Below, in pieces: positions 1 to 64,000 of a stretch of 64,000 nt of DNA. Position 1 is the stretch's first letter. Each line of letters starts with the position of its first letter. The stretch comes from Ectopseudomonas mendocina (GTDB lineage: Bacteria > Pseudomonadota > Gammaproteobacteria > Pseudomonadales > Pseudomonadaceae), in the NCBI RefSeq assembly GCF_007049795.1, contig NZ_SCFY01000002.1, forward strand, positions 62,001-126,000. Direction: 5' to 3'. The position numbers and the translations under genes are program-made. Below the pieces are notes generated by a model. The model had not been told where the DNA came from. It searched no databases and saw nothing but the letters and a program-made list of their open reading frames with translations.

Positions 1-879
<879 letters not shown>

Positions 880-1734
880 ATGCCACTCGCTCAACTGATC
901 AGCGCGGAACACCTTCAACAACGTATTGGCCAGAACGACCTGCTGGTGCTGGACTGCCGCTTCGCCCTCGAAGACCCAGCCTATGGGCGCCGCAGCTACG
1001 TCGAGGGGCATATCCCGGGCGCGCACTTTCTCGATCTGGAGCAGGACCTGTCCGCCCCGGTGGTCAAGGGCGTAACCGGTCGCCACCCGCTCCCCGACCC
1101 GAGTCATCTAGTCGAACGCCTGCGCAGCTGCGGTCTGCGGGGGGATAGCCAGGTCGTGCTGTATGACGACGGTCCCGGTGCTTTCGCCGCACGCGCCTGG
1201 TGGTTGCTGCTGTGGCTGGGCAAGCGTGATGGTTTGTACCTGCTCGATGGTGGCCTGAAAGCCTGGCGTGAAGCCGGACAGGAACTGACCACCACGCCAC
1301 CTAACAACACCCCGGGCGATTTCTCCGCGCAACCCGACAGCAGCCTGCTGCTGACTGCCGATCACCTGGCCCAGCACTTGGGCAACCCGGAGCTGACCCT
1401 GCTCGACGCGCGGGCACTGCCGCGCTTTCGCGGCGAGGTCGAGCCACTCGACCCGGTCGCCGGGCATATTCCCGGCGCACGATGCGCCGTATTCACCGAC
1501 AACCTGGGTAAGGATGGCCGCTTCCTTCCGGCAACGGTACTGCGCGAGCGTTTCGACGAGCTGCGCGGCGAACGCCCGATGGAAAATCTGGTGGCTTACT
1601 GCGGCTCGGGGGTCACGGCCTGTCACAACCTCTTCGCCATGAGCCTCGCCGGTTATCCATTGGCGCCGCTCTACGCAGGCTCCTGGAGCGAGTGGATCAC
1701 CGATCCGACGCGCCCGGTAGCCACGGGTGATTGA
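880..1734 (+). CDS. sseA: Sulfurtransferase, two rhodanese domains (3-mercaptopyruvate type)
   Basis: This 284-residue protein has two rhodanese domains. The N-terminal inactive one (about 1-135) has YVEGHIPGAHFLDLE and YDDGPGAFAARAWWLL. The C-terminal catalytic one (about 150-280) has the loop CGSGVTAC. A CGSGVT loop is typical of 3-mercaptopyruvate sulfurtransferases rather than thiosulfate sulfurtransferases, so transfer of sulfur from 3-mercaptopyruvate to thiol or cyanide acceptors is the likely reaction. No signal peptide is seen, so it should be cytoplasmic. The start is supported by AGGAGG at 870-875. From memory it matches the PA1292 position in PAO1. The exact in vivo acceptor cannot be read from sequence. 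Confidence 0.88.
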   Translation: MPLAQLISAEHLQQRIGQNDLLVLDCRFALEDPAYGRRSYVEGHIPGAHFLDLEQDLSAPVVKGVTGRHPLPDPSHLVERLRSCGLRGDSQVVLYDDGPGAFAARAWWLLLWLGKRDGLYLLDGGLKAWREAGQELTTTPPNNTPGDFSAQPDSSLLLTADHLAQHLGNPELTLLDARALPRFRGEVEPLDPVAGHIPGARCAVFTDNLGKDGRFLPATVLRERFDELRGERPMENLVAYCGSGVTACHNLFAMSLAGYPLAPLYAGSWSEWITDPTRPVATGD

Positions 1735-1881
1735 TCGAAGGTTTTAAGCACCAATCGAAATATGCCCAATAACTCAAATCCGGAATCAATTTAAAAACAG
1801 ACCTTTACAGCTGAAATATCGCACTAGACTTGAGAATGAGCGGCTAACCCCGCTCCCGGTGGGGCCTTTATCGAAGAGCCC

Positions 1882-2096
1882 AGACCGTTGAAAAACGTTA
1901 GCGAGGCAGGCAAGACAAGGCAAAAACAGCCGAGAAACGGTCGGAATCGCGCTCGATTTTACAAGCGTAAATGAGCATTTCGACTGGGCTCGCACACGAG
2001 GCTGTTTTTAACGCAGGATTGCCAACGCACGACTGCATGGATGCAGGAGGTAGAGCGACGCAGGAAGCCAAAGCCGAGATAGTTTTTCATCGGTCT
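1882..2096. repeat. MITE-like element with terminal inverted repeats, long form
   Basis: The left end, AGACCGTTGAAAAAC, is matched by the reverse complement of the right end, AGACCGATGAAAAAC (2082-2096), with one mismatch. Internal inner repeats (GGCAAAAACAG near 1919 and CTGTTTTTAACGC near 2002) would extend the hairpin. The block shares most of its first 150 bp with the element at 41881-42018, including GTAAATGAGCATTT, but carries about 70 extra bases before the right end. It has no coding capacity. No clear target-site duplication flanks it. It lies between two plus-strand genes. Confidence 0.7.
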
Positions 2097-2146
2097 GGAA
2101 ACAGCTGCCACGCGCCCGGCCCTACCGGCACCCTTGCGAGGATGCC

Positions 2147-2626
2147 ATGGGAATTGCCGCCTGCGATCTCAGCCAGCATGTGATCCGCCCTACCCTGCTC
2201 TATATCGAACGCCATAGCGCCACGGCCGAAGCACTGCTATTAGGGGCTGCGGCCTGTCAGTCAGCACTGGGCAGTGCGCTGGACACCCCGCAAGGTCACG
2301 GTTTGTATCGCATCAGCGAACAGCGCCACCAGATACTCTGGGACCAGCATCTGGCCTTCGACCCGGATCTTGCCAGCCGTGTACGCGGCCTCGCCAGCCA
2401 GCACGCATTCTTGGAAATGCCGCACATGGAGCTGACGGTCAATCTGCGTTACGCCACTGCCATTGCCTGGCTGATGATCGAAAGCGAAAAACTCGAGCTG
2501 CCGGCCGCTGATGACGTGCTAGCCATGGGCCGAATTTGGCGCAAGGTTTTTCAGCCGCAGGCGAGCCAACATGACTTTCTCGATGCCTGGCAGCGCTGCA
2601 TTGAGCCCGCAAGCCAGGCGGCCTGA
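2147..2626 (+). CDS. Conserved hypothetical protein, 159 aa
   Basis: I do not recognise a named domain. The protein is soluble, mostly helical by composition, with no signal peptide or membrane segment. Internal signposts are CDLSQHVIRPTLLYIE near the start, GLYRISEQRHQILWDQHLA around 60-80, and MELTVNLRYATAIAWLMIE around 100-118. ATG at 2147 follows GCGAGGA at 2136-2142. It lies between the sulfurtransferase and the FadL-type porin, the place held by an uncharacterised gene (PA1289) in PAO1 as I recall it. The preceding mobile-like repeat ends only 50 bp upstream and may influence its promoter. Function unknown. Confidence 0.75.
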   Translation: MGIAACDLSQHVIRPTLLYIERHSATAEALLLGAAACQSALGSALDTPQGHGLYRISEQRHQILWDQHLAFDPDLASRVRGLASQHAFLEMPHMELTVNLRYATAIAWLMIESEKLELPAADDVLAMGRIWRKVFQPQASQHDFLDAWQRCIEPASQAA

Positions 2627-2774
2627 CCAGGCAGTCAGAAAATATAATTTAGAAAATCCATACATTATCCAACCAATTGTCCGACAATACGCTCTATTTC
2701 GGGAACTTCAGCGCCTTGGCAGGGGTCAGGAAAAACTGTAGCGTGCGCCCCCGCCTCACCACAGGAGCTTCCCC

Positions 2775-4034
2775 GTGAGCAAACGTCTTCTCAAGACCGG
2801 TCTTGCCGTCGCCATCACTGCCACCTCGAGCCATGGTTTCGCCAGCGGCTTCGCCCTCAACGAACAAAGCATTTCCGGTATGGGTACTTCCTTCGCCGGA
2901 CGCTCATCCTCGGCCGACGATGCCAGCACCGTGTTCGGCAACCCGGCGGGCATGGCCCGCCTCAAGCGCGACGAAGTCTACGTCGGTGCTGCGGTGATTC
3001 ACGCCAAGAGCGATATCGACCACGTCAGCGCCAGCTCCCCGGCCGGTGCTATCAGTGGTAGCAACGACGGCGATATGGTGCCGACCACCGGCGTGCCCAT
3101 GGGCTATTACGTCAAGCCGCTGGACGAAAAGGTCGCCTTCGGTATCGGTATCTATGTGCCCTTTGGCCTGATGACCGATTACGAAAGCAACTTCCAGGGT
3201 CGCTACTATGCGGATAAGAGCTACGTGCGCGTGATCACCGTGCAGCCGACCTTGAGCTATCGCTTCAATGACAAGCTGTCGGTGGGTTTCGGCCCAACCT
3301 TCAACCACATCGAAGGGGAACTGACCTCGTCACTGTTCACGCCCCTCGGCGATGGCAAGGTGAAGGTCAAGGGTGACGATGTCGCCGTTGGTTTCAACGC
3401 CGGCGTGCTGTACGAGTTCACTCCGCAGACCCGCGCTGGCCTGACTTACCATTCGCGCGTCAAGTACAAGTTGGAGGGCGACACCCGTGTCGAAGCATCG
3501 CCACTGGCCGGCATCGCCGGCAAGTACGACGCCAACCTGGACCTGACCACGCCCGAATCTGTGGACATGTCCATCACCCACGATCTGACCGATGCGCTGA
3601 CGCTGCATGTCGGCAGCACCTGGACGCGCTGGAGCCGCTTCAAGGAAATCCGCGTGGAGAACGACTCCGCCACCTTGCCGGCCAACCTCGCCACCATCGT
3701 TGAGGAGCAGAACTGGCACGACACCTGGGCTCATGCGGTCGGCCTGTCGTACAAGGTCAACCCGCAGTGGACGCTGCGCACCGGTGTCGCCATCGACCAG
3801 TCGCCGACCAACAACGTCGACCGCTCGCCGCGCGTGCCATCCGGTGACCGCACCATCTTCAGCGTCGGTGCCGGCTGGAGCCCGAATCAGGACATGACCA
3901 TCGATGTGGCCTATTCCTACCTGCAGGAAGAGTCGGTGGACGTGAACCACGCCAGCGCCACCCGCGGCACCTACAGTGCACGTTACAAGAACAGTGCACA
4001 CGGTCTCGGCGCCTCGCTCAGCTACCGCTTCTAA
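2775..4034 (+). CDS. fadL: FadL/OmpP1/TodX-family outer membrane transporter
   Basis: A 419-residue outer-membrane beta barrel for uptake of hydrophobic substrates, typically long-chain fatty acids. A signal peptide (residues 1-23) ends at HGFAS before GFALNEQSISGMGTSFAGR. The NPAG motif (VFGNPAGMARL, about residues 54-64) is the family's hatch signature, and the protein ends GLGASLSYRF with a terminal Phe typical of barrels. The start is GTG at 2775, preceded by AGGAG at 2763-2767; no in-frame ATG fits the signal peptide better. The family also includes aromatic hydrocarbon channels, so the substrate is not certain. The nearby secreted lipase makes fatty acid uptake plausible (inference). 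Confidence 0.9.
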   Translation: MSKRLLKTGLAVAITATSSHGFASGFALNEQSISGMGTSFAGRSSSADDASTVFGNPAGMARLKRDEVYVGAAVIHAKSDIDHVSASSPAGAISGSNDGDMVPTTGVPMGYYVKPLDEKVAFGIGIYVPFGLMTDYESNFQGRYYADKSYVRVITVQPTLSYRFNDKLSVGFGPTFNHIEGELTSSLFTPLGDGKVKVKGDDVAVGFNAGVLYEFTPQTRAGLTYHSRVKYKLEGDTRVEASPLAGIAGKYDANLDLTTPESVDMSITHDLTDALTLHVGSTWTRWSRFKEIRVENDSATLPANLATIVEEQNWHDTWAHAVGLSYKVNPQWTLRTGVAIDQSPTNNVDRSPRVPSGDRTIFSVGAGWSPNQDMTIDVAYSYLQEESVDVNHASATRGTYSARYKNSAHGLGASLSYRF

Positions 4035-4097
4035 TCGGGCCACTGCATTGGCTAAACTCACGCGGCAGAACAACAATAAAAGCCGCGTGAGAACATC

Positions 4098-4709
4098 ATG
4101 ACTGCCCTCTGCACTACCCTGCCCGACAATCTCCGTCTGCTGTTGGTCGACGACCATCGCATTTTTCTCGATGGCCTGGCCCTGGCCCTGTCGCCGCTCA
4201 GTACGAACCTGCAGATCCACACCGCGTACAGTGCCACCGAAGCCGAGCAGTGCCTGCGCCAACAAAGCTATGACTTGATCCTGCTCGACCTGCGCTTACC
4301 TGACGTGCCTGGCCTGGAGCTTTTGCAGCGTTGGCTGACGCGCGGCGAAAGCACGCCGGTAGCCATTCTCAGCGCCAGTGACTCGGCGCTGGACGCCCAG
4401 GCGAGCCTGGCGGCCGGCGCGCTCGGTTTCATCCCCAAGAGTTCCGATGGCCATGCCCTGCGTCAGTCGGTGACTCGCGTCTTGCTGGGTGAAACCCTGC
4501 CGGCGCCGAGCAGCGCCTCACCGCTGACACCGAGGCAGCTGGAGATTCTCCAACTACTGGCCGAGGGTCTGCCGAACAAAGCCATCAGCCGCCAGTTGGG
4601 CCTGGCCGAAGACACGGTCAAGACCCACCTCAAGGCCCTGTTCGAAACCTTCGCCGTGCATACCCGCACCGCCTGTGTCAGTGCCGCCCGCCAGCGTGGC
4701 TGGCTGTGA
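4098..4709 (+). CDS. Response regulator, NarL/LuxR type
   Basis: This 203-residue protein has an N-terminal receiver domain (LLLVDDHRIFLDGL acidic pocket, phospho-acceptor Asp in LILLDLRLPDVPG, Lys in FIPKSSDGH) and a C-terminal LuxR-type helix-turn-helix (LTPRQLEILQLLAEG and NKAISRQLGLAEDTVKTHL). It is a DNA-binding output protein of a two-component system. Its stop codon at 4707-4709 directly abuts the stop of the hybrid kinase on the other strand, suggesting a cognate pair with convergent transcription. The target genes are unknown; the adjacent FadL porin and the lipase operon are candidates by position only. Confidence 0.9.
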   Translation: MTALCTTLPDNLRLLLVDDHRIFLDGLALALSPLSTNLQIHTAYSATEAEQCLRQQSYDLILLDLRLPDVPGLELLQRWLTRGESTPVAILSASDSALDAQASLAAGALGFIPKSSDGHALRQSVTRVLLGETLPAPSSASPLTPRQLEILQLLAEGLPNKAISRQLGLAEDTVKTHLKALFETFAVHTRTACVSAARQRGWL

Positions 4710-6458
4710 TCAACTGACGGCCTGGCGCGCTCGCAACTGAGTGGCCAGCACTTGGCGCAAACGCGCCGGCAACAGCGGTTTGCCCAGGGGAATGACGTGA
4801 GCGGGCAAGCAGCGCTCGTGCAGCTCCGGGCTCAGGTCAGCACTGATCAGTAGAGCCGGCAGCATCAGCCCGGCCGCCTCACGCAGGCGCTCGATGGCCT
4901 GCAGGCCATCCTCCTGCTCGGCCAGCCGGTAGTCACTGATCAACAACTGCGGCGTATCGACCCGCAATACCTGCAGCGCACTGGCCAGGTCAGCGCAAGC
5001 CTGCACCTCGCAGCCCCAGCGACGCAGCAAGCCAGCCAGCGCTTCACGCCCGGCTGGGTCGTCTTCGAGTAGCAGCACGCGCCCCTGCAAGGTCAATCCA
5101 GTATCGGCGCGCGGCGCTGCCACAGGTACCTCAGCCAGCGGCAAACGCAGGACGAAGCGTGCGCCCGCGCCCGGCTGTGAATGCAGGTGCAAGGGGTGCT
5201 CCAGCACCTCGGCCAGCTGCCGCACGATGGCCAGACCAAGACCGAGTCCGCGCTCGGCATTGCGCCCGGGGTTGTCCAGTTGACGAAATTCCTCGAACAC
5301 CAAGGCCTGCTCCGCCTCACTGAGGCCGCGACCATCATCGGCCACCTCCAACACGATCTCGTCGCCATCAGGCGCTACGCTCAACCTCAGGTGCTGCGCC
5401 TGTGCGTGCAGCAGGGCATTGTTCAGCAGGTTACGCAGTAGGCGCTCCAACAGCAGCGGGTCGCTGTATACCCCGCACTCGTCGCAGTGCAGCTCAAGCT
5501 GCAACTCTTGTTGCTGCGCCTCTGGCGCCACTTCGGCAATCAGCCGCTCGAGCAAGGGGCGCAGGGCAAACGCATGCGACCTGGCCTGCACACCACCGGG
5601 CAAGGTCAGACGGGTGTAGTCGAGCAGCGATTGCAGCAGGCGTCCCAACTGCTCCACCGACGCGGCCAGGCGCGAGCTGATGCGCCGGGTCTGCAGATCA
5701 CCGCCCTGTTCCACCAGATGTTCGGCGTACAACCCCATGGCGTTGAGCGGCTGGCGCAGATCGTGACTGGCCGCTGCGAGCAGGCGCAGCTTGCGCGCGT
5801 CATCGGCTTCGGCGCGCTGGCGCGCCAGATCGAGTAGGCGCAGGTTCAGCCAGGCACCACGCTGACCATGCTCCTGCATATAGGCGCCGACGCTGCCGAT
5901 CAGGTTGGCGCAGAACAGAAACAGGCCCTGGTAAGCCAGCGTGCCACCGGTTTCACCGAACAGCACGCCGACGCCAATGAACAGCAGGCAGAAGCTCCAG
6001 CTACACAGGCTGATCGCACGAAACGACAGCCCGAGGAGGGCGTAGCCGAACAACAGGATGAGGAATAGGCCGTCGTAGGGCATTGCCACACCCTGCTGCC
6101 AGCACATGTGCACGATCAACACGACACTGACGCCGTTGACCCAGTAGGCCGCGGCATAGACCAATGGCACCCTGGCAGGCGGTGCCTCGACCCGACGGCA
6201 GTAAAAAAAGGACAGCGCCAACACCGCCAGCGCAAGCATACGCAGCGGTAGCACCGACAGGCTGACCGGCAGCGGCATGAGCAGAAAATCCAGCAGCGCA
6301 TAAATCAACTGAAACAACGCTGCGATGGGGGCGATCAGCGGCAGGCGTCGACGAATACGCTGCACCCGATGCTCGGCAAAGCCCGCCTCCAACTCGGTAG
6401 CGAAACGCAGCGAGCGATAGCCTCGGCGCTGCTGGGCCAGCAGCAGGCGCTCACTCAT
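4710..6458 (-). CDS. Hybrid sensor histidine kinase with receiver domain
   Basis: A 582-residue membrane kinase. The first 200 or so residues hold about six hydrophobic segments (LIYALLDFLLMPL, LALAVLALSFFYC, LFLILLFGYALLGL and others) with no obvious periplasmic sensor domain. Next comes HisKA with phospho-His in AASHDLRQPLNAMG, then HATPase with NLLNNALLHA, DDGRGLSE and GLGLGLAI, and a C-terminal receiver with LLLEDDPAGREAL and LLISDYRLAEQEDG. The HDLRQPLNA box is typical of the NahK/ErcS'-like hybrid kinases of Pseudomonas. It starts 12 bp after the lipase foldase stop, so it probably belongs to the lipA-lif transcription unit. The neighbouring response regulator is the likely partner. Confidence 0.9.
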   Translation of the reverse strand: MSERLLLAQQRRGYRSLRFATELEAGFAEHRVQRIRRRLPLIAPIAALFQLIYALLDFLLMPLPVSLSVLPLRMLALAVLALSFFYCRRVEAPPARVPLVYAAAYWVNGVSVVLIVHMCWQQGVAMPYDGLFLILLFGYALLGLSFRAISLCSWSFCLLFIGVGVLFGETGGTLAYQGLFLFCANLIGSVGAYMQEHGQRGAWLNLRLLDLARQRAEADDARKLRLLAAASHDLRQPLNAMGLYAEHLVEQGGDLQTRRISSRLAASVEQLGRLLQSLLDYTRLTLPGGVQARSHAFALRPLLERLIAEVAPEAQQQELQLELHCDECGVYSDPLLLERLLRNLLNNALLHAQAQHLRLSVAPDGDEIVLEVADDGRGLSEAEQALVFEEFRQLDNPGRNAERGLGLGLAIVRQLAEVLEHPLHLHSQPGAGARFVLRLPLAEVPVAAPRADTGLTLQGRVLLLEDDPAGREALAGLLRRWGCEVQACADLASALQVLRVDTPQLLISDYRLAEQEDGLQAIERLREAAGLMLPALLISADLSPELHERCLPAHVIPLGKPLLPARLRQVLATQLRARQAVS

Positions 6459-6470
6459 GGGCGGTATCCG

Positions 6471-7529
6471 TCAGGGGTCGAGCGGCTCCGGTTGCTTCGC
6501 GGCGATGGCGTCATAGGTTTCCACACGGTGTCGGTCTTCACTGCTGAACAAGCGCTCGCGCAGCTGACGCTGCAGTTGCTCGCCATCTGCTTCGCTCAGC
6601 CCCCGGCCTTGCAGGCTGGCCAGCTCATTGCGATAGGCCTGGTAGTGCTGCTGCCAATCGCGCTCGCGGCGCTGTTCATCCAGCAGGCGCTGCACGGTCT
6701 GCGGATCATAGGTCACCGCAAGGAACTCGCGCACCTGCTGCTCATCCGCGCCATCACGCCACAACTGCTCACTGCGCTGCAATTGTTCCAAAGCCAATTG
6801 CTGGCGCTGCTCGCTTTCTCGCAGCGCCTCGGGCAGACGCTCGCGCAGCTGCTCGAGCCTCTGCGCGCGCTGCGTCTCGCCGAGGTCATCACGCTGTTGC
6901 AATGCCAGGCTATCGAGGGTGTAACGGGCATAAGCCTGTTCGGCGCCGAACAGCGCCTCCTGCGCGGCCGCAGAGAAATGGGCGCGGCGCAACTCGTCGA
7001 GACGGGCAAAAGCCGACTGCAGTGCCTGCAACTGCGCCTTCGGTTCTACCTGCTGCTGGGCATCCAGCGGCTGCTGCATAAGCGCCATGCTGGCGCGCTT
7101 GTAGTCTAGATAATCACCGAGCAGGCTGATCATCTGCCCGAGAGCGGGCTCCGGCAGGCGCCGGCCGGCATCGGCCAGCAGGGCCTCGATCACCTCATCG
7201 AGCCCGGAATGATCGACTGCGCTAAGGAAATAATCGAAGTAGTCGCGCACCGCCAGATCCAGCACCAGATTACCGGCCGCATCGGTGCGCAGTTGGCCAT
7301 CCACCTCTGTATCGGCCAGGCTGGGCAAGGACTCGGCCACTGACGGCTGTGCCTCGACAGATGCCTCGGCGATAGGGACAGATAGCGGTTCAGACGACGC
7401 TGCCCGTGACGGCACGGCGACAGCGGCAGTTGGCAACGCCTCGGGGACCGCTGCCGTCCAGCGCCAATACAGGGTAAGACCACCCGCCACCACCACGGCG
7501 ACCAGGGAAAGACTGAAGAACTTGGACAT
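6471..7529 (-). CDS. lifO: Lipase-specific foldase (lipase chaperone)
   Basis: A 352-residue membrane-anchored periplasmic steric chaperone needed to fold the lipase encoded just upstream. One N-terminal hydrophobic segment (FFSLSLVAVVVAGGLTLYW) anchors it in the inner membrane, followed by an Ala/Pro/Ser-rich linker (about residues 25-75). The conserved foldase box appears as RDYFDYFLSAVDHSGLDE (about residues 94-111). The rest is helix-rich, Gln/Glu/Arg-heavy, as in Lif proteins. It follows lipA by 42 bp, and a GC-rich hairpin lies in that gap. It is also called LipH or LipB in some species, so the symbol is a choice. Confidence 0.93.
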   Translation of the reverse strand: MSKFFSLSLVAVVVAGGLTLYWRWTAAVPEALPTAAVAVPSRAASSEPLSVPIAEASVEAQPSVAESLPSLADTEVDGQLRTDAAGNLVLDLAVRDYFDYFLSAVDHSGLDEVIEALLADAGRRLPEPALGQMISLLGDYLDYKRASMALMQQPLDAQQQVEPKAQLQALQSAFARLDELRRAHFSAAAQEALFGAEQAYARYTLDSLALQQRDDLGETQRAQRLEQLRERLPEALRESEQRQQLALEQLQRSEQLWRDGADEQQVREFLAVTYDPQTVQRLLDEQRRERDWQQHYQAYRNELASLQGRGLSEADGEQLQRQLRERLFSSEDRHRVETYDAIAAKQPEPLDP

Positions 7530-7540
7530 GCAACCTCGCT

Positions 7541-7560
7541 GCGGCGGGTCACCCCGCCGC
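7541..7560 (-). promoter_or_regulatory. GC-rich hairpin between lipA and lif
   Basis: GCGGCGGG (7541-7548) and CCCGCCGC (7553-7560) form a perfect 8-bp GC stem with a 4-nt loop. No T-run follows on the minus strand, so this is not a classic terminator. It sits just after the lipA stop and about 11 bp before the lif start. It could stabilise the lipA end of the message or reduce lif expression relative to lipA (inference). Confidence 0.5.
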
Positions 7561-7571
7561 GTTCACCGGGA

Positions 7572-8500
7572 TCAGACGCCCTTGTTCTTCAGGCGGTTGG
7601 CATGCTGGCGATACAGCGACACCGGCTCGGTCCAGCCACGGATACCGAACAGATGGTTGATCGCGTCGACGTGGTTCATGTTGTAGCTGTCGTCGATCAC
7701 CTGCCCTAGGTAGGTGGAACACACGCCTACCAAACCGTCGTTCTTCTCGCTGCCGAACACCAGGCCGGTGAAGGCCAGGAAGGGATCGGCCGCGTCGAAC
7801 ACGTTGGTATAAGAGGAATTACCGGTCCAGGAGTAGTAGCGAATGCTGTGCCCACGCACGTTATGCACTTCAGTGGATTTGGCACAGTAACTGCTGTTGT
7901 TGACGCCCCACGGATGGCGACCATTCAGGGCAGTGGTACCGGCAGTGGTCAGGGTACCCAGCGCGTTGATGCCGTTTTGCGGGTTGCTCGAGCCGGACAG
8001 CAGATTGATCACCGCGCCCAATGCATTGGCGATGGCATTAGCACCACCCTCGATACCACCACCCGGGGGAATCGCCCCACGTATCACATCGGCTACTTTC
8101 GAACCCTTGTTGACGCCGTTGATCGAGGTCACCGAGGCGACCAGATCCGGGCGTAGCGAAGCGGCCACGCGCGAGGTCGGCGAACCCTGGCTGTGGCCGA
8201 TCAGGTTGACCTTGCCGCCACCGGCAGCGGCCCAGGGCACGATCTGCCGGGCCAGCTCGGCGCCACGCTGCTCGCTATCGTTGAAGGCGGCGACGCTGGC
8301 GACGTGCACTCGCGCGCCGTCGCGCTCCAGGTTCCAGGGAATGGTGTGGAAGTAGTTGACCAACCCACCGATGGTGTTGAAACCGGTCACGCCGTGTACC
8401 AGCACGATCGGGTACTTGGTCTTGGTGTAGTTGGCCTGGGCCTCGACGGCGCCAAGTAGAGCGAGTGTCGCCAGGGCAGCGGTATAGACGCGACGCATGG
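7572..8500 (-). CDS. lipA: Secreted triacylglycerol lipase, Lif-dependent family
   Basis: A 308-residue precursor of an extracellular alpha/beta-hydrolase lipase. The signal peptide MRRVYTAALATLALLGAVEAQA precedes a mature start NYTKTKYPIVLVHGVTGF, which holds the oxyanion HG motif. The nucleophile Ser is in GHSQGS, the catalytic Asp is likely in KNDGLVGVCS and the His in MNHVDAINHLFG. Two cysteines (SSYCAKS and VGVCST) fit the family's disulfide. I chose the ATG at 8500 because GGAGG lies just before it on the minus strand; an upstream in-frame ATG at 8528 adds ten charged residues ahead of the signal peptide. Export is expected by Sec followed by type II secretion. The foldase gene follows. 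Confidence 0.94.
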
Positions 8501-8578
8501 GTGCCTCCTTATTGTTCTTGTAGGGCACGCCGGGTGAACTGCGTCCGGCGCCAGGCCAGTCTAGGCAGGCGGACGGAC

Positions 8579-8610
8579 ACGGCCCATCGCCCAGATGGGT
8601 GAAGGGCCGT
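8579..8610 (-). terminator. Possible hairpin after the glutathione peroxidase gene
   Basis: ACGGCCC (8579-8585) and GGGCCGT (8604-8610) can pair, with an inner ATCGCCC/GGGTGAA region that also partly pairs. It lies 35 bp past the peroxidase stop on the minus strand. There is no T-run, so any termination would be weak. Confidence 0.3.
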
Positions 8611-8644
8611 GAAGCGAGAAGAATCAGAGCCTGCTCAGAGACTC

Positions 8645-9196
8645 TCAGGGTTGCGAAGCGATGGCCTTTTCGACGGCGGCGATCAACTCGGGATCATCCG
8701 GCTTGGTCAGGCTGGAGAAGCTGGCCACCACCTTGCCCTGACGGTCGACCACGTACTTGAAGAAATTCCAGCGCGGCTGCCGGCTCTGCTCGGCCAGGCC
8801 CTTGAACAATGGGATGGCGTTGGCACCGGAAACCGGCTGCGGTTCGGTCATGGCGAAGGTCACGCCGTAGTTGACGTAGCAGACAGTGGCCGTTTCCTTG
8901 CTGTCGGCGGATTCCTGGCGGAAGTCGTCAGATGGCACGCCGAGCACTTCCAGGCCCTGATCCTTGTAACGCTGGTACAGCGCCTCGAGCCCTTTGAATT
9001 GCGGGGTGAAGCCGCAGAAGCTGGCGGTGTTGACCACCACCAGCGGCTTGCCCGAGAACTGACAGAGTTCGATGTTTTCACCTTTGGCGCGCAGCTTGGG
9101 CAGCTCGCCCTGCAGCATGGCCGGACATTCGGCGGCCAGCACTGGCAGCGCCAGGCTGGACAGCAATAGGGAACAGGCAAGACGGCGAAGGGACAT
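8645..9196 (-). CDS. Exported glutathione peroxidase-like thiol peroxidase
   Basis: A 183-residue protein with a cleavable signal peptide ([16 protein letters not shown]) followed by a GPx/thioredoxin-like fold. The peroxidatic Cys lies in [19 protein letters not shown], the usual VNVASxCGFTPQ site. The later catalytic Trp-Asn are in [14 protein letters not shown]. It should reduce hydroperoxides in the periplasm, most likely with thioredoxin-like reductants, as Cys-type bacterial GPx proteins do. It is 62 bp downstream of a tiny membrane protein gene and the MFS gene, so it may be the last gene of the marR-MFS unit. From memory it matches PA1287. Confidence 0.88.
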
Positions 9197-9258
9197 GGCA
9201 GTGACCTCAGGCGATGACGCGATTGCACCACGCTACTCGCAGGCCCAGCCGCAAGCAA

Positions 9259-9384
9259 CTAGCAGATACCGACACCCAGCTGCAGCAGCGCCAGCCCACC
9301 CTGGCGCCAGCCCCACCAGGCCAAAGCCAGCAGCGTACCGAAGCCCAGCGCCACGGCACTGAGTGTCAGCACCTTACGACTCAT
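9259..9384 (-). CDS. Small membrane protein, 41 aa, coupled to MFS gene
   Basis: Reading the minus strand from ATG at 9384 gives a 41-residue protein: MSRKVLTLSAVALGFGTLL, a hydrophobic helix, then AWWGWRQGG and LALLQLGVGIC. The start overlaps the MFS stop in an ATGA arrangement, which indicates translational coupling and argues that it is real. A positive N-terminus followed by one hydrophobic helix predicts an inner membrane peptide. It could be an accessory of the transporter, but no family is recognised. It is too short for standard ORF cut-offs. Confidence 0.6.
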   Translation of the reverse strand: MSRKVLTLSAVALGFGTLLALAWWGWRQGGLALLQLGVGIC

Positions 9385-10586
9385 GCCGGCGCGCCCTGCA
9401 GACGCGCCACCGGCACCTCACGTACCGGCCAGTTGAGCGCGGCGGCCATCAGGCTGAGGCCGATGGAAATCTGCCAGACCAGGTCGTAGCTGCCGGTGGT
9501 GTCGTAGAGGTAACCGCCCAGCCAACCACCGAGGAAGGAGCCCAGTTGGTGGAACAGAAAGACGATACCGCCGAGCATCGACAGGTTACGCACGCCGAAC
9601 AGGGTCGCCACGGTACCGTTGGTCAGCGGCACGGTGGATAGCCACAGCAGGCCCATGGCGATACCGAACAGGTAGGCGCTCCATTGCGTCAGTGGCGCCA
9701 CCAGAAACAGCGTGATCACCACGCCACGCAACAGGTACAGGATGCTCAGTAGACGCGGCTTGGCCATGCGGCCGCCGAGCCAGCCGGCGATGTAGGTACC
9801 GAAGATATTGAACAGGCCAACCAGCGCCAGCACCGTAGTACCAGTCAACGCCGGCAGATGGTGATCGACCAGGTAGGCTGGCAGATGCACGGCGACGAAC
9901 ACCACCTGGAAACCACAGACGAAGAAACCCAGCGCCAGCAGCCAGAAACCGGAGTGGCTGGTGGCCTCGCGCAGCGCTTCGATCAGCGTCTGCTGTGGAC
10001 CATTGCTAGCAGGTGGAGGCGTCTCCTTGATCATCACCGCCAGCGGAATCATCAACGCCACCAGCAGCCCGAGGGCCAGTAGTGCTGCCGACCAACCGAG
10101 CCAGCCGATCAGCCCGAGCGTGCCCGGCAACATCGCGAACTGCCCAAACGAGCCTGCCGCCGCAGCGACGCCCATGGCCATGCTGCGTTTCTCTGGCGGT
10201 ACGGCGCGACCGACCACACCCAGGATCACCGAGAACGATGTGCCGGAAAGCCCGATGCCGATCAGCAAACCGGCACTCAGCGACAGCGATAGCGGAGAAT
10301 CGGCCATGCTCATCAGCATCAGGCCGAGCATGTACAGCACACCGCCAACGACGATCGCCTTGCGCGCCCCGAAGCGGTCGGCCAGCGCACCAGTGATCGG
10401 CTGAGCGATACCCCAGATCAGGTTCTGCAAGGCGATGGCGAAGGCGAACACCTCACGCCCCCAGCCAAACTCCGCACTCATCGGCGGCAGGAACAGGCCG
10501 AAGCCATGGCGCGTGCCCAGCGACAGCGCGAGGATCAGCGATGCACCGAGCAACAGCCAGGTGGTTGAACGCCATGCAGTGGTCAT
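9381..10586 (-). CDS. Major facilitator superfamily transporter
   Basis: About 401 residues with twelve predicted membrane helices. Landmarks are WLLLGASLILALSLGTRHGFG at the N-terminus, the loop 2-3 motif GALADRFGARKAI, and a repeat-like GWLGGRMAKPRLL in the second half. The ATG at 10586 has GGAGAG four bases upstream; a GTG at 10613 is the alternative. It is preceded by a marR gene in the same direction (58 bp gap), which suggests a drug or organic-acid exporter under MarR control. The loop before helix 1 and the short size fit the OFA/ACS-like or YbfB-like groups. The substrate cannot be told from sequence. Confidence 0.87.
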   Translation of the reverse strand: MTTAWRSTTWLLLGASLILALSLGTRHGFGLFLPPMSAEFGWGREVFAFAIALQNLIWGIAQPITGALADRFGARKAIVVGGVLYMLGLMLMSMADSPLSLSLSAGLLIGIGLSGTSFSVILGVVGRAVPPEKRSMAMGVAAAAGSFGQFAMLPGTLGLIGWLGWSAALLALGLLVALMIPLAVMIKETPPPASNGPQQTLIEALREATSHSGFWLLALGFFVCGFQVVFVAVHLPAYLVDHHLPALTGTTVLALVGLFNIFGTYIAGWLGGRMAKPRLLSILYLLRGVVITLFLVAPLTQWSAYLFGIAMGLLWLSTVPLTNGTVATLFGVRNLSMLGGIVFLFHQLGSFLGGWLGGYLYDTTGSYDLVWQISIGLSLMAAALNWPVREVPVARLQGAPA

Positions 10587-10644
10587 CAGTCTCTCCAGCG
10601 AACGGCCGTTCACGACCGCTCAGGCAGTAAAAATGAGTTGGCCA

Positions 10645-11049
10645 TCAAGCCAGTTGTTCGAGCAACCTCATCAATTCGGCACGGCGACCTTCACCCAGTT
10701 GCGCGGTCACCTCGCGCTGCGCCTGTTCCCACAGCGGCAGCGCCAGATCGATGCGTTGCAGGCCGGCCTCTGTGAGCCGTACCTCGCGAGCGCGCAGGTC
10801 GTGCCCCTCTCCCAGTTGCACCAGCCCCTGCTCTTCCAGCACCCGCACGTTGCGCCCCAACGTGCTGCGATCCAACCCCATGGCCTCGGCCAGCACAGAA
10901 ATGCTCGGCTGCCCGAGCCGCTGTACGTGGCGCAGCAGGGAAAACTGCGCACCGCCAAGCCCGACAGCAGCCAGGGCGTCATCGTAGAGACGGGTAACAC
11001 CGCGACTGGCGCGGCGCAGTTGGGTACAGAGGCAGGAGGTCGGCAACAT
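10645..11049 (-). CDS. MarR-family transcriptional regulator
   Basis: A 134-residue winged-helix protein. The DNA-binding segment is ISVLAEAMGLDRSTLGRNVRVLEEQGLV, followed by a wing (GHDLRAREVRLTEAGLQRI), as in MarR/SlyA proteins. Two cysteines near the N-terminus (SCLC) could sense thiol oxidants, which would suit the peroxidase gene at the end of the cluster (inference). It lies between the cob operon and the MFS gene, all on the minus strand. A 10-bp perfect palindrome 8 bp upstream of its start is a candidate auto-operator. From memory it corresponds to PA1285. Confidence 0.9.
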   Translation of the reverse strand: MLPTSCLCTQLRRASRGVTRLYDDALAAVGLGGAQFSLLRHVQRLGQPSISVLAEAMGLDRSTLGRNVRVLEEQGLVQLGEGHDLRAREVRLTEAGLQRIDLALPLWEQAQREVTAQLGEGRRAELMRLLEQLA

Positions 11050-11056
11050 GGATACA

Positions 11057-11066
11057 GGTATATACC
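11057..11066. promoter_or_regulatory. Candidate MarR operator palindrome
   Basis: GGTATATACC is a perfect 10-bp palindrome centred about 12 bp before the marR start codon. MarR proteins often repress from palindromes overlapping their own promoter. No test of specificity is possible here, so it is only a candidate. Confidence 0.35.
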
Positions 11067-11121
11067 CGCATCAACGATTCACACTCATACAGTTATGCAC
11101 TGGGTCGACATAACAGTTGTG

Positions 11122-11853
11122 TCAGAGATTCAGCGCTAGCGCTAAAAGTGCGCCGCACTCAGCCAGCTCGACTAGTGCACCGGCCGTATCACCCGTGGTG
11201 CCGCCGAGACGTTGCAGCAAGGCACGGCGCAGCCAGGCGAACAGCAGCAAGCCCGTCGCCAGCACCAGCAGGCCCTGCCAGCCGAACAGCAGCATGCCCA
11301 GCAGGTGCAGGCCCAGCACCCAGGGCAATTGTCGGCGCGGCAAGTGATCGACCAGCGCCTGCCCCAGTCCACCGGCCCGCACATAGGGCGTGGTCGCCAA
11401 CAGCAGTGGTAACAGGCTGCGTCCCAGCCAGGGCAACAGCAACAGGTAGATCCCCTGCCCGGCCTGCAGCAGCGTGAACAAGGCGGCGAACTTGAGAAGC
11501 AACAGCAGAACCAGCACCACTACTGCGATAGGCCCGCTGCGAGGGTCTTTCATGATCGCCAGGGTGCGCTCACGGTCACCAAAACCGCCCACCCAGGCAT
11601 CCGCGGTGTCGGCAAGGCCATCCAGATGCAATCCGCCACTCAGCCCCACCCACAGCGCCAGAATGATCGCTGCCTGCAATAAGGCCGACGTCTGCCCCAA
11701 CAGCAGGTGCGCGCCCCATAACAGCAGGCCGAGCAACAGGCCCACGGCCGGATACCAGAGCAACGAACGCCCCACCTGCTCCGGCGAGGGCATGCCAGGC
11801 AGCGTGACCGGCAAGCGAGTGAGGAACTGCAGGGCGATCAGCAGCGCAATCAT
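11122..11853 (-). CDS. cobS: Adenosylcobinamide-GDP ribazoletransferase (cobalamin synthase)
   Basis: A 243-residue integral membrane enzyme (CobV in Pseudomonas naming) that joins alpha-ribazole or its phosphate to adenosylcobinamide-GDP, the last assembly step. The N-terminus ALQFLTRLPV is the family hallmark, and the acidic motif GLHLDGLADTADAW with GGFGDRERTLAIMKDPRSG follows at about residues 77-110. The remainder is mostly hydrophobic helices. Its start overlaps the alpha-ribazole phosphatase stop by 4 nt (ATGA). It is the last gene of the cob operon; marR follows 72 bp later. Confidence 0.95.
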   Translation of the reverse strand: MIALLIALQFLTRLPVTLPGMPSPEQVGRSLLWYPAVGLLLGLLLWGAHLLLGQTSALLQAAIILALWVGLSGGLHLDGLADTADAWVGGFGDRERTLAIMKDPRSGPIAVVVLVLLLLLKFAALFTLLQAGQGIYLLLLPWLGRSLLPLLLATTPYVRAGGLGQALVDHLPRRQLPWVLGLHLLGMLLFGWQGLLVLATGLLLFAWLRRALLQRLGGTTGDTAGALVELAECGALLALALNL

Positions 11854-12422
11854 GGCAATTCCGTCAGTTGCCCGTCGGCATCCAGGCTCAGGCGAAAGCG
11901 CTGGGCGTAGCCGACGTTGACCTGCAGTAGATCCTGGCGTGGCAGACAGCGGGCTCGCGCCAGCAGCAGACGCATGACACCGCCATGAGTGATCAGCAGC
12001 AGGCGCTCACCCGCATGATTCTGCTGCAAGCGCCGTATGGCAGCCAGAATGCGCGCCTCGAACTGCAGCAAAGGCTCGCCATTGGGCGGCGTGAACGCAT
12101 AGGGGTCGGCCCAGAACTGGCCCAATGCCTCGGCATCGCTGTGCATCAGCTCGGCAGCGCTACGCCCTTCCCAGTCACCGAAATGCAGCTCCTGCAGGCC
12201 GGGCTCAAGGTGCAGCGGCAAACCATGGGCGGCGGCCAGCTCCGCGGCAAAGCGGGCACAACGCTGCAGCGGCGAACTGATCAGGCGATCCCAGGGACCG
12301 GCGTCCTGCACGGCGGCACGCAACTGCGCCCAGCCCTGCTCGGTGAGCGCATCGTCCAGGCTGCCGCGCAAACCGCCACCCAGTTCGGTCTCACCATGGC
12401 GCAGCAATTCCAGCTGCAGCAT
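11850..12422 (-). CDS. cobC: Alpha-ribazole phosphatase-type histidine phosphatase
   Basis: A 190-residue phosphoglycerate-mutase-fold phosphatase. The phospho-His motif is LLRHGETELGGGLRG (about 5-19), the second catalytic His is in LLLITHGGVMRLLLA, and LHFGDWEGRSAAEL is typical of CobC phosphatases. It removes the 5'-phosphate from alpha-ribazole phosphate or adenosylcobalamin phosphate in the nucleotide-loop branch. It overlaps cobT by 1 nt (TGATG) and cobS by 4 nt. The symbol cobC here follows Salmonella; in Pseudomonas naming cobC is the aminotransferase-like gene farther upstream in this operon. Confidence 0.92.
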   Translation of the reverse strand: MLQLELLRHGETELGGGLRGSLDDALTEQGWAQLRAAVQDAGPWDRLISSPLQRCARFAAELAAAHGLPLHLEPGLQELHFGDWEGRSAAELMHSDAEALGQFWADPYAFTPPNGEPLLQFEARILAAIRRLQQNHAGERLLLITHGGVMRLLLARARCLPRQDLLQVNVGYAQRFRLSLDADGQLTELP

Positions 12423-13477
12423 CAGCTTGGTCTCTCGGCAACAGCAGCTTCAGCGAAGGTCGCCATCTGTCCGTGCAGGGCGCAGGCCAGGCGCAGCAAC
12501 GGCACGGCCAATGCAGCACCGCTGCCCTCGCCCAGGCGCAAGCCGAGCTCCAGCAGTGGTTCGGCCTGCAGTGCCTGCAGCACGCGCACGTGCCCCGGCT
12601 CAGCGCCGTGGTGGGCGAATAGCAGCCAGTCGCGGCAACCAGGGTTCAGGCGCACGGCGAGCAAGGCGGCGACGCTGCAGATAAAGCCATCGACCAACAC
12701 CGCGACACCCTGCTGCGCAGCAGCCAGGTAAGCACCAACGAGGGCGGCGATCTCGAAGCCACCCAAGTGGATCAGCGCCTGCAGCGGATCGGCGATCTGC
12801 GCCCGGTGCAGCGCCAGCGCGGCGTCGATCACCCGTGCCTTGTGCGCCACACCAGCGCCATCCAATCCGGTACCAGGGCCTGCCAGCTCGCTCGCCGGGC
12901 AATCCAGCAGCCAGCAGGCCAGCGCGGCCGCCGCGGTGGTGTTGCCGATGCCCATCTCGCCACCGACGAATAGATCGCAACCACTGGCGCGCGCGCGTTG
13001 GACGCTGTCGCGGCCAGCTTCCAGGCAAATCATCGCCTGGGCCAAGGTCATCGCTGGATCGCGGGCGAAATTCTGCGTGCCGGCGCCGACCTGCAGATGA
13101 CGCACGCCAGGCAGCGGCGGCAGTGGTTCGGCAGTCCCCAGGTCGATCACCTCCAGCGCTGCGTCCAACTGACGCGCGAGCACGTTGATGGCCGCACCGC
13201 CAGTGACGAAGTTGGCCAGCATCTGCCCGGTCACTGCCTGCGGATAGGCGGAAATGCCCTCGGCCACCACGCCGTGGTCACCGACAAAGATGGCGATCCA
13301 CAGCTTGTCCAGGCTCGGCCGCTCGCGCCCCTGTAATGCGGCCAGATGGATGGCGAGACTCTCCAGCCGCCCCAGCGAACCGGCCGGCTTGGTCAATTGC
13401 TGCTGACGCGTCTCGGCCTTGACCCGCGCAACATGATCGAGCGGCTGACACGGCCCTTGCCACCATTGCAGGCTCAT
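12422..13477 (-). CDS. cobT: Nicotinate-nucleotide--dimethylbenzimidazole phosphoribosyltransferase
   Basis: A 351-residue enzyme making alpha-ribazole phosphate from DMB and nicotinate mononucleotide. Diagnostic segments are [13 protein letters not shown] near residue 32, [21 protein letters not shown], the [19 protein letters not shown] motif near 170, and [15 protein letters not shown] with the later catalytic Glu region near the C-terminus. Length is normal. It overlaps cobU by 4 nt at its start and the phosphatase by 1 nt at its end. BluB, encoded upstream in the same operon, would supply its DMB substrate. Confidence 0.96.
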
Positions 13478-14001
13478 AACGCCTCCCCCTTCAACACCAT
13501 GGGCAAACCGGCAACTGTGAACAGCACGCGCTGGCTGCGCTCGGCCAGCGCCTGGTGCAGCCAGCCTGCCTCATCGACATAACGGCGAGTCAGCTCGCCC
13601 AGCGGCACCACGCCCAGCCCGGTTTCGTTGCTGACCAGCAGAATGCGCCCTGGCAACGTATCCACGCAGCCGAGCAACAGCTCACGCTCAGCCTCAAGCC
13701 GCGCCGAATCCTCCAGCATCAGCAGGTTGGTCAGCCACAGGGTCAGGCAGTCCACCAGCAGGCAACGGCCGGGCGCAGCCTGTTCGCGCAGCACGCGGGC
13801 GAGTTCCAGCGGCTCTTCGACCAGCGCCCAATGCTCTGGTCGCCGTGCGCGATGCTGAGCGACGCGCGCATTCATCTCGCCATCGAGCAGCTGGCTGGTG
13901 GCGATATAGACGACCTCCAATCCGGACTCGTCGGCGAGCTTCTCGGCCAGCCGGCTCTTGCCGGAACGAGCACCGCCGAGGATCAATTCAAGCATTTTCA
14001 C
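13474..14001 (-). CDS. cobU: Adenosylcobinamide kinase / adenosylcobinamide-phosphate guanylyltransferase
   Basis: A 175-residue bifunctional enzyme (CobP in Pseudomonas). The P-loop is [15 protein letters not shown] at residues 5-19. The guanylylated His lies in the [18 protein letters not shown] segment. [14 protein letters not shown] and [12 protein letters not shown] are conserved CobU motifs. It phosphorylates adenosylcobinamide and activates it with GTP. It overlaps cobT by 4 nt, and there is a 52-bp gap before it from the cobQ stop, the largest gap inside the cob operon. Confidence 0.96.
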
Positions 14002-14053
14002 TCCGTTGGGTGCGCTGTGCGCACCATTTCAAAACCTGCGGCTGCCGCGCCCC

Positions 14054-15505
14054 CTAGCCCAGGCCGCAAAGCGCCTTGAGTTTTTTGGTATCCAGGTGCA
14101 GTTCCACCTGATTGGCCAGGCGCTCGATATCGCGCTCGCGCAGCGCCTGGTAATCCACCGCCTGCACCTCATGCAGCCCGGCCCAGCGCAACAGCGCAGC
14201 GAACGCCGAGGGTTGCTCGAACAGGCCATGCAGGTAGGTACCGAACACCTGGCCATCGGCGCTGAGGCCACCGTCGCTGCACCCGTCATCGAGCTGCACG
14301 GCGCCATTGAACCCTGGCCCACGACTGACGCCGGCATGAATCTCGTAACCGCTGACATCAGCCTGCTCCAGGCACAACCGACCGCGCACGTTGCGCAACT
14401 GTTTCTCCGGCTCCAGCACCGTCTCGAAATCCAGCAGACCGAGACCTTGGCTACTGCCGGCAACACCTTCCAGGCCGTGCGGATCGTGAATCTGCCGCCC
14501 GAGCATCTGCAGGCCACCGCAGATACCCAGAACCTTGCCGCCGTAGCGCAGATGGCGGGCGATGACCGCATCCCAGCCCTGCTCCCGCAAGCGAGCCAGA
14601 TCGGCGCGCACGCTCTTGGAACCAGGCAGGATGATCAGGTCCGCTGGCGGGATCGCCTGACCGGGCCCGACGAAAGTCAGCTGCACCTGCGGATGCAGAC
14701 GCAAAGGGTCGAAATCGGTGTGGTTGCTGATGCGCGGTAATACTGGCACCACCACGCGCAGAGCCTGTTCGTCCTTGGCCTGCTGGCGGGTATCGACGGC
14801 GTCCTCGGCTTCCAGATGAAAATCCATCAGGTACGGCAACACGCCAAGCACGGGCTTGCCGGTACGCTGTTCGAGCCAGTCCAACCCCGGCTTGAGCAGT
14901 GCGATATCCCCGCGAAAGCGATTGATCACGAACCCTTGGATGCGCGCCTGCTCACTCGGGCTGAGCAGCTCCAGGGTGCCGACCAGATGAGCGAACACGC
15001 CGCCCTTGTCGATATCGGCGATCAGGATTACCGGGCAATCGACTGCCTCGGCAAAGCCCATGTTGGCGATGTCACCGGCACGCAGGTTGATCTCGGCCGG
15101 CGAGCCAGCGCCCTCGACCAGTACCAGCTGATGACGCTGCAGCAACCGGGCATGGGACTCCAGCACCGCCGCCATCGCCACCGGCTTGTAGCCGTGATAG
15201 GTCAGTGCCTGCATATTGCCGATGGCCCGGCCGTGGATGATCACCTGGGCGCCCATGTCGCTGTTGGGTTTGAGCAGCACCGGGTTCATGTCGGTATGTG
15301 GCTGCAGCCCGGCCGCCTGCGCCTGCACTGCCTGCGCGCGGCCGATCTCGCCGCCGTCGGCAGTCACGGCGGAATTGAGTGCCATGTTCTGTGGCTTGAA
15401 CGGCGCCACGGAAATGCCCTGGCGCCGCGCCCATCGGCACAGGGCCGTCACCAGTGTGCTCTTGCCGGCATCGGAGGTGGTGCCCTGCACCATCAAGGTG
15501 GCCAT
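14054..15505 (-). CDS. cobQ: Cobyric acid synthase (glutamine-hydrolysing)
   Basis: A 483-residue enzyme that amidates four side chains of adenosylcobyrinic acid a,c-diamide. The N-terminal dethiobiotin-synthetase-like ATPase begins [28 protein letters not shown] and the [10 protein letters not shown] segment follow. The C-terminal type I amidotransferase half has the nucleophile Cys in [10 protein letters not shown] and the His in [10 protein letters not shown] placed the start at the ATG at 15505, which shares one base with the preceding gene's stop (TGATG); a 13-residue longer reading exists but has no support. Length matches the family. Confidence 0.96.
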
Positions 15506-16515
15506 CAGGGCGTTTCCTCGAGACTGGCCAGGATCGGCGCGCACTCCAGCAGCCCCTGCTCCAGCCGCAGCCAGCCAGCCTCATCCGCCGGCAGGCCGAA
15601 ACGCAGACTGTCCAGCTCAGCGAACAGGCGCACCAGAATGCCGCGCCGCGCCAGCAGATCCATGCAAGGCACCGCCCGACGGGTGCAACAGAACTGGAAC
15701 AGCGCCGAGCCACCGGTCACCGGCATGCCGCAATCACGCAGCAGCGCCGCCAGACGCTCGCCATCGGCCAGCAGGCGTTCACGCTGGCGGCGCTGCCCCT
15801 CGCCATCGACCAGCAGGCTGAGCGCCACACTGCGCGCTGGGCCACTGACGGCCCAAGGGCCGAGCAGCGTTTCCAGCTCATCCAGCAATGCCTGGGCAGC
15901 CAGGACGAAGCCCAGACGCAGGCCAGCCAGGCCGAAGAACTTGCCGAACGAGCGCAGCACGATCAACCCCGGCATGTCGCTGTAGGCAGCCAGGCTGTGC
16001 TCCGGCGTGCAGTCGATGAAGGCCTCGTCGACCACCAGCCAGCCGCCGCGCTCGGCCAGTTCGTCATGCCAGTCAAGCAGGCGCGCCGGCTCGATAAGGC
16101 GGCCGGTCGGATTGTTCGGGTTGACCACCAGCAGCACATCCAACTGCGGCAAGGCGCGATGCACCGAACCCTCGCTGAGTTTGGTGACGCGATGGCCTTC
16201 GCGACACCAGGCAGCGGCATGCTCGGCGTAAGTGGGTGCGATGATACCGACGCTGGCGTTACGACGCAGACGCGGCAAGGCCTGGATCGCCGCCTGCGAA
16301 CCGGCTACCGGTAGCAGGCTGACGGCGCCGTAATAATCGCGCGCGGCCTGCTCCAGGCCATCGTCCACTTCAGGCAGGCGCGCCCAGGCAGAGCCGGGCA
16401 CGGCCGGCAGCTCCCAACCGTAGGGCGCAACCCCAGTGGACAGATCCAGCCAATCCTCCAGTGGGATGCCATAGCGCTGCGCAGCGGCGCGCAGTCGACC
16501 TCCATGCTCAAGCAA
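15505..16515 (-). CDS. cobC: Threonine-phosphate decarboxylase / CobC-type PLP enzyme
   Basis: A 336-residue class I/II aminotransferase-fold enzyme, called CobC in Pseudomonas and CobD in Salmonella. It should make (R)-1-aminopropan-2-yl phosphate, the aminopropanol arm of the corrin ring. It starts [16 protein letters not shown] and [14 protein letters not shown], typical of the family. PNNPTGRLI marks the substrate/PLP site and the Schiff-base Lys is in [15 protein letters not shown]. It overlaps the cbiB gene by 8 nt and cobQ by 1 nt. The decarboxylase role is inferred from family and context. Confidence 0.92.
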
Positions 16516-17416
16516 CCCAGACCTCCCATAGGATCAGGCACAGCAACCATAAGCCAACGCCCGCGACGACTCGATTCATCGCCCGCTCGATATCCCGCGC
16601 ACGCGGCGCCGGGCCTTCGCCCAACTGCGGGCGTTCATGCCGCTCGCCGTGATACTCCGCCGCCCCGCCCAGGCTCACGCCCAGGCTGCCTGCGCCAGAC
16701 GCCATCACCGGGCCAGCATTGGGACTGTCCCACAGCGGCGCCTGCTTGCGCCAGCACCTAAGCGCCAGGGCGGTACGTCCAAGCAGTGCGTAGGTCAGCG
16801 CCACCAGGCGCGCCGGCAGATAATTGAGCACGTCATCGATTTTCGCGGCCGCCCAGCCAAAACGCTCGAAACGCTCGTTGCGGTAGCCCCACATGGCATC
16901 GAGGGTATTGCTCAGGCGGTACAGCACCACACCCGGTGCGCCCGCAACGATAAACCAGAACAAGGCGGCGAACACCGCATCGGAGCCGTTCTCCAGCACC
17001 GACTCGGTGCCGGCACGCGCCACGCCAGTGGCGTCCAGCTCATTGGTGTTGCGGCTGACCATCCAGCCGACGCGCTCGCGCGCCAGAGCCAGGTCACCCA
17101 GACGCAGCGCGCGGGCCACCGGTTGCGCATGCTCGTACAGGCTGCGCAGGCCGAGGGCGAAATACAGGGCGAAGATTTCCACGGCCCAGCCCAGGCCACT
17201 GACCTGTACCAGCAGCCAGGTGAACAGGGTCAGCGGCAGCACCGCCAGGCACCAGGCGGTGACGCCATGACTGCGCCAGCCGCCGCCAGCCGGGTTGAAA
17301 CGCTGCTCCAGGCGCTCGGCCAGGCGACCGAAGGCCACCAGCGGGTGCGCGTGTCGGGGCTCGCCCAGTACGGCGTCCAGCGCCACGCCGGCACAGGTGA
17401 TCAGCGCCAGACTCAT
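16508..17416 (-). CDS. cobD: Adenosylcobinamide-phosphate synthase (CbiB/CobD)
   Basis: A 302-residue membrane protein that attaches the aminopropanol phosphate to cobyric acid. Family markers are [18 protein letters not shown] at the N-terminus, the segment [18 protein letters not shown] with [19 protein letters not shown], and the later [24 protein letters not shown] plus [19 protein letters not shown]. Several hydrophobic helices are present. It overlaps the next gene by 8 nt and lies 3 bp after bluB. The symbol is cobD in Pseudomonas, cbiB in enteric bacteria. Confidence 0.95.
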
Positions 17417-17419
17417 CGT

Positions 17420-18073
17420 TCAGTCACCCCGAACTCCCCATTGATTCTCGAATAGCAGCTCGCTCAGCGGCCGTGGCGTGGCCCAGCCCTCTTCCACCAG
17501 CATCGGTTTCTCATAGAAGGCGTCCACCGGCCCCAGGCACAGCAACGCCACCGGTTTGCTGCCAGCCGGCATGCACAGCAGCTCGGCCAGCGCCTCGGGG
17601 TCGAACAGCGACACCCAGCCCACGCCCAGCCCTTCGGCTCGTGCAGCCAGCCACAGATTCTGAATGGCGCAGGCCACCGAGGCCATATCCATTTCCGGCA
17701 AGGTGCGCCGCCCGAAGATATGCGCTTCGCGTCCCTCCATCAGCGCCACGGCCAGCAGCTCGGCGCAGTCGCGAATGCCCTCGACCTTCAGCCGCATGAA
17801 CTGGTCGCTGCGCTCGCCCAAAGCTTCGGCGGTACGCACACGCTCGGCCTCCACCAGCGCATGAGCCGCCTCACGCAGTTGCGGGTCGCTGATACGCAGA
17901 AAACGCCACGGCTGCATCAGGCCGACGCTGGGGGCGTGGTGAGCCGCCTCGAGCAGGCGCGCCAGCACCTCGGGCGGCACCTCGCCGCCGGCAAAATGGC
18001 GCATGTCGCGACGCTTGGCGATGGCGCGGTATACCGCGGCACGCTCCTGCGCGCTAAAGGCATGGTCGGTCAC
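17420..18073 (-). CDS. bluB: 5,6-dimethylbenzimidazole synthase
   Basis: A 217-residue flavin-destroying enzyme of the nitroreductase fold that cleaves FMNH2 with oxygen to give DMB, the lower ligand of B12. It starts FSAQERAAVYRAIAKRRDMRHF, with the FMN-binding KRRDMR-type motif, then HHAPSVGLMQPWRFL. The GLGVGWVSLFDPEAL segment and EEGWATPRPLSELL near the end are typical of BluB. It overlaps cobB by 4 nt. Its presence shows that the host makes cobalamin with aerobic DMB synthesis. Confidence 0.95.
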   Translation of the reverse strand: MTDHAFSAQERAAVYRAIAKRRDMRHFAGGEVPPEVLARLLEAAHHAPSVGLMQPWRFLRISDPQLREAAHALVEAERVRTAEALGERSDQFMRLKVEGIRDCAELLAVALMEGREAHIFGRRTLPEMDMASVACAIQNLWLAARAEGLGVGWVSLFDPEALAELLCMPAGSKPVALLCLGPVDAFYEKPMLVEEGWATPRPLSELLFENQWGVRGD

Positions 18074-19362
18074 GGACGCAACAGCGCGGCGGCTGCCTCC
18101 GCGTTGGAGGGCAGGTAGAAATGGATATAGCTGGCCGTTAGTCGCCCCAAACGATATACCGACTCAGCCACCGGCTTGCCGTTCGGGCAGCGGCCACGCA
18201 CCAGGGGCTGCAAGGGGCTTTCCAGACGCGAGTGATGGTAGCTGTGGCCACGTAGCTCGCCTTCGGGCAACGTCACTTCCTGCAGGGCCAACGCGGTCAG
18301 CCGCGGCTGCAAGGCCGCGCTGCCGCTGAGCAGGCCGAGCATGCGCCCGCTGGCACCTTGCTTGTCGCGCAGCTCATCGAGCAGATAGAGCATGCCGCCA
18401 CATTCGGCCAGCAGCGGCTTGCCGGACTGGTGATGGGCGCGAATCGCGTCAGCCATGGCCTGATTGCTCTCCAGTTCGGAGAGGTACAACTCGGGGTAAC
18501 CACCAGGCAGGTACAGGCTGTCGACGTCGGGCAACGCGCTATCGACCAGTGGCGAGAAGTAGCGCAATTCTGCGCCTAGCGCCTGCAGCAGGTCGAGATT
18601 GGCCTGATAAAGGAAGGCGAACGCGGCATCACGCGCCACGCCGATACGAACTCCAGCCAGCAACTCAGGTGGCGGCTCAATCACCGGTGCGGCAAAACTC
18701 ACCGCTGGCGGCAGGTCGACGTTGGCGCTGGCCGCCAGCGCATCGGCGGCGGCGTCCAGGCGCGCATCCAGATCGGCCAACTCGCCCGCCTGCACCAGCC
18801 CCAGATGGCGGCTGGGCAATTCCACCGCGGCACTGCGCGGCAAGGCGCCGAACCAGTGGATGCTGGGCGGCAGGGCATCGCGCAGGATATCGCCATGGCG
18901 CGTGCTGGCGACGCGGTTGCCGAGCACCCCGGCAAAGGGCAGATCCGGCTGGAAGGTAGCCAGACCGTGGGCCAGCGCACCGAAGGTCTGCGCCATGGCC
19001 GCACCGTCGATAACCCCAAGCACCGGCACGCCGAAATGACGCGCCAGGTCGGCCGCCGACGGCTTACCGTCGAACAACCCCATCACCCCTTCGATCAGGA
19101 TCAGATCAGCCTCGCCAGCGGCCCGCCACAGCAGGCGACGGCTTTCCGCCTCGCCGACCATGGCCAGGTCGAGCTGATACACCGGTGCGCCACTGGCACG
19201 AGCATGGATCATCGGGTCGAGAAAGTCGGGCCCACATTTGAACACCCGCACCCGCCGTCCCTGGCGCGTATGCAAACGCGCCAGGGCAGCAGTCACGGTG
19301 GTCTTGCCCTGGCCGGAAGCCGGGGCGGCAATCAACAACGCCGGACAGTGACGTGCTTCCAT
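18070..19362 (-). CDS. cobB: Cobyrinic acid a,c-diamide synthase
   Basis: A 430-residue amidotransferase (CbiA family) that amidates the a and c side chains of the corrin. The N-terminal ATPase has LLIAAPASGQGKTTVTAALARL (P-loop) and KCGPDFLDP. LIEGVMGLFDG is highly conserved. The C-terminal amidotransferase domain has LYLPGGYPELY, the Cys in LAECGGMLYLLDEL and a His-containing GHSYHHSRLE. It overlaps bluB by 4 nt at its end and cobO by 1 nt (TGATG) at its start. Confidence 0.96.
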   Translation of the reverse strand: MEARHCPALLIAAPASGQGKTTVTAALARLHTRQGRRVRVFKCGPDFLDPMIHARASGAPVYQLDLAMVGEAESRRLLWRAAGEADLILIEGVMGLFDGKPSAADLARHFGVPVLGVIDGAAMAQTFGALAHGLATFQPDLPFAGVLGNRVASTRHGDILRDALPPSIHWFGALPRSAAVELPSRHLGLVQAGELADLDARLDAAADALAASANVDLPPAVSFAAPVIEPPPELLAGVRIGVARDAAFAFLYQANLDLLQALGAELRYFSPLVDSALPDVDSLYLPGGYPELYLSELESNQAMADAIRAHHQSGKPLLAECGGMLYLLDELRDKQGASGRMLGLLSGSAALQPRLTALALQEVTLPEGELRGHSYHHSRLESPLQPLVRGRCPNGKPVAESVYRLGRLTASYIHFYLPSNAEAAAALLRP

Positions 19363-19973
19363 CAGAATTCGATGCCCTTCTGCGCCTTTACCCCGGATTT
19401 GAACGCATGCTTGACCAGGCTCATCTCGGTGACCGTATCAGCCGCCTCGATCATCCCCGGCAAGGCGCCACGCCCGGTCACTACCACGTGCTGCAGCAGC
19501 GGCCGAGCCTCGATATCGGCCAGCACCGCGCCCAGTTCGAGGTAGCCATGCTTGAGGGCAATGTTCAGCTCGTCCAGCACCACCAGGCCGACGGACTCGT
19601 CGCTCAGCAGGCGCCGAGCCACCGCCCAGGCCTCCTGCGCCTTGGCGATATCGCGCTGGCGATCCTGGGTTTCCCAGGTAAAGCCCTCACCCATCACGTG
19701 GTAGCTGACTTCCTCGGGAAAGCGGCGGAAGAAGGATTCTTCGCCGGTGCTGGCCGCGCCCTTGATGAACTGCACCACGCCGACCTTGAGGCCATGACCG
19801 AGGGCACGCGCGACCATGCCGAAGGCGCTGCTGCTCTTGCCCTTGCCATTGCCGCTGTGCACCAGCAACAGGCCGTATTCGTCCTGGGCCTGGGCGATCT
19901 TTTCGTCGATCAGGGCTTTCTTGCGCTGCATGCGCGCCTTGTGGCGGGCATCACGCTCGGTGGACTCGCTCAT
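19362..19973 (-). CDS. cobO: Cob(I)yrinic acid a,c-diamide adenosyltransferase
   Basis: A 203-residue CobA/CobO/BtuR-type corrinoid adenosyltransferase. The P-loop-like motif is LLVHSGNGKGKSSSAFGMV; VGVVQFIKGA and VLDELNIALKHGYL are further signatures. It adds the upper adenosyl ligand to cobalt. I chose the ATG at 19973 because AGGAG precedes it by seven bases; an ATG eight codons earlier (19997) is less well placed. It is the first gene of the cob operon, about 200 nt downstream of the cobalamin riboswitch. Confidence 0.95.
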   Translation of the reverse strand: MSESTERDARHKARMQRKKALIDEKIAQAQDEYGLLLVHSGNGKGKSSSAFGMVARALGHGLKVGVVQFIKGAASTGEESFFRRFPEEVSYHVMGEGFTWETQDRQRDIAKAQEAWAVARRLLSDESVGLVVLDELNIALKHGYLELGAVLADIEARPLLQHVVVTGRGALPGMIEAADTVTEMSLVKHAFKSGVKAQKGIEF

Positions 19974-20171
19974 GCTGTGCTCCTGTACATCAGGCACCCG
20001 CGTCGACTGTCGGTAAACAGTACGAGCAACGATGGGGAGTAGATCGCGATAGTCCGCGCTTCCTCACCCAGGCGCCAATGGCTGGTCAGGCGAGCGGAAG
20101 ACAGGAAGCACAACACCCCGGAAAACCGGAGCGTCGGCCGGACAACGCCCTCCGCGATGCCGTGAAAATGC

Positions 20172-20355
20172 GACAGGCCGGTCTCCGGGCTTGTGAGCGA
20201 ACCCGAAGGTTCGGCACCGCGCCTTCCCGTGCAAATACACAGTGGCCTTGAGCGGTGTTTGACTCACCTACCGTTGCGGGGGCAGCGCCGGCATTCGGAC
20301 CGGCTTCCCTGTTTCACCCCTTGGCTACCATTCACGGCAACTTGGGGCACCTGAA
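20172..20355 (-). promoter_or_regulatory. Cobalamin (AdoCbl) riboswitch
   Basis: Read on the minus strand, the conserved aptamer parts appear in order: GGTGCC start; GGGAAGCCGGTCCGAATGCC; the GCTGCCCCCGCAACGGT block; AAGGCCACTGTG; GGGAAGGCGCGGTGCC; and the B12 box AGCCCGGAGACCGGCC at the 3' end. This order and wording are diagnostic for cobalamin riboswitches. It precedes cobO by about 200 nt. I see no T-run terminator in the expression platform, so control may act on translation. It should repress the ten-gene cob operon when adenosylcobalamin is plentiful. Confidence 0.95.
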
Positions 20356-20402
20356 GCAAGGCGCGCAGGGTAGAGGCTGGCAGCCCTGCGCGTCAACGCC
20401 AC

Positions 20403-20723
20403 TCAATGCCTGGGTGTGAAACCTGGCGGTTTGCTCGCCAGCCACTCGACGAAGGTACGCAGGCGCTCATCTCCCAACAAGGCCTCGCGACTGTTGAAGG
20501 CCAGCGCCAGCTCCTTTTCACTGAACAGCCGGTGGATCTGGTTATGACAGGCACGGCAGACCCAGAGCGTGGCGGTAATTCGTTCCTGACGAGGATACCG
20601 CTTCTGTACGTAAGCCTTGTCGTGTAGTGACTTGGGAATCAGGTGATGGCGGGTCAAGGCCACAGGCCGTGCACAAAGCTCGCAGGCCTCAGGTTGAGGC
20701 GGCAGGCGAATGGGGTCGGCCAT
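20403..20723 (-). CDS. HNH-type zinc protein, 106 aa
   Basis: A small protein with an HNH-nuclease-like layout: CELC (residues 14-17), then RHHLIPKSLH with the paired His (25-34), then WVCRACHNQIHRLF (54-67). Two CxxC pairs should bind zinc. The reading frame can be extended upstream to 20975, but that stretch is antisense to the NlpC/P60 gene, so I start at the ATG at 20723. It begins 10 bp after the NlpC gene stop, so the two are probably cotranscribed. Similar HNH proteins exist widely in Pseudomonas; whether it cuts DNA is unknown. Confidence 0.8.
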   Translation of the reverse strand: MADPIRLPPQPEACELCARPVALTRHHLIPKSLHDKAYVQKRYPRQERITATLWVCRACHNQIHRLFSEKELALAFNSREALLGDERLRTFVEWLASKPPGFTPRH

Positions 20724-20733
20724 AAACGAAAGC

Positions 20734-21258
20734 TCAGGGATTGCGAGCGAGCTCTGGAGTGATAACACGCTTGGCGTCGAGATAGACACGCTGCCAGTAG
20801 ACGTTGTCGAGGCTGTCCAGACGGACCGTGCCACCACTGGACGGCGCATGCACGAAACGCCCAGCCCCCACATAGATACCGGCATGACTGACAGCGCGCC
20901 CGCCATTGGTGGCGAAGAACACCAGATCACCACTTTGCAGGGCGTCACGACGAACATCTGGCGTACGCATCGCACTCAGCTCACGAGTAGAACGCGGCAG
21001 GCTGATGCCAGCGGCATCACGGTAGACATAGCCGATCAGGCCACTGCAGTCGAAACCGCCATCCGGTGTATTACCACCGTAGCGATAGGGTGTTCCAACC
21101 AGGCCAAGCGCGCGAAACAGCACATCTTCGGCACCGCCCTGATAGGACGAAGAAGCAATTGGCGGCGTGTAGGCAGGCTGAGGAGAAGGGGCGCGACTGC
21201 TACAGGCACTCAGTAGCAGAAAAAGAGAAATTACAGCGACACGGGTCGTGGCGAGCAT
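20734..21258 (-). CDS. NlpC/P60 family lipoprotein endopeptidase (copy 1)
   Basis: A 174-residue predicted cell-wall peptidase that cuts gamma-D-Glu-diaminopimelate type bonds in peptidoglycan. Signal and lipobox: VISLFLLLSACSS, with lipidation at the Cys. The NlpC/P60 domain (about 55-170) has the nucleophile in DGGFDCSGLIGYVYRD, the His in VSHAGIYVGAGRFVHAPSSG, and the VYWQRVYLDAKRVI tail. It should sit in the outer membrane facing the periplasm. A second, similar gene lies immediately upstream, so this looks like a local duplication. The HNH gene follows. Confidence 0.9.
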   Translation of the reverse strand: MLATTRVAVISLFLLLSACSSRAPSPQPAYTPPIASSSYQGGAEDVLFRALGLVGTPYRYGGNTPDGGFDCSGLIGYVYRDAAGISLPRSTRELSAMRTPDVRRDALQSGDLVFFATNGGRAVSHAGIYVGAGRFVHAPSSGGTVRLDSLDNVYWQRVYLDAKRVITPELARNP

Positions 21259-21343
21259 AAGCGAGGCGATCCTGAGCCTGAATGCGCTCTACTCTGCCCG
21301 AGACACGACGAACGGCGCAACCCTGGGGTTACGCCGTGAAACA

Positions 21344-21976
21344 TCAGGGATGACGCTTGGCTGCGACTTGATCGTCCACTGGCGCCAGCGCCAGTACTCG
21401 CTTAGCTTGCAGGTAGCTGCGATTCCAGTAACTGTCATCCAGGCTATCGATGCGCACACCACCGCTGCGGCTGCTGCTGGAGTGGATGAACTGGTCATCA
21501 CCCAGATAGATGCCTGCGTGGCTGACGCGACCACGACCGCGATCATTGAACAGGATCAGATCACCTGGTTCCAGATCGGCACGCGCCACCTTCGGCGCAT
21601 CGAGGTTGATCAGCTCACGAGTGGAACGCGGCAGTTCCAGGCCGACTTCCTCGCGGAACAGGTAGCCGACAAAACCGCTGCAATCGAAACCAGACTGTAC
21701 CGAGCTACCGCCGTAGCGATAACGGGTACCGATCAGCGAACGCCCGAGATCGAGCAGGCTGTCGGCCAGTTGCGGCATTTCATAGGGTTGATCGTCGATC
21801 AGCGCGTTGATCTCATCATCGGCAGGTTCATCCTGCTCGATCATCAGGCGAGTCACAGGTTCGACTGCTGCATCGCTGATCGGTTGCTGCGGCTGCGTCT
21901 GCGGCGCATGGCCGGCACAGGCAGCGAGAAAGACTGTGAGTGCAATAGGCACGAGGGGTGCGAAGCGTTTTAGCAT
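21344..21976 (-). CDS. NlpC/P60 family lipoprotein endopeptidase (copy 2)
   Basis: A 210-residue paralogue of the next gene downstream. The lipobox is in VPIALTVFLAACAGH. A Gln/Pro/Asp-rich linker follows (about 25-75). The catalytic domain has QSGFDCSGFVGYLFRE and VSHAGIYLGDDQFIHSSSSRSGG, and ends with SYWNRSYLQAKRVLAL, parallel to copy 1. I start at the ATG at 21976; a reading from 22042 adds 22 residues ahead of the signal peptide and is less likely. The 85-bp gap to copy 1 leaves room for its own promoter. Confidence 0.89.
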   Translation of the reverse strand: MLKRFAPLVPIALTVFLAACAGHAPQTQPQQPISDAAVEPVTRLMIEQDEPADDEINALIDDQPYEMPQLADSLLDLGRSLIGTRYRYGGSSVQSGFDCSGFVGYLFREEVGLELPRSTRELINLDAPKVARADLEPGDLILFNDRGRGRVSHAGIYLGDDQFIHSSSSRSGGVRIDSLDDSYWNRSYLQAKRVLALAPVDDQVAAKRHP

Positions 21977-22127
21977 GGGCACGACCGTGTCGAGTGAATT
22001 TAACAAGTCCGCGACTATGCCTTCTATAACGCTCATTTGCAAATTCTATCGACAGAATTGTGACTCAGTGGTCTCGCCATTTCATCTAAAGCGCCCAACC
22101 ATCTGCATGGTCGGGCGACTCGGAAAC

Positions 22128-23342
22128 CTAGCCGAGAATCTCGCTGAGCGGAATGAAACGCAACATATCTCCCTCGGCCAGCGTACTGCCTTCCATGACC
22201 TCGGCCAAGCCTTCTGCCCAGGCGGCGCTGCGCAAAACGCCAGAACTCTGGTTGGCGTAAGGCACCACACGCCCCTGCTCCAGACGCGCCCGCAGGTACT
22301 CGCGGCGCATGCCCGGCTTGCGCCAGGTAAAACCTGCCGGTACCGCGAAGCCCAACGGCTCGACCCGCTGCACGCCAAGACGACGCAACATATAAGGACG
22401 CGCCAGCAGTCCGAAGGTAACCAGTGTCGAAGCCGGGTTGCCCGGCAGACCTATTACCGGAACCCCCTGATAATGACCGAAGGTCAGCGGCTTACCCGGC
22501 TTGATCGCCAGCTTCCACAGCGCCAGTTCGCCCGCCTCACGCAGGGCTATGCCAAGGAAATCCGCCTCCCCCACCGAAACGCCACCCGTGGTGAGAATCA
22601 GATCGACCTCGCCCAAGGCCCCCAGCGCTTCGCGGGTACGCTGCAGATCATCGGGCAAGATGCCCGCATCCACAACGCTGCAGCCCAGCCGCTGCAACCA
22701 GGCAATCAGCAGACGCCGATTGCTGTTGTAGATCTGCCCCGGGCCAAGCGCCTGACCTGGCTCTACCAGTTCGTCGCCAGTAGACAGCACCGCAACGCGC
22801 AGACGCCGGCGCACCGAAAGCTGCGCCGCCCCCAAAGACGCCGCCAACCCTAGCTCGATAGGCCCCAGGCGCGTACCGGCTGGCAACACACCTTCGCCTA
22901 CGCGGGTTTCCTGACCTTGAGCTCGAACGTTCTGGCCAATTTTCAGCGGCTCACGGAAGTGCACCCGCCCCGCCTCATCCAGCTCGACGTTCTCCTGCAT
23001 TTCGACGGTATCGGCACCTGCAGGCAGCGGCGCACCGGTGAAGATGCGCGCACAGGTACCCGGCTCCAGCGACACAGGCGCAGTCCCGGCCTGAATACGC
23101 TGACTGACCGGCAGAGCCTGGCCGCTCCAATCAGCCAGGCGCAGCGCATAACCGTCCATGGCGCTGTTGGCCCATGGTGGCAAATCCAGCGCCGCAATCA
23201 GCGGCTCGGCCAGCACCCGTCCATCGGCCTCGGCCAGCGTAACCAGCTCGTTCTGCTCGATGGGCGCCGCCTCTGCCAACGCCAGCAGGCGCTCCAGCGC
23301 CGCCTCCATCGGCAACAGTCCGGGATGATCGCAACCACTCAT
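22128..23342 (-). CDS. moeA: Molybdopterin molybdenumtransferase
   Basis: A 404-residue enzyme that inserts molybdate into adenylated molybdopterin. Signatures are [15 protein letters not shown] (about 55-69), [18 protein letters not shown] (about 98-115), [11 protein letters not shown] and [14 protein letters not shown] (about 235-248), and [13 protein letters not shown]. It overlaps moaB by 4 nt (ATGA), so the two are translationally coupled. Mo cofactor supports enzymes such as nitrate reductase and formate dehydrogenase. mobA starts divergently on the other side of moaB. Confidence 0.96.
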
Positions 23343-23878
23343 CCGCGCGTCTCGCAGGCGCCCACCTGTTTCAGATGCGGCACGAAGTTGCAGGGACGAT
23401 GGCGCGCATCCAGTTGCTCACCGAGGATGCCGTCCCAGGCAGTGCGGCAGGCGTTGGTCGAGCCCGGCAGGCAGCACACCAGGGTGCCGTTGGCCAGACC
23501 GGCCAGCGCGCGCGACTGGATGGTAGAAGTGCCGATATCGGCCACAGAGATCTGCCGGAACAACTCGCCGAAACCATCGACCTGCTTGTCCAGCAGGCAG
23601 GCGACCGCTTCCGGCGTGCTGTCACGCCCAGTGAAACCGGTACCGCCGGTGATCACCACCACCTGCACCTGATCCTCGGCGATCCAGGTCGCTACCTGGG
23701 CGCGGATCTTGTACAGATCATCCTTGAGCAGAACGCGAGCGGCCAACTGGTGGCCAGCGGCGGTCAGGCGGTCGACCAGCAGTTGACCCGAGGTGTCGGT
23801 CTCCAACGTGCGTGTGTCGCTGACGGTAAGCACGGCAATGTTCAGCGGCACGAAAACCGCATCGGCCTTGTGGTTCAT
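23339..23878 (-). CDS. moaB: Molybdenum cofactor biosynthesis protein B
   Basis: A 179-residue MogA/MoaB-fold protein that adenylates molybdopterin. It starts with [21 protein letters not shown], and has [20 protein letters not shown] (about 70-90) and the conserved [22 protein letters not shown] chose the ATG at 23878, with GGA nine bases upstream, over an ATG three codons earlier at 23887. Its end overlaps moeA by 4 nt. It is divergent from mobA across a 68-bp spacer. Confidence 0.95.
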
Positions 23879-23946
23879 GGTAGGCATCCAATTGGGAGAG
23901 AATGGGCGCTGTTATATCACACAGCCTGCCTTCGGAGACCGCCCGC

Positions 23947-24537
23947 ATGCCCGTATCCAACCCACTACCCACCTGCTCGGTGCTGCTGCTTTCCGGCGGC
24001 CGAGGCCAGCGCATGGGCGGCCGTGACAAGGGCTTGCTGGACTGGCGCGGCCGCCCACTGATCGCCTGGCTGCATGACCTGACCAGACCCTTGAGCGACG
24101 ACCTGATCATCTCCTGCAACCGCAACACCGAGCGCTATGCGCCTTATGCAGACCAACTGGTCACCGACGAAGATCAGGATTTTCAGGGCCCACTGGCTGG
24201 TATCCGCGCCGGCATGGCTGCGGCACGCCATGAGCAAATGCTGGTGCTGCCCTGCGACGCCCCGCTGATCGACCACGCGCTGATCGAGTCGCTGCTAGCG
24301 CACGCGGGGACCCAACCGGTGGTGATTCGCCAGGGCAACTACTGGCAACCGTTGTTCTGCCTGCTGCCGACACGACTGAAAGACGACCTGGAACGTGCAT
24401 GGCAATCCGGAGAACGCAGCCCGCAGCGCTGGTTCGGTAAATTAGCGCCCATCGCTGTCGATTGCCCCATAGAGGATGCACGACTGGCCAACCTCAATAC
24501 GCCGGAAACCTTGGCGGGTCACGCCCCTTCGCACTGA
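23947..24537 (+). CDS. mobA: Molybdenum cofactor guanylyltransferase
   Basis: A 196-residue nucleotidyltransferase that attaches GMP to Mo-molybdopterin, giving the bis-MGD cofactor. The nucleotide-binding signature is [20 protein letters not shown] (residues 11-30), followed by [20 protein letters not shown] and [17 protein letters not shown] start at the ATG at 23947, with GGAG at 23934-23937; an earlier in-frame ATG at 23902 would add 15 residues before the conserved start. Bis-MGD points to DMSO-reductase-family enzymes elsewhere in the genome. Confidence 0.94.
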
Positions 24538-24624
24538 AACACCACGCACCCAGCGGAACTCATACGACAGTTTTACGTCTGAGCGAGGGTATAGCCCCAC
24601 CTTTTGTACTCAAGGAGACAGACC

Positions 24625-24846
24625 ATGAACCAACGGATAATCCCAGCCCTGCTTATGACGATCGGCCTCGCTGTACTGGCCGGCTGCTCCTCGCCGTCGG
24701 TAATCACGCTGAATGACGGCCGTGAGATCCAGACCGTGGACAAGCCCAAATTCGATGAAGAATCCGGCTTCTACGAGTTCGAACAGCTCGACGGCAAACG
24801 CGCCACCATCAACAAGGATCAGGTGCAAACCGTCAAGGAGCTCTGA
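24625..24846 (+). CDS. YgdI/YgdR-family small lipoprotein
   Basis: A 73-residue lipoprotein: signal MNQRIIPALLMTIGLAVLAGC, lipidated at Cys, then SSPSVITLNDGREIQTVDKPKFDEESGFYEFEQLDGK, the DUF903 SH3-like fold. AAGGAG at 24612-24617 sets the start at 24625. Members are abundant but functionally unassigned lipoproteins of the cell envelope. It is followed by a strong terminator. Confidence 0.88.
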   Translation: MNQRIIPALLMTIGLAVLAGCSSPSVITLNDGREIQTVDKPKFDEESGFYEFEQLDGKRATINKDQVQTVKEL

Positions 24847-24890
24847 GGCAACAGCCTGAGCGCCCATATCGGCCGGACAGATGGATGATA

Positions 24891-24926
24891 CGAGTCGACA
24901 ACCGGGTTGCCGACTCGTAGTTTTTT
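24891..24926 (+). terminator. Rho-independent terminator after the small lipoprotein gene
   Basis: CGAGTCGACAACC (24891-24903) pairs with GGTTGCCGACTCG (24905-24917) with one mismatch, followed by TAG and six T residues at 24921-24926. It lies 45 bp past the lipoprotein stop. Confidence 0.85.
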
Positions 24927-24938
24927 CGGGCTAACCCC

Positions 24939-24966
24939 TTGTGCGGTAAAAGTTTTTCGGTAGAAT
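24939..24966 (+). promoter_or_regulatory. Sigma-70-type promoter of tRNA-Pro
   Basis: TTGTGC (24939-24944) and TAGAAT (24961-24966) are spaced by 16 bp, ending 10 bp before the tRNA. The -10 box is identical to those of the initiator tRNA genes at 43.2 kb. Confidence 0.65.
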
Positions 24967-24976
24967 ACACGGCATT

Positions 24977-25053
24977 CGGAGTGTAGCGCAGCTTGGTAGC
25001 GCGTCTCGTTCGGGACGAGAAGGTCGCAGGTTCGAATCCTGTCTCTCCGACCA
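24977..25053 (+). tRNA. proM: tRNA-Pro (anticodon CGG)
   Basis: A 77-nt cloverleaf. The acceptor begins CGGAGTG and ends CTCTCCG-A-CCA with CCA encoded; C1-G72 is typical of bacterial tRNA-Pro. The D arm GCGCAGCTTGGTAGCGC, an anticodon stem TCTCG/CGAGA around loop TTCGGGA (anticodon CGG), and T arm with GGTTCGAATCC are all present. One T-T mismatch occurs in the acceptor stem. The gene symbol is by analogy with E. coli. Confidence 0.96.
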
Positions 25054-25060
25054 AATCAAA

Positions 25061-25087
25061 AACCCGCCTTAATCGGCGGGTTTTTTA
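25061..25087 (+). terminator. Terminator after tRNA-Pro
   Basis: AACCCGCC (25061-25068) and GGCGGGTT (25075-25082) form a perfect stem with loop TTAATC, followed by TTTTATT. It lies 7 nt beyond the tRNA. Confidence 0.9.
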
Positions 25088-25115
25088 TTGGCTGCGTTTT
25101 GTCGAACTGACTCTC

Positions 25116-25352
25116 TCAACTCAGAAAGGCCACCACCTGCTCGGCATCGAATGGCCAGTTCAGCTCGCTGCCATTATCGCAACGGCGCAATACCGGAATA
25201 CGCAATCCGTATTGCTCGACCATACCCTCATGCTCAGCAATGTCGATCAACTCGACCAACAGGCCATTCTCGACGAATGGCATGAGCAACGCCTCGGCCA
25301 CCTCGCAAAGATGGCAGCCCAGGGTTCCGAAAAGTTGGCATTCAGGCGTCAT
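25116..25352 (-). CDS. Glutaredoxin-like protein (DUF836 type)
   Basis: A 78-residue thioredoxin-fold protein. It starts MTPECQLFGTLGCHLCEVAEALL, with the redox pair CHLC at residues 13-16, and has a cis-Pro loop YGLRIPVLRR typical of glutaredoxins. It ends WPFDAEQVVAFL. It is cytoplasmic. Its partner is unknown, so a thiol-disulfide exchange role is inferred from the CxxC. It is convergent with the tRNA-Pro gene and lies 48 bp downstream of the DUF5610 gene start side. Confidence 0.87.
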   Translation of the reverse strand: MTPECQLFGTLGCHLCEVAEALLMPFVENGLLVELIDIAEHEGMVEQYGLRIPVLRRCDNGSELNWPFDAEQVVAFLS

Positions 25353-25400
25353 CAGCGCACCTCACTGTCAGCAAGGTGCGCAGTTTAACACCGGCGATAA

Positions 25401-26540
25401 TCAGCTCGCCTTAGCGTCCTTGCCAGGCTGACCAGCGATCAGCGACTGCAGGCCATCGAGCAGACTGCGGTTGAGGCTGTCAGCCTTCTCCAGGCGCGGC
25501 AAATCGAAGCGCTCATCGAGCGAGAAGCCGCCCTTGAGCAGTTCCTTGAGCATGCCGCCGGCGTCCTGCGCCAGATCACCGGCACTGCGCAGCGCATCGA
25601 GCAGACCCTGAGCATATTCCTGCAACCCGGCATTGACTGCACTGGCGCCCTGCCCAGCCACCGCGCCATAGGCATCGGTGGCCTGACGCACAGCGGTCTG
25701 GGCCAGACGCATCGACATCGAAGCCAATTGCTCACCATCCATATCCAGCGCCATGGCGCGATCGAAGGCGCCTGCCAGGTCACCGGCGTAGAACTTGTCG
25801 GAGAGATCCTGAACCTGGCTGAAGAGCTTCTCCAACGCCTTGATCTCGTCGTCGTCCAACTCACCTTCGACATCCACCTGCCAGCCGCCGATACGCATGC
25901 TGCCAGACTGGCTGCTGCCCACCACACTGGTGGACTTACCATCGCTGGAGGCAGCAAAACTGCTCTGCGACCAGCTGGCGGAAGCCTGCGCCACGGAAAT
26001 GCGCAGGCGGTCACCATCGCGAGTAGTGACGGACAAATCGAAGGTCTCCGCCAGCGCGCTGAAGCGCTCACTGTAACCCGCCATCGCCACCTGGCCCGAG
26101 GCGCCAGGGGCGGCGCTGCCGAAACGCTTGTCGAGATCGCCGAAGCCATCCTGAATACGCTTGTAGGTATCGTCGATATCGCTAGCCACCTGCCCCTTGA
26201 GCACGCCCATGCCATCGAGAATCTTGCGTGCCTCGGCAAAACCCTTCTCGACGCCATCACGCGCCTGGGACAACAGCTTGTCCAGCTTGGCCGGGTCAGC
26301 GCCTGCCGCGGCCTCGCTTTGCAGGCGCTGCTCGATAAAACCCAGAATCCGCCCAGCCACTTTCTCCGGGGTGTAGTCATCACGCGTTCCGGACAACGAG
26401 CCGGCCGGCACGCCGAGCTTCTCGGCGAGGCGATTGGCCAAGGTGGCTTGGGCATCGGCGCTATTGCTGCGCGCCGCCATGGACTGGCTGGCCTGCGCAG
26501 CGCGGGAAGCGGCGGAGTTGAGTGAGTTCAGAGGATTCAT
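25401..26540 (-). CDS. DUF5610 domain protein
   Basis: A 379-residue protein without signal peptide or membrane segment. The N-terminus is Ala/Ser/Gln-rich (SAASRAAQASQSMAARS). About residues 40-155 match the helical DUF5610 pattern as I know it: LAEKLGVPAGSL, VAGRILGFIEQRL and a SQARDGVEKGFAEARKILDGMG stretch. About 180-270 is beta-rich (DLSVTTRDGDRLRISVAQASA, SGSMRIGGWQVDVEGELDDDE), and the C-terminal part is helical. I start at the ATG at 26540; an extension to 26585 has no support. Function unknown; flagellin-like composition at the N-terminus is suggestive only. Confidence 0.78.
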   Translation of the reverse strand: MNPLNSLNSAASRAAQASQSMAARSNSADAQATLANRLAEKLGVPAGSLSGTRDDYTPEKVAGRILGFIEQRLQSEAAAGADPAKLDKLLSQARDGVEKGFAEARKILDGMGVLKGQVASDIDDTYKRIQDGFGDLDKRFGSAAPGASGQVAMAGYSERFSALAETFDLSVTTRDGDRLRISVAQASASWSQSSFAASSDGKSTSVVGSSQSGSMRIGGWQVDVEGELDDDEIKALEKLFSQVQDLSDKFYAGDLAGAFDRAMALDMDGEQLASMSMRLAQTAVRQATDAYGAVAGQGASAVNAGLQEYAQGLLDALRSAGDLAQDAGGMLKELLKGGFSLDERFDLPRLEKADSLNRSLLDGLQSLIAGQPGKDAKAS

Positions 26541-26858
26541 GGCCGGGTACCTGAATAGGTTATCTGCCGACCTTAGCGGCCGCACACAGGCAAGCTTTAA
26601 CCTTTATCGACCAACGGTTATCGATTTTTCTCAGCTCGATTGTGCTCCAGCGAAATTTTCCCGATCAATGGCCAGCCGCCGAAAATCCCTGATAAGCACG
26701 ACCTAGAGCCCACGGCTGTTTACGCTCCGGCTCCACCCAAGGCTCGACAGACTAAAGTCTTACAGTCGACTCGCAGGCGAAATGCTTTATTTCGTCGCGC
26801 CGTAACTGGCTGGTCACTTCGTGGCCAACCTGCTTATAACAACGAGGAGACAACAATA
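26541..26858. other. Intergenic region upstream of OprD-family porin
   Basis: This 318-bp divergent spacer serves the DUF5610 gene and the porin gene. It contains an inverted repeat CGAAAT-GCTTT-ATTTCG at 26778-26794, about 65 bp before the porin start, and a second palindromic stretch AGACTAAAGTCT near 26747-26758. Either could be a regulator site. AT content is higher around 26600-26700. The porin ribosome site is GAGGAG at 26844-26849. No RNA gene or ORF is evident. Confidence 0.45.
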
Positions 26859-28190
26859 ATGAGTAAAACTCCCCTCGCCCGTGCCGTGGCCCTCGCCACG
26901 CTGGGCGCCAGCCTGACCCTGCCAAGCCTGGCACAGGCTGACTTCATCGGCGACAGCAAAGCCTCGCTGGAGCTGCGCAACTTCTATATGAACAGGGACT
27001 TTCGCCAGGATCTCGGCCAGCCCAACCCGCCAGCAGTCACCGGCAAGACACCCACCGAGTACCGCAGCAAGTCCGAAGAATGGGCCCAGGGCTTCCTGCT
27101 GCGCTACGAGTCCGGCTATACCGAGGGCACTGTCGGCTTCGGCGTGGATGCCATCGGCACCCTGGGTCTGCGTCTCGATTCCGGACGCGGCACCAGCGGC
27201 ACCGGCCTGTTGCAACTCGACCGGGAAACCGGCAAGGCGCAGGACAGCTACGGTGACTTTGGCGTGACCGCCAAAGCCAAAATCTCCAACAGCACCCTCA
27301 AGCTCGGCACCCTGATGCCCAAGCTACCGGTGGTCATGTCCAACGACTCGCGCCTGCTGCCGCAAAGCTTCCAGGGCGGCTGGTTGAACTCGGCGGAGAT
27401 CAGCGGCCTAAACCTGGATCTGGGCCAGCTCAACCGGGTCAACCAGCGCGACTCCTCCGATCATGAGGTCATGCTCGTCACCAACAGCCGCAATGCCAAC
27501 ACCGGCGCCGGCGGCGCCCGCAACATCACCTACCGCGGCGGCACCACCAGCGACGAGTTCACCTTCGGCGGACTGAATTACAAGTGGAACGACAGCCTGA
27601 CAACCAGCTACCACTACGGAGCGCTGGACAACTTCTACAAGCAGCACTACCTGAGCGCCGTGCACGTTCTGCCACTGGGTGACAAACAGTCCCTCAAGAG
27701 CGATCTGCGTTTTGCCCGCTCTAGCGACGACGGCACCAGCAATGTCGACAACAAAGCCCTCGGCGCCATGTTCACCTACAGCCTGGGCTACCACAGCTTT
27801 GGCCTGGGTTACCAGAAGATGAGCGGTGACACCGGCTTCGCTTACATCAATGGTACTGACGCCTTCCTGGTCAACTTCGTGCAAATCAGCGATTTCGCCT
27901 TCAAGGACGAACGCTCCTGGCAGGCACGTTACGACTACAACTTCGCCGGTCTCGGGATACCCGGGCTGAGCCTGATGACGCGCTATATTTCGGGCGACAA
28001 TGTCGACCTGGGTGCCAACCGCGACGAAGGCAAGGAATGGGAGCGCAATACCGATATCACCTATGTGATTCAGGAAGGTCCTTTGAAGAACCTGGGTATC
28101 AAATGGCGTAACGCTACGGTGCGTTCGAACTTCGGCAACGACCTGGACGAAAATCGTCTTATCGTCAGCTACACGCTGCCACTGATGTAA
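26859..28190 (+). CDS. OprD-family outer membrane porin
   Basis: A 443-residue porin for small substrates such as amino acids or organic acids. Signal peptide MSKTPLARAVALATLGASL... ends LAQA before DFIGDSKASLELRNFYMNRDF, the OprD N-terminal signature. EEWAQGFLLRYESGYTEG, VGFGVDAIGTLGLRLDSG and LKLGTLMPKLPVVMSND follow, and the C-terminus ends LIVSYTLPLM. The ATG at 26859 follows GAGGAG at 26844-26849, which rules out the longer frame. Among P. aeruginosa relatives it resembles the OprE/OprQ-like group by wording, but the substrate cannot be assigned. Confidence 0.92.
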   Translation: MSKTPLARAVALATLGASLTLPSLAQADFIGDSKASLELRNFYMNRDFRQDLGQPNPPAVTGKTPTEYRSKSEEWAQGFLLRYESGYTEGTVGFGVDAIGTLGLRLDSGRGTSGTGLLQLDRETGKAQDSYGDFGVTAKAKISNSTLKLGTLMPKLPVVMSNDSRLLPQSFQGGWLNSAEISGLNLDLGQLNRVNQRDSSDHEVMLVTNSRNANTGAGGARNITYRGGTTSDEFTFGGLNYKWNDSLTTSYHYGALDNFYKQHYLSAVHVLPLGDKQSLKSDLRFARSSDDGTSNVDNKALGAMFTYSLGYHSFGLGYQKMSGDTGFAYINGTDAFLVNFVQISDFAFKDERSWQARYDYNFAGLGIPGLSLMTRYISGDNVDLGANRDEGKEWERNTDITYVIQEGPLKNLGIKWRNATVRSNFGNDLDENRLIVSYTLPLM

Positions 28191-28210
28191 GGCTTACCCT
28201 GACAGGAAGA

Positions 28211-28240
28211 CGCCGCAACGCCTGGACCGGGTTGCGGCGC
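28211..28240 (+). terminator. Possible terminator after porin gene
   Basis: GCCGCAAC (28213-28220) pairs with GTTGCGGC (28231-28238) about 20 bp after the porin stop. The following CGCTTTCATCG has only three T residues, so termination strength is uncertain. Confidence 0.5.
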
Positions 28241-28302
28241 TTTCATCGCCGTCTCGCCGGGACCTTCTCGACCAGGCAGTAGCGAGCAAGGAGGACGACT
28301 CG

Positions 28303-28575
28303 ATGGACGACTACCAACCGCTGGCTTGCCATGCCTATGACTACCTGGAGATCGCCTGCATGCACTGCTGTCAGCTGGATATCGAACTGGTAGACGGCTC
28401 ACGGCTGCAGGGGCAGGCATTGACCACGGAAACCACGGCGAGCAAGGAAGAGTTTCTGCTGGTACGTACAGCCGACGGCGAGCAACGCCTGCGCATGGAT
28501 CGCCTACTGGCGATCACCCCGCAGGATGCAGGCGCCAGCTTTGGTCGAGTACTGTTGAGCGGCAATCGCTGCTAA
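28303..28575 (+). CDS. rof: Rho-binding antiterminator (Rof/YaeO family)
   Basis: A 90-residue protein matching Rof: it starts MDDYQPLACHAYDYLEIAC, as YaeO proteins do (DYQPINCDDYDNLELAC), then LDIELVDGSRLQGQAL and EFLLVRTADGEQRLRMDRLLAI. Rof binds the Rho primary RNA site and inhibits Rho-dependent termination. It carries two extra cysteines (MHCC) not general to the family. A GGAGGA sequence at 28290-28295 supports the start. Confidence 0.85.
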   Translation: MDDYQPLACHAYDYLEIACMHCCQLDIELVDGSRLQGQALTTETTASKEEFLLVRTADGEQRLRMDRLLAITPQDAGASFGRVLLSGNRC

Positions 28576-28629
28576 TCGCAGGGCGTCGCGGTGCGCACCG
28601 CGTACCCTACGGCGTCCTGCGATGCGGCA

Positions 28630-29169
28630 TTACCACATCAGATCATCAGGAATCTGATAGGCCGCGTAAGGATCGTCGGCATCCGGCTCTTCGACATGGG
28701 TATTGAGCAGGACGATGCGCGAGGCATCGCGCTCCTGAATCTTCAGTGCGGCCTCGCGCGGGATGATCTCGTAACCACCGCCATGACGGACGATGGCCAG
28801 CCAGCCGTTGGACAGCTTGTTGCGCACCATGGTGTTGACCGGCAGGCGCTTGACCTTCTTGTCATCGACGAAGTTGTAGTAGTCCTCGCCGTCGAGCTTG
28901 GGCAGGCGTGAACGCTCGATCAGTTGCTTGACCTGCGCCGCGCGGGCTTTCTGCTCGGCTTTTTCCTGCTGCTGACGATTCAGCTCCTGATCACGTGCGG
29001 CCTTTTCGGCTTGCGCCTGCAGTGCGGCCTGGCGTGTGCTGTCATCCAGTTCGGCCTGGCCTTTGTGCACCAGACGCTTTTGCTTTTGCTGTTGCTTGCC
29101 AGCCTGCTTGGCCTGTTTTTCATTGACCAGGCCGGCTTTGAGCAGCTGGTCGCGCAGGGAAAGACCCAT
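28630..29169 (-). CDS. DUF2058 family protein (YaiL-like)
   Basis: A 179-residue soluble protein. It starts MGLSLRDQLLKAGLVNEKQAKQ, then has a long charged coiled coil (Lys/Gln-rich, about 15-90), then a conserved C-terminal part: LPKLDGEDYYNFVDDKKVKRLPVN, LSNGWLAIVRHGGGYEIIP and ALKIQERDASRIVLLN. This is the DUF2058/YaiL layout, described as a nucleoprotein/polynucleotide-associated family; the biochemical role is not established. The mazG gene lies upstream in the same direction across a 195-bp spacer carrying short inverted repeats. Confidence 0.88.
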   Translation of the reverse strand: MGLSLRDQLLKAGLVNEKQAKQAGKQQQKQKRLVHKGQAELDDSTRQAALQAQAEKAARDQELNRQQQEKAEQKARAAQVKQLIERSRLPKLDGEDYYNFVDDKKVKRLPVNTMVRNKLSNGWLAIVRHGGGYEIIPREAALKIQERDASRIVLLNTHVEEPDADDPYAAYQIPDDLMW

Positions 29170-29364
29170 GACTAAAGATCCCGAACATGATTCAGTTGCG
29201 GCAGCGACGCAAATTCGCGCTGCCAGTCCAAGGCGCCCAGCATAAGGGCTAAGCAGCGGCGGCTCCAGCCTTTAGGAGCGACCGGGCGGCGAACCGCTTC
29301 AGTCGCGAAAGGCGGACAGCAGAGGCTTCGCGGATAAATCGGAACGCCGCCGTGCCTATAGGGT

Positions 29365-30195
29365 TCAACAGCCTGGCGACTGCTTCTCCAACTTCTTCGC
29401 CTCGCCCCACAGGGCATCCAGTTCCTCCAGCGAGCAACCGTCCATGCTGCGCCCGGCCTCCCGCACGCTCTGCTCGATAAAGCGAAAGCGCCGCTCGAAC
29501 TTGCCATTGGCTGCCCGTAGCGCAGCCTCAGGATCGACCTTCAGGTGCCGTGCCAGGTTGCTGACGACGAACAGCAGGTCGCCGATCTCCTCGGCCACAG
29601 CGTCGGTATCGTTTTCACTCATGGCTTCGAGCACTTCATCCAGCTCTTCGCGCACCTTGTCCACCACCGGCAAAGCATCGGGCCAGTCGAAGCCGACCTG
29701 GGCCGCACGCTTCTGCAGTTTGGCCGCACGCGACAGCGCCGGCAGCGCCGTCGGTACATCATCGAGCAGGGATAGCTGCTCGGGTGCAGCGGCCTTTTCG
29801 GCGCGCTCCTGCGCCTTGAGCTCTTCCCAACGCTGCTTGACCGCTGCTTCTTCCAGCTTGGCGGCGTCTGGCGCCCCGTACAGATCACCGTCGGGGAATA
29901 CATGCGGATGGCGACGAATCAGCTTGCTGGTGATGCCATCGACCACCCGGGCAAAATCGAAACGCCCCTCCTCCTGCGCCAGCTGGCTGTAATAGACCAC
30001 CTGGAACAGCAGATCGCCCAGCTCACCCGGCAAATGCTCGAAGTCACCACGTTCGATGGCGTCGGCGACCTCGTAAGCCTCCTCCAGGGTGTAGGGCACG
30101 ATGCTCGCGTAGCTTTGCTTGAGATCCCACGGGCAGCCGTGTTGCGGGTCACGCAGACGCGCCATCAGGTGCAGCAGATCGTCGAGTTGGTACAT
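29365..30195 (-). CDS. mazG: Nucleoside triphosphate pyrophosphohydrolase
   Basis: A 276-residue MazG with two MazG domains. The first (about 5-110) has GCPWDLKQSYASIVPYTLEEA and GELGDLLFQVVYYSQLA; the second (about 165-260) has KVREELDEVLEAM, EEIGDLLFVVSNLARHL and ANGKFERRFRFIE, with the EExxE and ExxD metal ligands. It hydrolyses (d)NTPs and is thought to limit ppGpp effects in stress. The start at 30195 is supported by AGGAG six bases upstream. It follows relA on the same strand, a conserved pairing. Confidence 0.95.
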   Translation of the reverse strand: MYQLDDLLHLMARLRDPQHGCPWDLKQSYASIVPYTLEEAYEVADAIERGDFEHLPGELGDLLFQVVYYSQLAQEEGRFDFARVVDGITSKLIRRHPHVFPDGDLYGAPDAAKLEEAAVKQRWEELKAQERAEKAAAPEQLSLLDDVPTALPALSRAAKLQKRAAQVGFDWPDALPVVDKVREELDEVLEAMSENDTDAVAEEIGDLLFVVSNLARHLKVDPEAALRAANGKFERRFRFIEQSVREAGRSMDGCSLEELDALWGEAKKLEKQSPGC

Positions 30196-30236
30196 AAAAA
30201 CTCCTGGGCTGCACGCTACAAGCGGCAAGCCACAAG

Positions 30237-30257
30237 AAAAGGCGCAGCGGCGCCTTT
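30237..30257 (-). terminator. Terminator after relA
   Basis: AAAGGCGC (30238-30245) and GCGCCTTT (30250-30257) form a perfect stem with loop AGCG; read on the minus strand it continues into TTTTCTTG. An outer, imperfect inverted repeat (CTACAAGCGGCAAG and its partner near 30265-30275) could extend it. It lies between relA and mazG. Confidence 0.7.
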
Positions 30258-30288
30258 GACTTGCTGCTTGTCACCTGAAGCGTGCCGC

Positions 30289-32532
30289 TTAATTGGCCCG
30301 CTGGCGACGCGCCTCGATGATGTTGGGCAACTGGCCGATGCGCGCCAGCAGACGCCCGAGCGCATCGAGTCCGGGAATCTCCACGGTGATCGACATGGAG
30401 GCGGTGTTGTCCTCCTTGTTCGAGCGGGTGTTGACCGCCAGCACGTTGAGTTTTTCGTTGAGCAGTACCTGGGTGACGTCACGCAGCAGACCGGAACGGT
30501 CGTAGGCCTTGATGACGATTTCCACCGGGTAGGTCTGCACCGGCACCGGCCCCCAGCTCACCTGGATCATCCGCTCCGGCTCGCGCGCAGTTTGCTGCAA
30601 CGCCGTCGGACAATCCTGACGATGGATGGTGACGCCACGGCCAAGAGTGATGTAACCGACGATCGGGTCGCCCGGCAGCGGCTGGCAACAGCCGGCCATC
30701 TGTGTCAGCAGGTTGCCGACGCCCTGGATCTGAATGTCGCCGCGCTTGCCCGGCTTGAACCCCTGCGCCTTGCGCGGGATCAGTTCCAGCTGCTCGTTGC
30801 CGCGCTCCGGCTCGAGCAGTTGCTGCGCCAGGTTGACCGCATGAGCCAGACGCACGTCGCCGGCCCCCAAGGCGGCGAACAGGTCCTCGGCGGTTTTCAG
30901 GTTGGCCTTCTCGGCCAGCTTGTCGAAGTCCGCACCGACCAGGGCCAGACGCGCCAGCTCGCGCTCAAGCAACTGCTTGCCAGCGGCGACGTTCTGGTCG
31001 CGATCCTGCAGCTTGAACCAGTGGACGATCTTCGCCCGCGCGCGGCTGGTGGTGACATAGCCCAGGTTGGGGTTGAGCCAGTCGCGGCTCGGCGAGCCCT
31101 GCTTGCTGGTGATGATTTCCACCTGCTCGCCGGTTTGCAGGCTGTAGGTCAGCGGCACGATACGCCCGTTGATCTTGGCGCCGCGGCAGTTGTGGCCGAT
31201 CTCGGTGTGCACGCGGTAGGCGAAGTCCAGCGGTGTGGCGCCCTTGGGCAGGTCGATGGCGTGGCCGTCGGGGGTGAACACGTAGACCCGATCTGGCTCG
31301 ATATCCACGCGCAACTGCTCGGCCAGGCCGCCGATATCGCCCAGTTCTTCGTGCCACTCGATGACCTGACGCAGCCAGGAAATCTTCTCTTCGTAGTGGT
31401 TGGAGCCGGACTTGACGTCGGTGCCCTTGTAGCGCCAGTGCGCGCACACACCCAGCTCGGCCTCTTCGTGCATGGCGTGGGTGCGTATCTGCACCTCCAG
31501 CACTTTGCCTTCCGGGCCGAGCACGGCGGTGTGCAGCGAGCGGTAGCCGTTCTCCTTGGGGTTGGCGATGTAGTCGTCGAACTCCTTGGGAATGTGCCGC
31601 CACAGGGTATGCACGATGCCCAGGGTGGTGTAGCAATCACGCACCTCTGGCACCAGCACACGTACCGCACGCACGTCGTAGATCTGGCTGAATTGCAGGC
31701 CCTTGCGCTGCATCTTGCGCCAGATCGAATAGATATGTTTCGCCCGGCCGCTGATATCGGCCTTGATACCGGTGGCTTCCAGCTCCTGACGCAGATTCGC
31801 CATAGCGTCGTTGATGTACTGCTCGCGATCGAGGCGACGCTCGTGCAGTAGCTTGGCGATCTGCTTGTACTGCTCCGGCTCCAGGTAGCGGAAGGACAGA
31901 TCCTCCAGCTCCCACTTGATATGGCCGATACCCAGGCGGTGGGCCAGCGGCGCGTAGATGTCGAACACTTCGCGTGCCACGCGCTGGCGCTTGTCTTCGT
32001 CGGCCTCCTTGACCGCACGGATGGCGCAGGTACGCTCGGCCAGCTTGATCAGCGCCACGCGCACGTCGTCGACCATGGCCACAAGCATCTTGCGCAGGTT
32101 CTCAACCTGCGTCTGCGAGCCGACCACCACCGATTCACGCGGGTTGATACTGGCGCTGATCGCCGCCATGCGCAGCACACCTTCGATCAGCTTGGCCACC
32201 ACCGCACCGAAGCGCTGCTGCACGGCGGCCAGGGTGATCTTGCCCTCGCGTACGCCGCGATAGATGACCGCGGCAACCAGCGAATCCTGATCGAGTTTGA
32301 GATCGGCGAGAATCTCGGCAATATCGAGACCGGCGCGGAATGTCGAGGCGCCCTCGCTCCAGTGATGCTCGGTGGTATTGGCCTGTTGCTCGGCGTCACG
32401 GGCGAACTCGCAGGCCTCTTGCAATGCCTGGCGATCCAGCGCCGGATCGACACGAGTGACATGATCCAACCAGGCCACAAGATTGATGCTGCCGTCGTCG
32501 TTGACCGGCTGATGCGCTCTCACCTGAACCAT
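30289..32532 (-). CDS. relA: RelA-type (p)ppGpp synthetase
   Basis: A 747-residue stringent-response enzyme. The pseudo-hydrolase domain (about 50-190) lacks the HD pair: VAAVIYRGVREGKIT stands where SpoT proteins have HD, so it should not hydrolyse ppGpp. The synthetase domain has YDVRAVRVLVPEVRDCY and YIANPKENGYRSLHTAVLG. TGS follows (VYVFTPDGHAIDLPKGATPLDFA), then the zinc finger with AGCCQPLPGDPIVG and HRQDCP, then a C-terminal ACT domain. It is activated by uncharged tRNA on ribosomes. rlmD lies 134 bp upstream. Confidence 0.97.
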   Translation of the reverse strand: MVQVRAHQPVNDDGSINLVAWLDHVTRVDPALDRQALQEACEFARDAEQQANTTEHHWSEGASTFRAGLDIAEILADLKLDQDSLVAAVIYRGVREGKITLAAVQQRFGAVVAKLIEGVLRMAAISASINPRESVVVGSQTQVENLRKMLVAMVDDVRVALIKLAERTCAIRAVKEADEDKRQRVAREVFDIYAPLAHRLGIGHIKWELEDLSFRYLEPEQYKQIAKLLHERRLDREQYINDAMANLRQELEATGIKADISGRAKHIYSIWRKMQRKGLQFSQIYDVRAVRVLVPEVRDCYTTLGIVHTLWRHIPKEFDDYIANPKENGYRSLHTAVLGPEGKVLEVQIRTHAMHEEAELGVCAHWRYKGTDVKSGSNHYEEKISWLRQVIEWHEELGDIGGLAEQLRVDIEPDRVYVFTPDGHAIDLPKGATPLDFAYRVHTEIGHNCRGAKINGRIVPLTYSLQTGEQVEIITSKQGSPSRDWLNPNLGYVTTSRARAKIVHWFKLQDRDQNVAAGKQLLERELARLALVGADFDKLAEKANLKTAEDLFAALGAGDVRLAHAVNLAQQLLEPERGNEQLELIPRKAQGFKPGKRGDIQIQGVGNLLTQMAGCCQPLPGDPIVGYITLGRGVTIHRQDCPTALQQTAREPERMIQVSWGPVPVQTYPVEIVIKAYDRSGLLRDVTQVLLNEKLNVLAVNTRSNKEDNTASMSITVEIPGLDALGRLLARIGQLPNIIEARRQRAN

Positions 32533-32666
32533 CGTCTTACCTTCCCTACGGTGCGCCTGAGCGGCACCGAGCAGTCGCCGGCCTTCTCTGAGCCGGTCGG
32601 ATTAACTGAAAGGGTGCGCGTCCTGCGCATCCCCGCGGTACCGAACGTACCGCTTTGGCCCAAGAC

Positions 32667-34025
32667 CTAAGTCTCGGGTTTCTCGAATAGAGCCATGGCC
32701 TCGACATGCGCGGTTTGCGCAAACATGTCGAGAATCCCGGCGCGGCGCAGGCGATAGCCCTGCCGCAGCAACTCGGCCGCATCACGTGCCAACGTGGTCG
32801 GGTTGCAGGATACATAGACCAGGCGCCGCGCGCCCAGCTCGCTCATCCCACGTACCGCCTCCAACGCGCCGTCACGCGGCGGATCGAGCAGCACAGCGGC
32901 AAAACCGCCACGCGCCCAGGTCTGGTTGACCAGCGGCTTGGACAGGTCGGCGCGATAAAAGTGCGCATTGTCCAAGCCATTGTGGCGCGCGTTGTCAGCG
33001 GCCCGCTGCACCATCGCGGCGACGCCTTCCACAGCCACCACTTCGGCAGCCTGACGCGCCAGCGGCAGGGCGAAATTGCCCAGACCGCAGAACAGATCCA
33101 GCACCCGCTCGCCAGGCTGCACGCCCAACCAGTCTAGCGCCTGAGCGACCATGGCCGCGTTGACCAGACCATTGACCTGGACGAAATCACCCGGCCGATA
33201 GGCCAGTTGCAAGTGCCAGCGTTGCAACTCAAAGCCGAGCTCAGCGCTCGGCTCATCAGGCAGTGGCAGCCCTTCACCCTGCAGCCACAGCTGCGCATCA
33301 TGCTCGCTGCAGAACGCGCGCAGGCGGCTCAGATCCGCCTCGGCAAGCGCTGCCGTGTGGCGCAGCAGCAATGCTTCGGCAGTACCGCTGAACAGTTCCA
33401 CGTGCCCGACTGCCTGTGGCTTTTCCAGGCTGCGCAGCAAGGCCGGCAAGGCGCTGAAAATGGGCAGCAAGGGCTGTACCAGTACCGGACATTGTTCAAT
33501 GGCCACGATGTCTTGGCTGGCCTCGGCACGGAAACCGACCTGCAGCTGCCGCGCCTTGGCATCCCAGCGCACGGCAACGCGTGCGCGGCGCCGGTAACCG
33601 AGTTCGGGGCCAAACAGCGGCGCAGCCCACTCATCTGGCTGCACGCCACCCAGGCGCGACAATTGCTCGGCCAGCGTGCGCTGTTTCAGGGCCAGTTGCT
33701 CGGCGTGGGGCATGTGCTGCAGGTTGCAGCCGCCGCAACGGTCAGCGTGCACGCAGGGCGCCGCGCGGCGCTCGCTGCTGGCGGCGATGATGCGTTCGGC
33801 GCGTGCCTCGACGGTCTGGCTGCGGGCAGCGAGTACCCGCGCCTCGACTTCTTCGCCGGCCAGCGCACCACTGACGAACCAGGTGCGCCCGCCTTCGAAG
33901 GCGATGCCGCGGCCGTCACCGGCCAGGCGCTCGATGGACAGTTTCTGCTTCTTGCCGACCGGCACCTGCGCCGCACGGCTGCCGCCGCTGGGCTGAAAGC
34001 GCAGGTTGGAGCTGCGTCTGGCCAT
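32667..34025 (-). CDS. rlmD: 23S rRNA (uracil(1939)-C(5))-methyltransferase
   Basis: A 452-residue RumA-type enzyme. The N-terminal TRAM domain ([20 protein letters not shown], about 27-85) is followed by iron-sulfur cysteines in [14 protein letters not shown] (about 91-104) with another Cys near the IEQCPVLV segment. The SAM site is [17 protein letters not shown] (about 300-316), and the catalytic Cys is in [14 protein letters not shown]. It methylates U1939 of 23S rRNA. Its start shares one base with the cysM stop (TGATG), so the two are coupled. Confidence 0.96.
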
Positions 34026-34930
34026 CAGTGCGCCGGTTCTTCGTAAACGCCGGTGGACAGGTAACGGTCGCCACGGTCGCAGATGATCGCCACCAGCACT
34101 GCGTTCTCCACCTGTTGCGACAGGCGCAGCATGCCGGCCACCGAGCCCCCGGAAGACACGCCGCAGAAGATGCCCTCTTCCCGCGCCAGGCGCCGCATGA
34201 CGTGCTCGGCCTCGGCCTGGCCCATGTCCATCACCTGATCGACCCGTTCGGCCTGATAGATCTTCGGCAGGTATTCCTCGGGCCAGCGGCGAATGCCGGG
34301 AATGGCCGAGCCTTCCTGCGGTTGCAGACCGACGATCTGGATCGCCGGGTTCTGCTCCTTGAGATAGCGCGAGGTGCCCATGATGGTGCCGGTGGTGCCC
34401 ATGGAGCTGATGAAATGGGTGATGGTCCCGCCGGTCTGGCGCCAGATCTCGGGGCCGGTACCGCTGTAGTGCGCCTCGGGATTGTCGCCATTGGCGAACT
34501 GATCCAGCACCTTGCCGCGCCCTTCGGCCTGCAGGCGCTCGGCCAGATCACGGGCGCCTTCCATGCCCTCTTCCTTGCTCACCAGGATCAGCTCGGCGCC
34601 ATAAGCGGTCATCGCCCACTTGCGCTCGGCGGTGGAGTTGTCCGGCATGATCAGGATCATCTTGTAACCCTTGATCGCCGCGGCCATGGCCAAGGCGATG
34701 CCGGTGTTGCCACTGGTGGCTTCGATCAGGGTATCGCCGGGCTGGATGGCGCCGCGCAGCTCAGCGCGGTTGATCATCGACAAGGCCGGACGATCCTTGA
34801 CCGAACCGGCCGGGTTGTTGCCTTCCAGCTTGACCAGCAAGGTGTTGCTGGTGTCACCTCCCAGGCGTTGCAGGCGTACCAGAGGGGTATTACCTATGCA
34901 GTCGGCAATGGTGGGGAATTGCAGGGTCAT
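34025..34930 (-). CDS. cysM: Cysteine synthase B
   Basis: A 301-residue PLP enzyme making cysteine from O-acetylserine and sulfide or thiosulfate. It starts [21 protein letters not shown]; the PLP Lys is in [18 protein letters not shown], the phosphate loop is [16 protein letters not shown], and [12 protein letters not shown] is near the end. CysM proteins are typically about 300 residues and lack the CysK C-terminal extension, as here. I start at the ATG at 34930; the longer frame lacks a ribosome site and family support. Confidence 0.95.
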
Positions 34931-35028
34931 GGGTCGCTCGAATCCAGACTGACGCGAAGGGGCGTCATGATACGCCGAACCCGCCGCGGCATCACCCAGC
35001 GAACGCAACCAGCGGCTGTTCGGCGTGA

Positions 35029-36366
35029 TCAGGCCGCCGGCATGCGCAGCGATACGCGCAAGCCATGCCTGCCGTTTTCGGCCCAGACGCGCCCGCCTTG
35101 TGTCTCGATCATGCTACGGGCGATGGCCAGCCCCAGGCCGAAACCGTCTCCGCCCGGCCTGGCGGTGCTGAGACGGGTAAACGGACGGAAGATGGTCTCC
35201 AGCTCGTTTTCTGCCACACCCGGCCCCTGATCCTCGATCCACAGCAACCAGTGATCACCTTCCTGCCGGCCAGCGAGGCGAACCAACCCGCCGTGCGGCG
35301 AATGCCGGATGGCATTGCGCAGGATGTTTTCCAGCGCCTGCGCCAGGCCATTGAGATTGCCGCGCACTCGGCAACCTACCGGCAGATCACAGGGCATACG
35401 CGCAAGTGGCCAGCCGGTTTCGAAGCCGGCGTTCTCGCGCAGCACATCCCACAGCCGGACGACGTCCACCTCTTCGCTGGGCAGTTGCGGCCGCTCCGTG
35501 TCCAGCCAGACCAGTTCCAGAGCATCGCCGACGAGTTTTTCCATCGCATCCACTTCACGTGCCAGGCGCTGGCGCAGTGCAACGTTGTCACCTTCGTTCT
35601 CCCCGGCCACGCGCAAGCGGCTCAGCGGCGTGCGCAGTTCATGGGAAAGGTCGCGCAACAACTGGCGCTGAAAAGCGACCGTACCCTGCAGGCGCTCCGC
35701 CATATGGTCGAAACTTCGTGCCAGCTCACCCAATTCGTCCTTGCGCCCGGTGACCGGCGGGCCAAGCCTGGCAGACAGATCACCAGCACTCAGCGCGGCA
35801 GCCTGGCGTCGAAGGATCGCCAAGGGGGCGATCAACAGCCGATAAAGCAGCAGTGCCACGACCACGGCCAAGACCGCCGGCAGTACCCGCTGCAGAAGCA
35901 GCTCCCACAGCTCGTTGTACTTGCGCGGATTCAAGTGCTGCGGCAACGCCATGACCAGGCGGGCCTTTCCATCGCTGAAGGGCACGTAGAAGGTCGGCGT
36001 ACCGCCTGGTCGGCCCACGGGAAAATCCAGCTTGCGCACGAAATCCAGGCGCTGCTCTTCTTCATCGCTCAGTGGTCGCGAGGCCAGCGAATGCTTGTGC
36101 TCATCGACCACCGCGGCCCAGACCCGCTCACGCTCGTGCAGGTGCTGTAGATATGCATCGACGCCAGGCGCGCCGCCCTCTCGCCATGACTTTTCGGCCT
36201 GCCGCGCCTCGTCTCTGAGCATCTGCCGGGTCGACTCGGGCAGATAGGAGGTCGCCTCGAGCAACATCCGCCCTACATCCACATGCAGGCTGACCAACAG
36301 CAGGCAGAACAGCGCCAGGGCACCAGCCAGCCGCCACAACAGCGAATGGCGTCCCGGCAGACTCAT
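35029..36366 (-). CDS. pirS: Sensor histidine kinase (PirS-like)
   Basis: A 445-residue inner membrane kinase. One N-terminal helix (LAGALALFCLLLVSLHV), a periplasmic domain (about 30-155), a second helix (LPAVLAVVVALLLYRLL), HAMP, then HisKA with phospho-His in LLRDLSHELRTPLSRLR and HATPase with NILRNAIRHSP, IEDQGPGV and GDGFGLGLAIARS. It overlaps its response regulator gene by 4 nt. From gene order (gacS-pirR-pirS-cysM-rlmD-relA) it is the counterpart of PAO1 PirS, but the pirA receptor gene is not present here, so the enterobactin role is unproven. Confidence 0.82.
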   Translation of the reverse strand: MSLPGRHSLLWRLAGALALFCLLLVSLHVDVGRMLLEATSYLPESTRQMLRDEARQAEKSWREGGAPGVDAYLQHLHERERVWAAVVDEHKHSLASRPLSDEEEQRLDFVRKLDFPVGRPGGTPTFYVPFSDGKARLVMALPQHLNPRKYNELWELLLQRVLPAVLAVVVALLLYRLLIAPLAILRRQAAALSAGDLSARLGPPVTGRKDELGELARSFDHMAERLQGTVAFQRQLLRDLSHELRTPLSRLRVAGENEGDNVALRQRLAREVDAMEKLVGDALELVWLDTERPQLPSEEVDVVRLWDVLRENAGFETGWPLARMPCDLPVGCRVRGNLNGLAQALENILRNAIRHSPHGGLVRLAGRQEGDHWLLWIEDQGPGVAENELETIFRPFTRLSTARPGGDGFGLGLAIARSMIETQGGRVWAENGRHGLRVSLRMPAA

Positions 36367-37073
36367 GGCCCGGCCTGCGTCAGGATGTAGCCCTTGCCCC
36401 AGACGGTATTCACCCGCGTGGCCTCATAGTCGACCGCCTGCAATTTGCGCCGGATGTGGCTGACGTGCATGTCCAGGCTGCGGTCGTGCTGGGAATAGGC
36501 ACGGCGCAACGCCTGCTGATAAAGGAAGGGCTTACTCAGGGCCTCGTCTCGATGCCGCCAGAGCAACTCCAGCACGCGGTACTCACTGGGCGTCAGGCCC
36601 ACCCAGGTACCCGAGAAGGCGACATCGCTGCGCCCTTCATCGAACTGCAAGCCACCGTCGACGCTGCCAAGGTGCTGCTCGCGACGCTCATAGGCGACCC
36701 GACGCAGAATCGCCTCGACCCGCACGCTGAGTTCACCGAGGCTGAAAGGCTTGGGCAGATAATCGTCGGCACCCTGGCTGAACCCGGCGATGCGATTCTG
36801 CTCATCGCCCAGGGCCGACATCAGCAGTACCGGCACGCTGCGGCGCTGGCGCAGACGCTGCAGCACCTCCAGGCCGTTGGTGCCGGGCAGAAGGACGTCC
36901 ATCAGCACCAGATCGAAGTCTTCGCTTTCGGCCAACTGCAAACCTTCGCTGCCATCGTGACTCAAGGTCACATCAAACCCGCAGCTCATCAGGTGCGACT
37001 GCACGTGGCTGGCGAGCAAGGGGTCATCCTCGACGGCAAGGATGCGAGCCGAGGTAGGTGCGCGGGTCATCAT
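36363..37073 (-). CDS. pirR: OmpR-family response regulator (PirR-like)
   Basis: A 236-residue regulator: receiver domain with ILAVEDDPLLASHV, phospho-Asp in LVLMDVLLPGTNGLE and Lys in DYLPKPFSLGEL; then a C-terminal winged helix with LTPSEYRVLELLWRHRDEALSK and MHVSHIRRKLQAVD plus RVNTVWGKGYIL. It begins divergently to gacS with a 121-bp spacer, and its stop overlaps the kinase start by 4 nt (ATGA). By position it matches PAO1 PirR. Targets here are unknown. Confidence 0.85.
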   Translation of the reverse strand: MMTRAPTSARILAVEDDPLLASHVQSHLMSCGFDVTLSHDGSEGLQLAESEDFDLVLMDVLLPGTNGLEVLQRLRQRRSVPVLLMSALGDEQNRIAGFSQGADDYLPKPFSLGELSVRVEAILRRVAYERREQHLGSVDGGLQFDEGRSDVAFSGTWVGLTPSEYRVLELLWRHRDEALSKPFLYQQALRRAYSQHDRSLDMHVSHIRRKLQAVDYEATRVNTVWGKGYILTQAGP

Positions 37074-37194
37074 GTGTGGTCAACCGGGAGACATTGAATG
37101 CGAACAATTCTATCTATTAAACGCTAATCTCTCACCTACAGATTCCGCCGCGCCGAATCGCTACACTGCCCGGATGTTCCGAAGGAGGAAGGTC

Positions 37195-39945
<2,751 letters not shown>

Positions 39946-39954
39946 GGAACCCAT

Positions 39955-40950
39955 ATGCGCATCTGCCTGTTCAGCAGCAAACCCTATGACCGTGACTCGT
40001 TTCTCGCGGCAAACTGCCCGCCCGACTGGCATCTGCAGTTCCACGAAACACGCCTGACCGCCGACAGCGTGGCATTGGCCAAAGGCAGCGAGGTGGTCTG
40101 CGCCTTCATCAATGACGACCTGTCCGCCCCGGTGCTGGAGCAATTGGCCGCTGATGGCACGCGCCTGATCGCCCTGCGCTCGGCCGGCTACAACCATGTC
40201 GACCTGGCAGCGGCGCAGCGTCTCGGCCTGCCGGTAGTGCGGGTGCCGGCCTATTCGCCCCACGCCGTGGCCGAACACGCGGTGGCCCTGATCATGGCCC
40301 TCAATCGACGCACCCACCGGGCCTTCAATCGCACCCGCGAAGGGGACTTTTCCCTGCACGGTCTGACCGGCTTCGACCTGCATGGCAAGTGCGTCGGCGT
40401 GGTCGGCGGCGGCAAGATCGGCCAGGTCTTCGCCCGCATCATGCGAGGCTTCGGCTGCCAGGTGCTGATCCACGACCCGTTCCCGTTGAGCGGGCTGGAG
40501 GCCCTGGGAGCACGCCAGGCGCCGCTGGACGAGGTGATCGCCAGCAGCGACATCCTCAGCCTGCACTGCCCGCTGACCGATGCCAGCTACCACCTGATCG
40601 ACCGTGAACGCCTGACCCAGATGAAACGCGGCGCCATGCTGATCAACACCGGTCGCGGCGCCCTGGTCGATGCTCCCGCGCTGATCGATGCGCTGAAGAG
40701 CGGCCAGCTCGGCTACCTGGGCCTGGACGTCTACGAGGAAGAGTCGGAACTGTTCTTCGAGGATCACTCCGACCTGCCGCTGCAGGACGACACCCTGGCC
40801 CGCCTGCTGAGTTTCCCCAACGTCATCATCACCGCGCACCAGGCCTTTCTCACCCACGAGGCACTCGCGGCCATCGCCCACACCACCCTGGACAACATCA
40901 AGGCCTGGCTAGCCGGCCGGCTAAGCAATGAGGTCAAGGCCGGCGCGTGA
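39955..40950 (+). CDS. ldhA: D-lactate dehydrogenase (fermentative, NAD-type)
   Basis: A 331-residue D-2-hydroxyacid dehydrogenase. The substrate domain begins MRICLFSSKPYDRDSFLAA and holds the catalytic Arg in IALRSAGYNHVDL. The NAD domain has VGVVGGGKIGQVFARI, the Asp region VLIHDPFPLS, LINTGRGALVDAPAL, the Glu in DVYEEESELF and the His in VIITAHQAFLTHEAL. It should interconvert pyruvate and D-lactate in oxygen limitation. It lies 9 bp after gacS, so it may be cotranscribed with it, as in other Pseudomonas. Confidence 0.95.
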   Translation: MRICLFSSKPYDRDSFLAANCPPDWHLQFHETRLTADSVALAKGSEVVCAFINDDLSAPVLEQLAADGTRLIALRSAGYNHVDLAAAQRLGLPVVRVPAYSPHAVAEHAVALIMALNRRTHRAFNRTREGDFSLHGLTGFDLHGKCVGVVGGGKIGQVFARIMRGFGCQVLIHDPFPLSGLEALGARQAPLDEVIASSDILSLHCPLTDASYHLIDRERLTQMKRGAMLINTGRGALVDAPALIDALKSGQLGYLGLDVYEEESELFFEDHSDLPLQDDTLARLLSFPNVIITAHQAFLTHEALAAIAHTTLDNIKAWLAGRLSNEVKAGA

Positions 40951-40977
40951 TAGCATGCCGGCTGATCCGGAGGACCC

Positions 40978-41409
40978 ATGGCCGAACACGATTTCCGTTA
41001 TTCCCTGCTCAACCCGCAACACACCCTCACCGAATGCCGCGCACTGGCGCCGGGCCGCTACCAGGTCACCGGCAACGGCGGCTCGATCCAGGCCAACGAC
41101 GTGCTGCTGGTCACCCTCAAGGGCAGCCGCGACCTGCACATGCGCCTGGAAGTGGAGAAGGTTCGCCACCTGATCAACCCGCCCGGCCAATGGCTGGCCG
41201 TGTGCAAGGGCCCGCAGTTCAAGGAACTGGCCATTCACAACTGGCAGGTGAACTGTGACACGTGTGGCAAGCAGCTGGATTTCGAATTCGCCGTCGATGC
41301 GGCCCTTGGCAAAGCCGCGCAAGCGCCAGCCGCCGAAGCCCGCATCACCGAGCTGGGCTGGCGCAACGATGCCGGTCGTCACCTATGCCGCACCTGCCAG
41401 GAGGCCTGA
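40978..41409 (+). CDS. Conserved zinc-ribbon-like hypothetical protein
   Basis: A 143-residue protein with no signal peptide. Two CxxC pairs, CDTCGKQLDFE (about residues 94-104) and CRTCQEA at the very C-terminus, suggest a bound zinc. The N-terminal part is beta-rich (YQVTGNGGSIQANDVLLVTLKGSRDL). GGAGGA at 40970-40975 sets the start. It follows ldhA by 27 bp in the same direction and may be in its operon. I recall an uncharacterised gene at this place in PAO1 (PA0926 or PA0925), but the function is unknown. Confidence 0.78.
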   Translation: MAEHDFRYSLLNPQHTLTECRALAPGRYQVTGNGGSIQANDVLLVTLKGSRDLHMRLEVEKVRHLINPPGQWLAVCKGPQFKELAIHNWQVNCDTCGKQLDFEFAVDAALGKAAQAPAAEARITELGWRNDAGRHLCRTCQEA

Positions 41410-41413
41410 CAGC

Positions 41414-41812
41414 ATGAACCGCGCCCTGCCCCTCGCCCTGCTCGCCGCCACCTTGGTCGGCTGCGCCAGCGACGCACCGCAGTTGGAAACCGAACGCAGC
41501 TATCAAGTGGAATGGATCGGCGAACGCCCACTGATAGACCGCAGCCACCTGACCGTGACTTTTGCTGCTGACGGTCGCGCTCACGGTCATGCCGGCTGCA
41601 ACCACTGGTTCGCCGGCTACACCTTAAAGGGTGACGCCGTCCGTTTCGAAACCCCGGGTAGCACCCGCAAGATGTGCGCACCCGCGCTGATGGAGCAGGA
41701 GCAGCGCTTTCTAGCAGCATTGACGGAAGTGCAGCGCTGGGACTTCAACGACATCGGCCAACTGCAACTGTGGCCGGCCAGCGGCAAACCGATTCGCCTC
41801 TGGCCGCAATAA
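41414..41812 (+). CDS. META/HslJ-domain lipoprotein
   Basis: A 132-residue lipoprotein: signal MNRALPLALLAATLVGC with Cys lipidation, then a META domain with YQVEWIGERPLIDRSHLTVTF, GRAHGHAGCNHWFAGYTL and STRKMCAPALMEQEQRFL. These are the W-x-L...GCN-x-F/Y and M-C motifs of the HslJ family. It starts 4 bp after the preceding stop. HslJ proteins are linked to stress and novobiocin tolerance in E. coli; a role here is not shown. Confidence 0.87.
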   Translation: MNRALPLALLAATLVGCASDAPQLETERSYQVEWIGERPLIDRSHLTVTFAADGRAHGHAGCNHWFAGYTLKGDAVRFETPGSTRKMCAPALMEQEQRFLAALTEVQRWDFNDIGQLQLWPASGKPIRLWPQ

Positions 41813-41830
41813 TCGAGCCGCGTGGATACT

Positions 41831-42038
41831 CTGTGGGAGGCGCTTCAGCGGCGACGTCTTTATCGATGATCGCGGCTAAAAGGCCGTTGAAAAACGTAGG
41901 CGAGGCAGCCAGTGCAAGGCAAAAACAGGCGAAAAAGCGGAGTTTACGATCTGTAAATGAGCATTTTGAGCCTGTTTTTAACGCAGCAGTGGCAACGCAG
42001 GTAGTTTTTCAACAGCCTGCTAAAGCCCCTCCCACAAC
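41831..42038. repeat. REP palindrome interrupted by a MITE-like element
   Basis: A Pseudomonas REP-like repeat (GTGGGAGGCGCTTCAGCGGCGA, written in two parts here: left arm 41832-41856, right arm ATCGCGGCTAAA at 41869-41880) is broken by the element at 41881-42018. The rest of the right arm, GCCCCTCCCACAA, resumes at 42025. With the insert and one GCTAAA removed, the right arm reads CGCGGCTAAAGCCCCTCCCA, identical to the reverse complement of the REP at 58949-58970. Confidence 0.8.
41881..42018. mobile_element. MITE-like insertion, 138 bp, with 6-bp target duplication
   Basis: Terminal inverted repeats are AGGCCGTTGAAAAAC (41881-41895) and its partner GTTTTTCAACAGCCT at the right end (42004-42018, one mismatch in pairing). 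The element is flanked by identical GCTAAA copies at 41875-41880 and 42019-42024, as expected for a transposition event. An internal inverted repeat (GGCAAAAACAGGC near 41918 and GCCTGTTTTT near 41971) would make a long hairpin. It encodes nothing and must depend on an unknown transposase in trans. A 215-bp relative lies at 1882-2096. Confidence 0.75.
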
Positions 42039-42043
42039 AGCAC

Positions 42044-43096
42044 CTACGCGAACAGCTCCAGCTGCTCCTGCCGCCCGCGCAGATCATGCAGCCTGACGCC
42101 CACCCCGAGCAGCCGCACCGGCTTGTCGCCCCGGGCAAAGGCATTGCTCAGCAATAGCCGATAGCTTTCCAGATCCCGACTGGCCCCCGCCTGCTCCAGG
42201 GTGGTCTGGGTAAAGTCGTGAAATTTGACTTTAACGAAGGGTTTGTCCGGTCGATAGCTGGCGTCCAGCCGCTGCAAACGGCCGTTCATCTCGTCGAGAA
42301 GCGCCGGCAGCTTCTCCAGGCAGGCCTCCAGGTCAGGCAGGTCCTGATCGTAGGTATTCTCGACGCTCAGTGATTGGCGACGGCTATCCACCTGCACGGC
42401 GCGCTCGTCTATGCCGTGGGCCAAACGCCACAAGCGCTCACCAAAACTGCCGAACTCACGCACCAACGCCAGCTTGTTCCACTCCCGCAGATCCAGACAG
42501 GTGCGAATCCCTAAGCGCGTCAGCTTGTCGGCCGTGACCTTGCCGACGCCGTGCAGCTTGTTCACCGGCAACTCGGCAACGAAATCGTCGACCTGATCCG
42601 GGGTGATCACGAACAACCCGTTGGGCTTTCGCCAGTCGCTGGCGATCTTGGCCAGGAACTTGTTCGGCGCCACCCCGGCCGACACGGTGATGTGCAGCTC
42701 CTGCACCACGCGACGGCGAATTTCCTGGGCAATGCGCGTGGCGCTGCCAGAGAAATGCGCCGACTCGCTGACATCCAGATAGGCTTCGTCGAGCGACAAC
42801 GGCTCGATCATGTCGGTGAACTGGCGAAAGATGCCGTGAATCTCGCGGGAAACCGAGCGGTACACCTCGAAGCGCGGCTTGACGATCAGCAGGTCCGGGC
42901 ACAGCTTCAGCGCATGCCGCGAGGACATCGCCGAACGCACGCCATAGGCACGTGCCTCGTAATTGCAGGTGGCGATCACCCCACGACGGTCAGCCGAACC
43001 GCCAACGGCCAGCGGACGATTGGCCAGGCTCGGGTCGTCACGCATCTCGATGGCGGCGTAAAAGCAATCGCAATCAACGTGGATTATCTTGCGCAC
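42044..43096 (-). CDS. dinB: DNA polymerase IV
   Basis: A 350-residue Y-family translesion polymerase. It begins MRKIIHVDCDCFYAAIEMRDD, with catalytic Asp, then GVIATCNYEARAYGV, the catalytic pair in IEPLSLDEAYLDVSE and the helix-hairpin-helix LPVNKLHGVGKVTADKL. The little-finger part holds SRRQSLSVENTYDQDL. It ends with a short C-terminal tail (QEQLELFA) that looks like a sliding-clamp binding motif. I looked for a LexA box in the upstream spacer and found none with proper spacing. Confidence 0.96.
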   Translation of the reverse strand: MRKIIHVDCDCFYAAIEMRDDPSLANRPLAVGGSADRRGVIATCNYEARAYGVRSAMSSRHALKLCPDLLIVKPRFEVYRSVSREIHGIFRQFTDMIEPLSLDEAYLDVSESAHFSGSATRIAQEIRRRVVQELHITVSAGVAPNKFLAKIASDWRKPNGLFVITPDQVDDFVAELPVNKLHGVGKVTADKLTRLGIRTCLDLREWNKLALVREFGSFGERLWRLAHGIDERAVQVDSRRQSLSVENTYDQDLPDLEACLEKLPALLDEMNGRLQRLDASYRPDKPFVKVKFHDFTQTTLEQAGASRDLESYRLLLSNAFARGDKPVRLLGVGVRLHDLRGRQEQLELFA

Positions 43097-43198
43097 AACA
43101 CCCTCGAAAGCCTTGCCAGGTCTGGTCTAACTCGCTGGAGTCTAACAGTTGTTTGAGGCTAACCATCTGAGTTGAAAACAGTTTTTTGAAGATAATAG

Positions 43199-43226
43199 TT
43201 GACGCAAAGCTCTCTACCGGTAGAAT
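43199..43226 (+). promoter_or_regulatory. Promoter of initiator tRNA copy 1
   Basis: TTGACG (43199-43204), 16-bp spacer, TAGAAT (43221-43226), ending 6 bp before the tRNA. This unit differs upstream from copies 2 and 3, so copy 1 keeps the ancestral 5' flank. Confidence 0.75.
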
Positions 43227-43232
43227 GGCCGA

Positions 43233-43309
<77 letters not shown>

Positions 43310-43320
43310 CCTTCCGAAAA

Positions 43321-43345
43321 GGCCACTCTAGCGAGTGGCCTTTTT
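43321..43345 (+). terminator. Terminator of tRNA-fMet copy 1
   Basis: GGCCACTC and GAGTGGCC form a perfect 8-bp stem with loop TAGC, followed by TTTTT. Confidence 0.92.
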
Positions 43346-43390
43346 GTTTGCCTGGTCGATTAGTATTTTCGATCAAAAGCAAGAAACCGA

Positions 43391-43418
43391 TTGACAACAC
43401 TCCCTCCCTGAGTAGAAT
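43391..43418 (+). promoter_or_regulatory. Promoter of initiator tRNA copy 2
   Basis: TTGACA (43391-43396), 16-bp spacer, TAGAAT (43413-43418), a near-consensus sigma-70 promoter. Confidence 0.85.
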
Positions 43419-43424
43419 GGCCGC

Positions 43425-43501
<77 letters not shown>

Positions 43502-43512
43502 CCTTCCGAAAA

Positions 43513-43537
43513 GGCCACTCTAACGAGTGGCCTTTTT
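43513..43537 (+). terminator. Terminator of tRNA-fMet copy 2
   Basis: GGCCACTC (43513-43520), loop TAAC, GAGTGGCC (43525-43532), then TTTTT. It differs from copy 1 by one loop base. Confidence 0.92.
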
Positions 43538-43582
43538 GTTTGCCTGGTCGATTAGTATTTTCGATCAAAAGCAAGAAACCGA

Positions 43583-43610
43583 TTGACAACACTCTCTCCC
43601 TGAGTAAAAT
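43583..43610 (+). promoter_or_regulatory. Promoter of initiator tRNA copy 3
   Basis: TTGACA (43583-43588), 16-bp spacer, TAAAAT (43605-43610). The -10 box differs from copies 1 and 2 by one base. Confidence 0.83.
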
Positions 43611-43616
43611 GGCCGC

Positions 43617-43693
<77 letters not shown>

Positions 43694-43705
43694 CCTTCAG
43701 ATAAA

Positions 43706-43736
43706 GGCCACTCAAACGAGTGGCCTTTATCGTTTC
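43706..43736 (+). terminator. Terminator of tRNA-fMet copy 3
   Basis: GGCCACTC (43706-43713), loop AAAC, GAGTGGCC (43718-43725), followed by TTTATCGTTT. Confidence 0.85.
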
Positions 43737-43828
43737 CGAGTATTGATCTTCCTCAGCTTCACATAAGCCAAGCGGGCTTATCCTGAAGACACCTGCCACA
43801 GATGCAGGACATTACCGAGGAAGCCTGT

Positions 43829-44377
43829 ATGAACTGGAAGAACACCCCACCACGCTATGTAAGCCTGTCCATCGGCCTGCACTGGCTGATGCTGATTCTG
43901 ATCGCCGCCGTCTACGCCTGCATCGAACTCAAGGGCAATTTCCCCAAAGGTAGCGATACCCGCGAGCTGCTCAAGCAATGGCACTTCATGCTCGGCCTGA
44001 GCGTCTTCGCCCTGGTCTGGCTGCGCCTGCTCGCCCGTGCGCTGAGCCCTGCCCCGGCCATCCAGCCCGCGCCACCGAGCTGGCAGAACCTGCTCGCCAA
44101 GCTGATGCACCTGGCCCTGTATGCCTTGATGATCGGCGCGCCCCTGGCCGGCTGGTTGATTCTCAGCGCCGCCGGCAAGCCCATTCCCTTCTTCGGCCTG
44201 GAGCTGCCAGCACTGATCGGCCCAGACAAGGCACTGGCCGGACAGATCAAGGAACTGCACGAACTGGCGGGCAGCGCCGGCTACTGGCTGATTGGCCTGC
44301 ACGCGGTCGCCGGCCTGTATCACCATTACGTGGTGCGCGATAACACCCTGACGCGCATGCTGCCGGGGCGCAATTGA
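43829..44377 (+). CDS. cybB: Cytochrome b561
   Basis: A 182-residue four-helix membrane cytochrome b. It starts MNWKNTPPRYVSLSIGLHWLMLIL, with the heme-ligand His in GLHW, then LLKQWHFMLGLSVFALVWLRL, a second His region ALMHLALYALMIGAPLAGW and HELAGSAGYWLIGLHAVAGLYHHYV. It carries electrons in the inner membrane, possibly from superoxide to quinone as for E. coli CybB. The start at 43829 follows GAGG at 43817-43820; the frame is open upstream to 43802. It lies 135 bp after the tRNA array. Confidence 0.92.
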   Translation: MNWKNTPPRYVSLSIGLHWLMLILIAAVYACIELKGNFPKGSDTRELLKQWHFMLGLSVFALVWLRLLARALSPAPAIQPAPPSWQNLLAKLMHLALYALMIGAPLAGWLILSAAGKPIPFFGLELPALIGPDKALAGQIKELHELAGSAGYWLIGLHAVAGLYHHYVVRDNTLTRMLPGRN

Positions 44378-44474
44378 GGTGAAGACGCCTCTGGTCAAGT
44401 GCCCGATCCGCCGCTAGAATTGCGCACTTTTTGATCAGAGGCGCCACCCAGGCGCCCGTTAGAGGTTAGCCCGC

Positions 44475-45797
44475 ATGTCCACCGCCACCCCGAAAGTCGG
44501 CTTCGTCTCGCTCGGATGCCCGAAAGCGACTGTCGACTCCGAACGCATCCTGACCCAACTGCGCATGGAAGGTTACGAGATCGTACCGACCTACCAGGAT
44601 GCCGACGTGGTGGTGGTCAACACCTGTGGTTTCATCGACAGTGCCAAGGCCGAGTCGCTGGACGCCATCGGCGAGGCCCTGGCCGAGAACGGCAAGGTGA
44701 TCGTCACCGGTTGCATGGGCGTGGCCGAAGACAGCATCCGCGACGTGCACCCGAGCGTGCTGGCCGTCACCGGCCCGCAGCAGTACGAGCAGGTGGTTAA
44801 CGCCGTACACGAAGTCATCCAGCCGAAGACCGAGCACAACCCGCTGATCGACCTGGTGCCGCCGCAAGGCATCAAGCTGACCCCGCGTCACTACGCCTAC
44901 CTGAAGATTTCCGAAGGCTGCAACCATACCTGCAGCTTCTGCATCATCCCGTCCATGCGCGGCAAACTGGTCAGCCGTCCGGTGGGCGATGTGCTCAGCG
45001 AAGCCGAGCGCCTGGTCAAGGCCGGTGTGAAAGAGCTGCTGGTGATCAGCCAGGACACCAGCGCCTACGGCGTCGATATGAAGTACAAGCTGGACTTCTG
45101 GAACGGCCAGCCGGTGAAAACGCGCATGCTCGAGCTGTGCGAAGCGCTCTCTTCCATGGGCGTTTGGGTGCGTCTGCACTACGTCTATCCCTACCCCAAC
45201 GTCGATGACGTGATCCCGCTGATGGCCGCCGGCAAGCTGCTGCCCTACCTGGACATCCCCTTCCAGCACGCCAGCCCGAAAGTGCTCAAGTCGATGAAGC
45301 GCCCCGCGTTCGAAGACAAGACCCTGACGCGCATCAAGAAGTGGCGTGAGATCTGCCCGGAACTGACTATCCGCTCCACCTTCATCGTCGGCTTCCCTGG
45401 CGAGACCGAGGAAGACTTCCAGTACCTGCTGGACTGGCTGACCGAAGCTCAGCTCGACCGCGTCGGCTGCTTCCAGTATTCCCCGGTCGAAGGCGCGCCG
45501 GCCAACGACATGGGCCTGGAGCCGGTACCGGATGAGGTCAAACAGGAGCGTTGGGAGCGTTTCATGGCCCATCAGCAGGCGATCAGCTCGGCGCGTCTGC
45601 AGGCCAAGATCGGCCTGGAGATGGACGTACTGGTCGACGAAGTGGATGGCGAAGGCGCCGTGGCGCGCTCCTGGGCCGACGCCCCGGAGATCGATGGCAG
45701 CGTGTTCATTGACTCCCCCAACGTCAAGCCGGGCGACAAGGTACGTGTGCGCATCGTCGATGCCGACGAGTACGATATGTGGGGCGAGCTGGTCTGA
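44475..45797 (+). CDS. rimO: Ribosomal protein S12 methylthiotransferase
   Basis: A 440-residue radical-SAM enzyme that adds a methylthio group to Asp of ribosomal protein S12. The N-terminal cluster domain has [28 protein letters not shown] and [10 protein letters not shown]; the radical-SAM triad is in [17 protein letters not shown]; the C-terminal TRAM domain (about 375-440) ends [16 protein letters not shown]. The length and the [10 protein letters not shown] start distinguish it from MiaB. A terminator follows. Confidence 0.96.
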
Positions 45798-45817
45798 GCC
45801 AGATCCCTGCATGACGG

Positions 45818-45843
45818 GCCCCGCAGCATGCGGGGCTTTTTCT
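45818..45843 (+). terminator. Terminator after rimO
   Basis: GCCCCGC (45818-45824) and GCGGGGC (45830-45836) pair perfectly with a 5-nt loop, followed by TTTTTCTTT, about 20 bp past the rimO stop. Confidence 0.9.
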
Positions 45844-45899
45844 TTCCGGCAGCGCAACGCCTTGTCGGTACAATGACCTTCTTTTTGTCGAGCGCCGTC

Positions 45900-46610
45900 A
45901 TGAGCGAAGCCACCCGTCTGTCCAAGCGCGTCATCGAACTGTTCGGCTGCTCGCGCCGCGAGGCCGATCTGTACATCACTGGCGGCTGGGTAACGGTGGA
46001 CGGCCAGGTGGTCGAGGCACCGCAATTCAAGATCGAAGATCAGCGTATCGAGCTGCATCCGGATGCCACACTTGAACCGGTAGAGCCCGTCACCCTGTTG
46101 GTGCATGGTGCGGCTGGCTGCAACGCCGCACAGTTGCAACACCTGCTGGTGCGCGAACGACACTGGGAACAAGACCCACACGCCCAGCGCATCCTGCATG
46201 GCCACTTCCTGCGCCAGGAGCAGAGCCTGCCATTGCAGACCGGCGCCAGCGGCCTGATGGTGCTCAGCCAGGATTGGCGCACACAACGCAAGCTGCGCGA
46301 GGATGCCGCCAAACTGGAGCAGGAATACCTGGTCGAGGTCGCCGGCGAGGTGCCCGCCAGCGCGCTGGAACGCCTGAAGAAAGGCTGGTTGCACAAGGGC
46401 ACGCAATTCCCACCGTGCAAGGCCAGTTGGCAGAGCGAACAGCGCCTGCGCTTCGCCCTGAAGAATCCGGCTCCTGACCTGCTGCGGCAGATCTGCACGG
46501 CGCTGGGCCTGAAAGTGCTGAGCATGAAGCGCATCCGTATCGGCGGCGTACCCATGGCCAAGCTGCCTTCCGGGCAGTGGCGCTATCTGGGTGAGAAGGA
46601 ACGTTTCTGA
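45900..46610 (+). CDS. S4-domain pseudouridine synthase-like protein, active site degenerate
   Basis: A 236-residue protein of the RluB/E/F-RsuA layout: an N-terminal S4 RNA-binding domain (SKRVIELFGCSRREADLYITGGWVTVDG, residues 8-35), then a synthase-like domain. The usual RLD catalytic box is not found; the aligned place reads PLQTGASGLMVLSQD, with Gln where the catalytic Asp is expected. The NRQIRRM-type motif is also altered, to LLRQICTALGLKVLSMKRIRIG. EYLVEVAGEV and GGVPMAKLPSGQWRYL are kept. It may bind RNA without isomerase activity. I start at the ATG at 45900; the frame extends upstream without a ribosome site. Confidence 0.75.
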   Translation: MSEATRLSKRVIELFGCSRREADLYITGGWVTVDGQVVEAPQFKIEDQRIELHPDATLEPVEPVTLLVHGAAGCNAAQLQHLLVRERHWEQDPHAQRILHGHFLRQEQSLPLQTGASGLMVLSQDWRTQRKLREDAAKLEQEYLVEVAGEVPASALERLKKGWLHKGTQFPPCKASWQSEQRLRFALKNPAPDLLRQICTALGLKVLSMKRIRIGGVPMAKLPSGQWRYLGEKERF

Positions 46611-46653
46611 GGCCGTGTTAGGCTGTGTCCGTCACGCTCTGGAGACCACCCTC

Positions 46654-46860
46654 ATGCGTACCCTGTTACTCACCGCCCTACTTGCTCTGAGCCTGCCCAT
46701 CCTGGCCGCGCCAGCCCCCTTCTTCCTCTGGCAGAGCAAGGTCGACGGCCACCTGACCTGCGCCCAGGTCAGCCCTGGTGACGGCTGGATTCGTTTCACC
46801 GGCCCCTTCCGCGATGCCGGCTGCCGGGTAGCGCACGACGCGCCTGTGCGCAGCCGCTAA
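46654..46860 (+). CDS. Small exported protein, 68 aa
   Basis: A predicted secreted or periplasmic peptide: signal MRTLLLTALLALSLPILAAP, then a mature part of about 49 residues, PAPFFLWQSKVDGHLTCAQVS and GWIRFTGPFRDAGCRVAH, with two Cys that could form a disulfide. It lies 9 bp before trmO in the same direction. No family recognised. Confidence 0.7.
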   Translation: MRTLLLTALLALSLPILAAPAPFFLWQSKVDGHLTCAQVSPGDGWIRFTGPFRDAGCRVAHDAPVRSR

Positions 46861-46869
46861 GAGGACGCC

Positions 46870-47571
46870 ATGCAACATCTGGTTTCGCCTGTCGGTATCG
46901 TGCGTTCCTGCTTCAAGGAAAAATTCGCCATCCCTCGCCAGCCACACTTGGCGCCTGCTGCGCGCGGGGTACTTGAGTTGCTGCCGCCCTTCGATCAGGG
47001 CGAAGCCGTGCAGGGGCTGGAACAGGTCAGCCATGTCTGGCTGCTGTTTCTGTTTCACCAGGCGCTGGAGGACAAGCCACGGCTGAAGGTGCGCCCACCA
47101 CGCCTGGGCGGTAATCAGTCGGTGGGCGTGTTCAGTACCCGTGCAACCCATCGCCCCAATGGCATCGGCCAATCGGTGGTACGCCTGGACAAGGTCGAGC
47201 CGGGCCGGCTGTACCTGTCCGGCATCGATCTGCTCGACGGCACGCCCGTGCTGGATATCAAACCCTACGTGCCCTACGCCGACTGCGTGAGCGATGCGCA
47301 CAACGCCATGGCCGATGGCGCGCCACGGCTGATACCGGTGGACTGGCATGCCGATGCATTGCCATTAGCGCGCCAGCATGCGCTGCGCCTGAACGAACCG
47401 CTGGTGGAGCTGATCGAGCAATGCCTGGCGCAAGACCCACGTCCGGCCTACCAACAGCCAGAGCCGGAACGCCGCTATGGCGCGCGCTTCTGGGATCTTG
47501 ACGTGCACTGGCACTACCCCGAGCCGGGGCGCATCCGGGTGCTGGATGTGCAGATGGCGAGTCGCGGCTAA
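46870..47571 (+). CDS. trmO: tRNA (N6-threonylcarbamoyladenosine(37)-N6)-methyltransferase
   Basis: A 233-residue TsaA/TrmO (UPF0066) enzyme that methylates t6A37 of tRNAs. It starts VSPVGIVRSCFKEKFAIPRQP, with GLEQVSHVWLLFLFH, then the signature STRATHRPNGIGQSVVRLDKVE, LLDGTPVLDIKPYVPY, and the C-terminal domain with YGARFWDLDVHWHY. RBS GAGGA lies 6-10 bases upstream. It belongs with rimO as part of a translation-modification neighbourhood. Confidence 0.94.
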   Translation: MQHLVSPVGIVRSCFKEKFAIPRQPHLAPAARGVLELLPPFDQGEAVQGLEQVSHVWLLFLFHQALEDKPRLKVRPPRLGGNQSVGVFSTRATHRPNGIGQSVVRLDKVEPGRLYLSGIDLLDGTPVLDIKPYVPYADCVSDAHNAMADGAPRLIPVDWHADALPLARQHALRLNEPLVELIEQCLAQDPRPAYQQPEPERRYGARFWDLDVHWHYPEPGRIRVLDVQMASRG

Positions 47572-47757
47572 AGCCCCACCCACAAATGCGCGAGAGCCTC
47601 TGCATGAGCAAAGCCCACACAGGGCGCTGATTCCCTGGGAGGGCTTCAACCGCAACCAGACAAAACGCATAAAGCGTCATTTCGGCCGGCAATGATGCCT
47701 GCATTCTCCGCTGCCAGGCCCTAGGGTGAAGCCCTCACCATCTCGCGAGGCCTTTCC

Positions 47758-48531
47758 ATGCATCCTTACTTCTCCCTTGCCGGGCGCACTGCTCTGGTCA
47801 CCGGTGGCACCCGTGGCATCGGCCTGATGATCGCCAAAGCCTTCGTCGAAGCCGGCGCCCATGTCTATGTTTGTGCCCGTGACGGCGAAGCCTGCGCGCA
47901 AACCGCCAGCGAGCTGTCGGCGCTGGGCCAGTGCACCGGCATCGCCGCCAACCTGGCCAGCGAGGAAGGCGTGCAGGCGCTGGCGCGCGAGCTAGGCGAA
48001 CGTATCGAGCGCCTGGACATTCTGGTCAACAACGCCGGTACCACCTGGGGCGCGCCGCTGGAGAACTACCCGGCCAAAGGCTGGGAAAAGGTCATGCAGC
48101 TCAACGTCACCTCGGTGTTCGGCTGCATCCAGCAACTACTGCCGCTGCTACGCAAGGCCGGCTCGGCAGACTGCCCGGCGCGGGTGATCAATATCGGCTC
48201 GGTGGCCGGCATCAGCGCCATGGGTGAACAGGCCTACGCCTACGGGCCGAGCAAGGCCGCGCTGCATCAGCTGTCGCGCATGCTGGCCAAGGAACTGGTG
48301 GGCGATCACATCAACGTCAACGTGATCGCCCCGGGGCGCTTCCCGAGCAAGATGACCCGTTTCATCGCCGATGACGAAGCGGCGCTGGCCGCCGATACCG
48401 CAGTGATCCCGATGAAGCGCTGGGGGCGTGAGGAAGAGATGGCCGCACTGGCGCTGAGCCTGGCCGGCAGCGCCGGTGCCTACATGACCGGCGCCATCAT
48501 CCCCATCGACGGCGGTTTTCACCTGGGCTGA
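47758..48531 (+). CDS. rhlG: Short-chain dehydrogenase RhlG (beta-ketoacyl reductase)
   Basis: A 257-residue SDR enzyme. The NADP site is ALVTGGTRGIGLMIAKA; NNAGTTWG is the structural motif; the catalytic Ser is in INIGSVAGISAMGE and Tyr-x3-Lys in AYAYGPSKAALHQLSR. It starts MHPYFSLAGR and ends AIIPIDGGFHLG, the wording of P. aeruginosa RhlG. RhlG reduces beta-ketoacyl substrates with NADPH and was linked to rhamnolipid and PHA metabolism. No rhlA/rhlB is present in the window, so its role in this host is open. It ends 297 bp before the chemoreceptor gene, which is convergent. Confidence 0.92.
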   Translation: MHPYFSLAGRTALVTGGTRGIGLMIAKAFVEAGAHVYVCARDGEACAQTASELSALGQCTGIAANLASEEGVQALARELGERIERLDILVNNAGTTWGAPLENYPAKGWEKVMQLNVTSVFGCIQQLLPLLRKAGSADCPARVINIGSVAGISAMGEQAYAYGPSKAALHQLSRMLAKELVGDHINVNVIAPGRFPSKMTRFIADDEAALAADTAVIPMKRWGREEEMAALALSLAGSAGAYMTGAIIPIDGGFHLG

Positions 48532-48542
48532 GGGGCAGCGCT

Positions 48543-48840
48543 GTAGGGCGTACTCGCGAAGCAGTACGCCGTCAGGACTTTTGCCACACCGAAGACGGCG
48601 GACTGTTCGCTGACGCTCCTGAGTCCGCCCTACGCCCGTCCGCAGCCGCGTACCGGCTCGCCCTAATCAGGTGCGGAACTGTCGCACCAACTCCCACAGC
48701 ACTGTAGGAAGCACTCGCTAAGCAGTACGCCGTCAGGACTTTTGCCGCGCCGAAGACGGCGGACTGTTCGCTGGCGCTCCTGAGTCCGCCCTATGCCCGC
48801 CCGCGGCCGCGTACCGGTCCCGCCAGCGTCAGGTACGGAA
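48543..48840. repeat. Tandem duplication, period 161 bp, with chemoreceptor 3' remnant
   Basis: The block beginning near 48543 recurs near 48704. GCAGTACGCCGTCAGGACT occurs at 48561 and 48722, and CGAAGACGGCGGACTGTTCG and CTCCTGAGTCCGCCCTA also repeat with the same offset. The second copy runs into the stop and last codons of the chemoreceptor gene (VRQFRT-stop). The first copy has its own matching remnant, on the minus strand LWELVRQFRT-stop, ending at 48667. Short inner inverted repeats make each copy a hairpin. The rest of the 297-bp rhlG/chemoreceptor gap holds nothing else visible. Confidence 0.8.
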
Positions 48841-50778
48841 CTGTCGCACCATCCCCTGCAGCTCCACACCCAGGCGCGCCAGCTCGGCGCTGGACGCGGC
48901 GGTCTGCTCGCTGGCAGTGGCGCTCTGCTCACCGATATCGCGCACGCGGGTGACGCTTTCGTTGATCGCCTCGGCTACCGCACTCTGCTCCTCGGCGGCG
49001 GCAGCGATCTGCTGGTTCATCTGCTCGATGGTGCTCACCGCCTGGGTGATACGACCCAGGGCATCGCCGGCTTCACCGGCCAGTTCGACGGTACGCCGGG
49101 TCAGATCGCGGCTGCTGTCCATCTGCTGCACCGCGCCTTTGGCCATGCGTTGCAGGCCGGCGATCAGGCTTTCGATCTCCTCGGTGCTCTCCTGAGCACG
49201 CTTAGCCAGCGCCCGCACCTCATCGGCGACCACGGCGAAACCACGGCCCTGCTCGCCAGCACGCGCCGCCTCGATGGCCGCGTTGAGCGCCAGCAGGTTG
49301 GTCTGCTCGGCGACGTTGCGAATCACTTCAAGCACGCTGCCGATGCGCGCACTTTCCTGATTCAGGTCGGCGATGGCCTTGGCCGACTGCTCCACTTCGC
49401 TGGCCAGGCTGTCGATCTGATCCACCGCCTGCTGCACCACGCGATTACCCTGCTGTGCCTCCAGGTCAGCATCGCGCGCGGCCAGTGAAGCCTGCTCGGC
49501 GTTCTGCGCCACTTCCTGCACGGTGGCGGCCATCTGGTGCATGGCGGTAGCGGTCTGTTCGGTTTCCAGTTTCTGCGTCTGCACCCCGGCGCTGGTTTGC
49601 GCGGTGATCGCAGACAGTTGCTCGGCAGCCGCTGCGATCTGCCCGACACCACCGCCAATACGGCCAACCAGATTGCGCAGGCTGACGGTCATGTCCTGCA
49701 TGGCTGCAAGCAACTGGCCCACTTCGTCGCCGCGGTCCTGCGGGATGTCCTGGCTGAGGTCACCGGCGGCGATACGCTGGGCGAAGGTCACGGTCTGGCG
49801 CAGCGGCGCGACGATCAGACGAGTGATCAGCAGCGAGGCACACAGGCCCAGCACCACGGCAGCCAAGCCCATGATGCCGAGCATCACCAGTGCGCGCTGA
49901 GTGTCGGCGAGCATCCGGGTTTCGGCGCCGGCCTGGGCCGACTCGGCCAGGTCGACGACCGAGCGTGCACGCTCGATCATGGCCTTCTCGGTGGCCTGGT
50001 TCTGCTCACGCAGCTGTTGGTAGTAGAGGAAGGAGCGCTGGTAGAGAGTCAACGCCTGCAGGGCAGTTTCGATGGAGGCTTTCTGATCATCGTTGAGCCA
50101 GACGGTCAGGCTGCGGGCAACGGTCTGCAGGTCTTCGCTGACGTACTCCCACTCTTCCAGCGCTTCGGGCGAGCCATCGATGATGTACAGGCTTTCCTGG
50201 CCGCGCAGGTCGAGCATGCGTTTGCTCAGGCCGGATGCGGTTTCCGCCAGGGTCAGGGGGTCGCTACCCCGCAGACGATCACCCTGCAGGCGCAGCTCAC
50301 GCACGGCGTCATACATGTCCAGCTCGATCACCTCGAACTGGTCACGGGTTTCTCCAGCAGCAGTGCGCATGTCCTGGCGAGCCTCACGGGCCTTACCCTG
50401 CTGCTCGACATAGTTGTCGAACTGCTTCAGGTACTCGGCAGTCGCCTGCTGCATGGTCTGCACACGCGTGCTTTCGGCTGCATCCTTGCCCAGGTGCTCC
50501 AGCATGCCCTGTACCTTGAGCAAGCTTTCGCGCACACGCTCTGCGCTCTCCTGGGTCTGTTCGATGGCGAAACTACGTTCCAGACGACGCGCCTGGAGAA
50601 TCTCCTGGTTCACCTGCGCCAACTGCCCAACCTGCTCATGCCCATGTAGTACCGCTTGAACCGCCAGATAGCCACTGACCGTCATGGCGGCGGTAAGCAA
50701 CAGCACGAGGCCGAAACCGATAAAGAGTTTCTTGCCGACGGCAAGATTGGCGAAAAAGCGTGCGGCAGGCTTGAACAT
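48829..50778 (-). CDS. Methyl-accepting chemotaxis protein with HBM-type sensor
   Basis: A 649-residue transmembrane chemoreceptor. N-terminal helix ([23 protein letters not shown]), a large, all-helical periplasmic domain (about 45-300) with the HBM pattern (long helices, [21 protein letters not shown]-like segments), a second helix ([23 protein letters not shown]), HAMP, and a signalling domain with hairpin tip [41 protein letters not shown] (shown in pieces in family alignments). HBM receptors such as McpS often sense TCA-cycle acids. It carries a FliA promoter upstream. The C-terminus ends VRQFRT. Confidence 0.92.
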
Positions 50779-50871
50779 AACGGCGACTCCAGATTCTTCT
50801 TATACAGCCGCGCATCGTGGGCGCGACCTGGTCGACTGACTACGCAACTGCTGTGCCATGTCGAGTCCGGT

Positions 50872-50898
50872 TTATCGGCAAAGAGTGCCACCGCTTGA
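50872..50898 (-). promoter_or_regulatory. Sigma-28 (FliA) promoter of the chemoreceptor
   Basis: On the minus strand: TCAAGCGG, 11-bp spacer, GCCGATAA. This is the FliA -35/-10 pattern with exact spacing, about 94 bp upstream of the chemoreceptor start. It places the receptor in the late flagellar regulon. Confidence 0.8.
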
Positions 50899-51032
50899 GT
50901 GCTGGCAATTAGCCAACCCATGGCTCTCAGCATAGCCAATGAAATGGCCAAGACAGGCAACTATCCGCTTATTGACGCCGAATAAATGGCGAAATACCGC
51001 CTACTGAGGCGCCGTTTCTGGCTTATCGCAAT

Positions 51033-51064
51033 AAAAAAGGCGCAGCTTCTGCCGAAGCTGCGCC
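51033..51064 (-). terminator. Terminator after the NSS transporter
   Basis: GGCGCAGCTT (51039-51048) and AAGCTGCGCC (51055-51064) form a perfect 10-bp stem; on the minus strand the hairpin is followed by six T residues (AAAAAA at 51033-51038 on the plus strand). It lies 19 bp past the transporter stop. Confidence 0.92.
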
Positions 51065-51082
51065 TCAGGATTCGAGCCGCGA

Positions 51083-52543
51083 TCAGCGCCCGGCGAGCGC
51101 CGGCACCACTCTCGGCCGCAGAACCTCCCCAGCCACAGCCAGCAGGCCGATGGCACCAGCAATCCAGTACCACTGCAGTACGGGATCGAACATCAGCCAG
51201 CCCAACGCATGCAGGAACACCACCATGATCAGCACTGGACTGACATAGCGCACCATGAACAGCCACAGCGCGTACCCCGCAGGCGGCAGATCCAGCTCGT
51301 CACGCATGATCTCGCCGCGCAGTGCGTAGCCTGCGAGTACGACCATGAAGATGCCGCCCAGCGGCATCATCCAGCGCGAGGTGAGGTAATCCAGCCAGTC
51401 GAAGAAGTTCTTGCCCAGCGGCGTCCAGCCCGCCAGCAGGTTGAACGACAACATTGCCAGCAGGCTGATCACCAGCAGTACCGCGCCGGCCCCGATGGCA
51501 GCGCGCAGGCGGCTGATACCGTGTTTTTCGTTCAGGTAGGCCACGCTGGCCTCGATCATCGAGATCGCCGAGGTCAGTGCCGCGATCGATACCATGGCGA
51601 AGAACAAGACGCCGAATGCGGTGCCGAATGGCATCTGCTGGAAGGCCAGCGGCAGGCTCATGAAGATCAGCCCCGGCCCAGCGCTAGGGTTCATGCCGTT
51701 GGCGAAGATGATCGGGAAGATCGCCAGACCGGCCAGCAACGCCACGCAGGTATCGCAGAGTGCGACGATGAAGGTGGTCCGCGCGATGGATCGCCCATCC
51801 GGGATATAGGAGCCGTAGGTGAGAATGGCGCCCGAGGCCAGGCTCAGGGTGAAGAAGGCGTGCCCCAGTGCCGCCAACAGTGCCTCACCGGTGATCTTCG
51901 AGGCATCGAAGTGGAAGAGGAAGCCGAAGCCTGCACTGAAACTGCCACTGGTGAACGCATAGCCGACCAGCGCCACCAGCATCAGCGCCAGACCCGGCAT
52001 CATCCAGCGCACGGCATTCTCGATGCCTTTCTGCACGCCCTTGGCGACGATCCACAACGTCAGCAGCGCCACCAATACACTCCAGCCACCGAGTTGCCAT
52101 GGATTGGCATTGTGCGCCTCGAACACCCCGCCCAGTGCTTCGACGCTGGTGGCCGCCAGCGAACCGTCGAGCATCTTCCACGTATAGGCGAAAGCCCAGC
52201 CGGCAACGACCACGTAAAAGCACAGGATCATGAAACCGGCGAGCATGGCCATACCGCCGACCGCCTTCCACAGCGGGTTACCACCGTTCTCGCGGACCAC
52301 GCGGCCGATGGCGTCGATGGGGCTGCCGCGGCCACGGCGGCCGATGGCGATCTCGGTCATCATCACCGGAATGCCGATGGCCAGGATGCACGCCAGGTAC
52401 ATCAGCACGAAGGCGCCGCCGCCGTACTCGCCGGTGATGTAAGGGAATTTCCAGATATTGCCCAGGCCGACGGCCGAGCCGGTTGCAGCGAGGATGAAAC
52501 CCCAGCGAGAGAGCCAGAGGTTCTTCGGTTTTTCACGGGTCAT
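51083..52543 (-). CDS. Sodium-dependent transporter, NSS/SNF family
   Basis: A 486-residue membrane transporter. The NSS signature is WGFILAATGSAVGLGNIWKFPYITGEYGGGAF in helix 1 (quoted across two adjacent helices' start), with MTEIAIGRRGRGSPI after helix 2 and further helices to the C-terminus. NSS proteins co-transport amino acids with sodium; bacterial members take tryptophan, tyrosine or leucine. It lies 90 bp after maiA in the same direction, so a tyrosine or related aromatic substrate is likely but inferred. A strong terminator closes the unit. Confidence 0.9.
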   Translation of the reverse strand: MTREKPKNLWLSRWGFILAATGSAVGLGNIWKFPYITGEYGGGAFVLMYLACILAIGIPVMMTEIAIGRRGRGSPIDAIGRVVRENGGNPLWKAVGGMAMLAGFMILCFYVVVAGWAFAYTWKMLDGSLAATSVEALGGVFEAHNANPWQLGGWSVLVALLTLWIVAKGVQKGIENAVRWMMPGLALMLVALVGYAFTSGSFSAGFGFLFHFDASKITGEALLAALGHAFFTLSLASGAILTYGSYIPDGRSIARTTFIVALCDTCVALLAGLAIFPIIFANGMNPSAGPGLIFMSLPLAFQQMPFGTAFGVLFFAMVSIAALTSAISMIEASVAYLNEKHGISRLRAAIGAGAVLLVISLLAMLSFNLLAGWTPLGKNFFDWLDYLTSRWMMPLGGIFMVVLAGYALRGEIMRDELDLPPAGYALWLFMVRYVSPVLIMVVFLHALGWLMFDPVLQWYWIAGAIGLLAVAGEVLRPRVVPALAGR

Positions 52544-52633
52544 GCGTCACCTGTTTGTTTTTATCTGTGACGGAATCGGACCCGCCGCGCTTGTGGCGCA
52601 GCGGAATGCAAGGCTTGGGTGAAGCCGAAGGTG

Positions 52634-53284
52634 TCACTGAGCGTCGGCTTGTGCCTCCGGCAAGGCCAGTTGGAAGGCCTCCAGGGGTTCACAGCGCGCC
52701 GCCATGGCGACAATGCGTGGGTACGCGGCAAGGTCACAGTTAAAACGCCGCGCATTATACATCTGCGGAATCAGGCAGGCTTCCAGATATCCAGGCCGGT
52801 CGCCGAGCGACAGGCGACCGTCGAATGCAGCCAGGCCCTCCTCCACGGCGGTCAGACCGAGCGCGACCCAGTGCCGGTACCAGGCGTTCTTCGCCTCATC
52901 GGCGACGCCCAGTTCGCTGGACAGGTACTGCAGTACGCGCAGGTTGTTCAGCGGATGCACGTCGCAAGCAAGGTGCAGCGCCAGCGCACGCACCTGCGCA
53001 CGCTCGGCCGGATCAGCCGGCAGCAGCGCCGGCACCGGGAAGATTTCTTCGAGGTACTCGATGATCGCCAGCGACTGGGCGATGCGCACGCCGCCGCTCT
53101 CCTCGTCCACCAGTAGCGGCAGTAGCCCCTGCGGATTCAACGCGCGGTAGTCGGCGCCGTGCTGCTGCCCGCCATCCTTGACCAGGTGCACTGGCACCTG
53201 CTGGTAAGCCAGGCCCTTCAGGTTGAGGGCGATACGCACACGGTAGGCAGCGCTGGAGCGCCAGTAGCCGTAGAGTTTCAACAT
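52634..53284 (-). CDS. maiA: Maleylacetoacetate isomerase
   Basis: A 216-residue zeta-class glutathione transferase. The motif LYGYWRSSAAYRVRIALNLKG holds the catalytic SSxxxRVRI of MaiA, and LPLLVDEESGGVRIAQSLAIIEYLEE is the glutathione site. The C-terminal helical domain follows. It converts maleylacetoacetate to fumarylacetoacetate in homogentisate breakdown. It lies 82 bp after the fumarylacetoacetase gene; that gap contains a REP palindrome. Confidence 0.94.
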   Translation of the reverse strand: MLKLYGYWRSSAAYRVRIALNLKGLAYQQVPVHLVKDGGQQHGADYRALNPQGLLPLLVDEESGGVRIAQSLAIIEYLEEIFPVPALLPADPAERAQVRALALHLACDVHPLNNLRVLQYLSSELGVADEAKNAWYRHWVALGLTAVEEGLAAFDGRLSLGDRPGYLEACLIPQMYNARRFNCDLAAYPRIVAMAARCEPLEAFQLALPEAQADAQ

Positions 53285-53306
53285 TGCGGATTCCTTTCGA
53301 AACGCG

Positions 53307-53362
53307 GTAGGAGCGGCTTCAGCCGCGATCAGCTGACAACATCGCGGCTAAAGCCGCTCCAA
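53307..53362. repeat. REP-type palindrome between maiA and fah
   Basis: GTAGGAGCGGCTTCAGCCGC begins at 53307; its inverted partner, GCGGCTAAAGCCGCTCCAAC, ends at 53363. The two arms enclose a short AT-rich spacer. Same family as the REPs at 41831, 54376, 58949 and 59027. Placed inside an operon, it may stabilise or attenuate the message. Confidence 0.75.
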
Positions 53363-53366
53363 CGAA

Positions 53367-54353
53367 TCAGCGGGCGTCGTAGTGCTCCACCACCTGATCG
53401 ATGGCGCCGAAGATGCTCTGCCCGGCAACGTCGAACATCTCGATGCGCACCCGATCACCGAACTTGAGGAACGGCGTCTTCGCCTCGCCCTGCTCGACGA
53501 TTTCCAGCATGCGCTTTTCCGCCAGGCAGGAAGAGCCCGCGCTGCGGTCGTAGTTCGACACGGTGCCCGAGCCGATGATGGTGCCCGCGCCCAGCGGTCG
53601 GGTCTTGGCTGCGTGAGCCACCAGAGTCGGGAAGTTGAAGGTCATGTCCACACCGGCGTTCGGCTGGCCGAACAGCGCGCCGTTGATATGCGACACCAGC
53701 GGCCGGTGCACCTTGCCGTCCTTCCAGCTTTCGCCCAGTTCGTCCGGGGTGATGGCCACCGGGGAGAAGCTCGACGACGGTTTGCTCTGGTAGAAACCAA
53801 AGCCCTTGGCCAGCTCGCCAGGGATCAGATTACGCAGCGAGACGTCGTTGACCAGCATCAGCAGACGGATATGGCCGCCCGCTTCGGCCGGTGTGGCGCC
53901 CATCGGCACATCGTCGGTGACCACTGCCAGCTCGGCTTCCAGGTCGATGCCCCAGGCTTCGTCGGCCAGGCTGATCGGGCTGTGCGGCGGGATGAAGGCA
54001 TCGGCGCCGCCCTGGTACATCAGTGGATCATGCCAGAAGGACTCCGGCATCTCGGCGCCTCGCGCCTTGCGCACCAGCTCCACGTGATTGACGTAAGCGC
54101 TACCGTCGGCCCAGTGATAGGCGCGTGGCAAGGGGCTGTGGCAGGCGGCCTGATCGAAGGCGAAAGCGCCCTCTTCCATGCCGTCGTTGAGCCGCTGATA
54201 GACCGCTTCGAGCTTGGGCCGGGCCACGGCCCAGTCGTCCAGCGCAGCCTGCAGGGTGAAAGCGATCTGCGGCACAACAACGGCACGGGTGAGGTCGCGG
54301 GAAACGACGATCAGCACGCCATCGCGGCCTTGGTTCAGTGATGCGAGTTTCAT
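53367..54353 (-). CDS. Fumarylacetoacetate hydrolase
   Basis: A 328-residue FAH-family hydrolase. Metal-binding carboxylates are in EAELAVVTDDVPMG and EWGIDLEAEL-like context, with LGAGTIIGSGTVSNYD and GDRVRIEMFD near the C-terminus. It is shorter than the 430-residue eukaryote-like FahA of P. aeruginosa, so it belongs to the other bacterial group. It yields fumarate and acetoacetate. It lies between hmgA and maiA on the same strand, which fixes its role in the pathway. The start ATG follows a GGATTACC-type weak ribosome site. Confidence 0.9.
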   Translation of the reverse strand: MKLASLNQGRDGVLIVVSRDLTRAVVVPQIAFTLQAALDDWAVARPKLEAVYQRLNDGMEEGAFAFDQAACHSPLPRAYHWADGSAYVNHVELVRKARGAEMPESFWHDPLMYQGGADAFIPPHSPISLADEAWGIDLEAELAVVTDDVPMGATPAEAGGHIRLLMLVNDVSLRNLIPGELAKGFGFYQSKPSSSFSPVAITPDELGESWKDGKVHRPLVSHINGALFGQPNAGVDMTFNFPTLVAHAAKTRPLGAGTIIGSGTVSNYDRSAGSSCLAEKRMLEIVEQGEAKTPFLKFGDRVRIEMFDVAGQSIFGAIDQVVEHYDAR

Positions 54354-54375
54354 CGGTAATCCTTCGAAATCTGAG

Positions 54376-54430
54376 GTAGGAGCGAACCCTGACCGAACAA
54401 AAAGCTTCGCGAGCAGAGCTCGCTCCCACA
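54376..54430. repeat. REP-like inverted repeat upstream of fah
   Basis: GTAGGAGCGA (54376-54385) and its partner TCGCTCCCAC (54420-54429) are arranged as an inverted pair with an inner GCTTCGCGAGC. It lies in the 90-bp gap between hmgA and the fumarylacetoacetase gene. Confidence 0.6.
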
Positions 54431-54443
54431 GCTTCGTTTAATC

Positions 54444-55577
54444 CTACAAACCCGGCGCACGCCAGGAATTGACGTACTCGGCCACGTCCACCGCAGCAGC
54501 GGCATCGCTCACTTCCAGGGCGCGGCGAGTGTCGATCATCACCGCCACCTCATCGATAAAGGTGGCCGGATCTTCCTGGCTCTTCTTCAGCGCCTTGGGG
54601 TGCGGCCCATGGGGGAAGCCGCACGGGTGCAGGGTGACCATGCCCTGCTCGATGTTGTCGCGGCTGAAGAAGTTGCCACGGTGGTAGAACAGCACTTCGT
54701 CGTAGTCATCGTTGTTGTGGAAGAACGGCACCTTGAGCGCGCCGGGGTCGGACTCCACCGGGCGCGGGGTAAAGGTGCAGATCACGAAGCCATTGGCGAC
54801 GAAGGTGGTGTGCACCGACGGCGGCAGGTGGTAGCGATGGCTGACCAGCGGACGGATGTCGCGCCAGTTCAGACGCACCACGGTGTTGTCGCCATGCCAG
54901 CCGACCACGTCCAGCGGGTTGTAGGGGTAGGTCACGGTGCTGATCTGGCCGCGCCGCTTGATGCGGATCTGCCAGGTGTTCTCGTCCTGCTGTGCCTTGA
55001 AGGCGTCGTCGATATGCGGGTGCTCCAGCACCGCCAGGTCGAAGATCGCCTGCGGGCCCAACAGGCCCTTGTCCGGCAACTGGTAGGCGCCGTCGGTGTT
55101 CTCGATCAGCAGGAAGTAGCTCGGTGTGCTGGCCTCGATGCGCCAGGCGGTGCCGCGGGGGATCAGCAGGTAATCGCCGCCGCGGTACTCCAGATGGCCG
55201 AAGTCGCAGTAGAAATGCCCACTGCCTTCATGTACGAACAACAACTCGTCACCATCGGCGTTGCGCACCAGATGGCGCATGGCGCCGTGGGTGCGCCAGA
55301 CGCGCAGCTTGACGTCGGCGTTGTGCAGGGTCAGCGGCGCCGCCAGCGGGCAATCGCGCTCGCTGGGGATGTCGTTGAAGTTGAACGCATGCGGGCGCAG
55401 CGGGCCTTCCCAGTCGATCCAGCCGGTGGGCGGATGCTTGTGGTGCAGGTGCGCGGTGGGGCCGAAGAAGCCCTCACGGCCCATCTCGCGCTCGTAGGTG
55501 CCCTGCGGCAGGTCGCAATGCGCCTGGCGCGAGCACTCGCCTTCACGCAAGGGAAAGCGGATCCATTGGCGGCTCAT
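54444..55577 (-). CDS. hmgA: Homogentisate 1,2-dioxygenase
   Basis: A 377-residue iron dioxygenase that opens homogentisate to maleylacetoacetate. It starts MSRQWIRFPLREGECSRQ and has the cupin segments GDELLFVHEGSGHFYCDFG, RGGDYLLIPRGTAWRIE, and the iron ligands near PHGPHPKALKKSQ (His) and FFHNNDDYDEVLFYHRGNF. It is of the shorter bacterial type. It lies 4 bp after hpd, so the two are coupled. Loss of hmgA gives pyomelanin in Pseudomonas; the gene here looks intact. Confidence 0.93.
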   Translation of the reverse strand: MSRQWIRFPLREGECSRQAHCDLPQGTYEREMGREGFFGPTAHLHHKHPPTGWIDWEGPLRPHAFNFNDIPSERDCPLAAPLTLHNADVKLRVWRTHGAMRHLVRNADGDELLFVHEGSGHFYCDFGHLEYRGGDYLLIPRGTAWRIEASTPSYFLLIENTDGAYQLPDKGLLGPQAIFDLAVLEHPHIDDAFKAQQDENTWQIRIKRRGQISTVTYPYNPLDVVGWHGDNTVVRLNWRDIRPLVSHRYHLPPSVHTTFVANGFVICTFTPRPVESDPGALKVPFFHNNDDYDEVLFYHRGNFFSRDNIEQGMVTLHPCGFPHGPHPKALKKSQEDPATFIDEVAVMIDTRRALEVSDAAAAVDVAEYVNSWRAPGL

Positions 55578-55581
55578 GGCA

Positions 55582-56664
55582 TCACTCCTCGGAGATCACA
55601 CCGCGACGCAGCTGGTCTTCCTCGATGGATTCGAACAGGGCCTTGAAATTGCCCTCGCCGAAGCCCTGATTACCCTTGCGCTGAATGATCTCGAAGAAGA
55701 TCGGGCCGATCACCGTATTGGTGAAGATCTGCAGCAGGATGCCGTCATCGCCCGGCGCACCATCGATCAGGATGTTCAGTTCACGCAGTACCTCGGTCGG
55801 CTCGCCATGGCCGGCGACGCGGGTGTCGACCTTCTCGTAGTAAGTGTCCGGGGTGGTCATGAAGTCGACGCCGTTGGCGCGCAGTTGGCGCACGGTGGCG
55901 TAGATGTCGTCAGTGGACAGGGCGATATGCTGGATGCCTTCGCCGTGGTACTCGCGGATGAATTCCTCGATCTGCGACTTGTCATCGGCCGACTCGTTGA
56001 TCGGAATGCGGATCTTGCCGCAGGGCGCGGTCATGGCGCGGGAGAACAGGCCAGTGAGCTTGCCTTCGATATCGAAGTAGCGGATCTCGCGAAAATTGGC
56101 GATACGCTCGTAGAAGCCGGACCAGACATCCATCTGTCCGCGACGCACGTTGTGAGTCAGGTGGTCTATGCATTGCAGGCCGACGGCGTTGTCGTTGGCA
56201 CTGCGGCCTTCGATGTACTCGAAGTCGACGTCGTAGATGCTCTTGTCACCATAACGGTCAACCAGATACAGCAGCGAGCCGCCGATACCTTCGACGCAGG
56301 GGATGTTCAGCTCTCCGAAGTTGGCGTGGCTGCCCACCAACGTGGCACCCTGCTGTTCGACATAAGCCGCAGCCTGGGCGGCGTTCTTGACCCGGAAGGC
56401 CATGGCGCAGGCACTGGGGCCATGCTTTTCGCCGAAGGCACGCACGTGGCCGGTGGGGCTGCCGTTGAGCACGATATTGATGTCGTTCTGCTGAAACAAC
56501 CACACCTCTTTGGAACGGTGCTTGGCGGTTTCGGTGAAGCCCATGGCGGTGAACAACTGGCGCAGTTGCTCGATACCGTCGGCATTCGGTGCGGTGAATT
56601 CGACGAACTCGAAACCGTCGGTTCCGATAGGGTTGTGCTGTTCGATCTTGGCCACGGCGTTCAT
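55582..56664 (-). CDS. hpd: 4-hydroxyphenylpyruvate dioxygenase
   Basis: A 360-residue non-heme iron dioxygenase making homogentisate from 4-hydroxyphenylpyruvate. It begins with two glyoxalase-like halves; the second has iron ligands in CIDHLTHNVRRGQMDVW, GIQHIALSTDDIYATV and a Glu near GPIFFEIIQRKGNQGFGEGNF at the C-terminus. First gene of the cluster; a TyrR/PhhR-like box lies about 180 bp upstream. Start ATG with GGAGG-type site (CAGGAGGCG) just before it. Confidence 0.95.
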   Translation of the reverse strand: MNAVAKIEQHNPIGTDGFEFVEFTAPNADGIEQLRQLFTAMGFTETAKHRSKEVWLFQQNDINIVLNGSPTGHVRAFGEKHGPSACAMAFRVKNAAQAAAYVEQQGATLVGSHANFGELNIPCVEGIGGSLLYLVDRYGDKSIYDVDFEYIEGRSANDNAVGLQCIDHLTHNVRRGQMDVWSGFYERIANFREIRYFDIEGKLTGLFSRAMTAPCGKIRIPINESADDKSQIEEFIREYHGEGIQHIALSTDDIYATVRQLRANGVDFMTTPDTYYEKVDTRVAGHGEPTEVLRELNILIDGAPGDDGILLQIFTNTVIGPIFFEIIQRKGNQGFGEGNFKALFESIEEDQLRRGVISEE

Positions 56665-56842
56665 TTCGCCTCCTGATTGTCATTGTTATGGCAGCCGCAC
56701 GAATGCGTTGCGGACAACCTCATGACAACCGAGCGCAGACCCGCTCTCAAGATACGTTGAGACACTTAGACGCGTCGGCCGAGTGCGGCAGTGGCAAATT
56801 ATCCTTACGCCTTCCAAGTAAGGCAGGCAAAGCCCTGGCAAC

Positions 56843-56860
56843 CGTAAAAAAATCCTTACA
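56843..56860. promoter_or_regulatory. Candidate TyrR/PhhR box upstream of hpd
   Basis: On the minus strand the site reads TGTAAG-GATTTT-TTTACG, close to the TyrR-family consensus TGTAAA-N6-TTTACA (two mismatches, at symmetric positions). PhhR activates aromatic amino acid catabolism in Pseudomonas. The site is about 180 bp before the hpd start. I found no sigma-54 promoter between it and hpd. Confidence 0.6.
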
Positions 56861-56884
56861 CAGCGGTCAGCCGACTTGCCGCCG

Positions 56885-57187
56885 TTACTCAGCTCGGGCG
56901 CGAGAATGTGTAGGCGCGCTCCACCTTGGCCACGCGAGTGGTGAAGGCGCGTACCAATTGGCGCGTCCCTGCTCGCGCCAGGCGCGAATGGCCTCCTCGC
57001 TCTGCCAGTAGGACAGAGTGATGCCCAGGCCGTCACTGCGCGCCGACTCCACGCCGAGAAAGCCGGGCTGCTGTGCGGCCAACGCCAGCACGCGCTGCGC
57101 CGCCTCGGCATAACCGGTGTCCACGTCGGTACGCTCCGAGGTGAACATCACCACGTAATAGGGTGGCTCCGGCGTGGCCGCGATCAC
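56885..57187 (-). pseudogene. ABM-domain monooxygenase-like protein, frameshifted C-terminus
   Basis: A small protein of the antibiotic-biosynthesis-monooxygenase (ABM) fold: VVMFTSERTDVDTGYAEAA, QQPGFLGVESARSDG, SYWQSEEAIRAWREQ. It starts with GTG overlapping the upstream amidotransferase stop by 4 nt. After GRANWYA the frame departs from the family pattern; a one-base shift restores FTTRVAKVERAYTFSRPS and a stop at 56889, the usual C-terminal segment of this family. A stretch of about eight residues between REQ and GR also seems missing. Probably a decaying gene, or a sequencing error. Confidence 0.65.
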
Positions 57188-57921
57188 GCGACTGCTTCCT
57201 GCTGCGCCTCATGCACCGACTGCACCGCGCAGGCACCAACCAGGCCGGCGACCAGCGGCGGCAGGCGCCCTTCCAGCGCCGCACGCTCGGGCTGGAACAG
57301 GGTGGCGATGAAGAACGGATGATCTTCCAGCTCGATGGCACGCACGGCACCCGCCTCGTCATGCCCGGAAGCCATCAGCGCCTGCGCCATCAGCGGCTCG
57401 ACGAAAGCATCGGAAAGGCCGTAGCGACACAGGTACTGCTCGCTGATCTCGCGTACACCGTAGAGCTCGGCGATACGCGAACCGGAAACCAGATGCACAT
57501 GCTCGCTGACGTCCAGCAGCGCAAAGGCCAGTGGCGCGATAAGAGGCGTTTGCGCCTGCGGCGACAGCTCGGCGTGCTCGGCATCCTGCCACCCCAGCTG
57601 ATTGCGTGCGTATTCCAGCAGCGCGTGCTGGAAGCCACCGCAGGTACCGAGAAATGGCACGCCCTGCTCGCGCGCGAAACGGATCGCGCGCAGCGCACCC
57701 TCGGTAGCAACATACGGGCTGCCCGGCATGCACCAGATGCCGTCATAGGCCTGCAAAGTCGCGTCATCGAGAATGCGCTCAGTGGCCAGCCAGTCATATT
57801 CGACCGTCACTCCCAGCGCTTCACCAGCAAGGCGCAGCGCCTCTGGAATGGCACGGTGCGCGGTAACTGCAGCACTGTAATCACCTACCAGGGCGACCTT
57901 GACTCGACACTTGCTGTACAT
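57184..57921 (-). CDS. CTP synthase C-terminal-like amidotransferase family protein
   Basis: A 245-residue protein resembling the glutaminase domain of CTP synthase, without a synthetase domain. VKVALVGDYSAAVTAHRAIP starts it; IWCMPGSPYVATEGALRAIRFA and FLGTCGGFQHALLEYARN (nucleophile-like Cys) follow. Near the end, HPFFIATLFQPERAAL corresponds to the CTP synthase HPWFVACQFHPEF, but Gln replaces the catalytic His. I recall this as an uncharacterised family, some members of which are selenoproteins. It is divergent from a LysR regulator and coupled to the ABM gene. Function unknown. Confidence 0.83.
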   Translation of the reverse strand: MYSKCRVKVALVGDYSAAVTAHRAIPEALRLAGEALGVTVEYDWLATERILDDATLQAYDGIWCMPGSPYVATEGALRAIRFAREQGVPFLGTCGGFQHALLEYARNQLGWQDAEHAELSPQAQTPLIAPLAFALLDVSEHVHLVSGSRIAELYGVREISEQYLCRYGLSDAFVEPLMAQALMASGHDEAGAVRAIELEDHPFFIATLFQPERAALEGRLPPLVAGLVGACAVQSVHEAQQEAVA

Positions 57922-57974
57922 ACGCCTATCCCCTCTTGTATGACCGTCTCCCTGCCACTATAAGATGGCGCTCG

Positions 57975-57991
57975 CGCAATAATAATTGGCG
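57975..57991. promoter_or_regulatory. Candidate operator between LysR gene and amidotransferase
   Basis: CGCAAT-AATA-ATTGGCG is an imperfect palindrome lying between the two divergent starts (57921 and 58016), the usual place for a LysR-family site controlling both. Confidence 0.4.
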
Positions 57992-58015
57992 AATAGACAA
58001 GCAGAGATTGCAGCC

Positions 58016-58879
58016 ATGCAATATCAGATCGACCATACCGACCTCTCTCTGGTGCTCGCCCTGGTGCGTGGTCGCTCCCTGGCGCGGGCGGCAGAATTGA
58101 TGCAGGTCGACGTGTCCACAGTGTTCCGTGCCGTGCGCCGTCTGGAAGCCGCCCTGGGGGTGGCGCTGTTCGAGAAGAGTCGACGCGGCTATGAGCCCAG
58201 CGAAACCGCTCGGGCCCTGGCCGAGCAGGCCGAACGCGCCGAGCAGGCGTTGGATGCCGCACGCGTGGCGCTGGAGCAGGGCAAGCAGGTGGTCAGCGGC
58301 ACGGTACGCCTGACCTGTACCGACGCAGTGCTGAGCAGCCTGCTGCTGCCGGCGCTGGCGCGCTTCATGCCCAACTATCCGGCACTGTCGCTGGAACTGG
58401 TGACCTCCAACGACTTCGCCAACCTCAGCCGCCGCGACGCCGACCTGGCCCTGCGCCTGACCAACCAGCCGCCGGAGCATCTGGTCGGCCGCCGTCTGGC
58501 CAAGGTGTCCTACGTGGTTTGCGCACGCGACGATGGCCAGGATCGCAGCGACCTGGCGCGACAGAGCTGGATCGCCCCGGACGAGTCGATGCCGGATCAC
58601 GCCACGGTGCTCTGGCGTCTGCGCGAATTGCCGAGCGTCACTCCCAACTATCGCTGCAGCAGCATGTATGCCGTGGCGCAACTGGCACGCGCCGGATTGG
58701 GCGTCGCCGCCCTGCCCGACTTCATCCTGCGCAGCCAGCCGGACCTACGTGCTCTGAGCGCCCCCTTGCCCGGCTGCGACACCGAACTCTGGCTGCTGAC
58801 CCGCCCCGACTGTCGCGCCCTGCGCTCGGTGCAGACCCTGTTCGAGGAATTGAGCGAAGCCTTGATGAGCAGCGATTGA
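58016..58879 (+). CDS. LysR-family transcriptional regulator
   Basis: A 287-residue regulator. N-terminal helix-turn-helix: LVRGRSLARAAELMQVDVSTVFRAVRRLEAALGVALFE (residues about 15-52), then a periplasmic-binding-like effector domain with LVTSNDFANLSRRDADLALRL and MYAVAQLARAGLGVAALPDFIL. I start at the ATG at 58016; ten upstream codons are open but unsupported. It is divergent from the amidotransferase/ABM pair, which it probably controls. Effector unknown. Confidence 0.9.
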   Translation: MQYQIDHTDLSLVLALVRGRSLARAAELMQVDVSTVFRAVRRLEAALGVALFEKSRRGYEPSETARALAEQAERAEQALDAARVALEQGKQVVSGTVRLTCTDAVLSSLLLPALARFMPNYPALSLELVTSNDFANLSRRDADLALRLTNQPPEHLVGRRLAKVSYVVCARDDGQDRSDLARQSWIAPDESMPDHATVLWRLRELPSVTPNYRCSSMYAVAQLARAGLGVAALPDFILRSQPDLRALSAPLPGCDTELWLLTRPDCRALRSVQTLFEELSEALMSSD

Positions 58880-59240
58880 GATAAAGCGTCGCCGCTGAAG
58901 CGCTTCCCACAGAACGGGGGGCAGCCTGTCAGTGCAGCAGCGAAACCTTGTGGGAGGGGCTTTAGCCGCGACAGCCCAGGAAGCTGAGCCCGGATGCAAT
59001 CCGGGAACATTGGTTGCGCAAAAGAGCATCGCGGCTGAAGCCGCTCCTACCTATCCCATAAAGGCGGCTTCTGATTCGTAGGGCGGGTGCAACCCGCCAC
59101 CCTTTTATGGCGGGTTGCACCCGCCCTACACATTACATATGCCCAACTGCCTCGTAGGAGCGGCTGGGCGGCGTTACGCTTCAGCAGCGAAGAATTTCCC
59201 GAAAATCCTGATCGCTGCGGTGCGCACGGCGCACCACGAC
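58880..59240. repeat. Repeat-rich spacer with REPs and a 22-bp perfect inverted repeat
   Basis: This 361-bp region holds no gene. A REP arm occurs at 58949-58973 and its inverted partner at 59027-59050, enclosing CCCGGATGCAATCCGGG (58989-59005), a separate short palindrome also found near 62812. A perfect 22-bp inverted repeat (59078-59099 and 59108-59129, starting GTAGGGCGGGTGCAAC) with an 8-base loop follows. Another REP arm (GTAGGAGCGGCTGGGCGGCG) starts at 59155. Such stacks mark DNA between Pseudomonas transcription units. Confidence 0.75.
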
Positions 59241-61022
59241 TCAGCCTTGCTGCAAATGCCCGTAAAGCTTGGCGTACAGGCCACCTTCTGCGATCAGTTG
59301 CTGGTGGTCACCATCCTCGGCCACGCTGCCGCCGTCGAACACCAGTACCCGATCGGCCTGCTTCACCGCGCTCAGGCGGTGGGCGATGATCAGCGTGGTG
59401 CGGCCTTCAAGGAACTGCGCCAGCGCTTCGTGCAAGGCGTACTCAGTGGCGGCATCCAGTGCCGAAGTGGCTTCGTCGAGGATCACCACCTTGGGCTCGG
59501 CCAGCACCATACGGGCAATGGCCAGGCGCTGGCGCTGGCCGCCGGACAAACGCACACCGCTACGCCCGACCACGCTGTCCAGCCCTTGCGGCAGTTGCGC
59601 AATGGTGTCGTGCAGCTGGGCGATGCGCAGCGCCTGCCAGCAGGCCTCATCGCTGCGCTCGCGGCCCATGGTCAGGTTGGCGCGCACCGTGTCGTTGAAC
59701 AGTGCCGGGTGCTGCAACACTACCGCGACGTTGTCACGCACACAGTCCAGGCCGATCTCCTCCAGCGCGCTGCCACCGAAGCGAATGCTCCCGGCCTGCG
59801 GCGTGTACAGGCCCAGCAGCAACTGCACCAGAGTGCTCTTGCCTCCGCCCGAGGCGCCAACGATGGCCACCTTCTCGCCCGGGCCGATGGACAGATCGAG
59901 CCGATCCAGCACCGGCTCGTCGCCATAGCCGAAGGTCAATCCGCGCACCTCGATACCGACCGTGTCGCGCCCCTTGAAAGGGTCGACGCGCCCTTCGTAC
60001 TGCGGCTCGTCCTTGCGTGCCAGCAGCTCGTTGATCCGCGTCAGCGCGCCACCGGCAGCGTAGAAGGCGTACTGCAGGCTGAGCAGTTGCTCCACCGGGC
60101 CGATCATGAACCACAGGTAGCTGAACACCGCGAGCATCTGGCCGATGGACAGGTCGGAGAACAGCACAGTGAGCATCGCCGCCGCGCGGAACACGTCGAT
60201 ACCGAACTGGAACAGCAGGCCGCTGGCACGGTTCGACGCGTCGCTCTTCCATTGCGAGGCCACGGCATAGTCACGCACCTCGCGCGCCCGCCCGCCGAGG
60301 CGGCCGAGGAAGTAGCCCTGGCGGTTGCCGGCGCGCACTTCCTGAATCGCTTCCAGAGTCTCGGTCAGCGCCTGGGTGAAACGCGAGGTGCTGTCGTTCT
60401 CCAGCTTCTTCAGGTGCTTGACCTTCTTGCCCAGCAGCACGGTGGCGTAGATCACCAGCGGGTTGAACAGCAGAATCAGCAAAGCCAGCTGCCAGTGCAT
60501 CCAGATCAGGATGGCCGAGGTGCCAACCAGGGTCAGGATCGCCACCAGAAAGCGGCTCAGGGTCTCGCCGACGAACTTGTCCAGGGTATCCAGATCGGTG
60601 ACCAGGTGGGTGGTCACGGTGCCGCCGCCCAGGCTCTCGTACTCGCCAAGGGAAATGCGTTTGAGCCGCTCGATCAGACGCATGCGGATGCGGTAGACGA
60701 TGTCCTTCGACAACCTGGCGAACAGCCGCGCCTGCAAGACGTTGAAGATCAGCGCCGAGCCTCGCAGCAGCAGGGTCAGCACCAGCATCAGGCCGATATA
60801 GCCGGCTGCCGTTTCCCACTCGGTCGGGAGGAAGTTGTCCATCACCTTGAGCGCCGCATCGCCGTCGTTCAGCAGCACTTCGTCCACCAGCAACGGCAAC
60901 AGCAATGGGATCGGCACACTGCACAGGGTCGCCAGCACGGCGACCAGATTGGCCAGGATCAGCGCTTTCTTGTGACGCAGGGCCAGGCGACGAATTTCTG
61001 CCCAGCTCAACCGATCAGGCAT
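59241..61022 (-). CDS. ABC exporter, fused membrane and ATPase domains
   Basis: A 593-residue half-transporter of the MsbA/multidrug type. The membrane domain (about 20-310) has helices such as ALILANLVAVLATLCSVPIPLLLPLL; the ATPase domain (about 350-590) has Walker A in VAIVGASGGGKSTLVQ, the signature RLSGGQRQRLAIARM, Walker B VVILDEATSALDA and the H-loop IIAHRLSAV. It works as a homodimer. The start overlaps the DsbA-family gene by 8 nt. The substrate is unknown; lipid or drug export are the family choices. Confidence 0.92.
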   Translation of the reverse strand: MPDRLSWAEIRRLALRHKKALILANLVAVLATLCSVPIPLLLPLLVDEVLLNDGDAALKVMDNFLPTEWETAAGYIGLMLVLTLLLRGSALIFNVLQARLFARLSKDIVYRIRMRLIERLKRISLGEYESLGGGTVTTHLVTDLDTLDKFVGETLSRFLVAILTLVGTSAILIWMHWQLALLILLFNPLVIYATVLLGKKVKHLKKLENDSTSRFTQALTETLEAIQEVRAGNRQGYFLGRLGGRAREVRDYAVASQWKSDASNRASGLLFQFGIDVFRAAAMLTVLFSDLSIGQMLAVFSYLWFMIGPVEQLLSLQYAFYAAGGALTRINELLARKDEPQYEGRVDPFKGRDTVGIEVRGLTFGYGDEPVLDRLDLSIGPGEKVAIVGASGGGKSTLVQLLLGLYTPQAGSIRFGGSALEEIGLDCVRDNVAVVLQHPALFNDTVRANLTMGRERSDEACWQALRIAQLHDTIAQLPQGLDSVVGRSGVRLSGGQRQRLAIARMVLAEPKVVILDEATSALDAATEYALHEALAQFLEGRTTLIIAHRLSAVKQADRVLVFDGGSVAEDGDHQQLIAEGGLYAKLYGHLQQG

Positions 61023-61647
61023 TGGCAGCGCGCTCCAGCCAGCGCCCCAGCAGCGGCGATAACACCTCGAGCGGCTGATAGCCGTTGGTCAGCAACGCCA
61101 GTTGGCCATCGCGCTCGGCCAGCAGCGTAGGGAAGCCGGCGATGCCCAGGTCCTGCACCCAGGTGAAATCGGCGGCGGTCGCGTCCTCCATGGCCCGGCT
61201 GTCGAAGGCTTCGGCAAACTCGATGCGCGGGATGCCCGCCTGCTCGGCCAGTTGCACCAACACGCTGGCCTGGGTGACGTCGGCCCCTTCGGTGTAGAAG
61301 GCTTGCTGAATCAGCTTGAGCAGTGTCCAGGCACTCTGCGCATCGAGATTACGTGCAGTGACCAACGCGCGGCAGGCAGGTTCGGTGTCATACACCATCC
61401 CTTCCGGCAGGCCGCGCTCGAAGTCGAACAGTTGTCCGGTGTTGGCATTGACCGCCTGCCAGTAGCCCAGGTAACGCACCCGTGCGGCGGCATCAACAGC
61501 CACCTGATCACGGCGCAAGCCGCCTACCACGATCTGCAGCGGCACATCGGCAGCGGCCGCCTGCTCGACGAGGGTTTCGACTACCGGTGCAAAACCCCAG
61601 CACCAGGAGCACATCGGATCCATCACGTAGAGCAGGCGGCTAGCCAT
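61015..61647 (-). CDS. DsbA/FrnE-family thioredoxin-like protein
   Basis: A 210-residue cytoplasmic protein without signal peptide. MDPMCSWCWGFAPVVETLV holds the CxxC redox pair (residues 13-16). The helical insert and the cis-Pro loop DLGIAGFPTLLAERDGQ follow, as in the DsbA/FrnE group. It overlaps the ABC exporter by 8 nt and follows trhO by 2 bp, so the three genes form one operon. It probably does thiol-disulfide exchange or isomerisation in the cytoplasm. Confidence 0.9.
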   Translation of the reverse strand: MASRLLYVMDPMCSWCWGFAPVVETLVEQAAAADVPLQIVVGGLRRDQVAVDAAARVRYLGYWQAVNANTGQLFDFERGLPEGMVYDTEPACRALVTARNLDAQSAWTLLKLIQQAFYTEGADVTQASVLVQLAEQAGIPRIEFAEAFDSRAMEDATAADFTWVQDLGIAGFPTLLAERDGQLALLTNGYQPLEVLSPLLGRWLERAANA

Positions 61648-61649
61648 GG

Positions 61650-62588
61650 TCAGGCCTCGTTCAGTTGGCGGGGGTCGCGGCCGATGGGGTGCGGTTGATT
61701 GCGCGCACGGGCCAGTTCGATCTGCTTCTGCCGTTCGCGGGCGCCTTCACGGGTCTTCTCCGGCAGCGAATCCCAGCAATGCGGGCAACTGACGCCAGGG
61801 CTATAGAACTCGGACTGGCGCTCTTCCACGGAGATCGGCGTGCGGCAGGCGTGACACTGATCGTAATCGCCTTCAGACAGGTCATGACGTACGGTCACGC
61901 GATTGTCGAAGACGAAGCAGTCGCCCTGCCACTTGGTCTCTTCCTGCGGCACCTCCTCGAGGTATTTGAGAATGCCGCCCTTGAGGTGATAGACCTCCTC
62001 GAAACCCTCGCCGAGCATGTAGCTAGAGGCCTTCTCGCAGCGAATACCGCCGGTGCAGAACATCGCCACCTTCTTGTGCTTGCTCGGGTCGAAGTGCTCG
62101 CGGACGTACTCGGGAAATTCGCGGAACGACTTGGTCTTCGGGTCGATGGCGCCCTCGAAGGTGCCGATGGCCACTTCGTAGTCGTTGCGGGTATCGATCA
62201 ACAGCACTTCAGGGTCGCTGATCAGGGCGTTCCAGTCCTGCGGCTCGACGTAGGTACCGACGCGCTGGTTGGGGTCGACGCCAGGCACGCCGAGAGTGAC
62301 GATCTCTTTCTTCAGCTTGACCTTGGTGCGATAGAACGGCTGCTCATCACAATAGGATTCCTTGTGGTCGATATCGGCCAGACGGGCGTCCAGGCGGAAC
62401 CAGGCGAGCAGTGCATCGATAGCGGCACGGGTACCGGAAACGGTGCCGTTGATACCCTCCTCGGCGAGCAACAGGGTGCCCTTGATGTCGTTATCGATGA
62501 GGGTTTGCAGCAGGGGTTCGCGCAGCGCCTGATAGTCCGGCAGGGAGACGAATTTATACAGCGCCGCGACGACGATCTTGTCGGTCAT
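61650..62588 (-). CDS. trhO: tRNA uridine(34) hydroxylase (rhodanese family)
   Basis: A 312-residue YceA-type enzyme that hydroxylates U34 of tRNAs using oxygen. It starts [23 protein letters not shown]; the N-terminal acylphosphatase-like domain has [17 protein letters not shown]; the rhodanese domain has the Cys in [19 protein letters not shown] and [19 protein letters not shown]-terminal zinc cluster follows (CHACRTPIS and SCPHCWD). Length is normal. Confidence 0.94.
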
Positions 62589-62710
62589 GAATATTCTCTC
62601 AGTAGTCGCCCACGTAAAGGGCGGACTGGCCCTCGATCAGCTGCGCGTGGCCGTGCTGCGTTACTAACGTAGCGCCTTGCATGGCTCCAGCTCGCTAAAT
62701 CGAGAATCTA

Positions 62711-62737
62711 AACGAAAGCGCCGGCGTGGGCCGGCGC
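62711..62737 (-). terminator. Terminator of the DUF2059-bolA unit
   Basis: GCGCCGGC (62718-62725) and GCCGGCGC (62730-62737) form a perfect 8-bp stem with loop GTGG; on the minus strand it is followed by TTTCGTTT. It lies 127 bp past the bolA stop. Confidence 0.75.
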
Positions 62738-62863
62738 GGACGGATTGTAGCAAAGCAGGGATTCGCCGGGGTGGCTTGGCGACAAGGCGCGACAGCCTGT
62801 CACGTCGCCTGGATGCAATCCGGGAATTGCCCACGGGTTCCCCCGGATTACAGCCGAGCTAAA

Positions 62864-63157
62864 TCAATGACCGCCGCGACAGGTCGGCGAAGCCGGCGCC
62901 ACGCCCTGCGCCGCCCACTCCTCCGGGGTGTAGGTATGCAGCGCCAAGGCATGGATCTGTCCCATCAGCTCGCCGACCGTCGCATACACCTTCTGATGCC
63001 GCTTGACCGCATTCAGGCCGGCAAACGCCGGGCTGACGATCACCGCCTTGTAGTGGGTTTCCAGACCGCGACTGTGCATATGGCTCTCGTCCAGCACTTC
63101 GAGGTGCTCGGGTTGCAGCGCGGCCAGGGCGGTGACGATAAGGTCTTGCTTGGACAT
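62864..63157 (-). CDS. bolA: BolA-family protein
   Basis: A 97-residue BolA-like protein. It has the fold's core LEVLDESHMHSRGLETHYKAVIVSPAF and NAVKRHQKVYATVGELM, with the conserved His used by BolA-glutaredoxin iron-sulfur complexes, and a C-terminal CRGGH that could also bind metal. I start at the ATG at 63157 because GGAG lies eight bases upstream; the frame also offers an ATG at 63169 that shares a base with the DUF2059 stop (TGATG). BolA is linked to iron-sulfur handling and stress morphology. Confidence 0.92.
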   Translation of the reverse strand: MSKQDLIVTALAALQPEHLEVLDESHMHSRGLETHYKAVIVSPAFAGLNAVKRHQKVYATVGELMGQIHALALHTYTPEEWAAQGVAPASPTCRGGH

Positions 63158-63168
63158 CTCGGGCTCCA

Positions 63169-63666
63169 TCAGGGCTGTTTCGGCAGGCCGAGTTCGTTGC
63201 TCATGTCGGCCAGCAGCTTGTTCACCTCAGGCACCGCGGACTCCAGTTTGCTCTGGGTGATCTGCGCGGACTGTGCGGTGAGAGTCGGCATTTTCTGCAG
63301 CACCTTCTGTCCCAGCGGCGACTCGTAGAAGGCGATCAGGTCCTTGAGCTCCTGCTCATTGAAGTTGCTGGTGTAGAGCTTGACCATGTCCGGCTTGAGC
63401 TTGTCCCAGCCGACCGCCTTGTCCAGCGCGGTATTGGCCTTGGCCTGATAACTCTCGAGTACCGCTTTCTTGCCATTCGGCGCCTCGGCGAAACGCTGGG
63501 CGAACATCTGCTGCACCTGGCCGTAGACCGGCACGGTCAGCTTGTCGGCGTGAGCCAGCTTGAGAAAACGCTCGGCATCGGCAGCGTGACTGGCGGCATC
63601 GGCCATGGCCAGGGATGCGCTCGCGCTGAGCAGAACGGAGGTGCAGAGTTTGGAAAAACGGAGCAT
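63169..63666 (-). CDS. Exported DUF2059 protein
   Basis: A 165-residue protein with signal peptide MLRFSKLCTSVLLSASASLA, then an all-helical DUF2059 domain: AERFLKLAHADKLTVPVYGQVQQMF, KPDMVKLYTSNFNEQELKDLIAFYESPLGQKVLQ. The helix FNEQELKDLIAFYESPLGQK is the family hallmark. It is periplasmic with unknown function. It is coupled to bolA. Confidence 0.9.
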   Translation of the reverse strand: MLRFSKLCTSVLLSASASLAMADAASHAADAERFLKLAHADKLTVPVYGQVQQMFAQRFAEAPNGKKAVLESYQAKANTALDKAVGWDKLKPDMVKLYTSNFNEQELKDLIAFYESPLGQKVLQKMPTLTAQSAQITQSKLESAVPEVNKLLADMSNELGLPKQP

Positions 63667-63944
63667 GGAGAGCGTCCAGAGGTTGTGAATGAGTCTGGGT
63701 AGACTACGAAGGCGGCATTTTGTGCCCTGTGCGGAAATCCCTCAAGCGATGCGCGTTGTGCGCTGGCTCACACCCGTCATGTTGACCGGCGCACCCACTG
63801 GTCAGTTGCCAAAATGCCAGTACTTGCTCATGCTCGGGTGGGCTCGGCATTCTTTGCGACCTCCCCACTATTATTCAACAAGGCGTGCGCATCTCAAGAG
63901 CCGGCAATTGATCGCCAGCCCGCGCACACACACGGACGTGCCCG
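63667..63944. other. Spacer upstream of DUF2059 gene, no gene seen
   Basis: This 278-bp region divides the DUF2059 gene from a possible plus-strand gene at the right edge. It should contain promoters for both. AT-rich stretches occur at 63865-63885 (ACTATTATTCAACAAGG). I see no ORF with start and ribosome site and no repeat. Confidence 0.4.
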
Positions 63945-64000
63945 ATGACCAGCCTCACCTCACACGCCCCCCTTCCGCTCCAGCCGCTTTGCGACAGCAA
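63945..64000 (+). CDS. Possible gene start at right edge, truncated
   Basis: ATG at 63945 opens a frame reading MTSLTSHAPLPLQPLCDS to the window edge. A weak GGA lies about nine bases upstream. The product cannot be identified from 18 residues. Confidence 0.3.
   Translation, partial: MTSLTSHAPLPLQPLCDS

Follow-up and report, generated by a model that had tools for sequence, protein, structure and literature searches.

One hairpin core under several kinds of transposon ends in a MITE family of Ectopseudomonas mendocina

The usual definition of a MITE rests on its ends, since these are what the transposase reads and the middle is free to change. The IS5 family leaves a 4-bp YTAR target duplication, and TIMEs (Tn3-derived miniature elements) have Tn3-type ends of 38 bp and a 5-bp duplication. 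Archaeal MITEs linked to IS5 and IS1182 are tabulated in the excerpts seen of PMC3852290, and the inverted ends of the P. fluorescens R0 and R2 repeats equal those of resident IS elements (PMC2718517, in excerpt). According to the accessible part of a 2007 review, a repeat–transposase link has rarely been made for bacterial repeats (PMC2229807); some later links are listed in the same excerpts of PMC2718517 and PMC3852290. Here we describe a family whose copies have one core hairpin in common and vary in their transposon ends and in duplication length, a shared core with changing ends being the reverse of the usual MITE pattern. Its type-A members resemble the IS5-family MITEs of bacteria and archaea in being short, with IS5-type ends and a 4-bp duplication, and resemble TIMEs as non-autonomous Pseudomonas elements. 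They differ from IS5-family MITEs in that one core is common to the ends of different transposon groups, and from R0 and R2 in that these are reported, in the portion of PMC2718517 seen, as separate families with no core across end types. One core with exchangeable ends is not described in the parts seen of PMC2718517, PMC2229807, PMC10969869, PMC5896051 and PMC3852290, and no published description of the family was found in the open-licence literature, by topic or by sequence string.

The window analysed here is a stretch of 64,000 nucleotides of E. mendocina, in which an initial annotation had read the block 41881-42018 as a MITE-like element inserted into a REP palindrome with a 6-bp target duplication. 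The block does lie between copies of GCTAAA, read directly at 41875-41880 and 42019-42024, and has 15-bp imperfect terminal inverted repeats (arms 41881-41895 and 42004-42018, 93% complementary). The block is a member of a MITE family, a non-autonomous transposon that is short, multicopy and has 16-bp ends, so that this part of the reading stands. The length of the duplication does not. When copies were lined up with their flanks, a terminal C...G was found outside the earlier 138 bp with a 4-bp duplication beyond it, and from 19 type-A copies and the empty sites of siblings we place a 140-bp type-A MITE at 41880..42019 (core orientation +), between target duplications CTAA at 41876..41879 and 42020..42023, both read from the sequence and without strand. 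The A at 41880 is thus its first base and the G at 42019 its last. As the terminal C/G is retained at 34 of 38 ends of the 19 copies, the first base of the window element has probably mutated from C. Exact 4-bp duplications are present in 8 of the 19, six of them CTAA, CTAG or TTAA and the other two TTAT and ATAG, while over 6 bp only the window copy matches (1/19). The 6-bp match is likely a coincidence, arising because the left C became A and chance REP bases extend it. The annotation had held that copies lacking 6-bp duplications would speak against it; such siblings overturn the duplication length only and leave the element a MITE.

Insertion into a REP arm was also confirmed. The partner arm of the pair interrupted by the MITE is found at 41832..41849 (no strand), in inverted repeat with 42019-42036 (89%); the matching REP copy that had been placed at 58949 is on the minus strand and starts at 58951. 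REP targeting was rejected as a habit of type A, since only 1 of 17 listed copies lies in a REP by a simple motif test, whose flag on L002 came from a chance match and in which L020 and L023 were assessed by their flanks. The window element was likewise rejected as a REP or REPIN itself, for it interrupts a REP and its siblings make target duplications. Its left terminal repeat, (C)AGGCCGTTGAAAAAC with A as the first base in this copy (41880..41895, +), is otherwise identical to the left end of an IS5-family element (L222/L225), and its right terminal repeat, CAGGCTGTTGAAAAAC (42004..42019, -), is one base off that end. Between them lies the conserved hairpin core with its stems (41908..42001, +), which covariance model R1 scores at 92.2 bits (E 2.5e-23 in the window), with 16.2 bits on the opposite strand.

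The window block is not a chance structure, because BLAST found the family, all end types counted, at 40 or more distinct places in its own genome (40 of 75 candidates having been scored) and because the block folds far below shuffles (z -5.0 as RNA, -5.6 and -5.5 for the two DNA strands). By covariance model the family has at least 68 places (150 candidates scored per genome); the genome searches scored a limited number of candidates, and copy and genome counts are therefore lower bounds. A second type-A copy in the window, at 1881..2097 (+, ends read), is degenerate and scores 30.7 bits with R1 at 1909-2032; it contains an inserted mini-hairpin and, towards the right end, some 50 additional bases, with no clear target duplication. 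Two 37-bp palindromes, L031 (G000:C6:127092-127128) and L033 (C17:16425-16461), consist of two type-A ends only and are apparently internal deletions of the whole hairpin. We note separately that three tandem tRNA-Met (CAT) genes, with starts 192 bp apart, lie at 43233-43693 of the window.

Ten sites predicted to be empty were tested in a second genome of the species (G453). Four were empty (L002, L006 and L019 of type A, L014 of type B), five were filled (L001, which is the window copy, L003, L005, L007 and L013) and L010 was ambiguous. The empty junctions were as predicted, with the 4-bp duplication for type A and 6 bp for L014; some bases near them differ, one of these lying in the L014 target. 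G453 carries the window copy unchanged, first base included, and the insertion therefore predates the split of these strains. It is absent from the syntenic place in genomes of four other species (G001, G008, G012 and G027; G028, with its match on the other strand, was left out of this comparison). The search for empty sites that had been suggested thus succeeded for siblings and not for the window site itself, where no base-level empty site was found, G453 being filled and the intergenic DNA of the four other species differing too much for one to be read.

An exact search for YTAR followed by the type-A end matched 4 of 59 genomes of the genus, the element's own among them. In one of another species (G012), six of the eight matches have a DDE transposase domain at a distance of 216 bp, and the coordinates give six places of a type-A-ended IS5-family element. 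The two copies that were read (L222 and L225) are a 1331-bp element with CAGGCCGTTGAAAAA at both ends, flanked by CTAG on both sides in both copies and without the core. With the NCBIfam IS5 model NF033581 its transposase scores 263.9 bits, above the cut-off of 140, and so the transposase with the same terminal repeats that the annotation had proposed to look for was found, in another species of the genus. The type-A MITE was presumably moved by an IS5-family transposase of this kind. As observed, this is a family with 4-bp duplications (mostly YTAR), empty sibling sites and the ends of a full IS5-family element.

Other end types also have partners. D-type ends occur on two elements of about 900 bp (L216 and L205), and the one tested, L216, passes the IS5_3 model, a subgroup that we take to be IS427. 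E-like ends occur on L208, L212, L220 and L214, and the two tested, L208 and L214, are IS1182-family transposases; L208, L212 and L220, with type-E ends in G012, sit in the middle of short palindromes. The four tested partner transposases carry PF01609 or DUF4096 domains. The core was found at none of eight examined loci of full elements with MITE-type ends. No pair of type-B ends 0.8-3 kb apart, as in a full IS, was seen by eye among the matches listed from 149 genomes, and there was no full element with type-C ends among the PF01609 loci examined. Partners were sought at 13 of 30 loci in eight non-Pseudomonas genomes, most of which had repeats, none of them matching a MITE end.

Within its own genome the same core is found under ends of type A (CAGGCYGTTGAAAAAC), type B (GGCACCTCTAAAAAC, with exact 6-bp duplications in 4 of 8 copies), type C (GAACCTGTTCACGA, with exact 3-bp duplications in 2 of 6), type D (GGGTCTGTACGAAAAG) and an E-like type (CAGACTGTGTGAAAACG). 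Between A and B, identity is 0.32-0.37 over the terminal 10 bp, 0.92-0.95 over the next 5 bp, 0.82-0.85 in the arms and 0.90 in the core; type C shares mainly the core with the others (0.87). These values come from a hand-picked set of 13 type-A, 6 type-B and 7 type-C copies, indel- and insert-bearing copies being left out. Within type-A elements, covariation of left with right ends was significant (p 0.004), and in the six type-B copies alone it was not (p 0.17). A genome of another family (G423) again has the core with two kinds of ends (L300 and L302). Extra mini-hairpins, for example TCGGACTCGCGCACGAG or CCGGGCTGGCGTTCCAG, recur directly after a loop GA, in Pseudomonas L020, L023 and L063 and in L301 of G423. 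Self-complementary mini-hairpins of the same motif follow the GA of core loops in different genera (L301, L020, L023, L156 and L075).

Structurally, the core forms a hairpin in which a G.T pair is retained, the loop is GSA/GA and the stems covary. The pattern GTTTACNNNNNGTAAATGAGCATT, with 19 fixed bases, is present in 35 of 369 genomes of the class (reversed control, 0) and in no fewer than 119 stretches from named genomes, its carriers including Pseudomonas, Halomonas, Nitrosomonadales, Desulfobacterales and Alistipes/Rikenellaceae MAGs. With the covariance model the core was found at E 1e-4 in at least 80 of 299 Pseudomonadota genomes, of which many belong to a single family in another class; this is a lower bound, 14 candidates per genome having been scored. 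The copy from a Pedobacter MAG looks proteobacterial and may be contamination. The core copies L070, L079, L105 and L148, the first three from Bacteroidota MAGs by title, have distinct arms and ends of their own, pointing to a separate branch and not to contamination. In an alignment of 46 of 80 distinct cores (150 places), picked by eye to be without large inserts (A1), 86.9% of cells are paired in the proposed structure, and stems have 250 double-change cells against 91 when shuffled and 63-108 when slid. AAGCG and A34, both outside the search pattern, are nearly invariant in these 46 diverse copies. The apical stem also covaries among covariance-model hits (CGTAC, TGTAC, TTTGC, CATAC and others), in which the basal G.T pair is retained in 31 of 38, GSA on the left in 32 of 38 and GA on the right in 37 of 38. 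The 38 were scored from 40 stretches, L457 being left out, L469 holding no copy and the mis-placed L448, L452 and L478 being counted as misses; the model was built from pattern-selected copies, so the selection of hits leans to the core. A second alignment (A2), fitted to R1, takes in two ERIC copies, the Cupriavidus copy and five reverse-strand hits. There are 51 G.T pairs against 25 A.C mismatches (p 0.004, a value weakened by sequence relatedness), and one strand is therefore probably the functional fold.

One of the known repeats compared with this core is ERIC, whose consensus had a 100% match in public records. ERIC is similarly a hairpin, of about 127 bp, and its apex, GGA-GCTTAC-N4-GTAAGT-GA, has the same G.T pair and GA loop, whereas its ends are others and its lower stem is different. 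The window copy was rejected as an ERIC, having other ends and CTAA in place of the TA that the excerpt of PMC2229807 gives for ERIC termini. In a targeted scan R1 gave 19.0 and 14.5 bits on two ERIC copies, not significant genome-wide. The score may be owed in large part to hairpin shape, because with default filters 1.6 Mb of other genome sequence gave R1 two hits of 17-21 bits, and the reverse strands of the family's own hairpins reached up to 18.4 bits. We regard the similarity, mainly of apical bases, as weak evidence for a link between ERIC and the family, and as a lead. An E. coli ERIC (L258:109-231) matches the Rfam Vibrio RNA AS5 at 40.2 bits, with a gathering score of 96, and the AS5 model may describe an ERIC-like repeat. 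The Correia/NEMIS repeats of Neisseria share with many family copies, by eye, ACAAGGC and AACGCCGTA at the foot of the hairpin; as an exact pair these were found after 0 of 296 ACAAGGC sites in 1.6 Mb, where the family copies also are without the pair. Correia and a Cupriavidus MITE differ from the window family in their apical core, CCGCAGACAGTAC. R1 had no hit on a Correia copy and gave 21.5 bits on a copy of the Cupriavidus MITE. We note that CCGCAGACAGTAC-loop-GTACGG is a second apical core common to MITEs with different ends (L261, Cupriavidus; L260, Neisseria).

Taken as a whole, we think it probable that the window element, a non-autonomous MITE with IS5-family ends, belongs to a family that persists by end exchange around a kept core. 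On binding the ends, an IS5-family transposase would have inserted the element at the CTAA of the REP arm, in a common ancestor of two or more strains of the species, and the family would then have persisted by changing its ends. As the hairpin is near-perfect, a new terminal sequence on one arm could be copied to the other, and with such copied ends the core could pass from one transposase to the next. A counterpoint is that the type-A partner is seen in another species and not in the own draft genome, where type-A ends were found at 0 of 9 PF01609 matches. Moreover, end exchange is deduced, and slow drift of the ends with related transposases would also fit, because the ends share a general form (CAGGCTGTTGAAAAAC, CAGGCTGTGTGAAAACG). 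This would make it an ordinary IS5-derived MITE family, in which the likeness of the core is ancestry, the ends have drifted with diverging transposases and the core is functionless, and the PF01609 or DUF4096 domains of the four tested partners agree with it. We nevertheless consider it unlikely, given that the ends read by the transposase are 0.20-0.37 identical between types and the supposedly free middle 0.87-0.90, and that loop bases persist across phyla while stems covary, in copy searches that favoured the core.

The excess of G.T over A.C gives the folded strand a polarity, weakened as evidence by relatedness, and the G.T pair is retained while adjacent pairs covary. These features would suit a core under selection in host transcripts as an RNA element, be it a terminator, an RNase site or a hairpin bound by protein, and there is a precedent in that ERIC RNA changes mRNA stability depending on orientation (PMC2229807, in excerpt). 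Such an origin of the constraint also appears improbable to us, for the core shows no preferred orientation where its flanking genes are co-directional (with them at 26 places, against them at 22; 48 of 86 placed, with crude GC-frame gene calls), and Rfam gave a best match far below gathering in the window region and no match at the copies in seven loci of the family. The conserved unpaired bases and the position inside a REP could recall a single-strand (HUH-type) mobile hairpin such as REP/REPIN, a reading that we give very little weight in view of the target duplications, the transposon-type terminal repeats and the even orientation of the core to replication, hence no leading or lagging strand bias (35:36 for 71 copies listed of 95 in four complete genomes, the GC skew of G003 being noisy). 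A host-level signal would usually show an orientation bias, and the best reading of its absence is that the module matters to the element itself. Returning to end exchange around a kept core, we tentatively suggest that the core could be a selfish module acting in cis, and not a control element of the host, which would be recognised during mobilisation when the element's own DNA folds as a single strand or into a cruciform; the core's function is deduced from these patterns. The element has no phage match, and 15 plasmid records match it, two of them over most of the query. More speculatively, and here we are doubtful, GCGSA-G-stem-loop-stem-T-GAGC could be a selfish structured module spread via the ends of different transposon families through Pseudomonadota and Bacteroidota, its folded single strand read by a widely conserved factor, with ERIC and perhaps Correia as offshoots.

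A constrained middle combined with changing ends suggests a second recognition step. Several of the end types gain named transposase partners from this work. Should the apex be shared by ERIC, it would become possible to test where this repeat, in use for typing for decades, came from.
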